Origin: an uncultured Flavobacteriales bacterium
GTDB lineage: Bacteria; Bacteroidota; Bacteroidia; Flavobacteriales_D; Sanyastnellaceae
DNA: 64,000 nucleotides
Assembly: GCA_905478325.1 (NCBI GenBank)
Contig: CAJQIB010000022.1
Coordinates: 1-64,000, forward strand
Reading direction: 5' to 3'
Shown here: in pieces, positions 1 to 64,000 of the stretch
Layout: every line of letters starts with the position of its first letter
Position numbering within the stretch: the first letter of the stretch is position 1
Position numbers and translations under genes: made by a program
Notes under the pieces: model-generated
The model's input: only the letters and a program-made list of their open reading frames with translations
Databases searched by the model: none
Told to the model about the DNA's origin: nothing

Positions 1-53
1 CAATTGATGAAGGGAGGAAAAGGGCCCAAGGCGATTCCTGGAAAATCAGCGAA

Positions 54-87
54 TAAAAAAACGCGTTCACCTCAAGAGGGAACGCGT
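54..87 (-). terminator. Rho-independent terminator of the small leftward gene
   Basis: A perfect 8-bp stem (61-68 pairing with 80-87, ACGCGTTC/GAACGCGT) is followed on the minus strand by a run of T (plus-strand A run at 55-60). It lies 26 nt beyond the stop codon of the small leftward gene and supports that gene being real. Nothing recognisable was seen in bases 1-53. Confidence 0.75.
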
Positions 88-113
88 CATACGCGGTAAA
101 GCGAACGGTTTCT

Positions 114-299
114 TTAAAGATTGTAGCGAGCTTCGAGCCAGTCTCGAAGTTCTATGGACTCCATCGAGCTTAGGCTTCGGAAGGCGATGCGCATGGCCCT
201 GCGGATCATAACAGGTTCACCGTGTACATGACGAATGAGCGTTTTGTACTGTTCAAGTGCGCTCGGTGCGTGTGTAAGGGGTATACCTGGAATGGACAT
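114..299 (-). CDS. Small hypothetical protein, 61 aa
   Basis: This is a 61-residue protein that I cannot assign to a family. It is rich in Arg, Leu, Ile and Glu, has no signal peptide or membrane segment, and its second half looks like a charged amphipathic helix ending in an acidic/aromatic tail. Support for a real gene comes from a perfect Rho-independent terminator 26 nt after the stop and a TACATTG element 5 nt upstream of the ATG, which resembles the near-leaderless promoter layout seen at other genes here. Its function is unknown. It could still be a chance ORF, but the composition is protein-like. Confidence 0.55.
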   Translation of the reverse strand: MSIPGIPLTHAPSALEQYKTLIRHVHGEPVMIRRAMRIAFRSLSSMESIELRDWLEARYNL

Positions 300-588
300 A
301 ATCGCAATGTATTGTAATCGGGTTCTCCTACGTCACCAACGCATTGGATGTTTCAAATAAGGGCCTCTAATTTCAGGTCATTTCTCATAACATACTAAAA
401 TATAGTTGTTTAGAATACAAAACGCCGGGACGTTTCCCAGCGTTCTGCTTAACCTAAACCAAATTGTCTAAAGCTTCTATCTAGACGACTTTCGGAATAC
501 AATTAGCAAGGGCCGTGCCAAAATGACTAATAGGAGATGGACTTGGGGCCAACTCCCGTTAAATTTGGTCTTTCAAAATCCTCCTCTC
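300..588. other. Intergenic region with a stem-loop and the thiolase promoter
   Basis: This is the largest gap in the window, 289 nt and AT-rich. It holds an imperfect stem-loop at 421-444 (ten-base arms 421-430 and 435-444 with one C-A mismatch) whose minus-strand side runs into TTTTGT, and a -7 element at 560-567. The ATG at 523 is in frame with the thiolase but lies upstream of that element, so it is probably not used. No RNA gene was recognised. Confidence 0.5.
560..567 (+). promoter_or_regulatory. Candidate -7 promoter element of the thiolase gene
   Basis: TAAATTTG is a perfect match to the Bacteroidota -7 consensus TAnnTTTG. It would start transcription near 572-574, about 15 nt before the ATG at 589. 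The -33 element is weak. The position argues that the in-frame ATG at 523 is not the start. Confidence 0.5.
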
Positions 589-1767
589 ATGGCAAATCCA
601 GTTTATATCGTCTCAGCAAAACGTACTCCAATGGGGAGTTTTCTAGGTTCTCTTTCAAAAGTGCCTGCGACAGCACTCGGCAGTACGGCCATTCGAGGAG
701 CGATTGACGCTGCTGGAATTGATGCTTCGGAAGTACAGGAAGTATTCATGGGCAATGTCTTGCAGGCTGGACTGGGCCAGGCGCCTGCCCGTCAAGCAGC
801 CATGGGAGCCGGAATCCCGGATTCTGTTCCGTGTACAACGATCAATAAGGTTTGTGCCAGTGGAATGAAATCCATAGCGCTTGCTTCACAAGCAATCGCT
901 TTAGGGGATGCTGATATTGTAGTGGCCGGTGGTATGGAAAACATGAGCCAAGTACCGCATTACCTCAACGGACGCAACGGCACGAAATTTGGCGATCTAT
1001 CGGCCAAGGACGGCATGTTATTGGACGGATTGACCGATGTGTACAATGCTACACATATGGGCAACTGCGCTGAGTTGTGTGCGAAAGAGCACAGCATTTC
1101 GCGTGAGGCACAGGATGATTTTGCCATAGCGAGTTATGAGAAAGCGGCGAAAGCGTGGTCTGAAGGTCAATTTGACGCTGAGATTGTTCCCGTTTCTGTT
1201 CCACAACGAAAGGGAGACCCGATCGTCATTGATCGTGACGAGGAGTTTACCCAGGTAAAAATGGATCGCATTCGAAGTTTGCGACCGGCCTTTCAAAAAG
1301 ATGGGACCATCACGGCAGCCAATGCATCGACCTTGAATGACGGCGCCAGCGCCTTGGTTTTGGCCTCGGCAGCTGCCGTGGAGCGATTGGGGCTTCAGCC
1401 TTTGGCTAAGTTGGTTTCGGCAGCAGATGCAGCACATCAACCTGAATGGTTTACGACTGCACCCGCTAAGGCTGTCCCATTGGCTCTAAAGAAGGCCGGA
1501 TGGGGAACAGAGCAAGTTAATTTGTGGGAATTGAATGAAGCCTTCGCTGTTGTTGGTTTGGCCAATATGGCCTTATTGAATTTAGAGGCGTCCAAGGTCA
1601 ATGTGAATGGAGGTGCGGTTGCGTTGGGCCATCCACTCGGGTCCAGCGGTTCACGGATCGTCGTGACTTTAATCCATGCGCTTCGTAAGCAGGGCTTGAA
1701 GAAGGGCGCAGCTGGGATTTGCAACGGAGGAGGAGGCGCTTCGGCAATGACAGTTGAATTGATTTGA
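589..1767 (+). CDS. Acetyl-CoA C-acetyltransferase (thiolase)
   Basis: Thiolase of 392 residues that condenses two acetyl-CoA to acetoacetyl-CoA or cleaves 3-ketoacyl-CoA in the reverse direction; cytosolic. The catalytic residues are visible: nucleophile Cys89 in KVCASGMKS, His348 in GHPLGSSG and Cys378 in CNGGGG, at the same positions as in the classical Zoogloea biosynthetic thiolase. The ATG at 589 is preferred over an in-frame ATG at 523, because a TAAATTTG promoter element lies between them and the protein then begins at the usual place for the family. It is followed after 10 nt by an NlpC/P60 gene. A 3-hydroxyacyl-CoA dehydrogenase lies convergently downstream, so the two may act in the same acyl-CoA pathway. 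Acetyl-CoA acetyltransferase is more likely than a long-chain thiolase, but the substrate cannot be fixed from sequence. Confidence 0.93.
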   Translation: MANPVYIVSAKRTPMGSFLGSLSKVPATALGSTAIRGAIDAAGIDASEVQEVFMGNVLQAGLGQAPARQAAMGAGIPDSVPCTTINKVCASGMKSIALASQAIALGDADIVVAGGMENMSQVPHYLNGRNGTKFGDLSAKDGMLLDGLTDVYNATHMGNCAELCAKEHSISREAQDDFAIASYEKAAKAWSEGQFDAEIVPVSVPQRKGDPIVIDRDEEFTQVKMDRIRSLRPAFQKDGTITAANASTLNDGASALVLASAAAVERLGLQPLAKLVSAADAAHQPEWFTTAPAKAVPLALKKAGWGTEQVNLWELNEAFAVVGLANMALLNLEASKVNVNGGAVALGHPLGSSGSRIVVTLIHALRKQGLKKGAAGICNGGGGASAMTVELI

Positions 1768-1777
1768 TTGAAATTTG

Positions 1778-2545
1778 ATGCCTGAAAACCTCTTTGAAAT
1801 TGCCGTTCCCGTGGCTCCGCTGCGGTCCTCTCCCTCAGATCGAGCAGAGATGATTTCTCAAATGCTCGCAGGCGAATACTGTCGGTTCATAGCACATGGA
1901 GAGAAGGATTGGATTGAGGTTGAATTGGTAAACGACGGGTATACGGGGTGGTGCGATGTCAAACAGCTGCGTTCCTTGCCATTGAATTCGGAAGCAGGCC
2001 ATTCCAACACCTCGGTGTTAACCCAAGCTCCTATTTCCTTGTGGCGACGCGAGAACGGAGCGCAATTGGCCTTGCCGGCGGGGTCTCGATTGCATTGCAA
2101 TATGACCGGTAAATGGCAATTAGCGGGGAGGTCAATTCAACCGCTTACTGCTTTGGATGTGTGTTTTGCTCCGTGTGCAAGTCCATTGGAAGCGGCCATG
2201 AACTTGCTGGGTTCTCCTTATCTCTGGGGAGGTAAGACGGCATTAGGAGTCGACTGTTCAGGACTGACTCAATTGTCTTTTTTCCTCTGCGGGATGTTGC
2301 TGCCACGAGACGCTAGTGATCAAAAGAAAGTCGGATCGCCAGTTGAATTTGAAGCGAGGGCCTCATGTGACCTGGCATTTTTCTCAAATGAACAGGGGGC
2401 CATTATTCATGTGGGAATCTTAGCGAACGGAGGGAGCATCGTCCATGCTGCAGGTGAAGTGCGACTGGATGAGTTCGATTCAAAGGGCATCTCAAGTGAT
2501 GGGGATTACACCCATGTGCTGGATTCCATTCGACGGATCAGTTGA
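1778..2545 (+). CDS. NlpC/P60 family cell-wall peptidase
   Basis: C40-family cysteine peptidase of 255 residues, expected to cut the gamma-D-Glu to diamino-acid bond of peptidoglycan stem peptides. The N-terminal half (about 1-125) resembles bacterial SH3 domains. The C-terminal NlpC/P60 domain has catalytic Cys160 in DCSGL, His211 in IIHVGI and a further polar residue, His223. No signal peptide is apparent, so it may act on recycled muropeptides in the cytoplasm, as YkfC-type enzymes do. The ATG at 1778 is preferred to the TTG immediately before it. It sits 10 nt after the thiolase and is probably cotranscribed. Its stop codon abuts that of the convergent dehydrogenase with no spacer. Confidence 0.88.
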   Translation: MPENLFEIAVPVAPLRSSPSDRAEMISQMLAGEYCRFIAHGEKDWIEVELVNDGYTGWCDVKQLRSLPLNSEAGHSNTSVLTQAPISLWRRENGAQLALPAGSRLHCNMTGKWQLAGRSIQPLTALDVCFAPCASPLEAAMNLLGSPYLWGGKTALGVDCSGLTQLSFFLCGMLLPRDASDQKKVGSPVEFEARASCDLAFFSNEQGAIIHVGILANGGSIVHAAGEVRLDEFDSKGISSDGDYTHVLDSIRRIS

Positions 2546-3718
2546 TCACTCCTGTTCCAATTTAAAGGATTTGTTGTTTGCTGCCATGTCTCGTAGCAAA
2601 GGCGCTGGTCGGTAGCGATCTTCTCCATAACGCTCCTGCAGGCTTTGTAGATGCTCCAAAACCGTTTCAACACCCCATTCATTCGCCCAAGCGAGAAGGC
2701 CCTTTGGATAGTTGACTCCCCGCGTCATGGCGAGTTCTAAATCCACGGCTGTTGCAATGCCCATGGAAAGGGCGTCTACGGCTTCGTTGATGAGCATGGA
2801 TACGATCCGGTGTTGGATCCACTCGGGGTCGTTCATTGCATTGGGCGCGCTTGATGCAACAGGAGCACCGTCATAACGGTAGTATCCCCGTCCAGACTTT
2901 CTGCCAAGCCAACCGGCTTCGACGTGTTGCTTTTGAATCAAGCTTGGACGATAACGTGGGTCAAAATAGAAGGCTTCAAAGACTGAAACGGTTACGGCAT
3001 AATTGATGTCATTTCCGATTAAGTCCATCAACTCAAAGGGCCCCATACGAAAACCAATCGCTTTCATCGCGGCATCCACTTCCAAAGTGGTTGCGAGTTC
3101 TTCCTCAACAATTCGAAGGGCTTCTCCGTAAAACGGTCGCGCGAGCCGATTGACAATAAACCCCGGGGTATCCTTTGCTTGAACGGGTGTCTTTCCCCAT
3201 TGGCTCATCCACTCAATACAGCGTGGGACGTGACTTAGGTCCGTCTGCATAGCAGGAACAACCTCAACCAATTGCATCAATGGGGCCGGATTGAAAAAAT
3301 GCAGTCCTAAAAAGCGTTCAGGATGTCGCAGTGAACTGGCCAAACCAGTGACGGATAGCGAAGACGTGTTGGTTGCGAGCAGACACGCATTCGAAACAAT
3401 ATTTTCTAAGGAAGCAAAGACCTTTTGTTTCACTGTTACGTTTTCAACGATGGCCTCAATAACAAGGATGCAAGAACTCAATTTTTGAATTTCGGTCGTA
3501 CGGTCGATGCGCAATTGCAGGGCTACGGATTCATCTGCGGTGATTCGACCTTTCTCAACGAGTCGATTGCAGACTTTGGCCAATGCTGCTGAGCTGTGAG
3601 TCAAGACATCATTTGATTGATCCATCAAGACAACGTTCCAGCCTGCTTGAGCCGCTACCTGTGCGATGCCTGAGCCCATCGCTCCGGCTCCAATGATTCC
3701 AACGGTTGAATGTGTCAT
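2546..3718 (-). CDS. 3-hydroxyacyl-CoA dehydrogenase (PaaH/Hbd-like)
   Basis: NAD-dependent oxidation of 3-hydroxyacyl-CoA to 3-ketoacyl-CoA. The Rossmann motif GAGAMG is at residues 10-15, and the catalytic pair His140 and Glu152 and the substrate-side Asn117 are present with family spacing. At 390 residues it is longer than the usual 280-residue 3-hydroxybutyryl-CoA dehydrogenase because a second copy of the C-terminal helical domain follows (from about residue 290), a layout found in PaaH-type 3-hydroxyadipyl-CoA dehydrogenases. A paaZ gene is present 42 kb away, so a role in phenylacetate catabolism is possible but unproven. The ATG at 3718 is chosen over an in-frame TTG at 3730. The gene abuts the convergent NlpC/P60 gene. 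Confidence 0.9.
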   Translation of the reverse strand: MTHSTVGIIGAGAMGSGIAQVAAQAGWNVVLMDQSNDVLTHSSAALAKVCNRLVEKGRITADESVALQLRIDRTTEIQKLSSCILVIEAIVENVTVKQKVFASLENIVSNACLLATNTSSLSVTGLASSLRHPERFLGLHFFNPAPLMQLVEVVPAMQTDLSHVPRCIEWMSQWGKTPVQAKDTPGFIVNRLARPFYGEALRIVEEELATTLEVDAAMKAIGFRMGPFELMDLIGNDINYAVTVSVFEAFYFDPRYRPSLIQKQHVEAGWLGRKSGRGYYRYDGAPVASSAPNAMNDPEWIQHRIVSMLINEAVDALSMGIATAVDLELAMTRGVNYPKGLLAWANEWGVETVLEHLQSLQERYGEDRYRPAPLLRDMAANNKSFKLEQE

Positions 3719-3802
3719 GGATTGCGTCAAAAATGATTTCGTAGTCGCCGTAAAGTTCGGTATTCTTCTTTTGATATCTTTTCCGATTCAATAGAATACG
3801 AT

Positions 3803-4642
3803 ATGGAGATTATTGATGAACTAACGGAGGCCGTTGAATTCTTGAAAGAGAAAGGGGTGGGAAGGATAGATTGTAGCATTATTTTGGGGACTGGGCTCGG
3901 GGCCTTGGCGAGTAGAATCAAACCAATTCTTGCGCTGAACTACAGCCAAATACCTCATCTGCCCATTGCGACAGTTGAATTTCATTTTGGAAAACTGATT
4001 TATGGCGAGTTAGAAGGCAAGAGGGTTCTGGCGTGGCAAGGCCGATTCCATTATTACGAGGGCTACTCCATGGAGCAAATTGTAAAGCCCGTTAGAATGG
4101 CTAAAATGTTAGGGGCCAAGGCCATGATCATTTCGAATGCATCGGGTTCTTTGAACCCAGAATTTAAAAAGGGCCAATTGATGTCGATCGAGGACCACAT
4201 CAACCTTCAGCCAGAGGGACCATTGCGTGGTCAGAATATCGAATCGTTGGGGGTTCGTTTTCCTGATATGAGCAACCCGTACCACCCCGGTTTACGTCGT
4301 GTATTAGCTGAATCTGCTCAACAACTTGATTTAACACTGCAGCGTGGTGTTTACGCGAGCGTCCCTGGGCCTCATCTTGAAACACGTGCGGAATACCGCT
4401 ACTTGCGACTCATCGGTGCGGATGCCGTAGGCATGTCCACCGTTCCTGAAGTCATCGCTTGTGCGCATATGGGACTTCCTTGCTGTGCCATTAGTGTATT
4501 AACGGATGAGTGCAATCCAGAGGCTTTAGAACGGGTCAACATCGAAAGTATTTTGGCCGTAGCCAAAGAGTCGGAGCCTGATCTCACCGAGTTGATTGTG
4601 GCTCTTGTTGGAAGATTGGATGAGGGGTTAGGTATGGCCTAA
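3803..4642 (+). CDS. Purine nucleoside phosphorylase, trimeric PNP/MTAP type
   Basis: Phosphorolysis of purine nucleosides to free base and (deoxy)ribose-1-phosphate, for purine salvage. Visible motifs are the phosphate loop GTGLG (29-33), the RFHYYEGY segment (81-88), NASGSLNP (112-119) and the catalytic loop with Glu193 in HLETRAE. The motif that in human PNP reads S-L-I-T-N, with Asn243 recognising 6-oxopurines, reads S-V-L-T-D here (Asp235). This is a change associated with 6-aminopurine recognition in MTAP-type enzymes, so inosine/guanosine specificity should not be assumed. The length (279) is normal. A TATCTTTT element at 3775-3782 may be its -7 box. It is divergent from the dehydrogenase gene. 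Confidence 0.92.
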   Translation: MEIIDELTEAVEFLKEKGVGRIDCSIILGTGLGALASRIKPILALNYSQIPHLPIATVEFHFGKLIYGELEGKRVLAWQGRFHYYEGYSMEQIVKPVRMAKMLGAKAMIISNASGSLNPEFKKGQLMSIEDHINLQPEGPLRGQNIESLGVRFPDMSNPYHPGLRRVLAESAQQLDLTLQRGVYASVPGPHLETRAEYRYLRLIGADAVGMSTVPEVIACAHMGLPCCAISVLTDECNPEALERVNIESILAVAKESEPDLTELIVALVGRLDEGLGMA

Positions 4643-4721
4643 GTGTCTCATATACAAACTCATATGAATCGTTTGTGAATTGATTTAAGCATGTGAGACA
4701 ACGGGTGTGTTTCTTGATCGC
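4643..4721. other. Nested inverted repeats between PNP and the zinc-ribbon gene
   Basis: Two nested inverted repeats lie in this short spacer: TGTCTCA (4644-4650) with TGAGACA (4694-4700), and inside it ACAAAC (4654-4659) with GTTTGT (4671-4676). There is no T run, so it is not a standard terminator. It could fold as an RNA element at the PNP 3' end or in the leader of the next gene. Confidence 0.35.
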
Positions 4722-5120
4722 ATGATTTTTCGAATACAATCCAGTCAATGCCGCGAATGCCACGAATCGTTGCGTGGCCGACGGGATAAACAATTTTGTG
4801 ATGATAGTTGCCGCGCCAAGTATCACCGCAAAACGAATAAACCCAGCCCCTTGATTCGTCAAGTGGAGGGAATTCTTTTAAAAAACCGCTCGATCTTGAA
4901 AGAGTTGAAGCAGATCAATGAGCCAGAGTCACCCTCGGACCGTCAGTTCCAGTGGCTTAGAAGACATGGATTTGATTTTAACTATCACACCCATGTAGAG
5001 GCGCTTCCAGATGGCAGGTTGGCCATCATGTGCTTTGAAGAAGGCTACATCTTAGACGAGCACGGCGTTAAACCATGGTCAGCGTTGAAAGATGCATTGT
5101 TATCGCCGCTTCCCGGTTGA
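4722..5120 (+). CDS. Zinc-ribbon protein of unknown function
   Basis: A 132-residue protein whose N-terminus carries a Cys-x2-Cys...Cys-x3-Cys cluster (in the segments SQCRECHESL and KQFCDDSCRAKYH) that should bind one zinc ion, followed by a basic stretch, a short helical linker and a C-terminal domain with no recognisable motif. It may be a nucleic-acid or protein-binding adaptor. The ATG at 4722 is preferred over the GTG at 4707. The last 21 nt overlap the end of the convergent RNA helicase gene. I do not recognise a named family. Confidence 0.75.
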   Translation: MIFRIQSSQCRECHESLRGRRDKQFCDDSCRAKYHRKTNKPSPLIRQVEGILLKNRSILKELKQINEPESPSDRQFQWLRRHGFDFNYHTHVEALPDGRLAIMCFEEGYILDEHGVKPWSALKDALLSPLPG

Positions 5121-6386
5121 TTTTTTCTTTGCAAGTTCTTTCTTCGACTTTTTCTTCCGTTCGTGAAAGGCTCCTTGATACAGCGGGTCACGCTTCTTCA
5201 TTTCACGGTCAATCGCTCGAGCTTGCAGCTGTTTTTCATTGCGAGGTGTTTCGTGCATAATGAGATGCTCGGGAACTTCTAAGACCTCGACGGATTCTCC
5301 AATCAGGGATTCGATGCGTTCCAAGGCATAGCGTTCTGAGGGATCTTGTAGCGTAATGGCTTCACCCGATCGAAACGCACGGCCTGTTCTTCCAATTCGG
5401 TGCACGTAATCCAAGGGGTCATTGGGCACAGAAAAATTAATAACCATTTCCGTTTCTGGAACATCGATTCCTCGACTGGCTATGTCTGTTGATACCAAGA
5501 CTTGGACGCTGCCCGAACGAAAGTCGTCCATGGCATTGATGCGTGCGTTTTGCCCTTTATTGCTATGGATGGAGCGCACCTCGAAAGGGAAGGATCTTTG
5601 GAGATACCGAGAAACACTTTCGGCATCTTCTTTTCTACGAGCAAAAATGAGGAGCCTCTTGTCCATCAGCCGCGTCTTAATCAGCCACTCAATGTACTCG
5701 AGCTTAGTGCGTTGATTGGGAAGTTCTAACGTGTATTGTTTGACCGTTTCCACAGGAGTAGATTCCGGAGAAACTTCGATGCGTGTTGGCCAAAGCAGAA
5801 ATTCGTCAGCAAGTCGTTCAACACGATGAGGAAACGTTGCAGAGAATAAAACGTTTTGCCTCTTAGAAGGAATGATCTCTTGTATTTGACGCAATTGGGG
5901 CATGAAGCCCATGTCCATCATACGATCGGCTTCATCGAGTACCAGGTGCTTTACCTTTTTGGGGTCAAAACCACCCTTTTGATAAATTTCAAGAAACCTT
6001 CCAGGAGTTGCAATGAGAAGATCCACGCCGGTCTTTACCGCATTTAATTGCGATTTATAGCCAATGCCTCCATACAATGGAATGCTTCTCAAATCTGTAT
6101 ACGACGCAAATTGCATGGCCTCATGGTGGATTTGTAGAACCAACTCTTTGGTTGGAGCTAGAATCAGAGCACGCGGAGCATCTCCTTGAGCATATTTCAA
6201 TGTTTGTAGCAAGGGCAGGAGGAAGGCAGCCGTTTTCCCGGTCCCTGTTTGTGCAATTCCGATGACATCTTGTCCAGAACGTAACGGAGGAATGGCCATG
6301 GATTGAATCGGCGTAGGCTCTTTGTACCCAGCATCTTCAATGGCATTTAAAAACTGGCGAGTAAGCTTTAGCGCTTCGAATGTCAT
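5100..6386 (-). CDS. DEAD-box ATP-dependent RNA helicase (RhlE-like)
   Basis: ATP-dependent RNA unwinding, probably in ribosome assembly or mRNA decay. The motifs are complete: Q motif with Gln28, Walker A AQTGTGKT (45-52), DEAD (151-154), SAT (182-184) and HRIGRTGR in the second RecA domain. A lysine/arginine-rich tail follows the core (last 30 or so residues), as in RhlE/RhlB-type enzymes, and would bind RNA. The perfect -7 element TAACTTTG sits only 4 nt upstream of the ATG, predicting a leaderless or nearly leaderless mRNA. The 3' end overlaps the convergent zinc-ribbon gene by 21 nt. The polynucleotide phosphorylase gene is in the same window but is not linked to it. Confidence 0.93.
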   Translation of the reverse strand: MTFEALKLTRQFLNAIEDAGYKEPTPIQSMAIPPLRSGQDVIGIAQTGTGKTAAFLLPLLQTLKYAQGDAPRALILAPTKELVLQIHHEAMQFASYTDLRSIPLYGGIGYKSQLNAVKTGVDLLIATPGRFLEIYQKGGFDPKKVKHLVLDEADRMMDMGFMPQLRQIQEIIPSKRQNVLFSATFPHRVERLADEFLLWPTRIEVSPESTPVETVKQYTLELPNQRTKLEYIEWLIKTRLMDKRLLIFARRKEDAESVSRYLQRSFPFEVRSIHSNKGQNARINAMDDFRSGSVQVLVSTDIASRGIDVPETEMVINFSVPNDPLDYVHRIGRTGRAFRSGEAITLQDPSERYALERIESLIGESVEVLEVPEHLIMHETPRNEKQLQARAIDREMKKRDPLYQGAFHERKKKSKKELAKKKSTGKRR

Positions 6387-6390
6387 GACC

Positions 6391-6398
6391 CAAAGTTA
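6391..6398 (-). promoter_or_regulatory. -7 element 4 nt upstream of the helicase start
   Basis: On the minus strand TAACTTTG (perfect TAnnTTTG) is followed by GGTC and then the ATG at 6386. A weak TTCG lies 19 nt further upstream in the -33 position. Transcription is expected to begin at or beside the start codon. Confidence 0.55.
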
Positions 6399-6422
6399 GG
6401 TTACCTAAATTGCGTCCCGAAG

Positions 6423-7589
6423 ATGATGGATGCATTTGCTCATATGAGACCTTATTGTGAAGAAGAAGTGCCTGATGCTTTGCAATTAATGTTAGGCGCC
6501 TTGGACTGGAATGCCGTGCTGAGTCCGTTTATAGGGACTGATGCCACGAAGTCTTTGCTCCATGCGATGGGCAATATCACAAGCGTTTCTGATTTTCAAG
6601 ACCTCGTTTCCAAAACGTTTATTGAAAAAGTATTGGATAAGACATCTTCAGAAGTGACGTTTTCTTTCCCAGAAGCGTTTGATTCATGCGGTGCCTTGTT
6701 TATATCAAATCATCGCGACATCGTTCTGGATCCTTCGCTGATCAATTTGGCTTTGCTTTCCTTAGGAGCCGAAACAACGGAGATTGGAATTGGTAGCAAC
6801 CTGCTGCAAACCCCATGGGTAGAGGCTCTCGTAAGATTGAATAAGAGCTTTGTAGTAAAACGCGGGGGTTCTCTACGAGACCAATTGGCGAGCAGTGCCG
6901 AAGTTGCTGCGTATGTGCGTCATGTCATTGGGGTTGAGTCCTCAAGTGTTTGGCTTGCGCACAAGGAGGGGCGAGCTAAGGATGGGGATGACAGGACTTC
7001 GCCAGCACTGATCCGCATGCTCATGAATGGAGAGGACGCTGGTGCATGGAATGCGCTTCGGGTACATCCTGTTACATTGAGTTATGAGTGGGATCCTTGT
7101 GACGCCATGAAAGTCAAAGAACTTCTCGTATCAGAAGCCAACGATGGAGTCTATGAAAAGGAACCAGGGGAGGACGAGCGTAGCATGAAACAAGGTCTTT
7201 TCGGTTGGAAAGGTGGGATTCACGTGGCGATTGGCAACCCTGTGGTTTGGGAGGAAGGGAAAGAAGAAGGTCGTCCTCATAATTGGTTGGCGGAAGTGAT
7301 TGATAAGCGATTGCATGCGGCAATACGGATATGGCCTTCACACCATTGGGCTGCAAAGCAATTGGCAGAAATGGACTCAAAAATGACAGAAGACTGGCCT
7401 TCTATATGGGAGCCAGAAATGATCACTGACAAATCTTCTAAGCAGTGCGAACGTCGGGTGAAAGAAGTTCAGTTGGCCCTTCAAAGCACGCCGTTTACAG
7501 CTGAAGAAATCCATCGAAAATGGTGTGAGATCGCAGTGAGACCTTTGCTGAACCTACAAGAGCTAGAGACTTCTCAAGCTTTTATTTAA
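6423..7589 (+). CDS. Glycerolipid acyltransferase (PlsB/PlsC-like)
   Basis: Likely glycerol-3-phosphate or lysophosphatidate acyltransferase that transfers fatty acyl groups during phospholipid synthesis at the inner membrane. The catalytic block reads NHRDIVLDP (96-104), so the usual HX4D is spaced as HX5D (His97, Asp103), or uses Asp99. A downstream KEGR segment and a glycine-containing IGNP segment match the later acyltransferase blocks. There is no clear membrane helix. It starts 36 nt from the divergent helicase gene, and its last 8 nt overlap the convergent RNA methyltransferase gene. PlsB-like is my best reading; the acyl acceptor is uncertain. Confidence 0.8.
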   Translation: MMDAFAHMRPYCEEEVPDALQLMLGALDWNAVLSPFIGTDATKSLLHAMGNITSVSDFQDLVSKTFIEKVLDKTSSEVTFSFPEAFDSCGALFISNHRDIVLDPSLINLALLSLGAETTEIGIGSNLLQTPWVEALVRLNKSFVVKRGGSLRDQLASSAEVAAYVRHVIGVESSSVWLAHKEGRAKDGDDRTSPALIRMLMNGEDAGAWNALRVHPVTLSYEWDPCDAMKVKELLVSEANDGVYEKEPGEDERSMKQGLFGWKGGIHVAIGNPVVWEEGKEEGRPHNWLAEVIDKRLHAAIRIWPSHHWAAKQLAEMDSKMTEDWPSIWEPEMITDKSSKQCERRVKEVQLALQSTPFTAEEIHRKWCEIAVRPLLNLQELETSQAFI

Positions 7590-8349
7590 CGGTCCAAACG
7601 CGAGCGATTTCGGAGCACACAATAGCGCCAGCGATCCCTGCATTTAGAGATTCTGCTCCACCTTGCCTTGGGATGTGCACCGTTTCATAGTGCAATGCGC
7701 TAGCATCGGTTGAGATCCCGTGAGACTCAGAACCAATCCAAAGAAGCCCTGATTTCCATTCAATATCGGTGTAACGGGTTCCGCTCATCTCCAGAGCATA
7801 ATGCTGTTGTGCTTGAAGGAGTGCTTCGTCTTCAGGTTGGATTTCAGCAACGGGAATCCGGAAAATAGATCCCATCGTAGCCTGCACGCATTTTGGGGAC
7901 CAGGCATCGGTGCTTCCAGGTGTGAGTAAAACGCCGCGCATACCGAACCAATCAGCAGTGCGAATTAACGTTCCTAGATTCCCAGGGTCAGCAATTCCAG
8001 CGGCTACAAGTACAAACGGCAACGGTGCTTGAGTGCCTCCAACGTTAGAGGATTCGATAATGGTCTTCGTGTCACAAGAAGGAATGCTGACAATTGCCAT
8101 CAAGCCTGGTGGTGTTTTCAAGTTGGATATTCGCGCCATCGCTTTGGTTGTGATGACTTCAATATGACTAGAAAGTGATACTGGAACATGTTCAAGCATG
8201 CTATCAAGACTGTAAATTCGCAACACCTCCATGTTGCTCTCACTCAATTCAATTAATCCTTTTACGCCTTCGACGATGAAGCGATTTGTGCGTCTGCGCT
8301 CGGGGCGGTTGTGGAGAGAGCGAATGGATAGAATTTCGTTACGCGTCAT
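7582..8349 (-). CDS. TrmH/SpoU family RNA methyltransferase
   Basis: SAM-dependent 2'-O-ribose methyltransferase acting on rRNA or tRNA. The N-terminus carries the short substrate-binding domain (about 1-95), and the SPOUT domain has motif 1 around NLGTLIRTADWFG, motif 2 GSESHGIS and motif 3 IPRQGGAESLNAGIA, which together form the knotted SAM site. The length (255) is typical. A TACTTTTG element (8369-8376, minus strand) lies inside the 5' coding region of the divergent lipoprotein gene. The start codon overlaps that gene's start codon, and the 3' end overlaps the acyltransferase gene by 8 nt. Which RNA position is modified cannot be read from sequence. Confidence 0.9.
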   Translation of the reverse strand: MTRNEILSIRSLHNRPERRRTNRFIVEGVKGLIELSESNMEVLRIYSLDSMLEHVPVSLSSHIEVITTKAMARISNLKTPPGLMAIVSIPSCDTKTIIESSNVGGTQAPLPFVLVAAGIADPGNLGTLIRTADWFGMRGVLLTPGSTDAWSPKCVQATMGSIFRIPVAEIQPEDEALLQAQQHYALEMSGTRYTDIEWKSGLLWIGSESHGISTDASALHYETVHIPRQGGAESLNAGIAGAIVCSEIARVWTVK

Positions 8350-10645
8350 GATGGCAAGGTTTCAACCCCAAAAGTATAGGGAAACCCGTTGGTGTGGTTG
8401 GATCATTCCTCTCCTCTTTTTGGGTGTTCAGGGGTGTTCCCTAGAACGTCACTTGCAAGGAGAGGATCAGCTTCTTGTGAAGAATGAAATAGTGTGGAAG
8501 GGAATGCCTTCTCTTGATGCCGCTCCTGATGGCGCAACTTCGGTGATTCGGCAGCCAGTCAATCGTCAACTGTTAGGCTTACGTATTCCACTTTTCATCC
8601 ATGGACTCATTCGTCCTGAAAAGTTGGAAAGGGCTGAATTCAAGCGGCTTGAAGCCGGAAGAGAGGGAAAGGGGTTGAGGCATTGGATTGCCCACAGTCT
8701 TGGTGAGCCACCGGTTATTTTCGATGCTGAAGCCAAGGAGCGAACAGAACGCAACTTGGAAGCCTTGAGTCGAAGGGCAGGTTACTTGAATGCGGACTGT
8801 TCTGCTGAGCTTGAAAAAATAGGAACGCATGCGGTTGCGTTGATCTATTCCGTGCGCACGGGACCACTGTGGACCCTGTCATCGGTGTCGTTGGATGTTG
8901 AGGGAAGTGGTATGCTTGAAAACGAAATAGAGGGTCAGTTGAGTATTCTTGAAGGCGATGTGTTTGATGCGGACCGACTCGAGTTGGAGCGTGCTCAGTT
9001 GGCGCGTTACCTTAAATCAAAGGGCTATGCGAGTTTGGATGAAACGCACATCTCATTTAAAGCCGACACATCGTCTCGAAGTGGTTCGCATACGGTAGCG
9101 CTAACCGTAGAAATTAGTCCTGCAAAATATAGTGCTATGGGTACTCCCGTGGCACATCGAAGGTCTCGATTTCGTGATATCGAGTGGTTGGTTGATTCGC
9201 TGTCAAAGCCAATATCAGAGCCCGTTCTGGACCATTTGATTTCAATAGAGCCCGGAATGAGGTACAATGAGGGTGCCATTGAGACGACGTATCGTCGTTT
9301 GATGCAATTGCCTTCAATTGCACGTGTTGAAATTCCAGGCTCTTTGGAATTTGTGGAAGGGCCGGAGGATGCATTTGATGTGTCCATTAAACTGATTCAA
9401 CGTCCTCGATATGGCATTTCTGCGGCATTGGATATGACGCGTACCAATGCACGATATGGTCCTGTCATTACCGGTGTATTTACAGATAGAAATGTTTCGG
9501 GAAGAGGAGATATGTTGGAGTTCTCGTTGTCTGGAGGCATCGCTTCTTCACAGCCATTTAGTTATACCGTGTCTACCCTTGTGCCCAATAGTGGAGCGTG
9601 GTCTATTGAAGCGCATTACTCTACGCTGGGAATTCCTCCGATTGCGTTGAGTCGTTTGCGAGCATCGAATGCTGCGAGAACTGATTTCACCGGTTTATGG
9701 AGCAGGGAGTCACGACCTGAGTACGCTCGAAATTCTGTGGGCTTTAAGCACGGTTTTCATTTTGTAGAAAATCCAGATCGTGAGAGCAGAATTTCTGTGG
9801 ATCTTATAGAATTGACGTACGCTAAGATTGACTTAGGGGCCGATTTTCAAGCTTGGCTTGACAATGAGTCCAACCCTTTTATCCAGTATCGATTTCAAGA
9901 CTACGCATCCGTTCTTTCTCGCCTGCGATGGACGTCACGATGGGCGCAGAGCGAATTGGTTTTCGGCACTGTGAACGTTGGAGTTGAATGGACGGGGTGG
10001 GGGGTGAATGCGCTTGCTCCAACACTGGGGTTGAAGAAGAATGAGGATGGACAATTTCTTTTGGGACAGGTTCCATTTGTTCAATTTCTTCGTTGTGAAG
10101 GAAACTGGACAGGCGCGTGGGTTTTGAATCCCATGTCGGGAACGTCGCTGCATGCTCGTTTTCATGCTGGAGCGGGTTGGGCTGGAGAGAATTTCAATGC
10201 GCTGCCCTTTGATCGGTCTTTTTTCACAGGAAGCGCCAACGGTATTCGAGGATGGCCTGCACGACAATTGGGCCCGGGGCATACGGGATATGACATCGAC
10301 GCATTGAATGTCGTGAAAGGGCTAGGGGATTTGTTGGGTGAAGTCAGTCTAGAGGTGAGAAAGCAAACCACCAACATGATCGAGTGGGCGTGGTTTATGG
10401 ATGTGGGAAACGTTTGGCTCATGAAACAACCGTTGTTGGAGGATGCGCTGTCGGATACGCGTCTAGAATGGTCCAGTCTGGGCTTTAGCTCGGGCATTGG
10501 TATTCGACTTGATTTTGACTTTTTTCTTTTGCGATTAGATGGCGGACTGCGCATCCATGACCCTGGATTGGAGGCTGGTCAACGGTGGTTCAGTCAACAC
10601 AAAACGAAGGGGGGGATTCATTTGGGAATAGGGCATCCTTTTTAA
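8348..10645 (+). CDS. BamA/TamA family outer-membrane lipoprotein
   Basis: Outer-membrane beta-barrel protein of the Omp85/TamA group, probably helping to insert other outer-membrane proteins or surface lipoproteins. Residues 1-29 form a lipoprotein signal (basic start, hydrophobic run, lipobox ending GVQGC). POTRA-like segments follow up to about residue 390, and the rest is a barrel ending in Phe, as barrel proteins often do. The ATG at 8348 or 8351 is chosen because it gives a clean lipoprotein signal; an in-frame start at 8231 lies deep inside trmH. The start codon overlaps the start of the divergent trmH gene. accD follows 53 nt downstream. Confidence 0.85.
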   Translation: MMARFQPQKYRETRWCGWIIPLLFLGVQGCSLERHLQGEDQLLVKNEIVWKGMPSLDAAPDGATSVIRQPVNRQLLGLRIPLFIHGLIRPEKLERAEFKRLEAGREGKGLRHWIAHSLGEPPVIFDAEAKERTERNLEALSRRAGYLNADCSAELEKIGTHAVALIYSVRTGPLWTLSSVSLDVEGSGMLENEIEGQLSILEGDVFDADRLELERAQLARYLKSKGYASLDETHISFKADTSSRSGSHTVALTVEISPAKYSAMGTPVAHRRSRFRDIEWLVDSLSKPISEPVLDHLISIEPGMRYNEGAIETTYRRLMQLPSIARVEIPGSLEFVEGPEDAFDVSIKLIQRPRYGISAALDMTRTNARYGPVITGVFTDRNVSGRGDMLEFSLSGGIASSQPFSYTVSTLVPNSGAWSIEAHYSTLGIPPIALSRLRASNAARTDFTGLWSRESRPEYARNSVGFKHGFHFVENPDRESRISVDLIELTYAKIDLGADFQAWLDNESNPFIQYRFQDYASVLSRLRWTSRWAQSELVFGTVNVGVEWTGWGVNALAPTLGLKKNEDGQFLLGQVPFVQFLRCEGNWTGAWVLNPMSGTSLHARFHAGAGWAGENFNALPFDRSFFTGSANGIRGWPARQLGPGHTGYDIDALNVVKGLGDLLGEVSLEVRKQTTNMIEWAWFMDVGNVWLMKQPLLEDALSDTRLEWSSLGFSSGIGIRLDFDFFLLRLDGGLRIHDPGLEAGQRWFSQHKTKGGIHLGIGHPF
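8369..8376 (-). promoter_or_regulatory. -7 element for the TrmH-type gene, inside the lipoprotein gene
   Basis: TACTTTTG on the minus strand matches TAnnTTTG perfectly and lies 19 nt before the trmH ATG. It is inside the signal-peptide codons of the divergent lipoprotein gene. No good -33 box was seen. Confidence 0.4.
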
Positions 10646-10685
10646 GGAAGGCTTTTTAGTTGTGTTGGTTACCTTTACAGCATCT

Positions 10686-10692
10686 AAAGGAG
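10686..10692 (+). promoter_or_regulatory. Canonical Shine-Dalgarno sequence of accD
   Basis: AAAGGAG stands 6 nt before the accD ATG. Such a strong ribosome-binding site is uncommon in this window, where most starts have none, and it fixes the start of accD. Confidence 0.7.
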
Positions 10693-10698
10693 TAAATC

Positions 10699-11559
10699 AT
10701 GGGATGGTTCAAGCGGATACAGGACGGCATTACCACTAAAAGCACGGAGAAGAAAGAAATTCCGGAAGGTGCTTGGTATCAATGTCCAAACTGCAAAACA
10801 GTGGTGACGTCTCAGCAGCATGCTGAAAAGGGTCACGTATGTCATTACTGCGATCATCATGATCGTCTAGGAAGCAATGGCTACTTTGAGTTGCTTTTTG
10901 ATGACGGAAAATTCCGTGAAATCGCTCCTAAAATGACGAGTGCTGACCCGCTTGAGTTTCAGGACACTAAAGCGTACAAAGATCGATTGGTCGCAGCACA
11001 GAAGAAAACAAACCTCGAGGATGCCTTGCGGACTGCATCGGGTGATTTGGATGGAATTCCTGTGGTGATCAGTTGCATGGACTTCGCTTTTATTGGCGGG
11101 TCTATGGGCAGTGTCGTCGGTGAAAAAATTGCACGCGGCATTGATTTGGCCCTAAAGAAGGGGTGTCCGTTTATCTGCATTAGTAAATCTGGTGGCGCTC
11201 GTATGATGGAAGCTGGGTTGAGCTTGATGCAGATGGCTAAGACAAGCGCTAAGCTATCGTTGCTCTCAAAGGCGGGCTTGCCATATTTATCGGTATTGAC
11301 AGATCCCACAACGGGAGGTGTAACAGCCTCTTTTGCTATGCTGGGAGATTTGAATATTGCAGAGCCGAATGCGCTCATTGGGTTTGCTGGTCCGCGCGTT
11401 GTGAAGGAAACGATTGGGAAGGACTTGCCGGAAGGATTCCAACGGGCAGAGTTCTTGCTGGAACACGGTTTTTTGGATGCCATCGTCGAACGCAAGGATT
11501 TAAAGGACAAACTGGCCTTTTTCTTGCGTGCGATGTACGACATGCCCTCAAAGACATGA
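10699..11559 (+). CDS. accD: Acetyl-CoA carboxylase carboxyltransferase subunit beta
   Basis: Carboxyltransferase beta subunit that, with AccA, moves the carboxyl group from biotin to acetyl-CoA to form malonyl-CoA, the first committed step of fatty-acid synthesis. The N-terminal zinc ribbon has Cys29, Cys32, Cys48 and Cys51. The crotonase-type core carries the [11 protein letters not shown] and SGGARMMEA segments that form the CoA site and oxyanion hole. The length (286) is normal. The start is fixed by a canonical AAAGGAG six nucleotides upstream. accA is not in the window. The gene follows the outer-membrane lipoprotein gene and precedes rpsO, which has its own promoter. Confidence 0.97.
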
Positions 11560-11584
11560 CGGTCGTTTTGCTGTCGAAGAAGTA

Positions 11585-11615
11585 TTGGTAACCTCGGCTA
11601 TTCTCCCTATCTTCG
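11585..11615 (+). promoter_or_regulatory. Candidate rpsO promoter
   Basis: A TTG -33 element (11585-11587), a 20-nt spacer and a TATCTTCG -7 element (11608-11615, one mismatch to TAnnTTTG) match the Bacteroidota housekeeping promoter. The predicted leader of rpsO is about 35 nt. Confidence 0.55.
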
Positions 11616-11655
11616 CGGCCTTATTTCACATCACGAACATCTAAAAGATTTCGAC

Positions 11656-11928
11656 ATGTACTATTTAGACGCAGACAAAAAAAAGGAGTTTTTCTCCACT
11701 TACGGTGAAGGAGAAAAGGACACTGGAAGCTCAGAAGCTCAAGTGGCTATGTTCTCTTACCGCATTGCTCACTTGACTGAGCACCTCAAAAAGAACCGCA
11801 AGGACTACCATACCCAACGCGCTTTGATCAAATTGGTCGGAAAGCGCCGGAAGTTATTGGACTACTTGAAGTCGACCGAAATCAGTCGTTATCGCGATAT
11901 CGTTGCCAAGCTCGGCTTGCGTCGCTAA
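11656..11928 (+). CDS. rpsO: 30S ribosomal protein S15
   Basis: Small-subunit protein that binds 16S rRNA early in assembly and bridges to the large subunit. The 90-residue sequence has the family signature (GSSEAQVAMFSYRIAHLTEHL and the following KDYHTQRALIKLVGKRRKLLDYL region), read here as the four-helix S15 fold. Its codon use favours AAC, AAG and CGC, as expected for a highly expressed gene. It has its own candidate promoter and is followed 18 nt later by a strong terminator, then pnp; the rpsO-pnp order is the classical one in bacteria. Confidence 0.98.
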   Translation: MYYLDADKKKEFFSTYGEGEKDTGSSEAQVAMFSYRIAHLTEHLKKNRKDYHTQRALIKLVGKRRKLLDYLKSTEISRYRDIVAKLGLRR

Positions 11929-11946
11929 TTTGAAATTATTGAAACA

Positions 11947-11986
11947 GGAAGGCAATTGGAATAGCTCCATTGCCTTCCTTGTTTTT
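11947..11986 (+). terminator. Rho-independent terminator between rpsO and pnp
   Basis: A 10-bp perfect stem (GGAAGGCAAT at 11947-11956 with ATTGCCTTCC at 11969-11978) is followed by a T-rich run, TTGTTTTT. It must end or attenuate rpsO transcription. Because it covers the earliest in-frame pnp start at 11970, it shows that pnp starts later, at 12039. Confidence 0.85.
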
Positions 11987-12038
11987 GTGCACACTTCCTA
12001 ATCGAGGGAGGGTGTTTATTGATGCATACACAGGAAAG

Positions 12039-14336
12039 ATGAATTACACGGTACACAACCAAACCATAGATCTCGGTAACGGGCGTGAGATCACATTAGA
12101 AACTGGCAAGTTGGCCAAGCAGGCTCACGGTTCAGTAGTTGTTAGATGCGGCGACACCATGTTGCTTGCTACAGCAGTTTCTTCGCATGAAGTGCGAGAC
12201 GATGTGGATTTCCTTCCACTTACAGTAGACTACCGTGAGAAGTATGCGGCCGCAGGTCGTTTCCCAGGGGGCTTCTTTAAGCGTGAAGCGCGTCCTTCAG
12301 ATAGTGAAGTACTTGTCATGCGCCTTGTTGATCGTGCTTTGCGACCAACGTTTCCTTCGGACTACCACGCAGGGACGCAAGTCATGATTCAATTGATGTC
12401 CTCTGATCCAGAGGTGATGCCAGATAGTTTGGCAGGTTTGGCTGCTTCGGCTTGTTTGGCTGTAAGTGACATTCCATTCGATGGTCCAATCTCGGAAGTT
12501 CGTGTTGCACGTGTAGATGGTAAATTCATCATCAATCCGTTGCGTTCAGAATTGGAATTGGCGGATATGGACATGATGATTGCCGGAACCATTGACAGCG
12601 TTGTCATGGTTGAAGGTGAGATGCATGAAGTGAGCGAAGATGAAATGGTGGATGCCATTGAAGCTGCCCACGCGGCCATTGTTACGCAATGTGAAGCTCA
12701 GATCGCTCTTGCGAAATCTACAGGTCATTATGGTGTTCAACGTGAATACAGCCATGAAGACCATGATGAAGATTTGCGCGCTCGTGTAAACGACTACTTG
12801 CAGGACAAATTTTATGCAGCTGCTTTGCAAGGCAAAACCAAAGAAGAGCGTAAGGCTTCTTTCAATGAATTGAAAAAAGAGTTCATGGATACCCTCAGCG
12901 ATGAGGAACGTTCTTCGAAAAGCTTCATGTTGCGTCAGTACATTGGTGCTGCACAGAAAAAAGCTATTCGGGACTTGTTGTTGAACGAAAATGTTCGACT
13001 TGACGGACGAAAGCCGACCGACATCCGCCCTATTTGGACGGAGGTAGATTACTTGCCAAGTACGCACGGAAGTGCGATTTTCACGCGTGGTGAGACGCAA
13101 TCGTTGACCACATTGACATTGGGAACAAAGTTGGATGAGCAGTTGATTGATAGTGCGTTGGTAAGAAAGACAGAGAAATTCTTACTTCACTACAATTTCC
13201 CTCCATTCTCGACGGGTGAAGAAAGACCCTTGCGTGGAGTGAGTCGTCGTGAAGTTGGGCACGGAAATTTGGCGCTGCGCGCTTTGAAGCCTGTTCTTCC
13301 TTCCATTGAAGACTGTCCATACACCATTCGTTTGGTGAGTGAGATCTTGGAGTCCAACGGCTCTTCTTCCATGGCGACAGTTTGTGCTGGTACCTTGGCA
13401 ATGATGGACGGAGGCATTCCAATCAAGGCGCCTGTTTCTGGAATTGCGATGGGCTTAATTACAGATATGGAGTCGGGCAAGTATGTTGTTCTTTCTGATA
13501 TCCTAGGTGATGAAGATCACTTAGGTGATATGGACTTCAAGGTAACGGGTACCGAACACGGTATCACAGCGTGCCAGATGGACATCAAGATCAAAGGATT
13601 GAGCTTCGCCCAGTTGCGAGAAGCTTTGATGCAAGCGCGCGAAGGACGTCATCACGTTCGTCGTGAGATGTTGACCAACCTCGCTGAGCCACGTGCAGAT
13701 TACAAGGACCATGCGCCTCGTATTGTCACATTGGAAGTTCCAGGTGAATCCATCGGTCCAATCATTGGCCCAGGTGGTAAGATCATTCAAGAGATTCAAG
13801 CAGAAACAAAAACCAACATTAGCATCGAAGATGTTGATGGAAAGGGCATCGTTGAAATTGCAGCGTCTGATAAGGCAGCAATTGACGCGGCGTTGGCTCG
13901 AATTCGATCCATTGCATTCCCTCCAACTGTAGAGATTGGAACGGAGTATGAAGGCAAGGTAAAGAGCATTATGCCTTACGGAGCTTTTGTTGAAGTGATT
14001 CCAGGTCAAGACGGATTGTTGCACGTTTCGGAATTGGATTGGAAGCGGATTGATCGCGTAGAAGACATTTTGAAAGAAGGCGAGTTGGTCAAATTCAAAG
14101 TTGTTGGACGCGACGAGAAGACCGGTAAAATCAAATTGAGCCGCAAAGCGTTGCTTCCAAAGCCAGAGGGTTACGTGGAGCGTCCTGAACGTCCAGAGCG
14201 ATCTCGTGGAGATCGTGGCGGAGATCGTGGCGGAGATCGTGGTCGTGGAGATCGCAACCGAGATCGTGGAGATCGTGGTGACCGACCTTCGAATGACTCA
14301 CCTCGTTCGGAAGGTGGAGATTCTTCGAATGATTGA
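12039..14336 (+). CDS. pnp: Polyribonucleotide nucleotidyltransferase
   Basis: 3'-to-5' phosphorolytic exoribonuclease of mRNA decay, also able to add tails. It has two RNase PH domains (about 1-220 and 310-550) joined by an all-helical domain, then a KH domain ([15 protein letters not shown]) and an S1 domain ([20 protein letters not shown]). The protein is 765 residues. Beyond S1 there is a roughly 50-residue low-complexity tail of RGD/RGG and RPE repeats ending acidic, encoded partly by 12-bp DNA repeats; it should bind RNA. The ATG at 12039, after AGGAAAG, is chosen because the upstream in-frame start lies in the rpsO terminator. Confidence 0.97.
14208..14243 (+). repeat. Three tandem 12-bp repeats in the pnp 3' end
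   Basis: The unit GGAGATCGTGGC occurs three times in direct succession (14208-14219, 14220-14231, and 14232-14243 with the last base changed to T), flanked by degenerate copies to about 14283. It encodes Arg-Gly-Asp repeats of the PNPase tail and is in frame (four codons per unit), so copy number could change without disrupting the gene. Confidence 0.85.
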
Positions 14337-14441
14337 TTGAGATGTGCAACCATTGAGTCTTTTGTCCGTTAGAACATCAGACGCGATGGAAGCAAATAGT
14401 TATCGTTTTATAGCATTCTACTTTAAAAGCAAAGCAATCAC

Positions 14442-15311
14442 ATGAGGCAGCTAAAAATAACCAAGCAGGTAACAAACAGAGAAACAGCTTCTTTGGATAA
14501 ATACTTGCAGGAGATTGGCCGAGTTGATTTGATTACAGCGGAAGAGGAAGTGGAGTTGGCTCGACGAATCAAAAAGGGTGACCAAGTGGCCCTAGAGAAG
14601 TTGACCAAGGCGAATTTGCGATTTGTTGTTTCGGTTTCGAAGCAATATCAGAATCAAGGTTTGTCTTTGCCTGACTTGATTAACGAGGGCAACCTCGGCT
14701 TGATCAAGGCCGCTCAGCGATTTGATGAGACGCGAGGTTTCAAATTCATTTCTTACGCAGTTTGGTGGATCCGTCAGAGCATTTTGCAAGCCTTGGCTGA
14801 GCAGAGTCGAATTGTTCGCTTGCCATTGAATAAGATTGGGTCTATCAACAAGATCAATAAAGCCTTTGCTCGACTCGAGCAAGAATTCGAGCGTCCTCCT
14901 ACTGCGGCTGAATTGGCCGAAACATTGGATATGACCTTGGATGAAGTGAAGCAAAGCATGAAGAATGCTGGACGTCACGTTTCCATGGATGCACCATTGA
15001 AAGATGGGGATGATTCTTCGAGCAATATGTACGATGTCATGCGAACGGGGGATACTCCAGCGCCTGACACCGATTTAATGACAGAATCCTTGCGAAAGGA
15101 AATTGAGCGTTCTCTGCGCACTTTGACTCCTCGTGAAGGCGATGTGATTCGCTTGTACTTCGGCTTAAATGGAGAGCATCCAATGACTTTGGAAGAGATT
15201 GGTGAGCGTTTCGACTTGACTCGCGAACGTGTTCGTCAGATCAAAGAGAAAGCGATTCGTCGCTTGAAGCATACAAGTCGTAGTCGAATCTTGAAGGGAT
15301 ATTTGGGTTAG
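14442..15311 (+). CDS. rpoD: Primary sigma factor RpoD (sigma-70 family, Bacteroidota type)
   Basis: Housekeeping sigma factor that directs RNA polymerase to promoters. It has 289 residues and lacks the long N-terminal region 1.1 and the non-conserved insert of proteobacterial RpoD, which is normal for Bacteroidota. Regions 1.2 ([16 protein letters not shown]), 2 ([36 protein letters not shown]), 3 and 4 ([19 protein letters not shown]) are all present. This factor should read the TTG-N19-21-TAnnTTTG promoters found in this window. It is transcribed alone after pnp and is followed by a strong terminator. Confidence 0.96.
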
Positions 15312-15385
15312 ACCGCAGGTTTCTAAAAAAGCGTTCATTCTAGAATGCAAAAATGAAATCGGGTCACTGATTCGACGAAACATTT

Positions 15386-15428
15386 AAGAGCCATGAACAG
15401 TCCGCAAAGACTGTTCATGGCTTTTGTT
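15386..15428 (+). terminator. Rho-independent terminator after rpoD
   Basis: A perfect 14-bp stem (15389-15402 with 15409-15422) with a 6-nt loop is followed by TTTTGTTCT. It lies about 75 nt after the rpoD stop. Confidence 0.88.
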
Positions 15429-15504
15429 CTATTGGTCCGTTCAGATGTCTCATTTGGGGATGCACAATGCTGTCAATCATGGTGCGCAATGAAACGAACA
15501 AGGA

Positions 15505-15536
15505 TTGCGTTCATCCCGATAGTTGTAGCATCTTTG
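15505..15536 (+). promoter_or_regulatory. Promoter of the beta-helix lipoprotein gene, 4 nt from the ATG
   Basis: TTG (15505-15507), a 21-nt spacer and CATCTTTG (15529-15536, one mismatch to TAnnTTTG) form a well-spaced promoter. Only TGCA separates it from the ATG at 15541, so the mRNA should be leaderless or nearly so. Confidence 0.55.
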
Positions 15537-15540
15537 TGCA

Positions 15541-17058
15541 ATGGAACGGACACCATTTAATATGGAATTAAAGAATGCTTTCTTGGGCTTTGCGGCTCTT
15601 TGGACAATCCTGATTTTAGGGTTGAACGTGGGGTGCAACCGATTGGAATATTCAAACGACCCGTCCTATGCATTGGAATTTTCATCTGATACAGTTTTGT
15701 TTGATACGGTCTTCACTTCCATTGGTTCGATTACGCTTCCTCTGAAAGTCTATAATTTGAATGATCAGGCAGTTCAGATTGAATCCATTGAACTCATGAA
15801 TGGGGGGGATTCCCAGTTTCGAATCAATATCGACGGTGAAGTGGGACCGGAAGTGTCCAATTGGCCACTCCTTGCTGGAGATAGCCTGTGGATATTTATT
15901 GAAGTGACTGTTGATCCCACGAATACAAGCAATCCCTTTGTGTTAGAGGACGATATTTTATTTCGAACCAACGGGAATGACCAATCAGTCAAGGTGGTTG
16001 CGTGGGGACAAAACGCCAATTTTCACGGCGGATTGGGTCAATTGTCTCCGTTGCCGACATGCGAAGAGACTTGGGGCCCTGATCGTCCGCATGTCGTCTA
16101 TGGAATCGTGCAGGTTGAGACGGATTGTTCCCTGACCATTTTGCCTGGGACACAGGTGCACGTTCATCCAGGAGGTGGGTTGTTGGTGTATCAAAGCTCG
16201 TTGAATGTATTGGGACAACTGGGAGCTGAGGTTGTTTTTCAAGGAGATCGCTTGGAGGCAGAATATGAATCGTTGCCTGGACAATGGGGAATTGAGCTCG
16301 ACTTTGCATTTGAAACAGAATTTGGAATTGAAGAGGTGACCGTTGCGCGAGGGGGTATTTGGTTGTTTGGCGGGGTGTCTTGTCAGATTCAACACGCCAT
16401 CCTGAAGAATGGAACGATTGGGCTGCAGGTTGACACTACAGGGACTACAATTGCTCCAGCGCTGAACATCCAAAACACCCGGATATACAATATGAGTGCA
16501 ACAGGGCTTTTTGCTCAGGGAGGGACAATAGATGGATACAACAACTTGATTTATGACTGTGGATTGGCAACCGCTGCGTTCACGTTGGGAGGGACCTATC
16601 GATTGGACCATTGCACCTTTGCCAACTATTGGTCAAGCGGAACAGTTCGGCAATCTCCATCCGTATTGCTAACCGATTGGTATGAGGATGTGAATGGCCA
16701 AATTCAATACAGATCGTTGGAAGGGAGTGAATTCAATAATTGTATCATGTGGGGAAACAATCATCAGCTTACCGATTTTGACGAGTTGGTGGTCAGTGTT
16801 TTGACCCCTTTGTCTGAACCGCTTTTTAGGAATTGTTCCGTGGATGTTCAGGATGAGGAATTTCCATTGGAATTGCTTGAATCTTGCACGCTGGAGGCGA
16901 TTCCCGATTTTGCTTCTACCATGAATCGTGACTTTCATTTGGTGAGCAACAATGCGATTTGGAATGGTGGCCAGAGCCAATTTGCCATTGGGTTGGATTT
17001 AGATGGTTTGCCAAGATCTGTCGGTGTTCCCGACAAAGGGTGCTACGAACGGCAGTAA
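15541..17058 (+). CDS. Lipoprotein with predicted right-handed beta-helix
   Basis: A 505-residue lipoprotein of unknown function. The first 32 residues give a lipoprotein signal with lipobox LNVGC. Residues about 45-155 look like a beta-sandwich domain of a type seen in other Bacteroidota lipoproteins (the segment DTVLFDTVFTSIGS is characteristic). From about residue 165 on there are repeated Asn/Gly-rich strands typical of a parallel beta-helix, as in many surface polysaccharide-binding or adhesive proteins. It ends without a T9SS sorting domain, so it is probably anchored by its lipid. The following transporter gene starts 51 nt later and may be cotranscribed. Confidence 0.8.
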   Translation: MERTPFNMELKNAFLGFAALWTILILGLNVGCNRLEYSNDPSYALEFSSDTVLFDTVFTSIGSITLPLKVYNLNDQAVQIESIELMNGGDSQFRINIDGEVGPEVSNWPLLAGDSLWIFIEVTVDPTNTSNPFVLEDDILFRTNGNDQSVKVVAWGQNANFHGGLGQLSPLPTCEETWGPDRPHVVYGIVQVETDCSLTILPGTQVHVHPGGGLLVYQSSLNVLGQLGAEVVFQGDRLEAEYESLPGQWGIELDFAFETEFGIEEVTVARGGIWLFGGVSCQIQHAILKNGTIGLQVDTTGTTIAPALNIQNTRIYNMSATGLFAQGGTIDGYNNLIYDCGLATAAFTLGGTYRLDHCTFANYWSSGTVRQSPSVLLTDWYEDVNGQIQYRSLEGSEFNNCIMWGNNHQLTDFDELVVSVLTPLSEPLFRNCSVDVQDEEFPLELLESCTLEAIPDFASTMNRDFHLVSNNAIWNGGQSQFAIGLDLDGLPRSVGVPDKGCYERQ

Positions 17059-17109
17059 TATCGGGATGAAAGTGTAACGTTTTGATGGCGTCTTCCGTAA
17101 GGGAGGCCC

Positions 17110-20022
17110 ATGATGACTACCGGTATATTGGATTCGTTGATGCAGCTCTTTGCTGTGTTTGCTGCTGGGCGCTCCCCAAGGGAAGCCATGCTCGGACGGC
17201 AAGCGGCCAATCGGTACCTCTCAGGACGTCTTTCTCGATCGCTGACAGAAGATTACTTGAAGCGTTATGACCGTGCATTGGGTGAGCTGAACAAGGGGAT
17301 GGAGCCATCATTTGATGAGCGCATCTTAGCAAAGCGTACTTCGAAGCTGTCGGTGAAACTACTTCGTATTTGTTCCCGCATTCAAGTGGAGTTGGAAATG
17401 AAGGACCGTTTGGTCATGTTCCTGAGACTGGCAGAATTCGCTCGAGCTTCAGGCACCATAGAGCAAGGAGATAGCTTCTTACAAGGAGTTGCTGAAGCAT
17501 TGTACTTGCCACCTGTTGACGCGGCGAATCTAAAAGCACTTGTCAAGTCAGAGTTGGAATTGATTCCAGAGGGCATGTGCCAGTATTTTTCATTGGCTTT
17601 TGGGCATGACTCAGAACAGAATAAACTGATAGGCTGTCGAGTTTCCTTGGACGATATGTTCTTCATTAAGTATTTGGGAGACGAGGAAGTGCGTCTGAAT
17701 GGCCAGATTTTACAGCGCTCCGCATCGGCCCCCATGGCTCAAGGAAGTGTAATTCGGGATGGCGGAGGTCATGCCATCTTCTTTAGTGATGTCTTGCGGG
17801 CGTGTTCTCAAAACTTGAAGAATGAGATTCCCATATCATTTGAAGCACGCGATGTGGCTCATTTCTTTGCATATCCCAACGAGCAGGCATTGCGCCCAAT
17901 CAACCTCCATGCAGAGCACGGTGAATTGATCGGAATTATGGGAGCAAGTGGTTCGGGCAAGTCGACATTGCTGAACATTCTCAACGGATCAGCTTCCCCC
18001 ACTTTTGGTCGAGTCGCATTGAATGGCCAGTCCATTCATGATTTTCCGGAATTTGCAGCGGGCAGCATTGGTCATATCGCGCAAGAGGATGTTTTGATCT
18101 CAGAACTATCCGTTCGAGACAATTTGCGTTACAGTGCTGCATTGAGTTTGGGACATTTGGATGAAGAGGCCATTGATGTTCAAGTGGATCAGATGTTGAA
18201 GCGCTTGGGGCTTTGGGAGATTCGATCCCTTCGCGTTGGGTCGATTATGGATAAAACCATTTCAGGAGGTCAAAGGAAACGGGTGAACATTGCGCTTGAA
18301 TTGATTCGTGAGCCATTGGTTTTATTTGTGGATGAGCCTACGAGTGGTCTGTCCAGTCGCGACAGCGAACAAATCATGGACCTCCTCAAGGAACTCACGT
18401 TAAGAGGGAAGTTGATTTTTGTCGTTATCCATCAGCCGAGCTCCGATATCTTCAAGTTGTTTGATCGATTGCTTTTGTTGGACTATGGCGGATTCCCTAT
18501 TTACCAGGGCAATCCATTGGAAAGTCTAAGTCACTTCAGGCAGCTCTCAAATCACGCGAACAACAGCGATGCGCTATGTCATCAATGCGGGACAGTCAAT
18601 CCGGAAGAACTTTTCGATACGGTAGAAGCGCGCATGGTCGATGAGTTTGGACAGCTGACGGATCGTCGTCGGGTTCAACCGGAGGAATGGAATGATTATT
18701 ACAACCTTTTGCAAGGCATGGAGATAGGGAAGGGCAAGACCGTTGAGGAGACACCTCCTCTAATCGCCCCTCCTCGTTGGTGGAAGCAATTCAAAGTCTA
18801 TGCCCAACGGGATGTGCATTCCAAGCGCACCAATAAGCAGTATTTACTGATCAACCTGCTAGAGGCACCCATTCTAGCGTTGATTCTAGCGGGATTCAAT
18901 CGCTTCCAAGAAGGGGGAGATGCATACGTTTATAGATTGAGCGAAAACATCCCTCAATTTCTCTTCATCTCTGTGATTGTCTCGTTGTTCATGGGGCTGA
19001 GCGTCAGTGCAGAGGAAATCTTAAGAGACCGTCCAACGCTACGTCGAGAACGTTTTTTACAACTGAATTGGACGGCCTACTTGACCTCAAAAGTCAGTTT
19101 GATGTTCGGGCTTTCTGCTGTTCAAAGCGCTTCCTATGCACTCATATCCATTGTTGTTTTACGCATTCCAGATGCCTTTGGAATACTCTTCCTGACGCTG
19201 TTTAGCTTGAGTTGTTTTGCCAATATGTTAGGGCTCAGTATATCCTCTGCGTTCCGCAGTGCCAAGGTCATTTACATCATCATCCCACTTTTGATCATTC
19301 CTCAGATCATTTTCGGAGGCGCGATTGTGAGATTTGATCGATTCAATCCGGTATTTACAGAGGTAGACCGCGTTCCGTGGATTGGGAATATCATGGCGTC
19401 TCGCTGGGGATTCGAATCTCTGGCTGTTTCGCTAACACGAGACAATCAGGCGGACGCCCCTTTCATAGAACTAGAAGATCGGTTGGAGAGATCTGCATGG
19501 AGAAGGGATTTTTGGGGCAAGGCATATGATGACATGTTGATTCCCAAAAAGCAGATGTCGGAGCGATCGATGGCTCTTGCAGAATTGAAAGGGTGGGGGG
19601 TCCCGATGAACGAGGATGCCACGATCACCGAATTGATGGGTGCTTTCAAGAACGTGTACAAGCAATCTTTTCGCGAACGCGATTCGCTGCGAAGGAGTTT
19701 GTCTACATCGATCAATTTGGAAGCGATGAAGGACACGTATCACAACGATGCCTTACACAGTTGGGTGATGCAGACTGACCGGAAAGGTCGGATTTCAAAT
19801 ACATCAAGAGGGCTGATACAAGAAACGGCATTCATTCATCAAATGCCCGGAACGAAACAAGCATGGAACGCCCCTTTTTATGCCCCTTATAAGCGCATTG
19901 GTGTATGGACCATGAAAACCCCGTATTTCAATGCTGCTGTTTTGTGGTCTATGATCTTCCTGCTTTATGGACTTTTAGCCAATCGAATTCCTGAAAGAAT
20001 AGGATACCGCAGACGCTCATAG
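17110..20022 (+). CDS. ABC transporter, fused ATPase and permease (ABCG-like)
   Basis: A single-chain half-transporter of 970 residues with the ATPase before the membrane domain, as in ABCG exporters. Residues 1-165 are helical and resemble TerB-like modules, and about 180-245 look like a forkhead-associated-like beta domain. The nucleotide-binding domain follows, with Walker A GASGSGKST from residue 278, signature ISGGQ at 384-388 and Walker B Asp408-Glu409. Six membrane helices occupy about 575-965, with an unusually long (about 190-residue) non-membrane loop between the fifth and sixth. GGGAGG at 17101-17106 is a strong ribosome-binding site, so translation may start at the second ATG, 17113. 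The substrate is unknown. Confidence 0.87.
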   Translation: MMTTGILDSLMQLFAVFAAGRSPREAMLGRQAANRYLSGRLSRSLTEDYLKRYDRALGELNKGMEPSFDERILAKRTSKLSVKLLRICSRIQVELEMKDRLVMFLRLAEFARASGTIEQGDSFLQGVAEALYLPPVDAANLKALVKSELELIPEGMCQYFSLAFGHDSEQNKLIGCRVSLDDMFFIKYLGDEEVRLNGQILQRSASAPMAQGSVIRDGGGHAIFFSDVLRACSQNLKNEIPISFEARDVAHFFAYPNEQALRPINLHAEHGELIGIMGASGSGKSTLLNILNGSASPTFGRVALNGQSIHDFPEFAAGSIGHIAQEDVLISELSVRDNLRYSAALSLGHLDEEAIDVQVDQMLKRLGLWEIRSLRVGSIMDKTISGGQRKRVNIALELIREPLVLFVDEPTSGLSSRDSEQIMDLLKELTLRGKLIFVVIHQPSSDIFKLFDRLLLLDYGGFPIYQGNPLESLSHFRQLSNHANNSDALCHQCGTVNPEELFDTVEARMVDEFGQLTDRRRVQPEEWNDYYNLLQGMEIGKGKTVEETPPLIAPPRWWKQFKVYAQRDVHSKRTNKQYLLINLLEAPILALILAGFNRFQEGGDAYVYRLSENIPQFLFISVIVSLFMGLSVSAEEILRDRPTLRRERFLQLNWTAYLTSKVSLMFGLSAVQSASYALISIVVLRIPDAFGILFLTLFSLSCFANMLGLSISSAFRSAKVIYIIIPLLIIPQIIFGGAIVRFDRFNPVFTEVDRVPWIGNIMASRWGFESLAVSLTRDNQADAPFIELEDRLERSAWRRDFWGKAYDDMLIPKKQMSERSMALAELKGWGVPMNEDATITELMGAFKNVYKQSFRERDSLRRSLSTSINLEAMKDTYHNDALHSWVMQTDRKGRISNTSRGLIQETAFIHQMPGTKQAWNAPFYAPYKRIGVWTMKTPYFNAAVLWSMIFLLYGLLANRIPERIGYRRRS

Positions 20023-20028
20023 AATTGA

Positions 20029-20400
20029 TTAGCCAGGAGTCGCAATCAATTTAAATGGAATTTCGATGATGGCGTCATAATCCTCACCGGCTTCCAACAT
20101 GTCTTCATCTTCGTCTTCGTAATACCAGAGTACCGTTGCATCGCAAGGTGACTTTTCGACGCGCTTCAAAAGATCCATGATGCACTTGCTGCTGCTGGTG
20201 TTGAAATATTCTAAGCGAATTGAGATCTCTAAGGAAGTTCCATCAGTTTGAAGATTGGCTTGAACCCAATCGAGCAAAGGTTGATAGAATTCAATTGAGT
20301 TTTCAGGGATAGAACGGCCTGAAATCGACATGGTTAAAGGCTCCAAATTGAACTGAACCGTAGGAGTTTTAGAAGTGCCTGGGAGGGAAATAGAGCTCAT
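20029..20400 (-). CDS. SiaC family regulatory phosphoprotein (DUF1987)
   Basis: A 123-residue protein matching the DUF1987/SiaC family. In Pseudomonas aeruginosa, SiaC is phosphorylated on a threonine by the kinase SiaB and, when unphosphorylated, stimulates the diguanylate cyclase SiaD. The conserved block here reads YFNTSSSK; its threonine is residue 68, the same number I recall for the phosphosite of P. aeruginosa SiaC. The region 90-110 is strongly acidic. The start codon overlaps the stop of the upstream siaB-like gene by four bases (ATGA), so the two should be translated together. No SiaD or SiaA gene is adjacent, so the output here is unknown. Confidence 0.82.
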   Translation of the reverse strand: MSSISLPGTSKTPTVQFNLEPLTMSISGRSIPENSIEFYQPLLDWVQANLQTDGTSLEISIRLEYFNTSSSKCIMDLLKRVEKSPCDATVLWYYEDEDEDMLEAGEDYDAIIEIPFKLIATPG

Positions 20401-20948
20401 GTCTTAGGGTGTATGTGTGCTACAAATCGAACAACAGGAGTGTGTGCGTCAACCGAAGCAAATGTCATTTCTACGCGACCATCGGCTTTCCTTAGGATTT
20501 CATTCAACCCAATACCACCACCTCCATGCAAACTGCGGTGTCCCGACGCGAGTTTCTCACGTTGCAAAAGCCGCCATTCTTCAGGAGAAAGTGTCATGAG
20601 ATGACTCCACCGCTGTTCCAAATTTTCTTGCTGGATCGACGTTACAGCATTCTGCGAAAAAACAGACCATGCGCCTTCATTGGAAACAATTTGGAACCGT
20701 GTGCAAGTTGAATCTTCTTGGCCATGATGATGGAGGTTTTGCAACAGTTCGATGACCAAACGGATCAGGCGTTTTTTCTGAAGTGATTGGCAATCGGTAT
20801 CTTCAAGACGCACTTCAAGCCAGTGCAATATGTACCGAATTGAGGGCTCGCCAATCGGTCCTAACCATTGCAGCTCCAGCTGTCCGAGCGCCTGATCCCA
20901 ACTCGAATTCGAGTCGCTATTTTGTTTTGAATGAAAACCACTGGACAT
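20397..20948 (-). CDS. SiaB-like protein kinase (GHKL fold)
   Basis: A 183-residue protein with the features of SiaB/DUF6272 kinases: an N-box like helix (Glu67 to His75, ELLQNLHHH) and a glycine-rich loop GGGGIGL at 142-148, the ATP-binding elements of the GHKL fold. It should phosphorylate the SiaC-like protein encoded immediately downstream with a four-base overlap. There is no signal peptide or sensor domain. The upstream region faces a divergent methyltransferase gene 52 nt away, and I see no convincing promoter element. The anti-sigma factor kinase RsbW/SpoIIAB is the nearest alternative, but the SiaC-type partner argues for SiaB. Confidence 0.78.
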   Translation of the reverse strand: MSSGFHSKQNSDSNSSWDQALGQLELQWLGPIGEPSIRYILHWLEVRLEDTDCQSLQKKRLIRLVIELLQNLHHHGQEDSTCTRFQIVSNEGAWSVFSQNAVTSIQQENLEQRWSHLMTLSPEEWRLLQREKLASGHRSLHGGGGIGLNEILRKADGRVEMTFASVDAHTPVVRFVAHIHPKT

Positions 20949-21000
20949 GTGCTGAAATTACATGGTACTGTCAGAACTTCAGGGTCTGAAATTAAGAGTA

Positions 21001-21765
21001 ATGAGTCAAGACTTGTGGAAAAGCAAATCAGATTGGTTTGCAGAGTGGTTCAACACGGAGGCGTATCACGCCTTGTATCAGAATCGTGACTTGGATGAGG
21101 CATCCCAGTTTACGGAGCGAATTACCAATCAGTTCTTTCAGTCTAAGGGAGAACGCCTCATGGATTTGGGATGTGGGAAAGGACGCCATGCCGTATCGAT
21201 GGCCAAAAGGGGACATGACGTTGTAGGAGTTGACTTGAGTGACCGGAGCATTTCTTTTGCTCAAAATGCCTATCAAAGTGTTGAAGGATTGTCTTTTGTA
21301 AGAGCTGATATGAGAACGTTAGGCGCTCATTTTAAAACAGATTCATTCGACGGAGTGCTGCTTTTATTTACAAGTTTTGGTTATTTCGAGGACGACAAAG
21401 ATCACGATAGCGTGCTGACTCAAATCAATTCTGTGCTTCAGTCTGGAGGTTTATTGGTGCTCGATTACTTTAATTTAGAAACGGTACAGAGCCACTTGGT
21501 CGCACATGAAATTATTGAGCGGGACGGTTGGGTTTTTGAAATTGATCGCCGGATTTACAATGGCTGGGTGGAGAAGTCGATTCGCTTCGTTTCAACGGAA
21601 GGAAAGGCAGATCATGTGCTTGAACGGGTCCGCGCATTCGCCCCTAGTGACTTGAAGTTGATGTCTGAATCTGCTGGTTTTAGCCCAATTGGACTCTTCG
21701 GTAATTATCAAATGGATGCTTTGGTAGCCGGAAGTCCAAGATGTATACTTGTGGCCCGTAAATAA
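21001..21765 (+). CDS. Class I SAM-dependent methyltransferase
   Basis: A 254-residue methyltransferase. The SAM-binding motif I is LMDLGCGKGRH, followed by the acidic end of strand 2 (VVGVDLS) and a motif IV-like segment at DGVLLLFTSFGYF. The N-terminal WFAEWFNTEAYH and the later cyclopropane-synthase-like spacing resemble small-molecule methyltransferases that are common in Bacteroidota, but the substrate cannot be read. The ATG at 21001 is preferred to 20962, which lies close to the divergent siaB start. The ZIP transporter gene begins 2 nt after its stop, so the two form an operon. Confidence 0.82.
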   Translation: MSQDLWKSKSDWFAEWFNTEAYHALYQNRDLDEASQFTERITNQFFQSKGERLMDLGCGKGRHAVSMAKRGHDVVGVDLSDRSISFAQNAYQSVEGLSFVRADMRTLGAHFKTDSFDGVLLLFTSFGYFEDDKDHDSVLTQINSVLQSGGLLVLDYFNLETVQSHLVAHEIIERDGWVFEIDRRIYNGWVEKSIRFVSTEGKADHVLERVRAFAPSDLKLMSESAGFSPIGLFGNYQMDALVAGSPRCILVARK

Positions 21766-21767
21766 TC

Positions 21768-22541
21768 ATGTGGATAGCTTCTTTTCTTTTACTGCTCGTT
21801 GCGCTCGCAGGTGGGGCTATTTATGAATGGGCAGGCAAGGCCCTTCAAGTTCATCTTCCTTTGATACTGGCTTTTGGCGGTGCTTTTTTAATCGGGCTCA
21901 TCTTCAACCACCTCGTTCCAGAAACGTACAGTTTGGGAGCACATGCTGGATGGTATGTTTTGCTCGGGTTTTTGTTTCAAGGACTTCTTGAATACCTGTC
22001 TCAAGGAATAGAACATGGCCATGTTCATGTGCACCATTCAAAAGATGAAATGGTAAAGATGCCTTGGGGTATTGTCGTGAGTCTTTGCTTGCATGCATTG
22101 ATTGAATCGATGCCTTTGACAGAATCAGATCATCATGGCCACGACCACGGCCATGACCATGGTCATGTGCATATTACCGGAATTGACCAGTTGGATCTCG
22201 CCCTCTTTTTTGGTTTGGTGCTGCATAAGTTCCCGGTAGCATTGGTCTTGATGGGAATGCTCAATGCGTTTGGTCTAAATGCAATGAAACGCTGGTTGGT
22301 CATGTTGGCCTTTGGTTTGATGCCCTTTTTTGGTATGCTGTTGTACGAGGCTTTAGTGCATTCTGGAGCGGCCTGGACAGTGCATGTACCGTTGGTTACC
22401 GGTGGCGTTTTGATTGGCATCTTGTTGCACATTAGTACCACGATTCTGTTTGAAACAGGAGATGGGCATCGCTTTAACAGGAACAAATTACTGGTGACGA
22501 TTGCAGGTTTGGTTCTGGCTTTACTAACGACGGGGATTTAA
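21768..22541 (+). CDS. ZIP family metal (zinc) transporter
   Basis: An integral membrane importer of zinc or related divalent metals, 257 residues with about eight hydrophobic segments. Two histidine-rich cytoplasmic loops are present: HGHVHVHH near residues 83-90 and a Asp/Gly/His repeat (DHHGHDHGHDHG) near 121-133. The metal-site helix segments HALIESMPL and LVLHKFPVAL match the ZIP signature His-(S/A)-x-x-E and H-K-x-P-x-x arrangement. It starts 2 nt after the methyltransferase stop. The direction (import) is inferred from the family. Confidence 0.88.
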   Translation: MWIASFLLLLVALAGGAIYEWAGKALQVHLPLILAFGGAFLIGLIFNHLVPETYSLGAHAGWYVLLGFLFQGLLEYLSQGIEHGHVHVHHSKDEMVKMPWGIVVSLCLHALIESMPLTESDHHGHDHGHDHGHVHITGIDQLDLALFFGLVLHKFPVALVLMGMLNAFGLNAMKRWLVMLAFGLMPFFGMLLYEALVHSGAAWTVHVPLVTGGVLIGILLHISTTILFETGDGHRFNRNKLLVTIAGLVLALLTTGI

Positions 22542-22619
22542 TCCTGTCGACGGCTATTTGTTCGATAAAGCGTAACTTTATGTAGATGAACACGTATCAA
22601 AGGGGACTTACCCTTTGCT

Positions 22620-22721
22620 ATGAAACACTACCGCATTCACATCGACGTCAATAAATTTGAACAAATCTATTTGCATCGTCATCGCTTTGAAGTGAATCTG
22701 TTTGAGTATTGCCTCAACTAA
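22620..22721 (+). CDS. Possible 33-aa small protein
   Basis: A 34-codon ORF starts with ATG and ends TAA in the 186-nt gap between the ZIP gene and HMG-CoA lyase. The predicted peptide is rich in His, Arg and Phe. A small hairpin (AAAGGG/CCCTTT) stands immediately in front of the ATG. There is no homology I can recognise and no ribosome-binding site, so this is only a candidate. Nothing else is apparent in the gap except a weak ATAAAG/CTTTAT stem near 22565-22582. Confidence 0.2.
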   Translation: MKHYRIHIDVNKFEQIYLHRHRFEVNLFEYCLN

Positions 22722-22727
22722 ACACGA

Positions 22728-23591
22728 TCAAAAGAGATCTGCGGCCAAGCTTTGCGCTTGCGCATAGGCACGCGGGTCGTTGATGGACCAAGAACCTGCA
22801 TCAACAAAGTATTCAATCATGTGCTCTGTGGGGATGTTCCCTACGAGTTCATCTTGAGCCATTGGACAGCCTCCGATCCCTCGGAGTGCACCATCGAATC
22901 GAAGGCAGCCTGCATTGTGGGCGGCCTTTATTTTTTCAAGGGCATCCCAAGGAGTCGCATGCAGGTGGGCGCCAAACGTAGTGGTGTCAAATGCTGGAAT
23001 CAATGCCTCAAAGCTGTTCGCTATAGCCGGACCATCAGCTTTTCCGACGGTATCGCTTAATGCGACCACATCTGGACCATAGCGTTCGATGATCTTTCCC
23101 GCCCAATCAACCAAAAGCTGAGGGCTCCATGAGTCGCCATAGGGGTTTCCAAATCCCATGCTAATATATACAGTCAGCTGCTTGTCGTGCGTGATGATGT
23201 GTTCATGGATCCGGCTTAATCGATCCAAGGCTTGTTCTATGCTTGCGCCTGTATTGCGCAATTGAAATTGTTCCGAGATACTAAAGGGAAATCCGATTTC
23301 ATGGATGCAATCAAATTGACATGCCTCACGTGCTCCCCGCTCGTTTCCGACAATGACCAGTGAGCGTGTTGGCCCTTCCAACCGTCCCTCTTCTGCCAAT
23401 GAACGAATCACCTTGAAGGTGTCAGCCATTTGTGGAACCGCTTTGTGGGATACAAAACTGCCCAAATCTAACGTATTGAATCCCACATCTAGTAAGGATC
23501 GGTAGTATGCAATTTTGTCCTCCGTAGAGATGGGAGAGGGCCAGCCTTGTATGGCATCTCTTGGGCATTCGACGATATGGACAGCTCTCAT
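22728..23591 (-). CDS. Hydroxymethylglutaryl-CoA lyase
   Basis: Cleaves HMG-CoA to acetyl-CoA and acetoacetate, the last step of leucine degradation. The DRE-TIM/HMGL fold is supported by the catalytic Arg11-Asp12 (PRD), the metal-binding His209 and His211 in AHLHAT, and the active-site loop GIGGCPMA with catalytic Cys242. The length (287) is normal. The perfect -7 element TAACTTTG is 4 nt from the ATG, predicting a leaderless mRNA. No other leucine-degradation genes (liuBD, ivd) are in the window. Its product can be used by the thiolase at 0.6-1.8 kb. Confidence 0.93.
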   Translation of the reverse strand: MRAVHIVECPRDAIQGWPSPISTEDKIAYYRSLLDVGFNTLDLGSFVSHKAVPQMADTFKVIRSLAEEGRLEGPTRSLVIVGNERGAREACQFDCIHEIGFPFSISEQFQLRNTGASIEQALDRLSRIHEHIITHDKQLTVYISMGFGNPYGDSWSPQLLVDWAGKIIERYGPDVVALSDTVGKADGPAIANSFEALIPAFDTTTFGAHLHATPWDALEKIKAAHNAGCLRFDGALRGIGGCPMAQDELVGNIPTEHMIEYFVDAGSWSINDPRAYAQAQSLAADLF

Positions 23592-23595
23592 GATT

Positions 23596-23603
23596 CAAAG
23601 TTA
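23596..23603 (-). promoter_or_regulatory. -7 element 4 nt upstream of the HMG-CoA lyase start
   Basis: TAACTTTG on the minus strand is a perfect match to TAnnTTTG, separated from the ATG at 23591 by AATC. A CTTG with a short 16-nt spacer is the nearest -33 candidate. Confidence 0.5.
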
Positions 23604-23670
23604 AGTGATCGAACTTTTGCAAGGGATGTAACCTATATCAATGGATATGCGTAGGAAGGGAACACGATTA

Positions 23671-23678
23671 CACTTTTG
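23671..23678 (+). promoter_or_regulatory. -7 element 5 nt upstream of the 84-aa gene
   Basis: CACTTTTG (one mismatch to TAnnTTTG) followed by CACCC and the ATG at 23684; same spacing as other near-leaderless starts here. No -33 box was found. Confidence 0.4.
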
Positions 23679-23683
23679 CACCC

Positions 23684-23938
23684 ATGGACTTGACTTCTTT
23701 CAACCGCTTGCCTCTCGATGAAAAGACAAACTACATGTGGGACCATGGTACCTGCCATGCCCAACGTATTGTCGAGAATAGATATATACTCTGCATATTT
23801 GAACTGAATGATTTCTATGTTGAGGCAATCTACTCTCGCAGAAACAACCGGGTGAATGCGATTCTTCCTATTGCCGATTTACCAGAGTGGCAGGGGTATG
23901 TGGATCAGGTGTTGACCAACCTCCTTCATTTGAATTAA
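23684..23938 (+). CDS. Conserved hypothetical protein, 84 aa
   Basis: A soluble 84-residue protein with alternating hydrophobic strands (ILCIFELNDFYVEAIY) and a C-terminal helix. I recognise the style of a small conserved Bacteroidota protein, but no named family. A -7 element stands 5 nt before the ATG. Its last 71 nt overlap the 3' end of the convergent comEC-like gene, the longest convergent overlap in the window. Confidence 0.65.
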   Translation: MDLTSFNRLPLDEKTNYMWDHGTCHAQRIVENRYILCIFELNDFYVEAIYSRRNNRVNAILPIADLPEWQGYVDQVLTNLLHLN

Positions 23939-25757
23939 AATTCATTTCAGGGCACCAGGGCATCCATCGGGCCCCGCGCTCTGCAAATGATATTTTCTTC
24001 GTTTTGTTTTTTTCGCCCGTTTGGCTCCAGCTAAACGGGCGGCTTTGTATCCAGCCCTTCCAGTTGCCATTCGGATGGAGGTAGATCCAGCCGTCTTCCC
24101 ATGATGTGACCATTCCAGCGGTCAAGTGGGTTGCATGATAAAATGACCGTTTCAGGTTTTTGACTGAATGGTGTGCTCGATTCAATCCAGCGCGATTCTC
24201 AGAAAGCATCCAATGGCCTTTGAGGCTAGTTCCGATAAGCGTTGGGACATTTGATCGAACTGTTTCAAATTGGTGCCCCTCCGACGGCAGCCATGGACCA
24301 ACCCATGGCAATGCAACCAATACAACCCCAAAACACCGTATCGTCCACAAAACCCTTTGCAGAGGCTGCGTTAACAAGGCTATATTCCAAACAAAAAAGA
24401 GGCAGGTGAGTAAAATCCAAAGCGCGGGATTCCAGGATTGGATAGAGGGGGCCCAAGCGAAATGGTCATCACAATAGGTCAAGAATTCAAATGCCAGCTC
24501 AATTGCAGTCGAAATACAGTGGGCGATTCCGTTCGATACTTCAGAGAGTGAATCAAATTGATGGGTCGCCAGCCAAAGCAAAGAGGCCATGCCCAATGCA
24601 CTCATTCCAGGTGCAATTAGAACGTTCATTGGTAGAAATGCAAGAGGGAAACGACCGAAGACATTGGCCGTCCAAGCGAGGGTGCCAAATTGGGCTGCTA
24701 TGGGAACGCCAAGGCTAAGCACCCAAGCATTCGATAAGCCGTGCTCTTTGCACGTTTGAAAGAAAATTAGAATGGCCGCCACTGCGGCAAAACTAAGTTG
24801 TGTACCCAGTGCCATCGCGGCATGGGGTTTCCACAAAAGGACGATAAATCCAGCCATTGACCAGCATTGAAAGGGGGAGATATAGCGCCGCGTGCAGATT
24901 CCAATTAAGTAAACTGAACTCATCGTAGCCGCTCGCACGGCAGATATGGGAGCGAGGCAAATCAAGACATACACCCATATTGCCGGGAATAGCATGATTC
25001 CCAAAAAGCGGACCCACCTCCTTCGGTTCCGAATGCAGAGCAGTGGTATCATACCGACAAGTCCAATGTGGTATCCACTTACAGCCAAGACATGAGCAAT
25101 TCCTCCATTGGAAAAGGCGTGTTTCACCGATTTGCTTAGCTGTGATTTGTCTCCTAAAAACAAGGCCAATAAAAGTGATTCAGCATCCTGTTCGAAATGA
25201 AGATGAAGCAAGTTTCGCATCGCATGCCTCATTTCGGCGAAGCGGGATCTCACGACGGGATGACTGTCATTTAGTTTGATGGCCTCGAGAGGAAAGAGCT
25301 TGCCCGAAATGTCTTTGGTGTATTTCCATTGGGCTACATCAAAATCGCCCGTTGAATAAAAGGGCTCAAGTCTTCCCCAAAACACGTCGGTTTCCCCGGA
25401 AAAGTCACGAGAATCTATTTCGACGGACCAGGACTGATATGAATATTGAGACACGCATAGGCAGGCGGCATCCAGCTCCACGGGACAAGTACAAATCCAA
25501 TGGCTGGTACTCTTTTTTTCACATTTGGGGTAATGCGTGATATGATACTCCATTCGCAAGTAACCCAACACGGCGAATGCCATCGAAAGCAGGAGGTCGA
25601 TTCGGATGGTGTGTCGCAGAACGCCGATGACTGTAAACAGTGTTCCAAAGGACAGTGCAAGTCGTGGAGCGTTCCACGCATACAACCCCAACCAAAAAAA
25701 GACCAGTGGCCAAAACAATGGAGCTTGAATGCTACTCACTCGGATGCTTCGCCACAT
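23868..25757 (-). CDS. ComEC/Rec2-like competence membrane protein
   Basis: Polytopic inner-membrane protein thought to form the channel for DNA uptake in natural transformation. About 629 residues: an N-terminal membrane segment and soluble DUF4131-like part (to about 200), then the ComEC core with the typical HVLAVSGYHIGLVG segment and about eight helices. The C-terminal part after about residue 530 lacks the metallo-beta-lactamase motif HxHxDH found in many ComEC proteins. The ATG at 25757 (second Met) is chosen because a promoter TTTG-N21-AATGTTTG lies 5 nt upstream of it. It lies behind the GT2 gene (69 nt gap). No other competence genes are in the window. Confidence 0.85.
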   Translation of the reverse strand: MWRSIRVSSIQAPLFWPLVFFWLGLYAWNAPRLALSFGTLFTVIGVLRHTIRIDLLLSMAFAVLGYLRMEYHITHYPKCEKKSTSHWICTCPVELDAACLCVSQYSYQSWSVEIDSRDFSGETDVFWGRLEPFYSTGDFDVAQWKYTKDISGKLFPLEAIKLNDSHPVVRSRFAEMRHAMRNLLHLHFEQDAESLLLALFLGDKSQLSKSVKHAFSNGGIAHVLAVSGYHIGLVGMIPLLCIRNRRRWVRFLGIMLFPAIWVYVLICLAPISAVRAATMSSVYLIGICTRRYISPFQCWSMAGFIVLLWKPHAAMALGTQLSFAAVAAILIFFQTCKEHGLSNAWVLSLGVPIAAQFGTLAWTANVFGRFPLAFLPMNVLIAPGMSALGMASLLWLATHQFDSLSEVSNGIAHCISTAIELAFEFLTYCDDHFAWAPSIQSWNPALWILLTCLFFVWNIALLTQPLQRVLWTIRCFGVVLVALPWVGPWLPSEGHQFETVRSNVPTLIGTSLKGHWMLSENRAGLNRAHHSVKNLKRSFYHATHLTAGMVTSWEDGWIYLHPNGNWKGWIQSRPFSWSQTGEKNKTKKISFAERGARWMPWCPEMNFNSNEGGWSTPDPHTPATLVNRQ

Positions 25758-25762
25758 AGGGG

Positions 25763-25795
25763 CAAACATTCCACGTTGTGGGCTACGAATTCAAA
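25763..25795 (-). promoter_or_regulatory. Promoter of comEC, 5 nt from the ATG
   Basis: On the minus strand a perfect TTTG -33 box (25795-25792), a 21-nt spacer and AATGTTTG (25770-25763, one mismatch to TAnnTTTG) are followed by CCCCT and the ATG at 25757. The spacing is exactly that of Bacteroidota promoters, so an mRNA starting at or beside the ATG is predicted. The earlier in-frame ATG at 25769 lies within the -7 box and would not be transcribed. Confidence 0.6.
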
Positions 25796-25826
25796 CAAAC
25801 TTGTCGAAGTCGACGTGTACTTGACT

Positions 25827-26906
25827 TCAGTCACGCGAAGCTTCAAAATGATCGGATTCCAAGTCCTGAAAAATCTGTTTCTTCAAAATAAAATAGTCCC
25901 AAATGATACTCCGGTGATACCATCCACAATAGTTGGGAGACCGATGAGTCGGAAGGTCTGTCGAAGTCGCCGCCAGTTCCAATTTGCGTTTATTTCGCAT
26001 TTTACGGAACGACTTGTAGAAGTCTCTATGTGCCTTTGCGACTGCCAAAAACAAATGGAATGAGCCTTCCGAAAGAAATTTGAATGCCGCTACTCCATCT
26101 AAAGTCATCCGTTCAATGAGCATGGGAATCAAGGCAACGCGGTGGTGGTTCTTGACCAAGAGAAACAGGTTGTTTCTGAAGTTCAAATACGTTTTAAAAG
26201 GACTGACCTTTTGCAAGGTGCCACCTCCCAAATGATAGACGATGGAACTTCCGCAGACACCTACGCGGTATCCTCGGTTTTTCAAACGCCAACAGAGATC
26301 GATTTCTTCCATATGCGCAAAGAAATCAACGTCCAACCCACCCACAGCATGGAACGCTTGGGAGTCAATAAACAGCGCGGCTCCTGACGCCCAAAAGACT
26401 TCTCTATTCTGAGCATATTGCCCATGATTTGACTCGAAAACTTCAAAAATGCGGCCAGCGCAAAAGGTGTACCCATTTTTGTCAATGTGCCCGCCTGCTG
26501 CACCGGCATACTCAAAAAGTTCGTTGTCCGAATCGTTTAGGATGAGTGGCTGGCAGGCAACATAGCCTTCGCTTTTCATCATGTCGAGCACCGGAGGGAT
26601 CCAGTGATTTGTTGTGCGAACATCGCTATTCAGGAGAACAAATGTTTTGGCTTGAATTTGAGCAAGTCCTGCATTGTAGCCCCCTGAGAATCCAAGGTTG
26701 TTTTCAAGTCGTACAACTTGAACTTCTGGATAATTCTGAGTGCACCATACGACTGACTCGTCGTTACTGCCATTGTCTATGACGGCCACGTCAGCGTCGC
26801 CTTTGCAGTTCAGAATGACCTGCGGTAAATACGTCTGCAAATGATGCAAGCCATTCCAATTCAAGATGGCCACAACGACTCGTTCTGTCACGTTGGATTG
26901 GCTCAT
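25827..26906 (-). CDS. Glycosyltransferase family 2
   Basis: A 359-residue GT-A fold glycosyltransferase, cytoplasmic or membrane-associated, which probably adds a sugar (rhamnosyl-type) to a cell-surface glycan. The N-terminal VVVAILNWNG and IDNGSND segments are the nucleotide-sugar site, LLNSD is the metal-binding acidic motif, and the acceptor-side HMEEIDLCWRLKNRG motif is also present. No membrane helix is obvious. The ATG at 26906 is chosen; a longer in-frame ORF would run back inside the upstream GWxTD gene. The start overlaps that gene's stop by four bases (ATGA), so the two are coupled. Confidence 0.88.
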   Translation of the reverse strand: MSQSNVTERVVVAILNWNGLHHLQTYLPQVILNCKGDADVAVIDNGSNDESVVWCTQNYPEVQVVRLENNLGFSGGYNAGLAQIQAKTFVLLNSDVRTTNHWIPPVLDMMKSEGYVACQPLILNDSDNELFEYAGAAGGHIDKNGYTFCAGRIFEVFESNHGQYAQNREVFWASGAALFIDSQAFHAVGGLDVDFFAHMEEIDLCWRLKNRGYRVGVCGSSIVYHLGGGTLQKVSPFKTYLNFRNNLFLLVKNHHRVALIPMLIERMTLDGVAAFKFLSEGSFHLFLAVAKAHRDFYKSFRKMRNKRKLELAATSTDLPTHRSPNYCGWYHRSIIWDYFILKKQIFQDLESDHFEASRD

Positions 26907-28396
26907 CGGGGATTGAAAAATAGATCTTCCGGTTCTTCGCCCGAGAACGTGTCTCTTCGTGGATTGAGTCGGTTGACTTGCGACTCTGTTACACGGAGAC
27001 TGTTTTCTCTGTTTCTTAAAACATGCAGCCAATCATTGTTTTGAACCTCACCCAACATGTCTGAATGTAACAAGACAAAACACTCGGCGACCATGTGAGG
27101 TGAAAAGAAAAGAAACCGCTTGTTCGTGAACGAAGCTGCACGGTGGTAATGCCAAATTTCATACGGATAATAGTCCGTTCCATTGTGTCGCTTGACCACG
27201 GTGTTAGGAGGCCCGTAGCGCAGATATACGTACCCCATGTCGGTCATCGCCCCGTGGCCATTCCTGCAAGCGCCATACACGCTGTCTGCGTATGCTACGG
27301 CAGTGACATAGTTGCGCCACCCCAACTCAGGGTTCAGCGGAGAATGGGATTCCCAGAAATCAGCTAAAAAAGCTTGCATTTGAGCAACGGTAGCCGCCGG
27401 AATAAAATGATCAATGGTCTGTTGTTCTGATTGGGAGCTTGTCGGGTGGTGGTCTTTGACATGCTGAAGCAGCGCCAGTGAATCTGTAAATGCTGCGATG
27501 TATGCAGGCAAAGCATCTGCGTTTGATGCAGCGATTTCGGTGGCAATGCGTTGCACGGGCAAGCGTTTCTCAGCAATGATTTGATTCTCGCGAGTCGCAG
27601 CTTGAATCACCAAGCGCTGTGATTTTGACCAATTCACGCCATCAAGAGGAATGGAGGTAAATACAGGCACAACAGGCGCAGCGTTTTTTCGGTAAAATCT
27701 GCGCGTCTTAGAATAAACCTTACCATCAGAAGATTCCATCCATGTACTCACCAAAAACAAAGAGTCTACGACTTCGTCAACGTGATACAGCTCAGTATAA
27801 AATTGCAACTGCTGCATGTCTTCGCTGAAATTGGCACCAACGAGAGGCAGCATATCATAGCCAGATCGCGAAAGCGAGCTCAATTCCCCATTGGATGGGG
27901 CATAAGCGCCTACTAGAAAAGGGTCGGACCATTGCGGAGGACCGGGTGTCTGAATCACCAGGTTCAATTCAAGTTCAGTGGCAGGTCCCGCTGTCGCATG
28001 CGCATCACGAACAGATACATTCAGGCGATAGGCACCAGGTGGTACATTGAGTCGTTCTAGATGAAACTGGGTCCCATCGTGGGCCAAGGCTTCGGTGGAG
28101 TCTGAAACACCATATACTTCAGACTTTGCAAATGCGACGACCTCGTTATCCGATTCAATAATGACTTGAATTTCAGCTTTCGTTCGCCAGCCTGTGGAGT
28201 CCAAAATAGCTGACATCGTGGCACTTTCAAATTCCAAGTGAACTTCAACAAAGGGAGTGCCGTTGTTTTGAAAATTCAGGACGTCGCACCAAACGGTTGG
28301 CGCTTGTGCTGTCATTTGAAATGACAGGGTCATCCCCAAGACCCAACCCACTAAACGCATTGATTTGGCTTGAAAGCATGTGTGAATGAGCGTCAT
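26903..28396 (-). CDS. GWxTD-domain secreted protein
   Basis: A 497-residue exported protein of unknown function with a GWxTD domain. An N-terminal signal peptide ends at about residue 31 (QMTAQA). The middle holds beta-rich Ig-like segments, and the last 120 or so residues contain the diagnostic motif with Gly...TDMGYVYLRYGPP near residue 407. Bacteroidota proteins of this family are often linked to the cell envelope or gliding. The perfect -7 element TACCTTTG lies 4 nt before the ATG at 28396, which supports that start over an in-frame ATG at 28360 with a shorter signal peptide. It is followed by a GT2 gene with a four-base overlap. Confidence 0.85.
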   Translation of the reverse strand: MTLIHTCFQAKSMRLVGWVLGMTLSFQMTAQAPTVWCDVLNFQNNGTPFVEVHLEFESATMSAILDSTGWRTKAEIQVIIESDNEVVAFAKSEVYGVSDSTEALAHDGTQFHLERLNVPPGAYRLNVSVRDAHATAGPATELELNLVIQTPGPPQWSDPFLVGAYAPSNGELSSLSRSGYDMLPLVGANFSEDMQQLQFYTELYHVDEVVDSLFLVSTWMESSDGKVYSKTRRFYRKNAAPVVPVFTSIPLDGVNWSKSQRLVIQAATRENQIIAEKRLPVQRIATEIAASNADALPAYIAAFTDSLALLQHVKDHHPTSSQSEQQTIDHFIPAATVAQMQAFLADFWESHSPLNPELGWRNYVTAVAYADSVYGACRNGHGAMTDMGYVYLRYGPPNTVVKRHNGTDYYPYEIWHYHRAASFTNKRFLFFSPHMVAECFVLLHSDMLGEVQNNDWLHVLRNRENSLRVTESQVNRLNPRRDTFSGEEPEDLFFNPR

Positions 28397-28400
28397 GCGA

Positions 28401-28408
28401 CAAAGGTA
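28401..28408 (-). promoter_or_regulatory. -7 element 4 nt upstream of the GWxTD gene
   Basis: TACCTTTG on the minus strand is a perfect TAnnTTTG, followed by TCGC and the ATG at 28396. The divergent promoter for the T9SS cargo gene lies immediately beside it. Confidence 0.5.
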
Positions 28409-28412
28409 TTGT

Positions 28413-28444
28413 TTTGCACCCGTTCCACATCATGTTGTACATTG
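28413..28444 (+). promoter_or_regulatory. Candidate promoter of the gliding-type T9SS cargo gene
   Basis: TTTG (28413-28416), a 21-nt spacer and TACATTG (28438-28444) resemble the -33/-7 promoter, with one T missing in the -7 box. The predicted start lies about 12 nt before the ATG at 28461. Confidence 0.45.
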
Positions 28445-28460
28445 GTGAAAACCTGCATGC

Positions 28461-30683
28461 ATGCGACTGATCAATCAACTTCTCAAACAGATCTTGTTTG
28501 TGGCCGTTTTTTGCGTTTTTAACGTTGAGGCTCAAGCGACTCATTTAGTTGGTGGTGAGTTGACTTACACTTACGTGGGTACCACCAATAGTGGGCAAAT
28601 GCAATTTGAGGTGCATTGTTATATCTATCGAGATTGTAGCTCATCCAACACCAACGGCACAGGATTCGATGCCGAGGCGGCCATCGGCGTTTATCAAGGA
28701 AGCACGCTCATTTCGACAGTCTCGGCACCGCTTGATTTCTCATTGGTGGAAAACATAGTCCCTCAAAACCCAAACAATTGCGCTTTTCTTCCAGACGACC
28801 TGTGCATCGAACGCGCTGAATACATTGCAACCGTAACAGTTAGTCCGAGTCAGCAGCCATACACCTTGGTTCACCAACGATGTTGTCGGTCTCCGGCCAT
28901 TACGAATTTGAACTTGCCTCAAGACCAGGGGTTTTCGTTGACCACAATGATTCCTGGAAACCTGACCAACATTGGGCCGAATAGCACTCCGGTATTCAAC
29001 GAATTGCCGCAGGCATTCGTTTGCAGCAATTATCCGTTTCTATTGGACAATAGCGCGTCGGATTCGGATGGTGATTCGTTGAGTTATTCGCTTTGCCCCA
29101 TTTTTTTAGGCGGCTCCTATGTTTCTCCGACTCCGAATCCTCCGACAGGTCCTCCTTTTAATCAGGTGGGTTGGGCAACGGGGTTCAACGCGGGAAATCC
29201 ATTGGGGCCGGGGGCCGGGTTTTCGATCGATCCATCAACGGGAATGTTGTCAGGCACTCCTGACTTGATCGGCAAATTCGCATTGGGAGTGTGTGTATTG
29301 GAATGGCGCGATGGCCAGCAAATCGGATCCATTTTGCGTGATTTCACGCTGGATGTTGTGACGTGTAACATCTTAGCTCCAGGCTATGATAGCCCCGACC
29401 CGTGTACGGGATTAACGGCGGAATTCGACCAATTATCCAATCCTTGTGAGTCGTACACTTGGGATTTTGGCGTTGCAGGAACAACCGATGACACGAGCAC
29501 CGAGGCAGAGCCGAGCTTCACGTACGAAGAGACGGGTATTTATGATGTGAGCTTGTATTTTGAAACGGGAACGTGTTCCGACTCACTCTTTTTTGAGGTG
29601 GTCGCGATGACACCTTGGGATACCGATTTTAGCATTGATAACGTAACATGCAATGACGGAGGATGGATCGGTGATGTGAATCTAGACTTTTCGGATTGGG
29701 GGAGCGACATTGAATGGAATTGGAGTTTTGGGGAGAATTCGATCCCATCTGTGTCATCAAATTCCCACCCTGAGAGTGTTTGGTTCCCTTCCCAAGACGG
29801 GATTCAAGTTGTCTTGGAATCATCTGCCTTTGGATGCGTCAATGATGCTTCTGAGACGTTGAACTTACCAGAACTGCCTCTCGCTGATTTTGATATTCTT
29901 TACGAACCATGCAGCGGATTGGATGCTGAGTTTCAAAATCTATCACCGGAGAGCGGCCCCTTTTCTTGGAATTTCGGGGGAGGAGGTCAATTGCCTTCTT
30001 CAGAGGTCAGTCCAACCTTTACGTATCCGGCTTACGGGACGTATGAGGTGATCCTAACGGCTGGCGCAGGGTCGGAGTGCCCGGACACGCAAGCGATGGA
30101 AATTATGTTACTCCCTATCGACCCCTTTGGGGACGGCCTGTTCATTCAGCCGGTTTCATTTTGTGATAGCACAGGTTTTGTTTTGTTCCAATATTCAGGC
30201 AGCGGTGCGGATGAGATTTCCTGGAACTTCCCTGGAATTCTCGAGTCTGAAGGAAATTCTGTCATTGGACAATTCCCGGGAGTCGGCATGTATCAAGGCT
30301 CTCTGACCTTGTTCAATGAAGCTTGCGATATCACGGAAACGGTGGACTTGGATGTTTCTGTGCCTGAACCGTTGGAAGGAATTGATTACGTCGTTCCGAA
30401 TGTGTTCTCTCCAAACAATGACTCAAACAATGATTCGTTCCGTGTTGAATTTAAGTCTCCAACAGGAGGGGGGCTCTCCAATTTGGATCCCGGACAATTC
30501 ATTGTTTTCGACATGAAGGTCTACAACCGTTGGGGCAATTTGATGTTTTCCAGTGGGCAAGCCGGATCGGGATGGAGGGCTACCGATGCTTCGGCAGGGA
30601 CGTATTATGTGGTATTTAAATCGCAGCACGTCTGTGACGAACAACCCTTTGAATACGCTGGTGAAGTCACCTTGGTGCGATAA
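28461..30683 (+). CDS. Secreted T9SS type B cargo with PKD-like domains
   Basis: A 740-residue secreted protein. Residues 1-26 are a signal peptide; Cys-containing beta domains follow, then PKD-like repeats (several SFTYEETGIYDV or TFTYPAYGTYEV segments). The last 90 or so residues form the gliding-motility-associated C-terminal domain (VFSPNNDSNNDSFRV ... NRWGNLMFSS ... GTYYVVF), the type B sorting signal of T9SS, which is expected to target the protein to the cell surface. Its role is likely adhesion or polymer binding. No T9SS core gene (gldKLMN, porU, sprA) is in the window, so the secretion machine is elsewhere. The convergent gene begins 20 nt after its stop. Confidence 0.9.
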   Translation: MRLINQLLKQILFVAVFCVFNVEAQATHLVGGELTYTYVGTTNSGQMQFEVHCYIYRDCSSSNTNGTGFDAEAAIGVYQGSTLISTVSAPLDFSLVENIVPQNPNNCAFLPDDLCIERAEYIATVTVSPSQQPYTLVHQRCCRSPAITNLNLPQDQGFSLTTMIPGNLTNIGPNSTPVFNELPQAFVCSNYPFLLDNSASDSDGDSLSYSLCPIFLGGSYVSPTPNPPTGPPFNQVGWATGFNAGNPLGPGAGFSIDPSTGMLSGTPDLIGKFALGVCVLEWRDGQQIGSILRDFTLDVVTCNILAPGYDSPDPCTGLTAEFDQLSNPCESYTWDFGVAGTTDDTSTEAEPSFTYEETGIYDVSLYFETGTCSDSLFFEVVAMTPWDTDFSIDNVTCNDGGWIGDVNLDFSDWGSDIEWNWSFGENSIPSVSSNSHPESVWFPSQDGIQVVLESSAFGCVNDASETLNLPELPLADFDILYEPCSGLDAEFQNLSPESGPFSWNFGGGGQLPSSEVSPTFTYPAYGTYEVILTAGAGSECPDTQAMEIMLLPIDPFGDGLFIQPVSFCDSTGFVLFQYSGSGADEISWNFPGILESEGNSVIGQFPGVGMYQGSLTLFNEACDITETVDLDVSVPEPLEGIDYVVPNVFSPNNDSNNDSFRVEFKSPTGGGLSNLDPGQFIVFDMKVYNRWGNLMFSSGQAGSGWRATDASAGTYYVVFKSQHVCDEQPFEYAGEVTLVR

Positions 30684-30703
30684 AACACGCGATCGATTTC
30701 CGA

Positions 30704-31546
30704 TCAGACGGTGAATAAATCGGGACGTAAGCATTGAAGCCAGGGTCGTGCCCAGCGTGCGACACGAATGCATCTCAGCTTAGACACGGCCTGTGCTCCG
30801 AATTCTGCGTAGAATTGATCGACTCCGGGGTCCATGGAGCCCCCGAAATCAAAGCACGTGTTGCCTCGTTCATGTGCGGCTTCGATTCCTTTTGCGATGA
30901 GCATGACACTGGCCCACGCGGATTGTTTGCTGCGTTTTTGTCCTCCAAAAGCATAGATAGTACGCCCTTGTTCATGCAAGAAAACGGCACTTGCTAAATC
31001 TTCACCTTGCGCATCCTGAACAACGTACGATGTTTGATGTGGTGATTTCAGAACGGATTCGAGTTGTGATCTCAAGTGCGTCTCATCTGAATGCAGTTGC
31101 TTGCGTAGTCGCGCTTCTTGGTGGAGGCTCAGAATACGATTGTGATCTGATGAAAGTTCAACGCGCAGCCCATGACGCTCACCTTTTCGAATTTGCTTCA
31201 ATCGATGTTTGGGAAGCTCGTCTACTGGATGAATCGATTCACTCAGCCACTGGAGTTGGCGTGTGTGTCGTTCTTGTATGATCCATTCTGAACTTGCATT
31301 GCAGGGCATTCCAGGATGCAAATCCACAACGACACAAGGGAAGCGCGCGCGACCAAGCTTCTCCCAGTCGATAGGCACCTCGCAGGCCATATGCAGTGCT
31401 CCTGGAGGAGTAAAGAGTGCGCGTATTCCTTTGATTCTGCCTTGTACGAGGATGTTTTGATTTTCAATGGCTCCCCACGTCGTAAGTCCGTTCGACCAGA
31501 GGGGGTCGGAAAACCAAGAAACGGGAAGCTCTTTGGAAATGGACAT
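30704..31546 (-). CDS. GNAT/FemAB-like acyltransferase
   Basis: A 280-residue protein related to FemAB or BioF2-type acetyltransferases (GNAT superfamily), which transfer aminoacyl or acetyl groups to peptidoglycan or small molecules. The C-terminal half has the characteristic CFDFGGSMDPGVDQFYAEFG block, followed by a basic tail. The N-terminal half is the second, degenerate GNAT lobe. There is no signal peptide. The ATG at 31546 is preferred to a GTG at 31564. It lies alone, 20 nt from the convergent cargo gene and about 115 nt from the start of the next leftward gene. The substrate is not known. Confidence 0.72.
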   Translation of the reverse strand: MSISKELPVSWFSDPLWSNGLTTWGAIENQNILVQGRIKGIRALFTPPGALHMACEVPIDWEKLGRARFPCVVVDLHPGMPCNASSEWIIQERHTRQLQWLSESIHPVDELPKHRLKQIRKGERHGLRVELSSDHNRILSLHQEARLRKQLHSDETHLRSQLESVLKSPHQTSYVVQDAQGEDLASAVFLHEQGRTIYAFGGQKRSKQSAWASVMLIAKGIEAAHERGNTCFDFGGSMDPGVDQFYAEFGAQAVSKLRCIRVARWARPWLQCLRPDLFTV

Positions 31547-31660
31547 GGATTCAGATCTGAACACGAAAGTTCGTGAAAACGAATGGGTGTTTGTGCACCA
31601 TGAAATCCACGGCGACGTTTGATGAATCAGCGTCCATGTGTTGAATGCATGGAGAAGGCA

Positions 31661-33148
31661 TCATTCAATCGCTTCAAGTCGGGTCAAAATGTCTTCCAAC
31701 TGTTCTGCGCTAATTTGCTTCGCTACAATCCGTTTTTCGCTGTCCAACAAAAAGATCTTTGGTGTTGCGAATACATCAAAGGTTGTCCTGAAATTCAAGC
31801 TTTTCAGCGTTGTCTGACCTGCTTGAATGAGCACCATTGCGCTGTCTTGTGCATTGATCAATGGGTTGTCACTAACATTGATCCAATCCGTGTATTCCTT
31901 TTCACGCACATAGTCCTGCCATGGCTCTGGGTCAAAGTCATTTCCGATGGCATAAATTTCCAGGCCCTTTTCATGCCAACGGTCGTAGAGTTCCTTGTAG
32001 AGAGGCAGTTCCTTCTTACAGTGTCCACAGGTGCTTTCCCAGATCATGACCACAGTGTATTTCGCATCAATGGCATAAAGAGACTTCCAGTCTGTCTGAT
32101 TCAATTCTGGTAGGATAATGTTCGGAATGACGCTGCCGCACATGCTGTCTCTCAATTCATCGGCGCGCTCTTGGATCTTTTTTAATTGATCCGGCTTAAG
32201 CCAAGTGGCCTGGCCAGTGGTGTAGTACGTGTCAACCATGTCCACGAATACCTTGTCCATGCACATCACTTGAGACGACTCCGAGGCGAATGTGATGAAA
32301 TGAGTGATGTACTTGAACATTTCTGCGTTTCCCTCTGTCCGTTGAATCAGTCGATGTGCCTCAACACTCAGTGAGTCAGGTATTTGAGGCAACACCTTGT
32401 TCCAAAATCGATCTAAAATCTGATGAAAACTCCCGTCTCTTACCAACCGAGGGTCGCTGAAGTCAACGCGGTCCCAGTAATGGTTTCGGTACCAGCGATA
32501 CTGGATGTCTTGGACATTGACGATGTTCGATGGGAATTCCGGTATCTCAGGCTCCAACACCATGTTGAGGTATTTAGCGAAGAGCATGTCACCGTTTTCT
32601 TCTAGAATACGGCGTTGTTCTTCGGCCACCTCATTTCCAAAGGAAGTCAAGACACTGCGGGCAGCTATAATGGATGCTTCTGTAGCGCTTGAATCTGACA
32701 GTACGGCTTCATGTGGAGCGGCTTTTTGACGACGTACAGATAGGAAATCCATGTAATCATAGAACAATTCGTTCTCTTTGCTTTCTATGATGACGACATC
32801 TCCCGTTGGATCCTTCTCAGAGGTTTCAATCACAATGTTCTCTTCAACCGCTAAGAACTCAAAGTACTTGGGGCCGGGCATGACGATGGCGTACTTCCCG
32901 CATTCTTCAGCGAGACGGCCATTGAAATGGATGCGCCCATCTAGATCTGCGACCGTCGTGTCCGCGTAATACATTTTATTCCCGTAATAATGAGCGAGAT
33001 AGATGGTGTCTCCAGAAATGCCGTCGATGGTCACGTCAATACCGTGGCTTTGGGCGTGTAGCGTATCAATGGAGCCAATCGAAAAGGCAGAAAGAAGTAA
33101 ACAAGCAAATAGGGGGCTCTTAATCTGAATCATAAAACGAGTTTTCAT
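31661..33148 (-). CDS. TlpA-like thioredoxin-fold lipoprotein or periplasmic protein (DUF4369/DUF5106)
   Basis: A 495-residue exported protein with an N-terminal DUF4369-like beta domain, a helical middle (DUF5106-like) and a C-terminal thioredoxin fold. The redox motif is Cys374-Gly-His-Cys377 (CGHC). The N-terminus has a signal peptide (MKTRFMIQIKS followed by a hydrophobic run) with cleavage near HAQS. It should reduce periplasmic disulfides. The start at 33148 is chosen because a TAAATTTG promoter element lies between it and the upstream in-frame ATG at 33187, and it leaves a good signal peptide. TlpA and similar proteins in this phylum are often linked to cytochrome or peptidoglycan maturation; the partner is unknown. 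Confidence 0.85.
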   Translation of the reverse strand: MKTRFMIQIKSPLFACLLLSAFSIGSIDTLHAQSHGIDVTIDGISGDTIYLAHYYGNKMYYADTTVADLDGRIHFNGRLAEECGKYAIVMPGPKYFEFLAVEENIVIETSEKDPTGDVVIIESKENELFYDYMDFLSVRRQKAAPHEAVLSDSSATEASIIAARSVLTSFGNEVAEEQRRILEENGDMLFAKYLNMVLEPEIPEFPSNIVNVQDIQYRWYRNHYWDRVDFSDPRLVRDGSFHQILDRFWNKVLPQIPDSLSVEAHRLIQRTEGNAEMFKYITHFITFASESSQVMCMDKVFVDMVDTYYTTGQATWLKPDQLKKIQERADELRDSMCGSVIPNIILPELNQTDWKSLYAIDAKYTVVMIWESTCGHCKKELPLYKELYDRWHEKGLEIYAIGNDFDPEPWQDYVREKEYTDWINVSDNPLINAQDSAMVLIQAGQTTLKSLNFRTTFDVFATPKIFLLDSEKRIVAKQISAEQLEDILTRLEAIE

Positions 33149-33174
33149 CTGTTTGTTCGAACTTGCAAGTTGTA

Positions 33175-33182
33175 CAAATTTA
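33175..33182 (-). promoter_or_regulatory. -7 element of the TlpA-like gene
   Basis: TAAATTTG on the minus strand is a perfect TAnnTTTG, 26 nt before the ATG at 33148, with a TTG about 22 nt further upstream. It lies inside the longer ORF and so shows that the ATG at 33187 is not used. Confidence 0.5.
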
Positions 33183-33233
33183 CTCATGGCACGAGGGTGT
33201 TTTACAAGCTAATTTCACAAGGATTCTCAACAA

Positions 33234-34910
33234 ATGATTGGCAATAAGCATACCGTTTTTGTGATCGGGGGTGGATGGGTTGGAGCTCCGTTATCTCGAA
33301 GTCTATTCCTGGAGGGGCATAGCGTTGCGGTCACCACACGGAGTGAGCAGAAACAAGAGGCCTTTCGGCAGGCTGGTTTGGCGCCGGTATTCTGGGATTG
33401 TGATCACCACATGCCGGGTTCTGACCGTGCACGTGCTTTGCAAAAAGCAGGCGCGAATGCTACGCACTGGGTGCTGACAATTCCGCCAAATAAACAATGG
33501 AATCAAATTGAAAATGAGCAATGGCACCAAGATGTATGTGACGCTGCAACGGCATCTGAAATCAAGCGTTTGGTTGTCTTTAGTTCGACATCAGTATATC
33601 CAGACAAAGGAGTTGTACGAGAACAAGATGCCCAAGCTTCATCCATTTCACCCCATTCTGGAAAGTCACTTTTAGCGCTAGAGCAGGTCTTCGATGCGGC
33701 ACCTTTTGATGTGGTCATCTTACGCTTCGGCGGGCTGATTGGAGCAGATCGTCATCCTGGAATGAGGGCTTCGCAAAAGGGCTGGAGCAATCCCAATCGG
33801 CGAATGAATGTCACCACACTTGAGGATGCCACCAGTGCCTGCCAGCACGTACTCTTCTCTTCAACAATGAGTGGAGCGTACAATGTTGTCTCTCCAGATC
33901 ATCCAACCTATTTGGATTTTGGCACATGTCTCGTAGATCTCAATTGGCCTGCAATTCTTGGTCATGCCAAAGAGCAATTGGATGTCAAAGGCAGGACGGT
34001 GTCTTCGGAAAGATTGATGGACACGGGTTTTGGTTTTCAAACTTCAGATGTCTTGGGTTGGGCGAAGGCGATGGGAGGCATGCGCAGTCCAATTCAAATC
34101 CGATTGAATGATACGAAGCACATTCATGGTGTGTTGCATCAAGCGAACCACTCAGAGGAACCTAAAGATGTAATGGTATTCGCTCACGGATACAAAGGGT
34201 TTAAAGATTGGGGAGCTTGGAGTCTAGTCATGGATGCGCTGACCAGTGAAAGGCGTAGTGTCTTTCGATTTGATTTCACCCAAAATGGGATCTATCCAGA
34301 CTTCCCCAAAGAAATTTTGGACACGCAAGGTTGGAGTCAGAACACCTACCGCAAAGAAGTCGATGAATTGAAGGCGGTTTGTTCTCATTGGCAGGCTCAG
34401 GGACACCGCGTGTGTGTCGTTGGGCATAGTCGCGGAGGAGGCATTGCCGCCATAGCTGCACACGAAATGCAATTGGCAGGTGCACCGCTTTTAGCTTGCC
34501 TCTTTTGGGCTTCTGTATCTGATTTCGCCGCACGTTTTCCTGAAGGAAAAGAGTTGGATCAGTGGCAACATTCAGACCGATTGGAAATCAAAAACCAGCG
34601 AACTGGTCAAGTGCTTCATCATTGTTTTTCGTTTTACGAAGCATTTCAAAAGGAGGCTTCTGCCTTGGACATACAACGCTCTGTCAAGCTTCTTGATTGC
34701 CCCGTTTTCATAGCACATGCTGAGGATGACGAGTCGGTTCTCCCTTCAGAGGCCGAGGCGTTGGAACATGCCTCAGGTGCGCAAGTCAATTGGATTAAGA
34801 GCGGTGGACATACGTTTGGTGCGTGTCATCCCTGGAACGAACTGGTTTTGCCCATCGCTTTAATAGAGTTAGCAAGAAGAACACGTCTGTTTCTAGATGG
34901 TCTGAAATAA
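33234..34910 (+). CDS. SDR NAD-epimerase / alpha-beta hydrolase fusion
   Basis: A 558-residue protein made of two enzymes. Residues 1-285 resemble extended SDR/NAD-dependent epimerases: Rossmann motif GGGWVGAPL (12-20), then a SSTSVYP segment that holds the active-site serine and tyrosine region. Residues about 295-558 are an alpha/beta hydrolase with Ser399 in GHSRGGG, Asp498 or Asp499 in AEDDE, and His526 in GGHTF, a complete catalytic triad. There is no stop or frameshift at the junction. The substrates are unknown. It is transcribed alone and ends just before a terminator that it shares with the convergent gene. Confidence 0.8.
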   Translation: MIGNKHTVFVIGGGWVGAPLSRSLFLEGHSVAVTTRSEQKQEAFRQAGLAPVFWDCDHHMPGSDRARALQKAGANATHWVLTIPPNKQWNQIENEQWHQDVCDAATASEIKRLVVFSSTSVYPDKGVVREQDAQASSISPHSGKSLLALEQVFDAAPFDVVILRFGGLIGADRHPGMRASQKGWSNPNRRMNVTTLEDATSACQHVLFSSTMSGAYNVVSPDHPTYLDFGTCLVDLNWPAILGHAKEQLDVKGRTVSSERLMDTGFGFQTSDVLGWAKAMGGMRSPIQIRLNDTKHIHGVLHQANHSEEPKDVMVFAHGYKGFKDWGAWSLVMDALTSERRSVFRFDFTQNGIYPDFPKEILDTQGWSQNTYRKEVDELKAVCSHWQAQGHRVCVVGHSRGGGIAAIAAHEMQLAGAPLLACLFWASVSDFAARFPEGKELDQWQHSDRLEIKNQRTGQVLHHCFSFYEAFQKEASALDIQRSVKLLDCPVFIAHAEDDESVLPSEAEALEHASGAQVNWIKSGGHTFGACHPWNELVLPIALIELARRTRLFLDGLK

Positions 34911-34915
34911 TGGAC

Positions 34916-34947
34916 AAAAAAAAGAGCCCGCAGCAATGCGGGCTCTT
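34916..34947 (-). terminator. Terminator of the 35-kb T9SS cargo gene (bidirectional)
   Basis: A perfect 11-bp stem (34922-34932 with 34937-34947) with loop GCAA is followed on the minus strand by an eight-base T run. The plus-strand side has only TTCTTG, so it works best for the leftward gene, but it lies directly after the SDR-hydrolase gene as well. Confidence 0.85.
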
Positions 34948-34966
34948 CTTGTAGAAAACAGGGTGA

Positions 34967-35866
34967 TTACTGTTGAACAACGAGGCGCTGCGTTGAACGC
35001 AAACCACCATTTGAAAGCTCTACAAAGTAAATTCCGTTATCCAAGTTCAATTCAATGCGTTGTCCACGATCCAAAGAAGTCACCTTCTGGGTGTGCACCA
35101 ATTGACCGTTCAAGGCGTGAATTTTCAACTGAGCATCAGCCGGCTGGCCTTGGATGTTGATGTAATTCGCTGCAGGGTTTGGTCCAAAGTTGAAGGTCAA
35201 GGCTTCAGGAGTAACAATCGTCGAAGGAACTGCAGTCAAAATTGAGACGTCATCAATGAAATACGTACTAACGTTCGTTGCGTCTCCATTTGCGAAAAAG
35301 TTTACGCCTCCGAAAGCAGAGTCAAACAACCAGTTGCCAACGGTTACTCCATCCATAGAGAGCGTAATGTTGTCAGAGTCCATGTCGACTAGGTGAGACA
35401 TCTCGAACCAGGTGTCATGCTCAAAAGAACCTGCAGCAACGTCAACGCCGTCACTGTTTACATTTAAGGTCCCGTCGATTAAAAAGGTTGCTTCAAACGC
35501 CCATGCTACACCTGGTTCTTGTTCTTCTTGGACATTATAATATCCAACAAATCCAGAAGGGATGTACATCCAAAATGAAATGTCATAAACGTCCCCGTCT
35601 AAACCTGCGATGAGCATGATATCCATTGGACCACCGGTTGCAGCAGTACTGTAGATTTTCATGGAATTCGAACCAGTATGAGCAAGCTCATCGGTGATTT
35701 GAGAGTCTTCTTCCGTTTCAGGAGCGTTAGCCCAAGTGGACCAAACGGGACTGCTTGAGACGAAATCGCCTACAGCAAATCCTTCAAATCCTTCCTCATA
35801 AAGGACATCCTGTGAAAAAACGGTAACGCTCGTTACCAAACCAGCTAACAGTAAAAAGTTTTTCAT
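34967..35866 (-). CDS. Secreted T9SS type A cargo protein
   Basis: A 299-residue secreted protein. The first 18-19 residues form a signal peptide (MKNFLLLAGLVTSVTVFSQ). Residues about 20-215 look like a beta-sandwich of the laminin-G/concanavalin or carbohydrate-binding type (FYMYI-like aromatic strands, Asp-rich). The last 75 or so residues form the type A sorting domain (FGPNPAANYINI, then a glycine/Asn-rich strand ending VVQQ). The ATG at 35866 is preferred to an in-frame start at 35911 because it gives the signal peptide. A TAAATTCA element is 5 nt upstream. There is no catalytic motif, so a binding or structural role is likely. Confidence 0.88.
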   Translation of the reverse strand: MKNFLLLAGLVTSVTVFSQDVLYEEGFEGFAVGDFVSSSPVWSTWANAPETEEDSQITDELAHTGSNSMKIYSTAATGGPMDIMLIAGLDGDVYDISFWMYIPSGFVGYYNVQEEQEPGVAWAFEATFLIDGTLNVNSDGVDVAAGSFEHDTWFEMSHLVDMDSDNITLSMDGVTVGNWLFDSAFGGVNFFANGDATNVSTYFIDDVSILTAVPSTIVTPEALTFNFGPNPAANYINIQGQPADAQLKIHALNGQLVHTQKVTSLDRGQRIELNLDNGIYFVELSNGGLRSTQRLVVQQ

Positions 35867-35948
35867 GCTTGTGAATTTATCGTATTGCAATATACGAAAT
35901 GACCACAACAATTCCTTATATGTATGATATCGAACCGAATAACATCGT

Positions 35949-35956
35949 TAAATTCG
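35949..35956 (+). promoter_or_regulatory. -7 element 4 nt upstream of the DUF2797 gene
   Basis: TAAATTCG (one mismatch to TAnnTTTG), followed by TAAA and the ATG at 35961. Confidence 0.4.
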
Positions 35957-35960
35957 TAAA

Positions 35961-36788
35961 ATGAATTGGGAAGGGAACCTGCGTAAAATGGTTGTGAAAT
36001 GGGGCTCTTCAGCCAAGAACGAAGTCCAATATCGATGGGTAGGCGCAGACATTCTTGAATCGATGCCCCCAATTGATCCGCATCTTTGGATTGGCCAAGA
36101 GCTTACACTTGAATTTGAGGGTGTCATTCACTGTGTAGCAACAGGCAAGCGAATTCGAAAGGCATATGGAGAAGGCATGAGTTATGACGCGTGGATCAAC
36201 GCCCCTCAAGCTGTAGAAAGTGTGTTTAACCCCGAACTGAGTCGCATCCATGAAGGCATAGCTCTTCGTGATCGCGAATGGGAAGAAGCGCACCACAACC
36301 AACCACATGTTGTATACATAAGCCATACCAGTGGATTGAAAGTAGGAGTGACGCGAGCGACCAACGTCCCATACCGTTGGATGGATCAGGGTGCTGCGGG
36401 AGCAATAGTCATTGCGAATACGCCTTACCGGCAACTCGCAGGTGAATTGGAAGTGGCGCTCAAGACACATATGGCCGATAAGACCAATTTCAGGAAAATG
36501 CTCGCCCAAGTCGATTTTGACGCGAAGCTATTGTTGGATGCGCGGGAGGATGCGTTCGAATGGCTCGGGGAAGCGTATGAGAGTTTTTTCGAAGGTGATG
36601 CGCCTCCAATGGAAATGATATATCCCGTTTTATCCTATCCAGCCAAAATAAAGAGCATTCGTTTGGACAAGGTGCCAAGCTTCAGTGGAGTCTTATTGGG
36701 AATCAAAGGGCAGTACCTACTCTTTGATGAGAATCGGGTATTCAATGTGCGCAGCCATGCGGGATATCGCGTGAAATTGAGCAGTTAA
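35961..36788 (+). CDS. DUF2797 family protein
   Basis: A 275-residue protein whose central segment (residues about 110-140, with HTSGLKVGVTR and PYRWMDQGA) is typical of DUF2797. The family has no firmly established function, and its aromatic and glycine-rich core has been linked with nucleic-acid-related enzymes of the GIY-YIG fold; I infer this only loosely. A TAAATTCG element is 4 nt before the ATG. Its stop codon abuts the stop of the convergent YqgE gene with no spacer. Confidence 0.75.
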   Translation: MNWEGNLRKMVVKWGSSAKNEVQYRWVGADILESMPPIDPHLWIGQELTLEFEGVIHCVATGKRIRKAYGEGMSYDAWINAPQAVESVFNPELSRIHEGIALRDREWEEAHHNQPHVVYISHTSGLKVGVTRATNVPYRWMDQGAAGAIVIANTPYRQLAGELEVALKTHMADKTNFRKMLAQVDFDAKLLLDAREDAFEWLGEAYESFFEGDAPPMEMIYPVLSYPAKIKSIRLDKVPSFSGVLLGIKGQYLLFDENRVFNVRSHAGYRVKLSS

Positions 36789-37367
36789 TCAATTCAAGCT
36801 CGGATCACTCGGGGCATTGGCGATGTGCGCGTAATCAGGCCCCATGCTCCGAATGAGTTCCTTCCAATAGTCCTCATCTTCTGTTTGTGTATTCATGATG
36901 GTTTCAATGGGTGCATCCGCAACAAACCAGGACTTGCTCTTAATCTCGTCTGCAAGTTGTCCAGAGGTCCAGCCAGCGTAGCCAACAAAAAAGCGCAATT
37001 CTCGATCCGTGATCACACCGTCGGTAACCGCTTTTTTGAGCCAGTCAAAATCACCACCCATAAAAAGGCCTTCTTTCACTTGTATTGATCCCGGAACGTA
37101 CTCATTGCAGTGCAAATAATACAAGTTGGAGTTTTTAACCGGGCCTCCTAAGCTGATTTTTGCCTGCCAATGGGGCATTTCTTGAAGCAAATCTTGCAAA
37201 TCGACTTCAATGTAATTGTTCAAGACAAACCCAAATGAACTGTCGCTGTTGTGCTCACAAAGAAGCACTGCCTTTCTTCCGAAGTAAGCGTCCTCTAAAA
37301 AGGGTTCGGACAACAAGACTTGTCCGGGCTTGGGTTCTACCGCTGATGCCGGTGTGAATCGAATCAT
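36789..37367 (-). CDS. YqgE/AlgH family protein
   Basis: A 192-residue protein of the YqgE (UPF0301, AlgH) family. Typical segments are GQVLLSEPFLED at the start, AVLLCEHN and SSFGFVLN in the first third, and WTSGQLADEIKSKSWF near the middle. The protein binds neither a metal nor a cofactor that can be read here; AlgH is reported to influence alginate regulation in Pseudomonas. Its function in Bacteroidota is unknown. The ATG at 37367 is chosen over 37394. It abuts the convergent DUF2797 gene, and the divergent M14 peptidase gene starts 36 nt away. Confidence 0.9.
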   Translation of the reverse strand: MIRFTPASAVEPKPGQVLLSEPFLEDAYFGRKAVLLCEHNSDSSFGFVLNNYIEVDLQDLLQEMPHWQAKISLGGPVKNSNLYYLHCNEYVPGSIQVKEGLFMGGDFDWLKKAVTDGVITDRELRFFVGYAGWTSGQLADEIKSKSWFVADAPIETIMNTQTEDEDYWKELIRSMGPDYAHIANAPSDPSLN

Positions 37368-37391
37368 GGTGCGAAGTTCCGACTTTTGGGT

Positions 37392-37399
37392 CAAATTTG
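37392..37399 (+). promoter_or_regulatory. -7 element 4 nt upstream of the M14 peptidase gene
   Basis: CAAATTTG (one mismatch to TAnnTTTG), followed by ACAG and the ATG at 37404. Confidence 0.4.
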
Positions 37400-37403
37400 A
37401 CAG

Positions 37404-39233
37404 ATGGAAATCAGTTCAATTCAACATGGAGTTAAGCCAAGTCGTTCGGCGTGTTGGATACTTGTGGGGTTTTTTGTGTGTTTTTCGTTGGGGGCTACTG
37501 CCCAATCAACTGCATTTGGGGAAGATCCCGCAGTATCATTGGAGAACAATGCGACTCCGACGTGGTCGGAGGCGATAGCGGCATTCCAGATTCTTGCCGA
37601 CGACCACGATGACGCCACGCTAATCCAAGTTGGAAAGAGCGACGTGGGTAGACCGATTCATGCATTTGTTTTTTCACCTGGGGCAGATCAGGTCACCTCT
37701 CTGGAAACGCTCGAGTCATTTATGGCTTCTTCCGATGAGCGCATGGCCATGTTGGTAAACAATGCCATTCACCCGGGTGAGCCATGTGGTGTTGACGCTT
37801 CCATTGGTTGGATGCGAGAGGTTCTTAGCAATCGCAGCTTGAAGAAGGCATACTTAAATAAAATGGATGTGATCATCATTCCCATGTACAATATAGGTGG
37901 GGCTCTGAATCGGAATTGCTGCTCGCGAACCAACCAAGATGGACCGGAAGCTTATGGCTTCAGAGGCAACAGCCGGAACTTGGATTTGAACAGGGACTTT
38001 ATCAAAATGGACAGTCGGAACGCCGAGGCTTTTGTCCAGCTATTTCATGCGGCCAAACCGGATGTTTTCGTGGACACTCACACGACCAATGGTGCGGATT
38101 ATCCGTATCGAATGACCTTGATCACCACGCAGGTAGATAAAGCAGGGCCTGTCATTGGGCCGTTTTTAACAAAAGTCTTTGAACCGAAGTTGTATCAACG
38201 CATGGAGCAATTGGGAGAGCCGTTGATTCCATACGTCAATCTGCGCAATGAGACACCCGAAAATGGCATCGTCGCTTTTCTTGAAACCCCGCGCTACAGC
38301 ACCGGATATACCACGCTGTTTTCAACGTTGGGCTTCACGGCCGAAGCACACATGTTGAAGCCCTTTCCTGAACGCGTGGAAGCGACACGGAAGCTTCTAC
38401 AGGAAGTGGGTTTGTTGAGTATGGAGTTGGCCCGCGAAATCAAACAAATTCGAGCTGATGAGCAGGTGCGGCTTTCGAATGCTCACGACTTGCCTGTTCG
38501 ATGGACGTTGGACGCGGCCGATTCCACAAAACTTGCATTCAAAGGATATACAGCGAGAAGGGAAATTAGTGCCATCACAAAAAGCACCCGTCTTCGATAC
38601 GATCACAATGTGATGTGGGAGGATTCTATCACCTATCAGAATTCCTATGAAACGAAGTGTGTGACCATTTTGCCGGAATTTTACTGCATTCCACAAGCGT
38701 GGCACGAAGTCGTGGATCGTCTTGCATGGAATGGAATAGAAATGACAGCTTTGACGCGGGACACCGTCATGCAATTGCAAGTTGATTACATCGAATCGTT
38801 TGATTCATCCAGCAAGCCCTATGAGGGACATCATGTCAATACAACGGATTCAATCACTCAAGTGGATGAGTGGGTGCAGCTCTATGCTGGAGACTGGATC
38901 GTTTCAACGGAGCAGAAGGGAATTCGATTCTTAGCAGAGACGTTAGACCCGCGGGCACATGATTCGTATTTCACATGGAACTTCTTTGATAGTTCTCTGC
39001 AGCAAAAGGAGCATTATAGTGGATACGTGTTTGAAGAAACAGCATTCGATTTACTCCAAAACGATCCTGCTTTGTCTGCTAAATTTGAGGAAGAAAAGTC
39101 CTTGTTTCCAGAGCGCATGAACACGCCAAGGGCTCAGTTGAATTGGATCTACAAGCATTCTCCGCATTATGAGGGTACGGTCAATCGCTACCCCGTCTTC
39201 AGATCCATGACCCCTAGGACTTTTTCGAAATGA
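37404..39233 (+). CDS. M14 family zinc carboxypeptidase
   Basis: Secreted zinc carboxypeptidase of 609 residues. A signal peptide ends near residue 34. Zinc ligands are His123 and Glu126 (HPGE) and His226 (DTHTTNG); Arg in NLDLNRDF should bind the substrate carboxylate, and Glu314 (TAEAHM) is the general base. The C-terminal third (from about residue 370) is an extra beta-rich domain. It may trim peptides or cell-wall fragments. CAAATTTG stands 4 nt before the ATG, another near-leaderless layout. Its last four bases overlap the start of the esterase gene (ATGA). Confidence 0.88.
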   Translation: MEISSIQHGVKPSRSACWILVGFFVCFSLGATAQSTAFGEDPAVSLENNATPTWSEAIAAFQILADDHDDATLIQVGKSDVGRPIHAFVFSPGADQVTSLETLESFMASSDERMAMLVNNAIHPGEPCGVDASIGWMREVLSNRSLKKAYLNKMDVIIIPMYNIGGALNRNCCSRTNQDGPEAYGFRGNSRNLDLNRDFIKMDSRNAEAFVQLFHAAKPDVFVDTHTTNGADYPYRMTLITTQVDKAGPVIGPFLTKVFEPKLYQRMEQLGEPLIPYVNLRNETPENGIVAFLETPRYSTGYTTLFSTLGFTAEAHMLKPFPERVEATRKLLQEVGLLSMELAREIKQIRADEQVRLSNAHDLPVRWTLDAADSTKLAFKGYTARREISAITKSTRLRYDHNVMWEDSITYQNSYETKCVTILPEFYCIPQAWHEVVDRLAWNGIEMTALTRDTVMQLQVDYIESFDSSSKPYEGHHVNTTDSITQVDEWVQLYAGDWIVSTEQKGIRFLAETLDPRAHDSYFTWNFFDSSLQQKEHYSGYVFEETAFDLLQNDPALSAKFEEEKSLFPERMNTPRAQLNWIYKHSPHYEGTVNRYPVFRSMTPRTFSK

Positions 39234-40159
39234 AGCCGCTCTGGAATCTTCCTCCTAAGTTCATTAGTACCACTCATAGTTTGGGTCGGTTCTTACGGCG
39301 GGACGTTGTTGGCTTGACTCCCGTTCAGATACGGTTGGCTTTGGACTCATTGTCCAGGCTTTACCCAGGGCCTGCTGACGTTCATTTTGCGTATGAAATG
39401 ATCCAAGAACAGCAAGTGGCTCGCTTAAGACTCAAAAGGGATCAGCCAAAACAAGGCGTTTTCTTTGTTCACGGTGGAGGGTTTGCTTTCGGTTCAGCTA
39501 GAACTCATCGCGCCATAGCAAGTGCGCTTACAATGGAAACGGGCTGTGAAGTATGGATTCCAGAATACCCTTTGGCTCCAGAACACCCTTTTCCAGCAGC
39601 GTTGAATTCGTTGGAGGCGATGTGGCGGGAATTTAAGAGTCAGTACGACTCTGTTTTTGTGTTAGCCGATTCGGCAGGGGGCAGTTTAGCAGTAGCCATG
39701 ATGCAAAGGTTAAGCCGCGAAGAACGTCATGAAATTCAGGGGCTGATGCTTCTTTCCCCATGGGTGGATTTGCGATCAAACTCCATGAGTAGCCGAGCGG
39801 ATTCAAACGCCTGGAGTCCATTTGGTCGATTGGACATGTTGGAATATGCTACGCACTATCTCGCCGGTGCTGATCCAAAACAAATTGAGGTATCTCCATT
39901 GCTCGGTTCATTTGAAGCGTTTCCACCAACGTTGATTGAGACATCGGCGATGGAGTATCTGCATCCTGACGCTTGTGCTTTGAAGGAGCGTCTTCTAGCG
40001 GAGGAAATTGAAGTGTGTTGGCGAGAAGAGGAAAACGCTTTGCACGGTTGGCAGCTTTTTCCAGATATTTTACCCGAAGCAAAACGATCCGTAGCGGCCA
40101 TGTCTCAATTTATGGATGAGAAACGCGTTGCAGAACCCAGGCATCAAATGCATGGTTAA
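39230..40159 (+). CDS. HSL-type alpha/beta hydrolase (esterase)
   Basis: A 309-residue esterase/lipase of the hormone-sensitive lipase family. The oxyanion motif HGGG begins at His81; the nucleophile is Ser148 in ADSAGGS, a GDSAGG variant. The acid and base are expected in EYLHPD and in ALHGWQ near the C-terminus. There is no signal peptide. It is translationally coupled to the M14 peptidase by a four-base overlap. Its last 50 nt overlap the 3' end of the convergent aminotransferase gene. The substrate is not known. Confidence 0.86.
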   Translation: MKPLWNLPPKFISTTHSLGRFLRRDVVGLTPVQIRLALDSLSRLYPGPADVHFAYEMIQEQQVARLRLKRDQPKQGVFFVHGGGFAFGSARTHRAIASALTMETGCEVWIPEYPLAPEHPFPAALNSLEAMWREFKSQYDSVFVLADSAGGSLAVAMMQRLSREERHEIQGLMLLSPWVDLRSNSMSSRADSNAWSPFGRLDMLEYATHYLAGADPKQIEVSPLLGSFEAFPPTLIETSAMEYLHPDACALKERLLAEEIEVCWREEENALHGWQLFPDILPEAKRSVAAMSQFMDEKRVAEPRHQMHG

Positions 40160-41309
40160 GTAGCGTCATGCCTTCATTCAATTCTTCATCGGATATGATA
40201 AGAGGAGGGGCGATCCGAAAGGAATTTGGAGTGCTTAAGAAGTAAAAGATGAGCAGGCCGTTTTTTCGGGCATGCTCCACACAAAAATGAATCGCTTCTG
40301 GACTCTCCATGTCAACGGCGATGAAATACCCTAGGCGACGCACGGCCTTCACAGCGGAATGTTTTTTGAGTTGATTCTCCAATCGAGCGCCTCGCATTTC
40401 CAACGCTTTCCAATCAACCTTTTCAAGCAATCTCAATGCAGCAGCTGATGACGCGCATGCAACGGGATGTCCGCCAAATGTGGTGATGTGTCCAAGGTCC
40501 GGTTCATGAGCCAAAGTGCGCATGCTACTGGCGCTAGAAACAAAGGCTCCGAGTGGCATTCCGCCACCAAGTGCCTTGCCCAAACAAAGGATGTCTGGGG
40601 TCACGTCAAAGTGCTCAAAAGCAAAGGGCTTTCCTGTGCGTCCGATACCACACTGGATTTCGTCTAGAATGAGCAGAGTGCCCGTTTCATTGCATCGCTT
40701 CTCAAGTCTTTTGATCCATTCGATATCAGGAATGCGAATGCCGGCATCCCCTTGGACGGTTTCTGCAATGACGGCCGCTTGTGTGCCGTCGATTGCAACT
40801 AAAGCATCCTCGTGATTGAACGGAACAAATTGAACGCCATCGAGCAAAGGTTCAAAGGGCTCCCGGCGATCTTGATTGGAGCTAATACTCAATGCTCCAA
40901 AGGTGTTGCCGTGGTAACCTCCTTCCATTGCAATGAAGTTTTTGCGTCCTGTTACTCTACGGGCAAGTTTGAGTGCGCCGTCGATGGCTTCTGCACCTGA
41001 ATTCACAAAATAAACGGCATCGAGGCTAGTCGGCAACAATCCGCGGAGTCGGCTTGCGGCTAAATCTTGTGCTTCTTGTTGCACTTCACCATACACCATG
41101 ACATGGAGATGTCGATCGATTTGTTGATGCAGTGCTTCGACAATAGCGGGGTTGTTGTGGCCAAAAGATGAAACGCCAATGCCAGATATAAAATCCAACA
41201 TTTTGGTTCCATCTTCTAAATGGAAGTAAACACCGCTTGCGCTGCTCACTTTTAAATTCAATGGATGCAACGTCGTTTGCGCCAATCCACGGTGAAGAAA
41301 GTCTTCCAT
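40110..41309 (-). CDS. Class III aminotransferase (ornithine/acetylornithine type)
   Basis: Pyridoxal-phosphate aminotransferase of fold type I. Lys245 in LGKALGGGMP is the Schiff-base lysine, and the NSGAEAIDGALKLAR segment is the PLP phosphate region. The length (399) fits acetylornithine, ornithine or 4-aminobutyrate aminotransferases; the exact amino donor cannot be decided. The ATG at 41309 is used; its A is also the last base of the GH92 stop (TGATG), so translation is coupled. No arginine or biotin gene lies nearby, which leaves its pathway open. Its 3' end overlaps the convergent esterase gene by 50 nt. Confidence 0.9.
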   Translation of the reverse strand: MEDFLHRGLAQTTLHPLNLKVSSASGVYFHLEDGTKMLDFISGIGVSSFGHNNPAIVEALHQQIDRHLHVMVYGEVQQEAQDLAASRLRGLLPTSLDAVYFVNSGAEAIDGALKLARRVTGRKNFIAMEGGYHGNTFGALSISSNQDRREPFEPLLDGVQFVPFNHEDALVAIDGTQAAVIAETVQGDAGIRIPDIEWIKRLEKRCNETGTLLILDEIQCGIGRTGKPFAFEHFDVTPDILCLGKALGGGMPLGAFVSSASSMRTLAHEPDLGHITTFGGHPVACASSAAALRLLEKVDWKALEMRGARLENQLKKHSAVKAVRRLGYFIAVDMESPEAIHFCVEHARKNGLLIFYFLSTPNSFRIAPPLIISDEELNEGMTLLNHAFDAWVLQRVSHP

Positions 41310-44300
41310 CAAGGTTCGTTCACAAACAATTCAAACTCGTCTAAAAAAACCCAACTAGGATTTCCGGCGCCCAAGTGATCCGGAGGTAAATCGCCGAAAT
41401 GCTTGACTTCAGCCCGCCAATATCGTGCTGTTCTGGATTGCCGACAAACAAATCGATGTGCGACATTCGACTCGTCTTCATTGGATAAGTCGTGGGTGGT
41501 CGTTTCGATAAATTCCCATGTTTTACCGTCTTCAGAACAGGAGAATGAGACTGATTGGGGGAGGAAAATCCAGGGCCGTATATCTCGCAAAGCCCCCATT
41601 GACATCCGTTGAACCCGTTTTGAACTTCCCAGATCTACTGTGGCAATGACATCCTTTCCCCAGAATCCCTGCCAATCCCCAGTCTGATAGTGGTTGTTCC
41701 CATGAATGCCATCAATCAAAGCTTGCGCTCCACCTGCGGCATATTGCGGGTCGAAAGGTTCATTTAAAACCAATTCATGCCGGTGGCTAATCTGGCGCAC
41801 TTTATGGGCTACACGCGCTGAAGACAAGCCCAGTGCATTTTCACTGAACGCTTCGATACGCTGGCTTGATGTCAACGCGATAGGCTCTGTGTAGGTCTCC
41901 CACGGCGCGCTGCAATCGGAAGTATTGATGGCGCAAATACGATAGCGTGTGACCACATGTGGGTCTGGGTTGGTAATTGCAACGCTTGTTTGCATCGCCT
42001 GAAACGTTCGCGGTGCATGGATCACAGGGACGCTCACAAATTGGCTGTCGTCCAGTTTTTCTACAGGCCGGTCTCGGGAATCAAATCCAAAGTCACTGAT
42101 TTCATCTGACCCCATGAAGTTCAATACTCCGCCCTCTAACAAAGACTCCTTTGAAATCCAACTGGCGCTTTTCGCTTCATCATTGAGTGTCCAAGAAGCA
42201 ATATAGCGTTGCGGATTGTTGAACGAAATTGTTAGTGAGGGTAAGCTGTCGAGCTCATTTGATCTTGGCTGAACGACCGCCCTTTCAAATGCAGGGATTC
42301 CAGCCACGATCTGATGCGACCCCGGAGTTACGGGATACAACCCCAAAGCACTCCACACATACCACGCGCTCATTTGTCCGCAATCCTCATTTCCGGAAAG
42401 TCCATCCGGTGCATTCGGATACAACTCAGTTCGTATTTGAGTCACCAATTCAGCAGTACGGGATGTATTTCCGACGTAAGGGTAGAGGTAGGCCATGTGA
42501 TGACTGGGTTCGTTTCCATGGGCATATTGACCAATCATACCCGTGATGTCCGGTTGCTGTCTTCCTGTTGTTTCACTGCTCGAGGTAAACATGCGTTCAA
42601 GCATGTGGTAGTACGTGGAGTCTCCGCCCATGAGCGCTATGTGCCCGTTGATGTCCTGAGGTGTGAAAAAATTGTACTGCCATCCATTGGCTTCCGTATA
42701 GTTGAAATTCACTTCTCGCGGCTCAAAATCTTCAAGCCAGGCACCACCTCGCTTGGGTTGAATGAAGTTCGTGGATGCATTGAAAAGGTTCCGATAGGAG
42801 AGCGCACGTTGCGTGAATCGTTTTGAGATTTTGGTGTTCGCAGGGGCGTTCGTGTCCAATTGTCTCGCGAATGCGGCAATGCAGGCATCATCAAATGCAT
42901 ACTCTAACGTTTTCGAAACGGACTCGTGTTCTTCATCTAAAGGGATGTATCCGTAGTCCGTGTAGGCAGGGAGACCCAAATGTGCGCTGTCTGCAGCTTG
43001 TAGCATGGCCTCAAGGGCCAGATTCTGATCAAAGTCCTCAATGCCCCAACTGACAGCATCTTGAATCACGGGGACGCTGTGATAACCAATCATACAACCT
43101 GTGTAATTGCCCGCCAATTCCCATACAGGCAGCTGGCCTCCCTGTTGATACATTCTCAACATCGTGCGAATAAAATCACGAGATCGAGCCGGTTCTAACC
43201 AATTGAGCAACGGATGCAATGAACGGAACGTGTCCCAGAGAGAAAAAACGGTGTAATGCAGTCCTTCATCCGGACTCAATTGATGGACATCTAAATCGGT
43301 CCCGCGATACCGACCATCGACATCAGAAGCCACATTGGGGGTAGTGAAGCTGTGGTACAGGGCCGTGTAAAAGATGGTTCTTTCGTCTTCTGTGCCTCCT
43401 TCAATGGCGATGCAGCTGAGCTGGTCTTCCCATTTGGCTTCAGCTTCCTTTCGGTAGTGATCAAAATCGGTGCGCGGTGTTTCCTTTTCCAAATTATTCA
43501 GCGCTCCATCGATGTCCACAAAACTGATTGCCATTCGGACATTCAATTCTTCGACCACTCCAAAATCACAGGCAAAAACAGGAATGTATTCCATGGTCTG
43601 CATGACCGTTCCGTCCTCCAGTGTGTCAGTGATGGTGATCTCAGAAAGTTGGTCTTGCCATTCAAAAGCGCGATCAAATCGCGCCGCAAAATAAACGTGC
43701 TGCTCGTTTGCCCAGTTGTCAGACAATCGGTGGCCTACCAACGTTGAGTCATTGAGTGGCTCAATGCTATAATGAATAAGTTCATCGCGATGCTGCAGGT
43801 CGACGAGCAATGTCAGTGTATCGGGTTCTTCAAGTTGATACCGATGAACGCCAACGCGCTCGGTCGCGGTTAATTCTGCAAAGACACCATGGTCTTGAAG
43901 CTGAACGCTGTAATACCCTGCATGCGCACTTTCTTTTGCATGATCAAATCGACTCTTGTATCGATCGGCCCAGTTCGAAGCACCAGGCCGAAATTGAGTG
44001 CAAGGCATGAATAAAATATCGCCATAATCGGAAACGCCGGTTCCTTGCAGATGTGTGTGCGTAAATCCATAAATCATGGAATCACTGTAATGATATCCGC
44101 CACATCCATCCCATCCGTCAAGACGCGTGTCTGGACTCAATTGCACCATTCCAAAAGGAACAGTAGCTCCTGGATAGGTGTGACCATGGCCTCCAGTGCC
44201 AATAAAAGGATTCACCGTTTCGTGAAGCGAAGCAGGTGCCGTACCGTTTGAACAACCATTCAAGCCGGCCGTTAGGATCACGAGAAGCAAAACCTGGAAT

Positions 44301-44323
44301 ACTCGATGTATCGTATGATTCAT
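41309..44323 (-). CDS. GH92 family lipoprotein glycoside hydrolase (alpha-mannosidase)
   Basis: A surface or periplasmic exo-alpha-mannosidase-type enzyme of 1004 residues. It begins with a lipoprotein signal (lipobox AGLNGC at about residue 24). The GH92 N-terminal domain starts with the family motif VNPFIGTGGHGHTYPGA, and further blocks are GYHYSDS and GFTHTHLQGTG; the catalytic domain reaches about residue 745. A C-terminal discoidin-like carbohydrate-binding domain follows (to 1004). It requires calcium in known family members. It starts 2 nt after the S41 stop. No SusC/SusD pair is nearby, so it is not in a usual polysaccharide utilisation locus. Confidence 0.93.
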   Translation of the reverse strand: MNHTIHRVFQVLLLVILTAGLNGCSNGTAPASLHETVNPFIGTGGHGHTYPGATVPFGMVQLSPDTRLDGWDGCGGYHYSDSMIYGFTHTHLQGTGVSDYGDILFMPCTQFRPGASNWADRYKSRFDHAKESAHAGYYSVQLQDHGVFAELTATERVGVHRYQLEEPDTLTLLVDLQHRDELIHYSIEPLNDSTLVGHRLSDNWANEQHVYFAARFDRAFEWQDQLSEITITDTLEDGTVMQTMEYIPVFACDFGVVEELNVRMAISFVDIDGALNNLEKETPRTDFDHYRKEAEAKWEDQLSCIAIEGGTEDERTIFYTALYHSFTTPNVASDVDGRYRGTDLDVHQLSPDEGLHYTVFSLWDTFRSLHPLLNWLEPARSRDFIRTMLRMYQQGGQLPVWELAGNYTGCMIGYHSVPVIQDAVSWGIEDFDQNLALEAMLQAADSAHLGLPAYTDYGYIPLDEEHESVSKTLEYAFDDACIAAFARQLDTNAPANTKISKRFTQRALSYRNLFNASTNFIQPKRGGAWLEDFEPREVNFNYTEANGWQYNFFTPQDINGHIALMGGDSTYYHMLERMFTSSSETTGRQQPDITGMIGQYAHGNEPSHHMAYLYPYVGNTSRTAELVTQIRTELYPNAPDGLSGNEDCGQMSAWYVWSALGLYPVTPGSHQIVAGIPAFERAVVQPRSNELDSLPSLTISFNNPQRYIASWTLNDEAKSASWISKESLLEGGVLNFMGSDEISDFGFDSRDRPVEKLDDSQFVSVPVIHAPRTFQAMQTSVAITNPDPHVVTRYRICAINTSDCSAPWETYTEPIALTSSQRIEAFSENALGLSSARVAHKVRQISHRHELVLNEPFDPQYAAGGAQALIDGIHGNNHYQTGDWQGFWGKDVIATVDLGSSKRVQRMSMGALRDIRPWIFLPQSVSFSCSEDGKTWEFIETTTHDLSNEDESNVAHRFVCRQSRTARYWRAEVKHFGDLPPDHLGAGNPSWVFLDEFELFVNEP

Positions 44324-44325
44324 TC

Positions 44326-45831
44326 TTATTGCGTGTTTCGAAGCCATTGATAAGCCGCTTTCAAAACAGGGTCGTCCCCCTTTTGAAGGTCCAACTCTGA
44401 CCATGAAATCGGGAAGTCCGGTAGAATCGGTTTAGAATCCCAGGCGTGTGAGGAAGAACTGAAATATTGGGCAGTGGCAATGTTGACCGTCAAGCCTGTA
44501 TGAGGTAAAACACGTTTCACGGGATTTCCAAAGGTCCCCGAAGCGCTACCCATTGGAGATTCGCCAAATGTGCTTCCGCGGCCGCTTTGAATAAACCAGC
44601 TGGCAAAGGCAACCGAAGCAGAAGCTGAGAGACCATCCATCAAAAGAGCTGTTTTGCCCGCATAATTCAATCGTTTGTGCGGATGCGATGGGATGTCAAA
44701 TAAGATTTCTACAGTAGAGCCAATGGGCGTCTCACGCATGGCCTTTGAAAAGCGCGTCATTTCAAGATGCTTACTATCCCGTCGAAGGGGCAGAGCAAAA
44801 CCGTTTTTGCGGTGCAGCGTTTTGGTAAATGCGCTTTGTCGAATTGAAACCGCATGAGGGAGATAGACGGGGCTACTCGTTAAATATGGAAGAAGCAGTT
44901 CCATCAGAGCGACATTCCCTCCCGCGTTGCCTCGGATGTCAATCAATAAAGAGATTGGAGAGTTGAGCTCATCGCGGCTTCGTTTTTTCAACGTTCTAAA
45001 TCCTTGCCGAAGCGAGCGCTCAAATTGTCTATTCCGATTGGGTTGAAAGGAAGAAATGGTCAGACACGCCACCTCATGATCAATGAATTTCCATTCTATG
45101 GACTTGTTCCTTTTCGGCTCTTGTTTGGAGGAATGATCGCGGGTGATGGTTACGGGGTGTTCGATGTGTTCATCCGTAAGCCCTCCCAATTGAACACGTA
45201 AGGTGTCGGATGGAGATGATTGGATCATCATAGTAGCCAGGTCATTCCAAAACTTCTCCGCCAATCGAAGTCGTGCTATGGGAGCTTCTCCTTCAAGCGG
45301 AACAAGCTGAAGTGCCGTACCTAAAACCATGCGAGCGGATTGGCCGTTTATTCCTATGATCTCAGCTCCCGTTTCGATGCTGCCATTGCCATCGTTTGCG
45401 GCGTAAATCCGGTTTTGGATGGTCGTGATTTCAAAGGGCAATACGCCATGCTTCTCGCGCATGGAGTCTGAAAGAGACTTGAGTGAAACACAGGTATGAC
45501 TGTCTTTCAACACGTTGGTCAAACGCGAAAAAACTTGAGCTGCGGCCAGGTGAGTTCCTCCGCCATTGTACATCGCGTTTCCAGCTGTATACGCATCATT
45601 CCAATCCTGCTCGGTGCACCGAGCAAAGGGGGAGGGGTGCATCTCTTCAATCCACTTCTTCAATGTGTCCAAGTCCTTGTGAATGGACTGTCCACTCAAA
45701 AAGTCCACACTGTGCCCATTCGCAGTGCTTAGATTTTGACTGGTTCCGCTCAAACAAATCAAAAGAACGCTAGCTAAAATGGTAAAGCGACCAAACCGAG
45801 CCGTGTTATATCGTGTTGATTCTAGCGCCAT
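44326..45831 (-). CDS. S41 family peptidase
   Basis: A 501-residue exported protease related to tail-specific/C-terminal processing peptidases. A signal peptide ends near residue 31 (SGTSQ). The S41 core has the oxyanion motif IDIRGNAGGN and the nucleophile region GLSASASVAFASW (Ser before Ala-Ser), typical of S41 enzymes, followed by TFGESPMGSASGTFG. A PDZ-like segment lies before it. The ATG at 45831 is used; its first base is shared with the paaZ stop (TGATG). The substrate is unknown. Confidence 0.88.
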   Translation of the reverse strand: MALESTRYNTARFGRFTILASVLLICLSGTSQNLSTANGHSVDFLSGQSIHKDLDTLKKWIEEMHPSPFARCTEQDWNDAYTAGNAMYNGGGTHLAAAQVFSRLTNVLKDSHTCVSLKSLSDSMREKHGVLPFEITTIQNRIYAANDGNGSIETGAEIIGINGQSARMVLGTALQLVPLEGEAPIARLRLAEKFWNDLATMMIQSSPSDTLRVQLGGLTDEHIEHPVTITRDHSSKQEPKRNKSIEWKFIDHEVACLTISSFQPNRNRQFERSLRQGFRTLKKRSRDELNSPISLLIDIRGNAGGNVALMELLLPYLTSSPVYLPHAVSIRQSAFTKTLHRKNGFALPLRRDSKHLEMTRFSKAMRETPIGSTVEILFDIPSHPHKRLNYAGKTALLMDGLSASASVAFASWFIQSGRGSTFGESPMGSASGTFGNPVKRVLPHTGLTVNIATAQYFSSSSHAWDSKPILPDFPISWSELDLQKGDDPVLKAAYQWLRNTQ

Positions 45832-47897
45832 CAATCCTCTTGGTTTCGCATTTTCACCATGGTAAGGATGGTTGCGATTGCAACGCTTTCTCCTGTCTCA
45901 TCCTGCATTTCGACATAAAATTTTACAATGCCTTTGGAGACATCCTCGGGACTGCGTTTTTCCTGCGCAATCTTTTCCTTCACAGTAAGCTTCACACCCA
46001 CCGTTGCCCCGGGATAAACAGGTTTTGTAAATCGGGCGGATTCTACACCGTAATTCAAAAGAACAGGTCCCTTCTTCGGGTCAACAAAAAGTCCTGCGGC
46101 TTTACTGAGCAAATAGTACCCGTGAGCCACGCGTCCAGTAAAAATGGTTCCTTCTAAACTGGTTTCGTCCACATGCGCATAGAAATGATCACCACTGACA
46201 TTGGCGAAATTGACAATGTCCGCTTCGGTGACGGTGTGTTTGGCCGTTGTTACCGTATGCCCAATTTGCAAGTCTTCAAAATGCTGCTGAAACAAGTGTG
46301 GGTTGGCCTCTATCTGCTGGCCTCCAGGTTGATAGGACTCCGTGATGGCTCCAACCATCGTGGGGGAACCTTGTATCGCGGTCCGCTGCATATAATGGTG
46401 TACTCCTCGCATGCCGCCCATTTCTTCGCCGCCACCTGCTCGACCGGGTCCGCCGTGGACGAGTAATGGGAGTGGTGAGCCATGGCCTGTGGACTCATTG
46501 GAGCAATCGCGGTCCAGCACCAATATACGTCCGTGCATTGGGGCCGCATTTAAAACAAAGTCGCGAACATCCTCTTGATTGTGGCTTACAAAAGAGCAGC
46601 ACAATGATCCTTTCCCCATGTTGGCCAATTCAACGGCTTCACCTAAATCGTTGTAAGGCATCAAAGTGCTCACAGGCCCAAAGGCCTCGACTTCGTGACA
46701 ACGAACGCCATCCAAGGGAGTGTCCATGCGCAATAGGGTTGGTCCGAGGAAAGCACCCGCTTCATTTGTAGCCCCTACAGGCGTTGATTGATCTCGGTAT
46801 ACACAACTGGCTTCGCTTTCTAATTCAGCAATCTTTTGAAGCACCTCTTCTTTTTGAGCCTTGTTGACCAAAGCGCCCATGCGAACGCCTTCTCTTTGAG
46901 GATCCCCAATGGTTGTTTTTTTCAAAGCCGCAATTAATGCCTCTTGCACAGGGTCCATTAAGTGCTTCGGAACAAAAATTCTACGAATGGCGGTGCATTT
47001 TTGACCGCATTTGACCGTCATTTCCTTCCGGACCTCTTTTACGAATAAGTTGAACTCCACATCTCCCGGCTCAACATGTGGGCCTAGGATTGCAGAGTTT
47101 AAGGAGTCCGCCTCCATATTAAAGGGTACAGCGTTCTCAATGATTCTTGGAAGCGCTTTGAGTTTGCGTCCTGTTACTGCTGAGCCTGTAAATGTGACGA
47201 TGTCTCGCTCGTCTACATGATCGAGTAAGTTTCTAGCAGGACCACAGATTAATTGGATGGCTCCAGCTGGCAGAATGTTGGATGCGATGATTTCGCGGAC
47301 TACCGCTTCTGTGAGATAGCTCGTTGCAGATGCGGGCTTCACAATCGCGGGGACTCCAGCAAGCCAATTCACGGCCACTTTTTCGAGCATGCCCCAGATT
47401 GGAAAATTAAAGGCGTTGATGTGAATGGCCACTCCTTGTTTCGGTACCAATATGTGATGACCGACAAACGAGCCTTCCTTACTCAGGGGAATTCCAAATC
47501 CGTCCAACGCAAATGGTGTGTCTCCAAATTGCTTTCTCAGGCTAGCATAACTAAATAAATTACCAATTCCACCTTCAATGTCAATCCAGGAATCATTCCG
47601 AGTGGCTCCTGTAGCCCAACTGATTTCATAAAACGTCTCTTTCTTTCTGTGCAGATGAAGCGCCAAAGCCTTGAGCATGCGTCCGCGCTCTTGAAACGTT
47701 AAGTTCCTTAAATGGACATTGCCAACCGTCCGAGCATAGTGCATGGCCGACTCCACATCAACCAAGTCCTCATTCAATCGTGCTACGGCATTGCCATGCA
47801 CGGCATGTAACAAAGCCGTCGAATCCTTCGCTAATTTGGTTGAGGGCACCCACTTGTTGCATAAGTAGTGTTCTAAATGATGGGGGGTGGTAGTCAT
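45831..47897 (-). CDS. paaZ: Bifunctional phenylacetate ring-opening enzyme PaaZ
   Basis: Bifunctional protein of 688 residues: an N-terminal aldehyde dehydrogenase and a C-terminal MaoC-type enoyl-CoA hydratase. In phenylacetate catabolism the hydratase opens the oxepin-CoA ring and the dehydrogenase oxidises the semialdehyde to 3-oxo-5,6-dehydrosuberyl-CoA. The dehydrogenase nucleophile is Cys301 in GQKCTA. The hydratase residues Asp570 and His575 (GDHFYAH) have the spacing of the E. coli enzyme. The paa oxygenase genes (paaABCDE) and paaK are not in the window. It heads a leftward run of four closely packed genes. Confidence 0.93.
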   Translation of the reverse strand: MTTTPHHLEHYLCNKWVPSTKLAKDSTALLHAVHGNAVARLNEDLVDVESAMHYARTVGNVHLRNLTFQERGRMLKALALHLHRKKETFYEISWATGATRNDSWIDIEGGIGNLFSYASLRKQFGDTPFALDGFGIPLSKEGSFVGHHILVPKQGVAIHINAFNFPIWGMLEKVAVNWLAGVPAIVKPASATSYLTEAVVREIIASNILPAGAIQLICGPARNLLDHVDERDIVTFTGSAVTGRKLKALPRIIENAVPFNMEADSLNSAILGPHVEPGDVEFNLFVKEVRKEMTVKCGQKCTAIRRIFVPKHLMDPVQEALIAALKKTTIGDPQREGVRMGALVNKAQKEEVLQKIAELESEASCVYRDQSTPVGATNEAGAFLGPTLLRMDTPLDGVRCHEVEAFGPVSTLMPYNDLGEAVELANMGKGSLCCSFVSHNQEDVRDFVLNAAPMHGRILVLDRDCSNESTGHGSPLPLLVHGGPGRAGGGEEMGGMRGVHHYMQRTAIQGSPTMVGAITESYQPGGQQIEANPHLFQQHFEDLQIGHTVTTAKHTVTEADIVNFANVSGDHFYAHVDETSLEGTIFTGRVAHGYYLLSKAAGLFVDPKKGPVLLNYGVESARFTKPVYPGATVGVKLTVKEKIAQEKRSPEDVSKGIVKFYVEMQDETGESVAIATILTMVKMRNQED

Positions 47898-48171
47898 AAC
47901 GGGAAACTTTCGGCCAATTTACCACCTTATCGATTCCTCAGAGAACACAACCTTGTATTGCCTACTTCTTGTCCAGGTGCTTTTGCGAACTGATATCTTG
48001 GTGTTGTCATTAAAATGCCGTTATTTTGATTCTGTCGTTGAGATAAGCACATACGTCTATGAAGTTCAAATTAAATTCTCTGAGATTATTTTGGGTTTTA
48101 GAAACAGTTTACCTTATCTTAGCCTCAATAGACATCAAATCTTGATCAGAAACATCAAATATTTCATTCAA
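47898..48171 (+). other. AT-rich leader region of the T9SS cargo gene
   Basis: This 274-nt gap is AT-rich. It holds a possible promoter (TTG at 47998-48000, a 20-nt spacer and TTATTTTG at 48021-48028), a second TTATTTTG at 48086-48093, and the end of an in-frame ORF extension without a sensible start. The cargo mRNA would have a leader of about 140 nt. No known riboswitch was recognised. Confidence 0.45.
47998..48028 (+). promoter_or_regulatory. Candidate promoter of the T9SS cargo gene
   Basis: TTG, a 20-nt spacer and TTATTTTG (one mismatch to TAnnTTTG). The predicted leader is about 140 nt, unlike the near-leaderless genes elsewhere. Confidence 0.35.
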
Positions 48172-49140
48172 ATGAAGAACCTTTTCACACTGGCTGCGGC
48201 CTCTTTTCTCGCCTTCGGAGCGAGTGCCAGCAATGTTGAGCTGGTTGTCGAAGCAGTAAACAATGGCGGTCAGGTTGAAGGGAACACGTACCGTGTGTAC
48301 GCTGTATTGCCTTCTGCCGAGCACTCTTTGCACGCTGTTTTCGCTGACGGCGAACACGTTTTGAACGTAGCAACTACTAGCTCGTTTTATCAGCATCAAT
48401 ACGGAAGCTTTTCTTCTTTGGATGTAAACAATCAAATCGTTGCTTTGGATGCGGGTCTCGCATTTGATAGCTGGGTTACGATTGGCGCAACCAATAGCGA
48501 CAACAACAACCTATGGACTGTAGGTGTTGACTACAACAACTTCTTGAGTGGTTCTGAATTGACGATCACTGATGGAGCTTGGTTTGTTGTACCTACAGAC
48601 GTTCAAGCAGCTACTGAAGCTGGTAACCGGGTATTGTTGATGCAATTGACTACAGATGGAACTGCTACAGGTATCTTGAACTTGCAGGGATGGGACGCTG
48701 AAGGTGCTGCATGGCGCGCTCACGATCTCACATTCTCTTCAACAGATGCTGAAGTATTCGGTTGCACTGATAGCAATGCTTCTAACTTCAACACGGATGC
48801 CACGTACAACGACGGTTCTTGCTTCGGCGAAAACAACGGTGCTACGAACGGTCTGTCTAACATCGACGGAACGACTGAGTGGAACATTTTCCCTAACCCA
48901 GTATTCGAAAGCACGTTCAGCGTAAAGTTTGACCGTGAATTGAACTTGGGCGGAGAGAACATCATTCTTGAAGTAACAGACATGGCTGGTAAGTCTGTGA
49001 TCTCTCAGGAGGTTGCTCAAGAAAACATTGTAGGAGGCAATCGCATTGTTGTCAAGCATGGCTTGGCTGCAGGTAACTACACAGTTGCCGTAAAGCATGC
49101 TAACTTCAATGATGCTCAAAACATCGTTGTTTCGAAGTAA
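48172..49140 (+). CDS. Secreted T9SS type A cargo protein, apparently highly expressed
   Basis: A 322-residue secreted protein. The signal peptide is MKNLFTLAAASFLAFGASAS. Residues about 20-195 form a beta-rich domain of unknown function (NNGGQVEGNTYRVYAVLPS and similar strands). A single 21-residue Cys-x19-Cys Asp/Asn-rich unit (GCTDSNASNF to the next Cys) resembles Ca-binding repeats common in marine Bacteroidota. The last 90 or so residues are a T9SS type A sorting domain (IFPNPVFESTFSV ... GLAAGNYTVAV). The ATG at 48172 is preferred to the longer ORF from 47887. The codon use is biased (AAC, GGT, GCT), suggesting abundant protein. A strong terminator follows. Confidence 0.9.
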   Translation: MKNLFTLAAASFLAFGASASNVELVVEAVNNGGQVEGNTYRVYAVLPSAEHSLHAVFADGEHVLNVATTSSFYQHQYGSFSSLDVNNQIVALDAGLAFDSWVTIGATNSDNNNLWTVGVDYNNFLSGSELTITDGAWFVVPTDVQAATEAGNRVLLMQLTTDGTATGILNLQGWDAEGAAWRAHDLTFSSTDAEVFGCTDSNASNFNTDATYNDGSCFGENNGATNGLSNIDGTTEWNIFPNPVFESTFSVKFDRELNLGGENIILEVTDMAGKSVISQEVAQENIVGGNRIVVKHGLAAGNYTVAVKHANFNDAQNIVVSK

Positions 49141-49161
49141 GCTAGAGCTTATATCACATTG

Positions 49162-49192
49162 AAAAAGGGACCTCTATGGGTCCCTTTTTTTT
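49162..49192 (+). terminator. Rho-independent terminator after the T9SS cargo gene
   Basis: An 11-bp stem (49162-49172 with 49179-49189, AAAAAGGGACC/GGTCCCTTTTT) is followed by a T run. It overlaps the in-frame GTG at 49193, so the next gene starts later. Confidence 0.9.
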
Positions 49193-49218
49193 GTGCGAAA
49201 AACTCAGGCTAGAAGAAG

Positions 49219-49226
49219 TAAATTTG
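49219..49226 (+). promoter_or_regulatory. -7 element 5 nt upstream of the PhoD-like gene
   Basis: TAAATTTG (perfect TAnnTTTG) followed by GGACA and the ATG at 49232. The nearest -33-like TTTG is in the terminator T run but 25 nt away, too far for the usual spacing. Confidence 0.5.
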
Positions 49227-49231
49227 GGACA

Positions 49232-50584
49232 ATGAATATTCTATCATTCAAGCGCATCAGTCTTCACGTAAGCTGCATGCTTCTCTTAGCCAGTTGTGTT
49301 CATGAAAACACTTCTGAATCCAGTCTAACGGGAGTGCCTATGCTTGGACACGTGGGGATGCGACATGCTGTAGTTTGGAGTCAAGCAACCGATGCTACTG
49401 CCATGAAGTTGACTTACTGGGAGCAGGGTCAATCGATGCCCGTCGCACTCGCGTCTTATGGCAAGCGAGATGAATACAACTGTAGTGTATATCAGATCGA
49501 CGGATTGGAGCCAAATGTCCGCTACGAGGGCTTCATTCAAACCGTGGACGGTCGCAGCCTTTCAGACACGATTTATTGGACCACACAGGAATTGTGGCAA
49601 TACCGCACCGACCCCCCTCAATTCACATTTGCCACGGGAAGTTGTGCGTTTATCAATGAGGAGCAGTACGATCGCCCAGGCACACCTTATGGAGGGGATT
49701 ACCAGACATTCAAGTCAATCGCTCGCGAAGACTTTCAGGGCATGCTATGGCTTGGTGACAACGTCTATTTACGAGAAGTGGATGTGTCAAGTAAGGCAGG
49801 GTATCGCTATCGATATGAGCAAATGAGACGCCTCCCCGAATTGCAGGGACTCCTGTCTAAGGGAAGTCACTATGCTATTTGGGATGATCACGATTTTGGT
49901 CCGGACAATTCAGATGGGTCCTGGTATCATGCGGATTGGGCCAAAGAATCGTTTGATTCATTTTGGGTCAATCCAGGGAACGGTCTGCGCGAAGCTCCTG
50001 AGTTGAATGTCGCGTATTTCCAGTACGCTGATGTTGACTTTTTTCTATTGGACAATCGAACGCATCGTGTCAATCATCGCATGGGGCCTGAAAAGAGGAC
50101 CTTATTGGGAGATGTGCAAATGAATTGGTTGCTGAATGCGCTTAAAAACAGCAGGGCACCTTTCAAAATCATCGCCGTTGGTGGACAAATGTTAAGTGAC
50201 GTGGCGAAGTACGAGAATTTCGCCCAATTTCCAGAAGAGCGCGATCAGCTTTTGGAAGCATTGAATGAGCTCAGGATTAAAGGCGTTGTCTTCTTGTCTG
50301 GAGATCGGCATTGTACGGAGCTGTCTCAGATCGAGCTTCCCAACGGACGGTTCGTTTATGACTTGACAGTTAGCCCGCTAACGAGCAGCAGTTATGACAA
50401 TACCGAAGAACCGAATTCACATCGGGTGGAAGGAACCGTGTTTGGAAGTCGCAACTATGCATTGCTTGATTTCTCTGGCCCACGGAAAGAGCGTGTATTA
50501 AAAATGTCCGTTAAGAACAGCGAAGGGGAACTTCAATGGACCAGGTCCATTGAGGCTGCTAACGGTTATGAATTGAAGCGATGA
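49232..50584 (+). CDS. PhoD-like alkaline phosphatase, lipoprotein
   Basis: A 450-residue lipoprotein with a metallophosphatase fold of the PhoD group, which hydrolyses phosphate esters in the periplasm or at the surface. The lipobox is LLASC near residue 22. Metal-site segments are GSCAFINE, WLGDNVYLRE, the AIWDDHDFGPDNSDG motif and LSGDRHCTEL. An N-terminal beta-sandwich of about 120 residues precedes the catalytic core. The ATG at 49232 is preferred to a GTG at 49193, which is within the terminator of the previous gene. The perfect TAAATTTG element is 5 nt before the ATG. The next gene is convergent, 7 nt away. Confidence 0.88.
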   Translation: MNILSFKRISLHVSCMLLLASCVHENTSESSLTGVPMLGHVGMRHAVVWSQATDATAMKLTYWEQGQSMPVALASYGKRDEYNCSVYQIDGLEPNVRYEGFIQTVDGRSLSDTIYWTTQELWQYRTDPPQFTFATGSCAFINEEQYDRPGTPYGGDYQTFKSIAREDFQGMLWLGDNVYLREVDVSSKAGYRYRYEQMRRLPELQGLLSKGSHYAIWDDHDFGPDNSDGSWYHADWAKESFDSFWVNPGNGLREAPELNVAYFQYADVDFFLLDNRTHRVNHRMGPEKRTLLGDVQMNWLLNALKNSRAPFKIIAVGGQMLSDVAKYENFAQFPEERDQLLEALNELRIKGVVFLSGDRHCTELSQIELPNGRFVYDLTVSPLTSSSYDNTEEPNSHRVEGTVFGSRNYALLDFSGPRKERVLKMSVKNSEGELQWTRSIEAANGYELKR

Positions 50585-50591
50585 GTAGAGC

Positions 50592-50816
50592 TCACCATTC
50601 ATCATCCATGAGGTAGTCAGTCATCTTGGGGCGCTGATCAAGTTTGATCAAGTAGTTGACTCCTTCTAGCGTAACGCGAATAGCCTTGCAGATGGTCTGC
50701 TTTCCTGGCATTTCGAATTCAAAGGTGTCATCTTCATAGCCTTCGGGATACATGGACTCCAGAGCTTTTTGAATAGTCGTCGGTAGCTTTTTGTAACTCA
50801 CAATTAAGTTTCTCAT
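50592..50816 (-). CDS. Small conserved hypothetical protein, 74 aa
   Basis: A 74-residue acidic protein with an N-terminal helix (KLPTTIQKALESMYPEG) and beta strands (TICKAIRVTLEGVNYLIKL), ending acidic. I recognise the type as a short conserved Bacteroidota protein, but know no function. It starts 92 nt from the divergent pdxH gene and ends 7 nt from the convergent PhoD-like gene. Confidence 0.68.
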   Translation of the reverse strand: MRNLIVSYKKLPTTIQKALESMYPEGYEDDTFEFEMPGKQTICKAIRVTLEGVNYLIKLDQRPKMTDYLMDDEW

Positions 50817-50908
50817 AGCAAAGGGGATTAGAGGACCCTTTACTGCGACTTGGGTTAAAAGGTTTCGTTTGGCCTATTGATTCCGTTATTTGCAGGTACA
50901 ATTTCATC

Positions 50909-51556
50909 ATGGAGCATTCTAAAATCGATATTCGAAAGGACTACGCGAAGCAATCATTGAATCGAGAGGATTTAGCCGACTCCCCAGAGGAACTGCTCAA
51001 GAAATGGCTTTCCGATGCTGCGGAAGTCGATGCCTTTGATTACAATGCAATGTATTTGTCGACTGTAAATCAAGAAGGAAAGCCTTCGGGCCGGATCGTT
51101 TTACTGCGCGGTTTGGAAGAGAGTGGACTGCGCTTTTACACCAATTACACAAGCTCCAAGGGAAAGGACATTGCTGTAAACCCCCATGTAGCTGTTGCCT
51201 TTTTCTGGAAGGAACTTGAAAGGCAAGTTCGCATCGAGGGGACGGCCTATCGTTTGACACCCGAAGAGAGTGATGCCTATTATGCGACACGTCCTCGGTC
51301 AAGTCAAATTGGAGCGTGGGCATCTCAACAAAGTGAGTCCAACGATCAAGACGATTTAAAACAACGGTTTGAGGCGATGTCGGAGAAATTCAAAGATTCA
51401 GAGATCGTCCCTCGTCCGGAACATTGGGGCGGTTTTCGCGTCGTGATCACATCATGCGAATTCTGGCAAGGCCGCCCGAATAGATTGCACCAACGTTGGC
51501 TATACGATCGGGGAGAAGCGGCATCTGAATGGAAGGTGACTCCTCTTGATCCCTGA
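50909..51556 (+). CDS. pdxH: Pyridoxamine 5'-phosphate oxidase
   Basis: FMN-dependent oxidation of pyridoxamine or pyridoxine 5'-phosphate to pyridoxal 5'-phosphate, the active cofactor used by the class III aminotransferase and others. The 215-residue protein carries the FMN-binding segments GRIVLLRGLEESGLRFYTNYTS and the C-terminal block EFWQGRPNRLHQRWLY, both typical. The neighbours are divergent or convergent, so it is probably monocistronic. The length matches the family. Confidence 0.96.
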   Translation: MEHSKIDIRKDYAKQSLNREDLADSPEELLKKWLSDAAEVDAFDYNAMYLSTVNQEGKPSGRIVLLRGLEESGLRFYTNYTSSKGKDIAVNPHVAVAFFWKELERQVRIEGTAYRLTPEESDAYYATRPRSSQIGAWASQQSESNDQDDLKQRFEAMSEKFKDSEIVPRPEHWGGFRVVITSCEFWQGRPNRLHQRWLYDRGEAASEWKVTPLDP

Positions 51557-51560
51557 AGAT

Positions 51561-52751
51561 TTATTCAACGCGGACGACAAGGCCTTTTAAGTAAGCGCCT
51601 TCAGGGTGGAATGCGCTGACAGGGTGGTCTGCGGGTTGGTGCAAGCGATATAGAATTCGCGCTGTCCGTCCTGCTTGAATGGCTGCCGCAATGACTGTAT
51701 TCGTAAACATGCGGTCATCCACTGCTTGTGAGCAGGAGAAAGTCATGAGTAAACTTCCAGGCTTCATGGTTTCTAGAGCCCGTAAATTAATTCGCTTGTA
51801 TCCTTGAATGGCTGCATGACGTGCCGAAGCACTTTTAGCAAATGCAGGCGGATCTAAAACAACGATGTCAAAATCAGCGACCCCGTTTTTGAGGTAATCT
51901 AGCGCATCGGCCTGAATGGACTGATGAACATCACTGCTATATCCGTTTTTCGCCACGTTGGCCTCTCCAATTTCCAACGCGCGGGCTGAACTATCTAAGC
52001 TGTGGACCTCTGTCGCTCCACCCTGAAGTGCACTCACGGAGAATCCACCCGTATAGCTGAAGGTGTTTAGAACCCTTTTTCCTTTAGACAATTGCCCCAG
52101 CAACAGCCTGTTCTCTCGTTGGTCTATGAAGAATCCTGTTTTCTGACCTTCAACCAAATCAATGACATACGCGTTGCCATGTTCTTGCGCATTCCAATTT
52201 TCTGGAGCATTGCCATGAACCCACGTGTCTAAGTTGGTTACGTGCCCATTCTTTCGCAAGACCTTTGCGCTTTTGTTGTAGACCCCAACCAAATCATCCT
52301 TCAATTCAGCCTTCAATGCCTCAATGATCCATTCCAAAGAATGATGCATTCCTAAAGAATGGGTTTGAACGACTGCTACTCGATCGTAATAATCGACGAT
52401 GAGTCCGGGGAGACCATCACCCTCTGCATGCACCAGTCTGCACGTATTTTGACCGTCAGAATTGATCAAGCCCAAGTCTTGCCGCACAGCAACAGCCTGT
52501 TTGATTTTGTCTTGGAAAAAGGACCCCGTAGGGATGGTTTCGTCAAAGGAGATCATTCTGATCGCAATCGAAGTCCCCTTTGAATAATGGCCATAACCCA
52601 AGTGACCACCTTTGTTCGAGTGAACTTGAACCAAGGCCCCATCTAGAATGCCTGCCTCTAAGTTCTTGATGGCACCGCTAAACACCCAAGGGTGGCGTCT
52701 TCTAATCCCTTCGTCCTTTTTAGCTTTTAGCTGTATGCTTTTGATCTCCAT
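51561..52751 (-). CDS. RlmI-like 23S rRNA (cytosine) methyltransferase
   Basis: SAM-dependent RNA methyltransferase of the RlmI/YccW group (m5C1962 of 23S rRNA in E. coli). A PUA-like N-terminal domain (residues 1-75, with RRRHPWVFSGAI) binds RNA, and the Rossmann core has the NTFSYTGGFSVSA SAM motif and catalytic-region segments VVLDPPAFAKS and MTFSCSQAV, where the Cys is the likely nucleophile. The length (396) matches the family. A TACCTTCG element lies 8 nt before the ATG, inside the 24-nt gap after recQ, so it may have its own promoter. It probably also follows recQ in one transcript. Confidence 0.9.
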   Translation of the reverse strand: MEIKSIQLKAKKDEGIRRRHPWVFSGAIKNLEAGILDGALVQVHSNKGGHLGYGHYSKGTSIAIRMISFDETIPTGSFFQDKIKQAVAVRQDLGLINSDGQNTCRLVHAEGDGLPGLIVDYYDRVAVVQTHSLGMHHSLEWIIEALKAELKDDLVGVYNKSAKVLRKNGHVTNLDTWVHGNAPENWNAQEHGNAYVIDLVEGQKTGFFIDQRENRLLLGQLSKGKRVLNTFSYTGGFSVSALQGGATEVHSLDSSARALEIGEANVAKNGYSSDVHQSIQADALDYLKNGVADFDIVVLDPPAFAKSASARHAAIQGYKRINLRALETMKPGSLLMTFSCSQAVDDRMFTNTVIAAAIQAGRTARILYRLHQPADHPVSAFHPEGAYLKGLVVRVE

Positions 52752-52775
52752 AATGGTCGCGAAGGTAGTACTCGT

Positions 52776-54674
52776 TCAGTCCGATTTGGCGGGGAAAACG
52801 TGATCTCCTTTGAGTAGAATTTCACCTGCTTCTCGCAATAAGGTGAGTTCCTTCATTTTGAGATTGTGGTCAATCAGCGGGTAGTGCCAAAGCCATTCAG
52901 AAATACGAAGTCCCTTCTCTGGAATGAGTTCAACGACACCTTGCAAGAACGAGGCCGCTGAGGCTCTGCAATCGTCGCACATACCGCAAGGCACAACGTC
53001 CTCTTCGCCGAAATAACGTTCGATTGTTGCCGCTCTGCAATCCTGGGGCGTCAGATACTGTTCCATGGTCTTCCATTTCACTTGAGAAACCCGTTTTCTG
53101 TTCTCGAGCAGTTCCTTAGCAATCGTGAGAGATTCCGCTCGAATACGAGCTGTTTTCCAAGAAATTGATGCTATAAACGACGGTTTCACCAGCTCAATCC
53201 AACCCCATTGATCAAATTGATGCAAGGCAGACCGGATTTCAGATTCAGAAAGAGAGGTGCTCCGCATTATTAACGCGAGTGGCCACCTCGATTCTTGCAG
53301 TGATTCCTTGACGTGACGAACGAGCCATTGCCCGAGTATGCTTGAAGGGACGGTAGTGTCAATTGTGTTGAGTCCCCGCTGAAGCGCTGTATTGATTGTC
53401 AAACGCACATCGTCCGAAGGTGTGTTTTTTTGCCAAGCAATCAGGCCTTCCTTTTGTAAGATCCGCAAACTAGATTCGGTCAGTCGCTGACTTGCTTTTT
53501 GCTGGGTACACCATTGACCCAAATGAAAGGGCGTGTTTTCGGTCGGACAGTCTCCAATAGCGACGAATCCTTGATTGGCCAATCCTTGGTATACAGCTTG
53601 AATGAAATCAAGCGGTGGGAACTGTAACTCAAGAGATTTTTTGGCATTTTGAATGGCTTCTGAGGAAGGGAATATGGCACATGTAGACGGGAGTCCATCC
53701 CGACCAGCACGCCCCGCTTCCTGCACGTAGCTTTCCATGTCTGAGGGGATGTTTGCGTGAAAAACCCAACGGACGTCCGCCTTGTCTATTCCCATTCCGA
53801 ATGCGCTCGTACAGGTGAGAACTTGTGTTTTCCCCTCCATCCAACGCTTCTGACGGTTTTGCCTTTCACCGGAAGGAAGTCCGGCGTGATAAGCCTCTGC
53901 CTTAACACCGACATGGACAAGACGCTCGGAGAGTTGGATGGAAGCTTGGCGCGTGCCGGAATAGACCAGTCCAGTTCCACGCATACGACGAGCGCACTCT
54001 AGCAACATACGTTCTGAATCTCCGAGGTTGTAGACAGCGAACATCAGGTTGCTCCGTCTGATTGGTGTCCGAAAAAGAGCCGCAGAGTTCAGAGACAGCT
54101 GTTCCGAGATGTCACGTGAGACGTCGACCGTTGCCGTTGCCGTGAACGCGCCCCAAACAGCCTTCGGACACACAGGTCGAATCGCCAAGATTTCACGGTA
54201 AGCTGGCCTGAAGTCATGCCCCCATTGAGAGATGCAATGCGCCTCATCTACGGCAATCGTTCGCACATCCATGCGCTCTATGCGTGCCAAAAAAACGGGT
54301 GATTTCAACCGTTCAGGCGCGACATAAAGAAACTTGAGTCCTCCAAAAACCGCATTGTTGCTGATTCTGTCGATGTCACCACTGTTTGAGTCTGACGAAA
54401 TAAAGTCAGCCGCAATTCCCTTTGATTTGAGCGATGCAACTTGATCCCTCATCAAAGCGATAAGAGGCGAAATCACCAAACAAACGCCACCTCGAATCAA
54501 TCCAGGCACTTGAAAACAGATTGATTTCCCTGCACCCGTTGACATGATGGCCAACGTATCATTGCCCGCGCATAGCGAAAGAATAGGACCGGTTTGATCC
54601 GGACGGAATTCAGAATGCCCCCAGTGGTCCTTGAGTAAGGAACTTGCTTGAGTAAGAAATGATGATGAGTGCAT
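52776..54674 (-). CDS. RecQ family ATP-dependent DNA helicase
   Basis: 3'-to-5' DNA helicase of recombination and replication repair. 632 residues; Walker A STGAGKS (Lys50), DEAH box in VDEAHCISQWGHDF, and the YVQEAGRAGRDG motif VI. The protein ends in a zinc-binding domain with several Cys (CRAATIERYF ... CGMCDDCRAS) and lacks an obvious HRDC domain, so it is the short Bacteroidota type. The ATG at 54674 is chosen over an in-frame upstream start at 54848, which lies in the divergent tpiA gene. It is followed after 24 nt by the RlmI-like gene. Confidence 0.92.
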   Translation of the reverse strand: MHSSSFLTQASSLLKDHWGHSEFRPDQTGPILSLCAGNDTLAIMSTGAGKSICFQVPGLIRGGVCLVISPLIALMRDQVASLKSKGIAADFISSDSNSGDIDRISNNAVFGGLKFLYVAPERLKSPVFLARIERMDVRTIAVDEAHCISQWGHDFRPAYREILAIRPVCPKAVWGAFTATATVDVSRDISEQLSLNSAALFRTPIRRSNLMFAVYNLGDSERMLLECARRMRGTGLVYSGTRQASIQLSERLVHVGVKAEAYHAGLPSGERQNRQKRWMEGKTQVLTCTSAFGMGIDKADVRWVFHANIPSDMESYVQEAGRAGRDGLPSTCAIFPSSEAIQNAKKSLELQFPPLDFIQAVYQGLANQGFVAIGDCPTENTPFHLGQWCTQQKASQRLTESSLRILQKEGLIAWQKNTPSDDVRLTINTALQRGLNTIDTTVPSSILGQWLVRHVKESLQESRWPLALIMRSTSLSESEIRSALHQFDQWGWIELVKPSFIASISWKTARIRAESLTIAKELLENRKRVSQVKWKTMEQYLTPQDCRAATIERYFGEEDVVPCGMCDDCRASAASFLQGVVELIPEKGLRISEWLWHYPLIDHNLKMKELTLLREAGEILLKGDHVFPAKSD

Positions 54675-54746
54675 TAAAATCTGAATACCTGCTTTACTTG
54701 AAAGAATGTTGGGCGAACTTCGCGTCTTTATCGAGAAACAAATGTC

Positions 54747-55526
54747 ATGCGGAACATCGTAACGGGAAACTGGAAGAGCAACAAATTGTGGGATGATGCT
54801 GAGAAATTGATGGTCGACGTGGCTACAGGTATCCACGCATCTCAGCACACCGACATTTTCGTAGCTCCACCTACACCATATTTAGCAGCCCTGAAGGCAC
54901 AATCTACTGCTTTTGTAGGTCTTGCTGGTCAGCAATGCAGTGCGCACAATGAAGGGGCCTTTACAGGCGAGCATACAGCTTCCATGTTGAAGTCAGCGGG
55001 TGCAAAAGCTGTGCTTATAGGTCATTCAGAGCGAAGAGGTGCTTTTGGTGAGAGTGACGCTGTTGTAGAAGCGAAAGTCCATCATGCATTGGATGCTGGA
55101 TTGCTAGCCATTGTCTGCTGTGGAGAAAATCTTGAAGAACGGGATGCAGGCCAACACTTTGAAAAAGTCTTGACGCAATTATCTCACGCTTTTCAAAACA
55201 TAGATGCGAGCAGAATGCGCCACGTCGTCGTCGCTTATGAGCCCATATGGGCAATAGGAACAGGCCGCACGGCTTCTGCGGCACAAGCTCAAGAGATGCA
55301 TGCTGCGATTCGCCAGCATGTGGTTGGATTGTATGATGCATCCATAGCTGAGTCCATGCGGATTCTTTACGGAGGGAGTTGCAAACCTTCCAATGCCCTC
55401 GAAATATTCATGCAGCCTGATGTCAACGGCGGATTGATCGGTGGCGCATCGTTGAACGCTTCTGATTTCTTAGCCATCGTTGCGGCTTCCAATGAGGCGG
55501 CGTCAAAGGAGCAGCAAGGTGGTTGA
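54747..55526 (+). CDS. tpiA: Triosephosphate isomerase
   Basis: Interconverts dihydroxyacetone phosphate and glyceraldehyde 3-phosphate in glycolysis. The TIM-barrel catalytic residues are Lys10 (NWKSN), His93 (GHSERR) and Glu165 (AYEPIWAIGTG); the phosphate loop LYGGS and GLIGGASL are also present. The length (259) is normal. It is divergent from recQ. Its last 8 nt overlap the start of prmA, whose ribosome-binding site lies inside it, so the two genes are coupled. Confidence 0.97.
   Translation: MRNIVTGNWKSNKLWDDAEKLMVDVATGIHASQHTDIFVAPPTPYLAALKAQSTAFVGLAGQQCSAHNEGAFTGEHTASMLKSAGAKAVLIGHSERRGAFGESDAVVEAKVHHALDAGLLAIVCCGENLEERDAGQHFEKVLTQLSHAFQNIDASRMRHVVVAYEPIWAIGTGRTASAAQAQEMHAAIRQHVVGLYDASIAESMRILYGGSCKPSNALEIFMQPDVNGGLIGGASLNASDFLAIVAASNEAASKEQQGG
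55505..55511 (+). promoter_or_regulatory. Shine-Dalgarno sequence of prmA
   Basis: AAAGGAG is 7 nt before the GTG at 55519. It fixes the prmA start inside the tpiA 3' end rather than at the upstream in-frame ATG at 55480. Confidence 0.65.
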
Positions 55527-56385
55527 TACGCCAACATTCCTTAGGTTGACGTTGACCTGCAAGCCGCTACTCCCGGCACGAGAGATTGCCGTAGCTTGGC
55601 TAGAAACATGTGGATTTGACATGTTTGAAAATAGAGCTGATGGCGTTTTGGCGTATGGAAAGGAATCGGATATTGATCGGGTCGCATGCGCTGATATCCT
55701 AACGGATTTGAAAGAGATTGCCGAGATTGAAACAGCCTTTGAATCCATCGTCTCGGAAAATTGGAACGCTTCATGGGAGGCTGACTACCAAGCCATTGAT
55801 GTCGACGGTTTAGCTCACATGAGGGCGCCGTTTCACCCAGCACCAACTAGCGGGTTGGACTTGGTCATTCAACCTCAAATGTCATTTGGAACCGGACATC
55901 ATGCGACAACGTGGCAAATGCTCCGAAGGCTTTTGGACGAGTCTGTTGCTGATCAGGTCGTTTTGGACATGGGTTGTGGCACAGGGGTATTGGCCATTGC
56001 GAGTCACTTGCTTGGTGCTGAAGCCGTTGTGGCAATCGATATTGATCCGTGGTCTTATGAAAATACCCGCACGAATTACGAGCTCAATGGACTCGATCCT
56101 GCAGCCTCGAACGGTCAGGTTCTTTTAGGAGATGCATCCCTACTCGAACCGTGGGAAGGTCGATTTGACTTGGTTTTAGCCAACATCAATCGCAACGTCC
56201 TCTTGATGGACATGCGGGCATACGACAACGTTCTCAAACCAGGTGGCCGTGTTTTGATGAGTGGATTCTTCCCTTCAGATTTGGACATGTTGAAAGCTCT
56301 TTCGAGCGAGTTGCAATGGAATTGGTTGTCGAGCACTGAGCGCGAGGGGTGGTGCTGTTCGTTGTGGGAAAAGTCACATCCTTGA
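55519..56385 (+). CDS. prmA: Ribosomal protein L11 methyltransferase
   Basis: SAM-dependent trimethylation of ribosomal protein L11. 288 residues with an N-terminal substrate-binding domain (about 1-110) and a Rossmann core with motif VLDMGCGTGVLAIAS and post-motif VAIDIDPWS, then the LVLANINRNVLL segment that carries the catalytic-site Asn. The start is a GTG with a good AAAGGAG 7 nt upstream; the longer ORF start at 55480 would add a poor N-terminus. It overlaps tpiA by 8 nt. Confidence 0.93.
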   Translation: MVDTPTFLRLTLTCKPLLPAREIAVAWLETCGFDMFENRADGVLAYGKESDIDRVACADILTDLKEIAEIETAFESIVSENWNASWEADYQAIDVDGLAHMRAPFHPAPTSGLDLVIQPQMSFGTGHHATTWQMLRRLLDESVADQVVLDMGCGTGVLAIASHLLGAEAVVAIDIDPWSYENTRTNYELNGLDPAASNGQVLLGDASLLEPWEGRFDLVLANINRNVLLMDMRAYDNVLKPGGRVLMSGFFPSDLDMLKALSSELQWNWLSSTEREGWCCSLWEKSHP

Positions 56386-56411
56386 TGCTAAATAACAACC
56401 TAGTCACGTTG

Positions 56412-56419
56412 TAATTTCG
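56412..56419 (+). promoter_or_regulatory. -7 element 4 nt upstream of the large exported protein gene
   Basis: TAATTTCG (one mismatch to TAnnTTTG), followed by TGCC and the ATG at 56424, which supports that start. No -33 box at the usual distance. Confidence 0.4.
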
Positions 56420-56423
56420 TGCC

Positions 56424-59400
56424 ATGCGCTGTTATCAAAAGCCAATCATTTCAACTGCTAAAATGTTTCCGCGTCATGTCGGGGCTTTTGTTCTGCTTGT
56501 GATAGCGCTAATCGTGACGGCCATGGGTACGGCCCAGACATATCAAGCCGATTGCGAGGCGCTAGGAGAGCAATTGCAAAGGGAGTTGGAAGAAACAAGC
56601 GGGAGCGATGCTAAATGGGCTAAGAAGACGCTGTCGCCCCTGCTTTGCGGCCCCGACTTGCGTTCCTCGCAATTGGATACGATTGCACTGTTTTGCAATG
56701 AATTCCAGAAAAAAAGAGTTTCCATGTCAAAGGGAGTATTGAATTACCTCCTCACGATTGAACAGCTTGTGCGTCGCAACGACTCTGAATTGTGGCATAC
56801 GTGGCATAACGTGGTTGATGCGATGCTTCAAAACAAGAAGTGGAAGAAATCCCTGGCGTCATTTTTAAAAATCAGTCCGGGTTTAATTCGAGAACAAATC
56901 CTTTTCGGTGCACCAAGCGGAATCTGGAGACTTGAGGACACAGCGTTTCAATTGAATGTGGATTCAATTCCACAATTGACATTTCAAAACGGCCGTCTAA
57001 TCGGTGAGGCGAAGGGCGATCGAATCGAAGTGTTGCGAACGAGCGGGGTGTGGAATCTAACGAAGGACCGACTCCAGCTGTCAGGAGGCAAATTGCCTTG
57101 GACAGGCACCCGGTTTGATTCTCTTGGGTATTATGCTGAAATGGAGCCGTTTGAATTGAAATTGAAAAGCAGCGGTTTCGTTTGTGATGACGCGGTTTGG
57201 CATTCAGACTTGTTGGAAGCGCCGCTCCAAGGAAGAGTCACAGCTAAACTTCAGAATTTTGAAAACATCGACAGCAAAACGTATCCTCGATTTGCGAGTG
57301 AGGCAGATCGGATTCGATTGGAAGACGTGTTTGAAGGCGTGAATTATGAAGGGGGCATGGCCGTAAAGGGTGCACGTATATCCGGTATCGGAACCCCCGA
57401 TTTCCTTGCTAAAGTTGAAGTATTCAGAGACGATACCATATTTATGACCTTGTCGGCGGCAGAATTCTTATTTACCCCAAAAGGATTTTCAACGGCCCAC
57501 AGTCGGTTGAACTTGTTTTTTAGGAACGATACGATAAGCCACCCTGATGTCAGTGTGCGGCTAGACGACCTGACTGGTGCTTACCGGGTAATGCGTCAAA
57601 CTGAGGGGCTAGGTCAGCAGTCATTTGAAGACCGTTACCATACGATTTCTTGGGATGTCGATGGTTTTGCATGGAGTCGAAATTCAACAACAATTTCCAT
57701 TGGCTCCGTGTTTGGGGGAAGCTCTAAACTCGGTGTTTTCGAAAGTAGCACTTTCTTTAAAAGAGAGTCATTTTTGAAGATGAAGGGGATTGGGGATGTA
57801 CATCCCCTGACACGCGTGAAAAATTTCGTGAAAGAAAACGGACGAAGTGAATTCACTAGCGAAGATTACGCCCGATTCATTCGGATGAGTGAGGTACAGG
57901 CCCGCGTAGAGTTGTTGAACCTAGCCAATGCACGGTATGTTTTCTTCGATCCGGAAACTCGGTGGTGTGAGGTCCAGCCCAAAATGCTGTCAAGCATGCG
58001 GAGTTTCAGTGGTCGACAAGATTATGACGTGCTGAAATGGGAGTCAATGCCACAGTCTGGCGGCAATGCTGAATTCAGTTTATTGAATGGCTTCATGTCC
58101 ATTTATGGTGTTGATTATGTGTTTTTAAGTGATTCACAAAACGTGAAGATCTTTCCGAGAAATGGGGAAGTCATCTTGTCTGAAAATCGAGATTTCACAT
58201 TTGATGGAAGGCTTAAGGCTGGAAACCTCGACATGCAGGGTGAGGGCTTTTCCTTTGATTATGAATCGTTCTCCATTCAACTGGACCAAATTGAGGGCAT
58301 CAGCATGTTTGTCAATGATCCGGACAACGTGGATGGAAGAGGAAATGCGCGGAAGAAAAGAGTCCGCAGCACATTGGAAAACGTCTCTGGCTCACTCGCG
58401 ATAGACCATCCCAACAATCGATCAGGCATTTGGTCCGCTAATCACCCCGAATTCCCCGTATTCACGAGCATAGACCAGAGTTATGTTTATTTCGATCAAC
58501 CCGTGCTATTTGAAGGTGCCTATGAGCGTGATCGGTTTTACTATGCCGTGGATCCTTTTGTGCTCAACGGGCTGGATGATTTGACCGCTGAAACACTTGT
58601 ATTCCAAGGGACGTTTGTTTCAGCCGGGATCTTGGAGGATCTCAATGAACCTCTTCGCGTGATGAATGACCTTCATTTGGGACTCAAAACCAATACGCCA
58701 GCGGAAGGTCAAACGGTGTATGAAAGTGGAGCCCGTTTTTCCAATGGAGTTACCTTGGATGGGGGAGGGCTTCAAGGCGCAGGAAGAATCGACTTTTTGA
58801 CTGCTGAAATTCACAGCGATAACCTGGTTTTCCTGCCTGACTCAACCATGGGTGAGGCCCAGTTGGTTATCAATCGCAATAGCTCGGCATCCAATGTGCC
58901 ACGCATAGACAACGCCGACGGCTACATTGTCTTTCGTCCCAAAGCAGAACAACTCGAAATGAGGTCTGGAAAGGAACCTCTAAAGCTGTTTGGAGAACAT
59001 GTGTTTCTTGAGGGCTATTCAACGCTTTCGAACGTAGGATTGACTGGAAGGGGTGAGATTAACTTTTCCGAAGCGTCTTTGAATTCGAACGACTTTGTCT
59101 TTGAAGAACGAGACATTTTTTCTGATTCTGCGGCATTTAAGGTGGCCGGTCGGCCAGGGGGGATTGCAGCCTTTCAAACAAATGATGTTCGTTGTCAAGT
59201 CGATTTTGACGAGCGGGTAGGTGACTTCATGCCAAATTCAGGCGAGACCAAAATCGAATTGCCGATCCAGCAGTATATCTGCTATATGGATCGTTTTAGG
59301 TGGTTTATGGACAAGGACGAAGTTGATTTAATTTCTGATCGCCAAACAGAGGATCTTCCATTTGACTTTAGTGAAGATCGAGCCATATCCAATTTTGTGT

Positions 59401-60908
59401 CAGTCCACCCGGAGCAAGATTCTTTGCATTTCTTGAGCATCCGCGCAACGTACCGAATTCAAGACGATTTCTTGCGTTGTCAAGAGGTTTCAGAATTGGC
59501 TTTGGCTGATGCACGGATCTATCCTGACAGCCAATTGGTCACCATTCGAAAGGGAGCGAAAATGGATCAATTGAGGCGCGCTCGCATCGTCGCGAATGAT
59601 GTAACGCGCCAACATTACATTGATGACGCCAATCTCAATGTCAACGGAAGGCTGTCTTTTGAAGGGGATGGAGCCTACCGTTATCGAGAAGTCACTGGGG
59701 ATACTTCGTATATTTTCATGGACGACATCTTCGTTGACGAATCCTTTCAAACCGTTGCTACAGGGAAGGTTATGGCCCGTGATGGATTTGCATTAAGTCC
59801 GGCATTTGGTTTTGCCGGTGCTGTTCGAATGAATTCTTCAGAGCCTAATTTGTGGTTTGAAGGTGGAGTCAAATTATTGAAGCCTTGTGATCAGTTTATC
59901 GCTACGTGGATTCATTTTGAATCCTTTTTGAACCCTCTTGAATTAGCGATTCCACTTGAGGAAAACGTAGTCGATCAGGACGGTGACCTGTTATCCTTTG
60001 GTCTAATGGCTTCTTCCCGTGCCCCGTTTTCAATTTATTCAGGCTTTCTTGATCCGATGGGAGATGAAACAGACATGATGCTAATGCCATTGGAAGGCTC
60101 CCTACGTTTCAGCGATGGACACTATATCATATCATCACTTGAGAAATTTGAAGATCCTTCAGCAAGCGGCAACTTAATAGACTTGGATGCCATACGATGC
60201 AACTTAACCGGCAACGGAGCCGTGTCTCTCCCTTTGGACTTCAACTTGGTCACGCATGATTTTTATGGTGATTTCTACCAAGATGGATCAGGCAAACATC
60301 ACATAAAGGGAACATTCTTATTGGACTTTCACTTCAAAGATGATCTCTTTGAAAGGATGTCAACACAAATACAATCGTGGGTATCCTCGGAGCCATTGGT
60401 GTTGAATGAGGCCAATTACGAGCATGCTCTTGTTGAATGGCTAGGTGAGGAGAAGAGCTCGAAGCTGTTAAATGAACTTGCCATGACAGGCCAAATTAAA
60501 AACGTTCCTAAGAAGCTCCAAAACAGTTTGGTCTTTAGTGAAATCGATTTGGTTTGGGATGAGGATGATGAGATGTTTGTTTCGAAGGGAAATTTGGGAC
60601 TCGTCACAATGGGAGAAAGCCTTGTTTTTCAGGAGTTGCCTGGTAAAATTGAATTGATTCGAAGTCGAAGTGGTGATGCCTTTCGGGTATACTTGCACGG
60701 AGATGAACAAAACTGGTACTACCTCGAATACAAGTTGGGGAAGCTCAATGTGTCTTCTCCTGACTTGACCTTATTGACCATGATTGCAGAAATCAAAAAA
60801 GACAAGAAGGAAGTTAAAGGAGATAATGGCTCTCGATATTTGTATCAATACTTGCGAAATACCATTCGACGTGATGACTTGGTAGACGAATACCGTGATT
60901 TCGATTGA
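56424..60908 (+). CDS. Large exported protein of unknown function, 1494 aa
   Basis: The largest gene in the window. It starts with a signal peptide (hydrophobic run about 20-35, cleavage near TAQ); an in-frame ATG at 56463 would give a shorter and equally good one, but a -7 element is 4 nt before 56424. Residues about 40-140 are helical; the rest is beta-rich with repeated short Gly/Asp/Phe strands. Two copies about 90 residues apart of the pattern LxGxGxIxF-A-x-SxxxVF (near 783 and 873), and an NGRLSFEGDG segment later, recall outer-membrane-associated repeats. There is no T9SS sorting domain, lipobox or catalytic motif. I do not recognise the family. Downstream, fadH begins 2 nt after its stop. 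Confidence 0.7.
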   Translation: MRCYQKPIISTAKMFPRHVGAFVLLVIALIVTAMGTAQTYQADCEALGEQLQRELEETSGSDAKWAKKTLSPLLCGPDLRSSQLDTIALFCNEFQKKRVSMSKGVLNYLLTIEQLVRRNDSELWHTWHNVVDAMLQNKKWKKSLASFLKISPGLIREQILFGAPSGIWRLEDTAFQLNVDSIPQLTFQNGRLIGEAKGDRIEVLRTSGVWNLTKDRLQLSGGKLPWTGTRFDSLGYYAEMEPFELKLKSSGFVCDDAVWHSDLLEAPLQGRVTAKLQNFENIDSKTYPRFASEADRIRLEDVFEGVNYEGGMAVKGARISGIGTPDFLAKVEVFRDDTIFMTLSAAEFLFTPKGFSTAHSRLNLFFRNDTISHPDVSVRLDDLTGAYRVMRQTEGLGQQSFEDRYHTISWDVDGFAWSRNSTTISIGSVFGGSSKLGVFESSTFFKRESFLKMKGIGDVHPLTRVKNFVKENGRSEFTSEDYARFIRMSEVQARVELLNLANARYVFFDPETRWCEVQPKMLSSMRSFSGRQDYDVLKWESMPQSGGNAEFSLLNGFMSIYGVDYVFLSDSQNVKIFPRNGEVILSENRDFTFDGRLKAGNLDMQGEGFSFDYESFSIQLDQIEGISMFVNDPDNVDGRGNARKKRVRSTLENVSGSLAIDHPNNRSGIWSANHPEFPVFTSIDQSYVYFDQPVLFEGAYERDRFYYAVDPFVLNGLDDLTAETLVFQGTFVSAGILEDLNEPLRVMNDLHLGLKTNTPAEGQTVYESGARFSNGVTLDGGGLQGAGRIDFLTAEIHSDNLVFLPDSTMGEAQLVINRNSSASNVPRIDNADGYIVFRPKAEQLEMRSGKEPLKLFGEHVFLEGYSTLSNVGLTGRGEINFSEASLNSNDFVFEERDIFSDSAAFKVAGRPGGIAAFQTNDVRCQVDFDERVGDFMPNSGETKIELPIQQYICYMDRFRWFMDKDEVDLISDRQTEDLPFDFSEDRAISNFVSVHPEQDSLHFLSIRATYRIQDDFLRCQEVSELALADARIYPDSQLVTIRKGAKMDQLRRARIVANDVTRQHYIDDANLNVNGRLSFEGDGAYRYREVTGDTSYIFMDDIFVDESFQTVATGKVMARDGFALSPAFGFAGAVRMNSSEPNLWFEGGVKLLKPCDQFIATWIHFESFLNPLELAIPLEENVVDQDGDLLSFGLMASSRAPFSIYSGFLDPMGDETDMMLMPLEGSLRFSDGHYIISSLEKFEDPSASGNLIDLDAIRCNLTGNGAVSLPLDFNLVTHDFYGDFYQDGSGKHHIKGTFLLDFHFKDDLFERMSTQIQSWVSSEPLVLNEANYEHALVEWLGEEKSSKLLNELAMTGQIKNVPKKLQNSLVFSEIDLVWDEDDEMFVSKGNLGLVTMGESLVFQELPGKIELIRSRSGDAFRVYLHGDEQNWYYLEYKLGKLNVSSPDLTLLTMIAEIKKDKKEVKGDNGSRYLYQYLRNTIRRDDLVDEYRDFD

Positions 60909-60910
60909 GC

Positions 60911-62950
60911 ATGAAAAACGAACATTACCCCATTCTATTTGACCCCATCCGCGTGGGACACTTGACGCTTCCGAATCGGGTCATTATGGGAAGCATGCAC
61001 ACCGGCTTAGAGGAGTCTAAAGGGGGCATGGAAGCTTTGGCAAGATTTTATGCAGAACGCGCTGCTGGCGGCGCGGCGCTTATTGTCACAGGAGGCATCT
61101 CACCGAATAGAGAGGGGGTGCTGGGACCTGGAGGTGCGCGCATGCAAAGAAAAAAGCATGCCCAAGAGCACCGCGTGATTGCGGATGCAGTGCACGGTGA
61201 AGGAGGTCGGATATGCATGCAAATTTTGCACGGTGGTCGATACAGTTACCATCCTTTCAATGTAGCTCCTGCTGCGAAAAAGGCACCAATCAATCGATTC
61301 AAACCGCGCAAACTATCCAATAGAGGCGTCCTAAGAACCATACGTGCATTTGTACGTTCTGCTAAACTGGCCCAATCTGCCGGTTATGATGGAGTGGAAG
61401 TGATGGGGTCAGAAGGGTACTTGATCAATCAGTTTTTAGTTGAAGCCACCAATAATCGCAACGATCAGTGGGGTGGCACCTACAAAAACCGCATGCGATT
61501 TCCCGTTGAAATCGTGCGTCAAATCCGCGAGGCTTGCGGACCTGATTTTGTCATCATGTACCGGTTGAGTATGTTGGACTTGGTGCCCAATGGAAGTTCT
61601 TGGGAAGAAGTAATCCAATTGGCGAAAGCCATTGAAACGGCTGGGGCCAATGTGATCAATACCGGCATTGGTTGGCATGAGGCGCGGATTCCTACCATCG
61701 CAACGTTGGTGCCTAGAGGTCATTTTTCTTTCGTCACAGAAAAGTTAAAAGGATCTGTAAATGTGCCTCTTGTCGCAACGAATCGATTCAACAATCCGGA
61801 AACATGTGAAATGGCTCTGCGCGAAGGTGTGGCTGATTTGATCTCTATGGCGCGACCATTTTTAGCAGACCCTGAAATCGTAAACAAATCTGAGACCAAT
61901 CGGTCTGATGAGATCAACACCTGTATCGGGTGCAACCAGGCATGTTTGGATCACATTTTTAAACGTAAGGTTGCCACGTGTCTTGTAAATCCTCGAGCCA
62001 GTCATGAAGGAACATGGCCTTTACTAGCGCGTGCCTTGAATCCGCGAAGGGTGGCTGTCGTCGGGTCCGGTCCTGCTGGGCTCAGTGCCTCCATAGAAGC
62101 TGCTCGGTTGGGGCATCACGTGGAGCTCTTTGAAGAGTCCGAAACGATCGGAGGGCAATTTAATTTGGCCAAAACGATCCCAGGAAAAGAAGAGTTTCAT
62201 GAAACTCTTCGCTACTTCCAGAGTATGCTTGCGAAGCTGCAGGTAAAGGTTCATTTGAATCGCCATGTAACTGCTGACGACTTGTCTTCTCAATTTGATT
62301 CAGTCATCGTAGCGACCGGTATTCGTCCGCGTTCTTGGAGTATTCCCGGTTTAAAAGGGCAGGGGGTTAGTGTAGGGTACACGGCCGTACTCAAAAGTGA
62401 AATTACCGTTGGCACTCGCGTGGCGATCATTGGTGCGGGTGGTATTGGGTTTGATGTCGCCGACTACCTCACCCACGACGGAGACGCCAGTTTTTCAAAT
62501 GCTTGGGGCATTGACCAAGACCTTTCGTCAAGAGGAGGATTGGTCAAACCGGGATCACGAACATCAAAGCGGGAGGTCCACCTCTTTCAACGATCGAGCG
62601 GTAAAGTGGGGGCTCGTCTAGGGAAAACAACGGGATGGATTCATCGCAAAACGTTAAAGGATAGAGGAGTTCAAACCCATTCAGACGTGGAGTACCAAAA
62701 ATGGGACGATGGCTGGCTGTATTTTACTGAGGGCGATATCCCACAAAAAATCAAGATCGACCATGTTGTTGTTTGCGTCGGTCAGGAGGAACGAAACGAA
62801 TTGGTTGAAGCGATTCGAGAAACGGGAATGGACGTTCACACTGTTGGAGGCGCGCTCAATTCAAGAGGGCTTGATGCTCAACGGGCGATCCGAGAGGGGC
62901 TAGAAGCCGCGTATAACGTGTCTCCTTGGAATATTAGTCAGGAGAGCTAA
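60911..62950 (+). CDS. fadH: NADPH-dependent 2,4-dienoyl-CoA reductase
   Basis: FMN, 4Fe-4S and FAD flavoprotein that reduces 2,4-dienoyl-CoA during oxidation of polyunsaturated fatty acids. The Old Yellow Enzyme barrel occupies about 1-330. The iron-sulfur cysteines are Cys338, Cys341, Cys345 and Cys357. The C-terminal part has two nucleotide motifs, VAVVGSGPAGLSA and VAIIGAGGIGFDVA. The length (about 680) fits the E. coli enzyme. The ATG at 60911 is preferred to a TTG at 60905, which overlaps the previous stop. Its 3' end overlaps the convergent plsC by 17 nt. Confidence 0.92.
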   Translation: MKNEHYPILFDPIRVGHLTLPNRVIMGSMHTGLEESKGGMEALARFYAERAAGGAALIVTGGISPNREGVLGPGGARMQRKKHAQEHRVIADAVHGEGGRICMQILHGGRYSYHPFNVAPAAKKAPINRFKPRKLSNRGVLRTIRAFVRSAKLAQSAGYDGVEVMGSEGYLINQFLVEATNNRNDQWGGTYKNRMRFPVEIVRQIREACGPDFVIMYRLSMLDLVPNGSSWEEVIQLAKAIETAGANVINTGIGWHEARIPTIATLVPRGHFSFVTEKLKGSVNVPLVATNRFNNPETCEMALREGVADLISMARPFLADPEIVNKSETNRSDEINTCIGCNQACLDHIFKRKVATCLVNPRASHEGTWPLLARALNPRRVAVVGSGPAGLSASIEAARLGHHVELFEESETIGGQFNLAKTIPGKEEFHETLRYFQSMLAKLQVKVHLNRHVTADDLSSQFDSVIVATGIRPRSWSIPGLKGQGVSVGYTAVLKSEITVGTRVAIIGAGGIGFDVADYLTHDGDASFSNAWGIDQDLSSRGGLVKPGSRTSKREVHLFQRSSGKVGARLGKTTGWIHRKTLKDRGVQTHSDVEYQKWDDGWLYFTEGDIPQKIKIDHVVVCVGQEERNELVEAIRETGMDVHTVGGALNSRGLDAQRAIREGLEAAYNVSPWNISQES

Positions 62951-63689
62951 TCTGTTCACGATGCCATGATTGCAGCGCTTCAATTGAAGCCTTTGCGACA
63001 TCATTCATGGATTTGACATTGTCTCCATGGTCTTTTGGATAAATGGGGTCTCCAAAACGAACGTGTATGGGATTGGCTTTCACCCAAATTGATTTGCTAG
63101 GAAGCGCTCTTCTCGTGCCGTGTATGTGCATCGGCACAATGGGGACATTGGCCTGAAGAGCAAGATGGAAAGCTCCTTTTTTAAATGGCTTGATTGCGCC
63201 ATCTATGGAACGCGTTCCCTCCGGAAAGACCAACACAGAAATGCCCAAATCAAGTGTTTTTCGAAGTTGAAAAACAGCTTTTTGTGCTGCTTCCTTGTTA
63301 CTTCGATTGATGAAAACAGTTCCAACTCGTTCATTTAGCAACCCAAGGATGGGGACTTTCCGTATGGAGTCTTTTGCTAAAAAGACGATGGGGTGCGGAA
63401 TGGCATAAGACGCCGCGTTGATGTCCAATTGACTCACGTGATTCGACACGAAAATTGCTCGAGAAGGAAGTTCGCTGGGGATACTGACCTTAGAGTGATG
63501 GGTGATGGACATCCGGCTATTTCCCGTAAACACCATGATATACTTGCTCCATAGGTTGCTTCCAATCCCTTTGAGCACCCACGGTATGGCCTTTTTCGAA
63601 ATCAAAGCCACGACCAGGGCGAAGGAACAACAAAAAATGGACCAGAGGAGTACAACAGTGGTCAGAACAAGAGAGTACAGCCTGCTCAT
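62934..63689 (-). CDS. plsC: 1-acyl-sn-glycerol-3-phosphate acyltransferase
   Basis: Acylates lysophosphatidate to phosphatidate at the inner membrane. 251 residues with a hydrophobic N-terminal segment (8-30), the catalytic HX4D motif His84...Asp89 (NHVSQLD) and the FPEGTRS substrate motif near residue 156. It starts 1 nt after the stop of the pseudouridine synthase gene, so the two are cotranscribed. Its 3' end overlaps fadH by 17 nt. The second acyltransferase of the window is the PlsB-like gene at 6.4-7.6 kb. Confidence 0.92.
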   Translation of the reverse strand: MSRLYSLVLTTVVLLWSIFCCSFALVVALISKKAIPWVLKGIGSNLWSKYIMVFTGNSRMSITHHSKVSIPSELPSRAIFVSNHVSQLDINAASYAIPHPIVFLAKDSIRKVPILGLLNERVGTVFINRSNKEAAQKAVFQLRKTLDLGISVLVFPEGTRSIDGAIKPFKKGAFHLALQANVPIVPMHIHGTRRALPSKSIWVKANPIHVRFGDPIYPKDHGDNVKSMNDVAKASIEALQSWHREQISSPD

Positions 63690-63690
63690 G

Positions 63691-64000
63691 TCATGCGTTC
63701 CTCAGTGCCTGGTAAGCCTCTTCTTGCGTTAATTCTTGGATCTTACCCGGCTCTATGGCCAGAGTGTCGAGATCTAAAGATCCAAACCCCTTCCGTATCA
63801 ATCGAAGCGTAGGGAAGCCTGCATGGGCTGTCATTTTTCTCACCTGACGATTCTTCCCCTCTGTCAGACATACTTCAATCCAAGCGGTTGGAATGCTCAA
63901 TCGTTGGCGTATTGGAGGGTTTCTATCGGGGAGCTCTAAACCTTCAAGGACTCTAGCAGATGCAGGGCGTGTGGTGTAATCATTCTTTCGAATTGAGATT
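63691..64000 (-). CDS. RluE/RsuA-type rRNA pseudouridine synthase, 5' part missing
   Basis: C-terminal 102 residues of a pseudouridine synthase, open to the window edge in the frame that continues upstream. The visible part has TRPA...[15 protein letters not shown], then [34 protein letters not shown], which is characteristic of RluE-type 23S rRNA enzymes (pseudouridine 2457 in E. coli). The catalytic Asp is in the missing part. The gene is upstream of plsC with 1 nt between them. Family and position specificity are inferred from these motifs only. Confidence 0.85.

Follow-up and report, generated by a model that had tools for sequence, protein, structure and literature searches.

A 1,494-residue exported protein of Bacteroidia with an LptA-like predicted fold: a probable lipid carrier between the inner and outer membranes

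According to portions of a published account, how phospholipids get to the outer membrane had, until recently, eluded explanation even in Escherichia coli (PMC12977461). The Lpt bridge is built from separate proteins, with beta-jellyroll modules in LptA/LptH, LptC, and the N-terminal jellyroll of LptD. The AsmA-like proteins, including TamB and, in Bacteroidota, TamB2, as well as YhdP and YdbH, are long periplasmic beta proteins that part of one source describes as anchored to the inner membrane, and the same text presents TamB/TamL as a studied candidate for phospholipid transport in Bacteroidota (PMC12045153). TamB has also been discussed, in sections of another paper, both as an assembly factor and as a possible lipid conduit (PMC11014939). 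Bacteroidota further possess the Lpt-type families OstA_2 (PF13100) and LptD_2 (PF19838). The protein described here, which is of similar length to the AsmA-like proteins, is predicted to form a long groove resembling that of the lipopolysaccharide bridge, and it is likely to convey lipids between the two membranes of the envelope.

The gene, recognized by its open reading frame (ORF) and its family distribution, occupies positions 56424 to 60908 (+ strand) of the window, the whole 64,000-nucleotide stretch of DNA that was analysed, and forms a single uninterrupted ORF of 1,494 codons. A sequence-only reading had proposed a signal peptide, which is borne out by a hydrophobic segment at about residues 19–35, followed in the translation by ...TAQ, and by a near-invariant Q38 (at least 90% conserved in the alignment of 74 sequences). 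The conservation of A-Q after the hydrophobic segment suggests that the predicted signal peptide, residues 1–37 (56424–56534, +) ending ...GTA before Q38, is cleaved. Export is apparently shared with the Lpt bridge, whereas the AsmA-like proteins are described, in the partial source cited above, as inner-membrane anchored (PMC12045153). As had also been claimed, no lipobox is seen in the sequence and no T9SS tail was reported by Pfam. Neither a membrane anchor nor a partner in the outer membrane was found for the protein. T9SS cargo, a lipoprotein, and an enzyme were ruled out as identities, since there was no such family match and the models have no compact enzyme core.

The protein is a member of one colinear family, found in 51 of 60 relatives and in 128 of the 149 sampled genomes of its class. 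Its carriers include the culturable environmental bacterium Cryomorpha ignava, a named isolate. The family is present in only 10 of 198 genomes drawn from the phylum and is therefore not generally required. One genome (G201) was counted as lacking it because it occurs in other profile listings and in neither family listing. When the 29 genomes first scored without the family were searched with a divergent profile, 28 had no match with an E value of 10 or below, and in G184 a short match (E 0.019) covered nothing but part of the winged helix. From 282 relatives, 80 were retained; the alignments of each half hold 73 of 76 (A2) and 74 of 77 (A3) homologues plus the window sequence.

Searches of the family against Pfam, NCBIfam, PHROG, and PDB sequences returned no significant match (Pfam at chance level, E 0.02–0.1; a single PDB match, E 0.91). 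Pfam found no OstA, LptC, or LptD family in 18 members, LptC kinship being examined by Pfam only, and no TamB or AsmA domain in these members or in the protein itself. With hhalign, the best scores were 26.7 for OstA (P 0.07) and 21.2 for LptD (P 0.37), set against controls (17 of 18 unrelated profiles) of up to 26.9, and a 20-sequence TamB profile scored 27.3 (P 0.14), comparable to the highest-scoring unrelated control of about that size. The sequence-only reading had been reminded of OstA- and AsmA/TamB-like proteins, and by Pfam and hhalign, membership in the OstA, LptD, AsmA, or TamB families is not detectable; its statement that the family could not be named stands, with no confident match to a well-known family. 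A literature search, mostly of titles and abstract openings, found nothing on the family or its gene order. The protein, large and conserved in many genomes, thus belongs to an unnamed family and is unstudied.

The likeness appears at the level of fold. AlphaFold2 models of the two halves, built separately, have mean pLDDT values of 90.3 (N-half) and 89.3 (C-half), and a long beta body is seen in both, in keeping with the beta-rich body described earlier, with no compact enzyme fold. In the models, an N-terminal helical domain (residues 40–157; 56541–56894, +) is followed by a first part of the beta-jellyroll body (158–444; 56895–57755, +), which matches LptC 3my2 (Z 9.3, residues 167–301), LptC 4b54 (Z 9.8, 304–441), and LptH 4uu4 (Z 9.7, 303–443). 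A winged-helix insert (445–534; 57756–58025, +), supported by structural and profile matches, resembles the winged helices of Rio2, IclR, and MarR-type proteins (highest Z 8.8), and its residues 460–516 have a profile match to the RecQ family (P 0.002). The second part of the body (535–1305; 58026–60338, +) has Lpt-like windows at 742–894 and 897–1055, with matches to LptD 8h1r_D (Z 9.5), LptC 6mit_C (Z 10.3, 2.7 Å over 131 residues), and LptA 2r1a_C (Z 10.1, residues 909–1059). The C-terminal domain (1306–1494; 60339–60905, +) is modelled as helices, a small beta sheet, and terminal helices, and no specific fold match to it was established with the C-half model. Thus four mutually non-overlapping windows of the protein, including 167–301 and 304–441, match Lpt folds.

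These comparisons were made with VIA-align over Foldseek's top 1000 chains, with the best 50 rows listed. For the N-half, the first 10 rows are all Lpt (LptA, LptH, LptC, or LptD), including LptD 8h1r_A (Z 11.8, 3.0 Å over 135 residues), and for the C-half the first 21 are all Lpt, the next unrelated row having Z 6.6; 4q35, titled only as a membrane protein, is LptD. Lpt rows with rmsd below 5 Å span Z 7.2–11.8 and 2.3–4.6 Å over 118–158 residues in several windows, and several rows with rmsd above 10 Å have little meaning. TamB and VPS13 chains are absent from the best 50 rows, which is no evidence either way because only Foldseek's top 1000 chains were compared. In Foldseek itself, the short LptA/LptH chains 4uu4, 2r19_A, 2r19_B, and 2r1a_C gave probabilities of 0.94–1.00 and TMt of 0.48–0.60 at E 0.14–0.54. 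Whole-model scores are weak: E 2.5e-3 at best (prob 0.25) for the N-half, and for the C-half a teneurin-like protein (3.6e-5) ahead of LptD (4.5e-5), with TMq at most 0.16 among the matches listed. The earlier impression of LptA/OstA-like repeating strands holds as a matter of fold, and an LptA-like fold is well supported by the models.

The repeats first noticed in the sequence lie within this body. A pattern composed to fit their earlier description, LxGxG-x-[IVL]-x-F-(6-14)-F, finds the two expected copies 90 residues apart, at 783–803 (58770–58832, +) and 873–893 (59040–59102, +), a number that 1 of 20,000 shuffled versions of the protein reaches; the weaker third copy, at 1261–1284 (60204–60275, +), is recovered by a looser pattern only. 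The copies sit inside a weak longer repetition, in which profile self-comparison pairs residues 835–1306 with 744–1157 (E 1.1e-4) and 657–910 with 771–1015 (E 4.7e-4). In comparison with the Lpt bridge, then, beta-jellyroll modules are common to both according to the models, whereas here about eight module lengths lie in one chain, a winged-helix insert and a helical N-terminal domain are added, and sequence similarity is undetected by Pfam and hhalign.

Gene order was compared across 81 loci, one of them without a neighbouring ORF. Upstream in the window lie tpiA (54747–55526, +) and prmA (55480–56385, +; ORF as listed, its true start maybe later). The order tpiA-prmA-gene recurs in 35 of the 80 loci with neighbours, and prmA is the immediate upstream gene in 42 of the 76 loci having one. 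Downstream is a 2,4-dienoyl-CoA reductase gene (60911–62950, +), fadH-like by Oxidored_FMN and Pyr_redox_2. Read directly, the TGA stop at 60906–60908 and the next ATG at 60911 make the 2-nt gap noted previously correct. Anywhere in the locus, tpiA occurs in 39, prmA in 43, fadH in 33, and a PD40/SPOR protein gene in 32 of the 81. The check on neighbourhood conservation that had been proposed gave a divided answer: fadH directly follows the gene in only 26 of the 74 loci that have a downstream neighbour, which rules it out as a general partner, and the more telling neighbour is plsY, in other relatives.

PlsY is the first acyltransferase of phospholipid synthesis. In many relatives, the gene is followed by plsY and then by the gene of a large PD40/SPOR protein. 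The latter occurs on the same strand no more than 1.4 kb downstream in 29 genomes (12 families) out of 74 compared, and on another contig in 41; these 74, the strong readable rows plus the window's genome, come from 116 with a PD40/SPOR profile match, an upper bound because the profile also matches smaller PD40 proteins. Among the 29, 24 gaps fit plsY, and it fills all 20 that were fetched (10 families; four left out), while five gaps of 111–252 nt are too short for it. In all 11 loci measured, a candidate plsY ATG sits no more than 4 nt from the stop codon. The window's own genome gave no plsY match and has its PD40/SPOR homologue 8.5 kb from the gene, so that only the relatives support the argument for an operon.

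From the computed family, signal segment, fold resemblance, and gene order, we infer a soluble, single-chain, LptA-like periplasmic conduit, a reading to which we give somewhat better than even odds. The protein would be exported to the periplasm and stay there as a bridge, in which residues 158 to about 1305 would form a series of LptA/LptC-like jellyrolls, roughly eight LptA equivalents by residue count, with the winged-helix insert between them. A putatively hydrophobic groove would let lipids slide between the two membranes in a presumed direction, while the helical N-terminal and mixed C-terminal domains may dock onto partners at either end. Its cargo would most likely be glycerophospholipid, because plsY directly follows the gene in many relatives, and the PD40/SPOR protein, whose gene comes next, could attach the bridge to peptidoglycan.

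Lpt-type families are present in the same genomes. The genome of the window also encodes LptD, OstA, LptF/G, TamB, and AsmA, so that the protein would be an extra bridge. In one alternative, which we consider unlikely, it would be an auxiliary bridge that serves LPS or some other glycolipid of the outer leaflet, cooperating with LptB2FG and LptD and either accompanying or replacing the OstA protein. The closest folds (LptA, LptC, LptH, and LptD), the presence of LptF/LptG in 34 of 34 genomes tested, and the weak match of the genome's own OstA_2 (E 4.2e-10) favour it, but LptD_2 in 141 and OstA_2 in 142 of 149 class genomes, with and without the protein, make the LPS bridge seem complete without it, and none of 815 neighbour ORFs matches the OstA or LptD profiles. 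Outright replacement of the canonical LPS bridge is ruled out by the genome's separate LptD_2 and OstA_2 genes (loci C8 and C29), families without significant profile similarity to the protein. An extra LptFG pair as feeder is likewise ruled out by two proteins per genome in the 34 tested, extra rows in six being second pieces of one frame.

A TAM-like scaffold for outer-membrane protein or glycan assembly or export, rather than a lipid conduit, is less probable again. It would fit the role of assembly factor discussed for TamB, which is the next gene, convergent, in two loci (L063 and L073), and the complementary distribution of a second TamB. At least two TamB were counted (matches at E ≤1e-20 taken as proteins; six genomes with none) in 13 of 21 genomes without the protein and in 13 of 128 with it, or by family in 6 of 7 and 9 of 52, with four mixed-status families set aside and phylogeny ignored; families without the protein tend to have a second TamB. 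The plsY linkage, however, points to lipids. Least probable of all is a structural role, as a periplasmic strut or in association with peptidoglycan, for a protein sharing only a long antiparallel beta-sheet with Lpt proteins. The weak whole-model scores, the teneurin, ApoB, and OspA sheet matches, and the link to a SPOR-domain protein gene would suit this, but no OspA row exceeds Z 5.0, compared with 7.2–10.3 for Lpt rows (rmsd below 5 Å, same C-half list), and the Lpt-like windows are four and separate.

Ultimately, the soluble conduit may represent a third kind of lipid bridge across the envelope, distinct from both the Lpt and the AsmA-like types. As a tentative and rather doubtful whole, this would be a single-chain array of LptA-like jellyrolls that carries new phospholipid across the periplasm in many environmental Bacteroidia, is genetically coupled to PlsY, is held to peptidoglycan through the PD40/SPOR protein, and does a job that elsewhere falls to a second TamB. 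With its LptA-like fold and a plsY neighbour in many relatives, the family offers a concrete gene for deleting, crosslinking, and imaging in Bacteroidota, and allows one to test whether a single fold gave rise to lipid bridges repeatedly.

The plus-strand ORF at 56424-60908 encodes a 1,494-residue exported protein, here called the bridge protein, whose homologues form the family described below. Searches with this protein returned one chance match in Pfam (E 0.02, below the cut-off) and none in NCBIfam or PHROGs, and neither its sequence nor the family profile significantly matched the PDB. The protein was folded with AlphaFold2 as two overlapping halves from alignments of 74 and 75 sequences. 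The N-half model (residues 1-830) reached a pLDDT of 90.3 and a pTM of 0.74, and the C-half model (residues 640-1494) 89.3 and 0.66. In these models, a signal segment at the N-terminus, before residue 40, leads into a helical domain (residues 40-157), a long run of strands from residue 158 to about 1305, and a mixed domain that extends to the C-terminus at residue 1494.

In VIA-align, a structural second look after Foldseek in which rows with an rmsd of 11-37 Å were discounted entirely, the best ten rows for the N-half were all LptD, LptC or LptH (Z 9.2-11.8), with winged helices next (Z up to 8.8). The best 21 rows for the C-half were all LptC, LptA, LptH or LptD (Z 7.2-10.3), and the first row below them was a TCP10 domain (Z 6.6). 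The entry 4q35, titled only as a membrane protein, is counted here as LptD. Four non-overlapping windows (residues 167-301, 304-441, 742-894 and 897-1055) each match the Lpt jellyroll at 2.7-3.6 Å. Single LptA/LptH chains were recovered by Foldseek with probabilities of 0.94-1.00 at E 0.14-0.54, although the scores for whole models were weak and a teneurin-like protein ranked first for the C-half, both of which count against a likeness to Lpt proteins. An Lpt-like fold is nevertheless very probable. By arithmetic rather than measurement, about 1,060 residues of beta body at about 130 per module would correspond to about eight LptA modules.

The sequence-only reading had likened the protein to LptA/OstA or AsmA/TamB; the fold in the models bears out the likeness to LptA, whereas no kinship to OstA, LptD or TamB was detected at the profile level. 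When OstA, LptD and TamB profiles (20 proteins each) were aligned to the family profile, they scored 26.7, 21.2 and 27.3, none significant (P 0.07 or worse). Seventeen of 18 unrelated neighbour profiles used as controls scored up to 26.9, this maximum coming from a 2,119-column profile and the shorter controls lying at or below 22.6; the OstA score thus slightly exceeds controls of similar size, without significance. Judged by sequence, the bridge protein is not a member of the OstA, LptD or TamB families. The eighteenth control, RecQ by Pfam, scored 40.5 (P 0.002) at residues 460-516, through what we take to be its winged helix, in agreement with the winged-helix insert found at residues 445-534 (57756-58025) by the models and VIA-align. 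The winged helix is usually a DNA-binding fold; here it sits mid-chain in an exported beta protein. Two copies of the motif LxGxG-x-[IVL]-x-F-(6-14)-F, previously noted about 90 residues apart, are indeed present at residues 783 and 873. The pattern was written to fit that description; when the protein was shuffled 20,000 times, it was matched twice in one case. Both copies lie within weak, longer-range internal repetition revealed by profile self-comparison.

Family homologues are colinear over their full length, with identities to the bridge protein of mostly 28-32% in other families of the order and 23-24% in the most distant. The family is present in 51 of 60 relatives. A draw of 149 genomes from the whole class contains it in 128, whereas a draw of 198 from the phylum contains it in only 10. 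Because each row listed for the phylum draw, the genome under study aside, has a completeness of 100% and a contamination of 0, we read that draw as made up mostly of a few well-sampled families without the gene; the listing leaves out 168 rows. A profile including divergent members found no family match in 28 of the 29 genomes initially scored as lacking it. Judged by title, most of the 80 relatives retrieved are uncultured Flavobacteriales, with Cryomorpha ignava (L104) as a named isolate. Two tandem matches in one genome (G084:C42:308256-316768; frames of 1,552 and 1,569 aa) suggest duplication in one lineage, and in another (G139:C1:387621-392119) the gene is broken into frames of 546, 401 and 622 aa, through either decay or assembly error. 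Among the open-licence papers that the literature searches listed, no title or abstract opening mentions the family or its gene order.

Class genomes without the family have a second TamB more often: at least two TamB matches were scored in 13 of the 21 lacking the family versus 13 of the 128 carrying it (Fisher P 6e-7, kinship ignored). Counted by taxonomic family, with four mixed families set aside, a second TamB occurs in 6 of the 7 families that lack the gene and in 9 of the 52 that have it (P 7e-4, kinship again ignored). A study of TamL places TamB2/TamL2 in 20 of 30 Bacteroidota species, calling their function unknown, and lists another five AsmA-like proteins for Flavobacterium johnsoniae; it describes AsmA-like proteins as having a beta-taco fold in the periplasm in common and, for E. 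coli, as anchored to the inner membrane (PMC12045153).

The bridge gene starts 38 nt downstream of the prmA stop codon; as the sequence-only reading held, a fadH-like gene follows 2 nt past its end, with its ATG at 60911. Among 80 loci with neighbours, prmA lies immediately upstream in 42 of 76, and 35 of the 80 show the order tpiA-prmA-family gene. The family gene is directly followed by fadH in 26 of 74 loci, by the gene for a large PD40/SPOR protein in 14, and by plsY (the first phospholipid acyltransferase) and then the PD40/SPOR gene in 11. Not one of the 815 neighbouring ORFs matched an OstA or LptD profile. A convergent TamB gene comes next downstream at two loci, L063 and L073, so that two bridge-like genes adjoin.

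The PD40/SPOR gene lies just downstream on the same strand in 29 of 74 genomes compared, from 12 families; its best match is on another contig in 41 and more distant on the same contig in four. An HMM found plsY in all 20 gaps fetched (E at most 8.4e-66, 10 families), while gaps of 111-252 nt in five of the 29 linked genomes are too short for it. In all 11 loci measured, the candidate plsY ATG lies at most 4 nt from the family-gene stop codon. The genome under study, rated 98.87% complete, gave no plsY (PF02660) match, although many relatives carry plsY beside the bridge gene.

The PD40/SPOR protein, about 2,000 aa in relatives (L069, L102-L104 and others), is often encoded one or two genes downstream. 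For the L103 protein, Pfam reports PD40 and SPOR domains, and a TPR-like start and a signal peptide were read by eye. Matches to the profile of this large protein occur in 116 of the 149 genomes of the class draw, an upper bound. The homologue in the genome under study (1,152 aa; contig C22 69446-72904, or L204:6447-9905) lies outside the window, 8.5 kb beyond the bridge gene; Pfam detects only a sub-threshold TPR in it, and its ends appear SPOR-like by eye.

The same genome encodes LptD_2 (C29), OstA_2 (C8, a weak match), TamB (C42), AsmA (C28) and two LptF/LptG genes, and the family protein is therefore an additional bridge-like protein. It would most likely act as a soluble periplasmic chain, long enough by residue count to span the periplasm, with acyl chains sliding along an Lpt-like groove and the PD40/SPOR protein perhaps anchoring it at the peptidoglycan. 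Conservation of the order with plsY in many families favours a functional link with phospholipid synthesis, and this linkage makes glycerophospholipid the likeliest cargo. The family protein is probably a lipid conduit, and phospholipid is tentatively proposed as what it carries.
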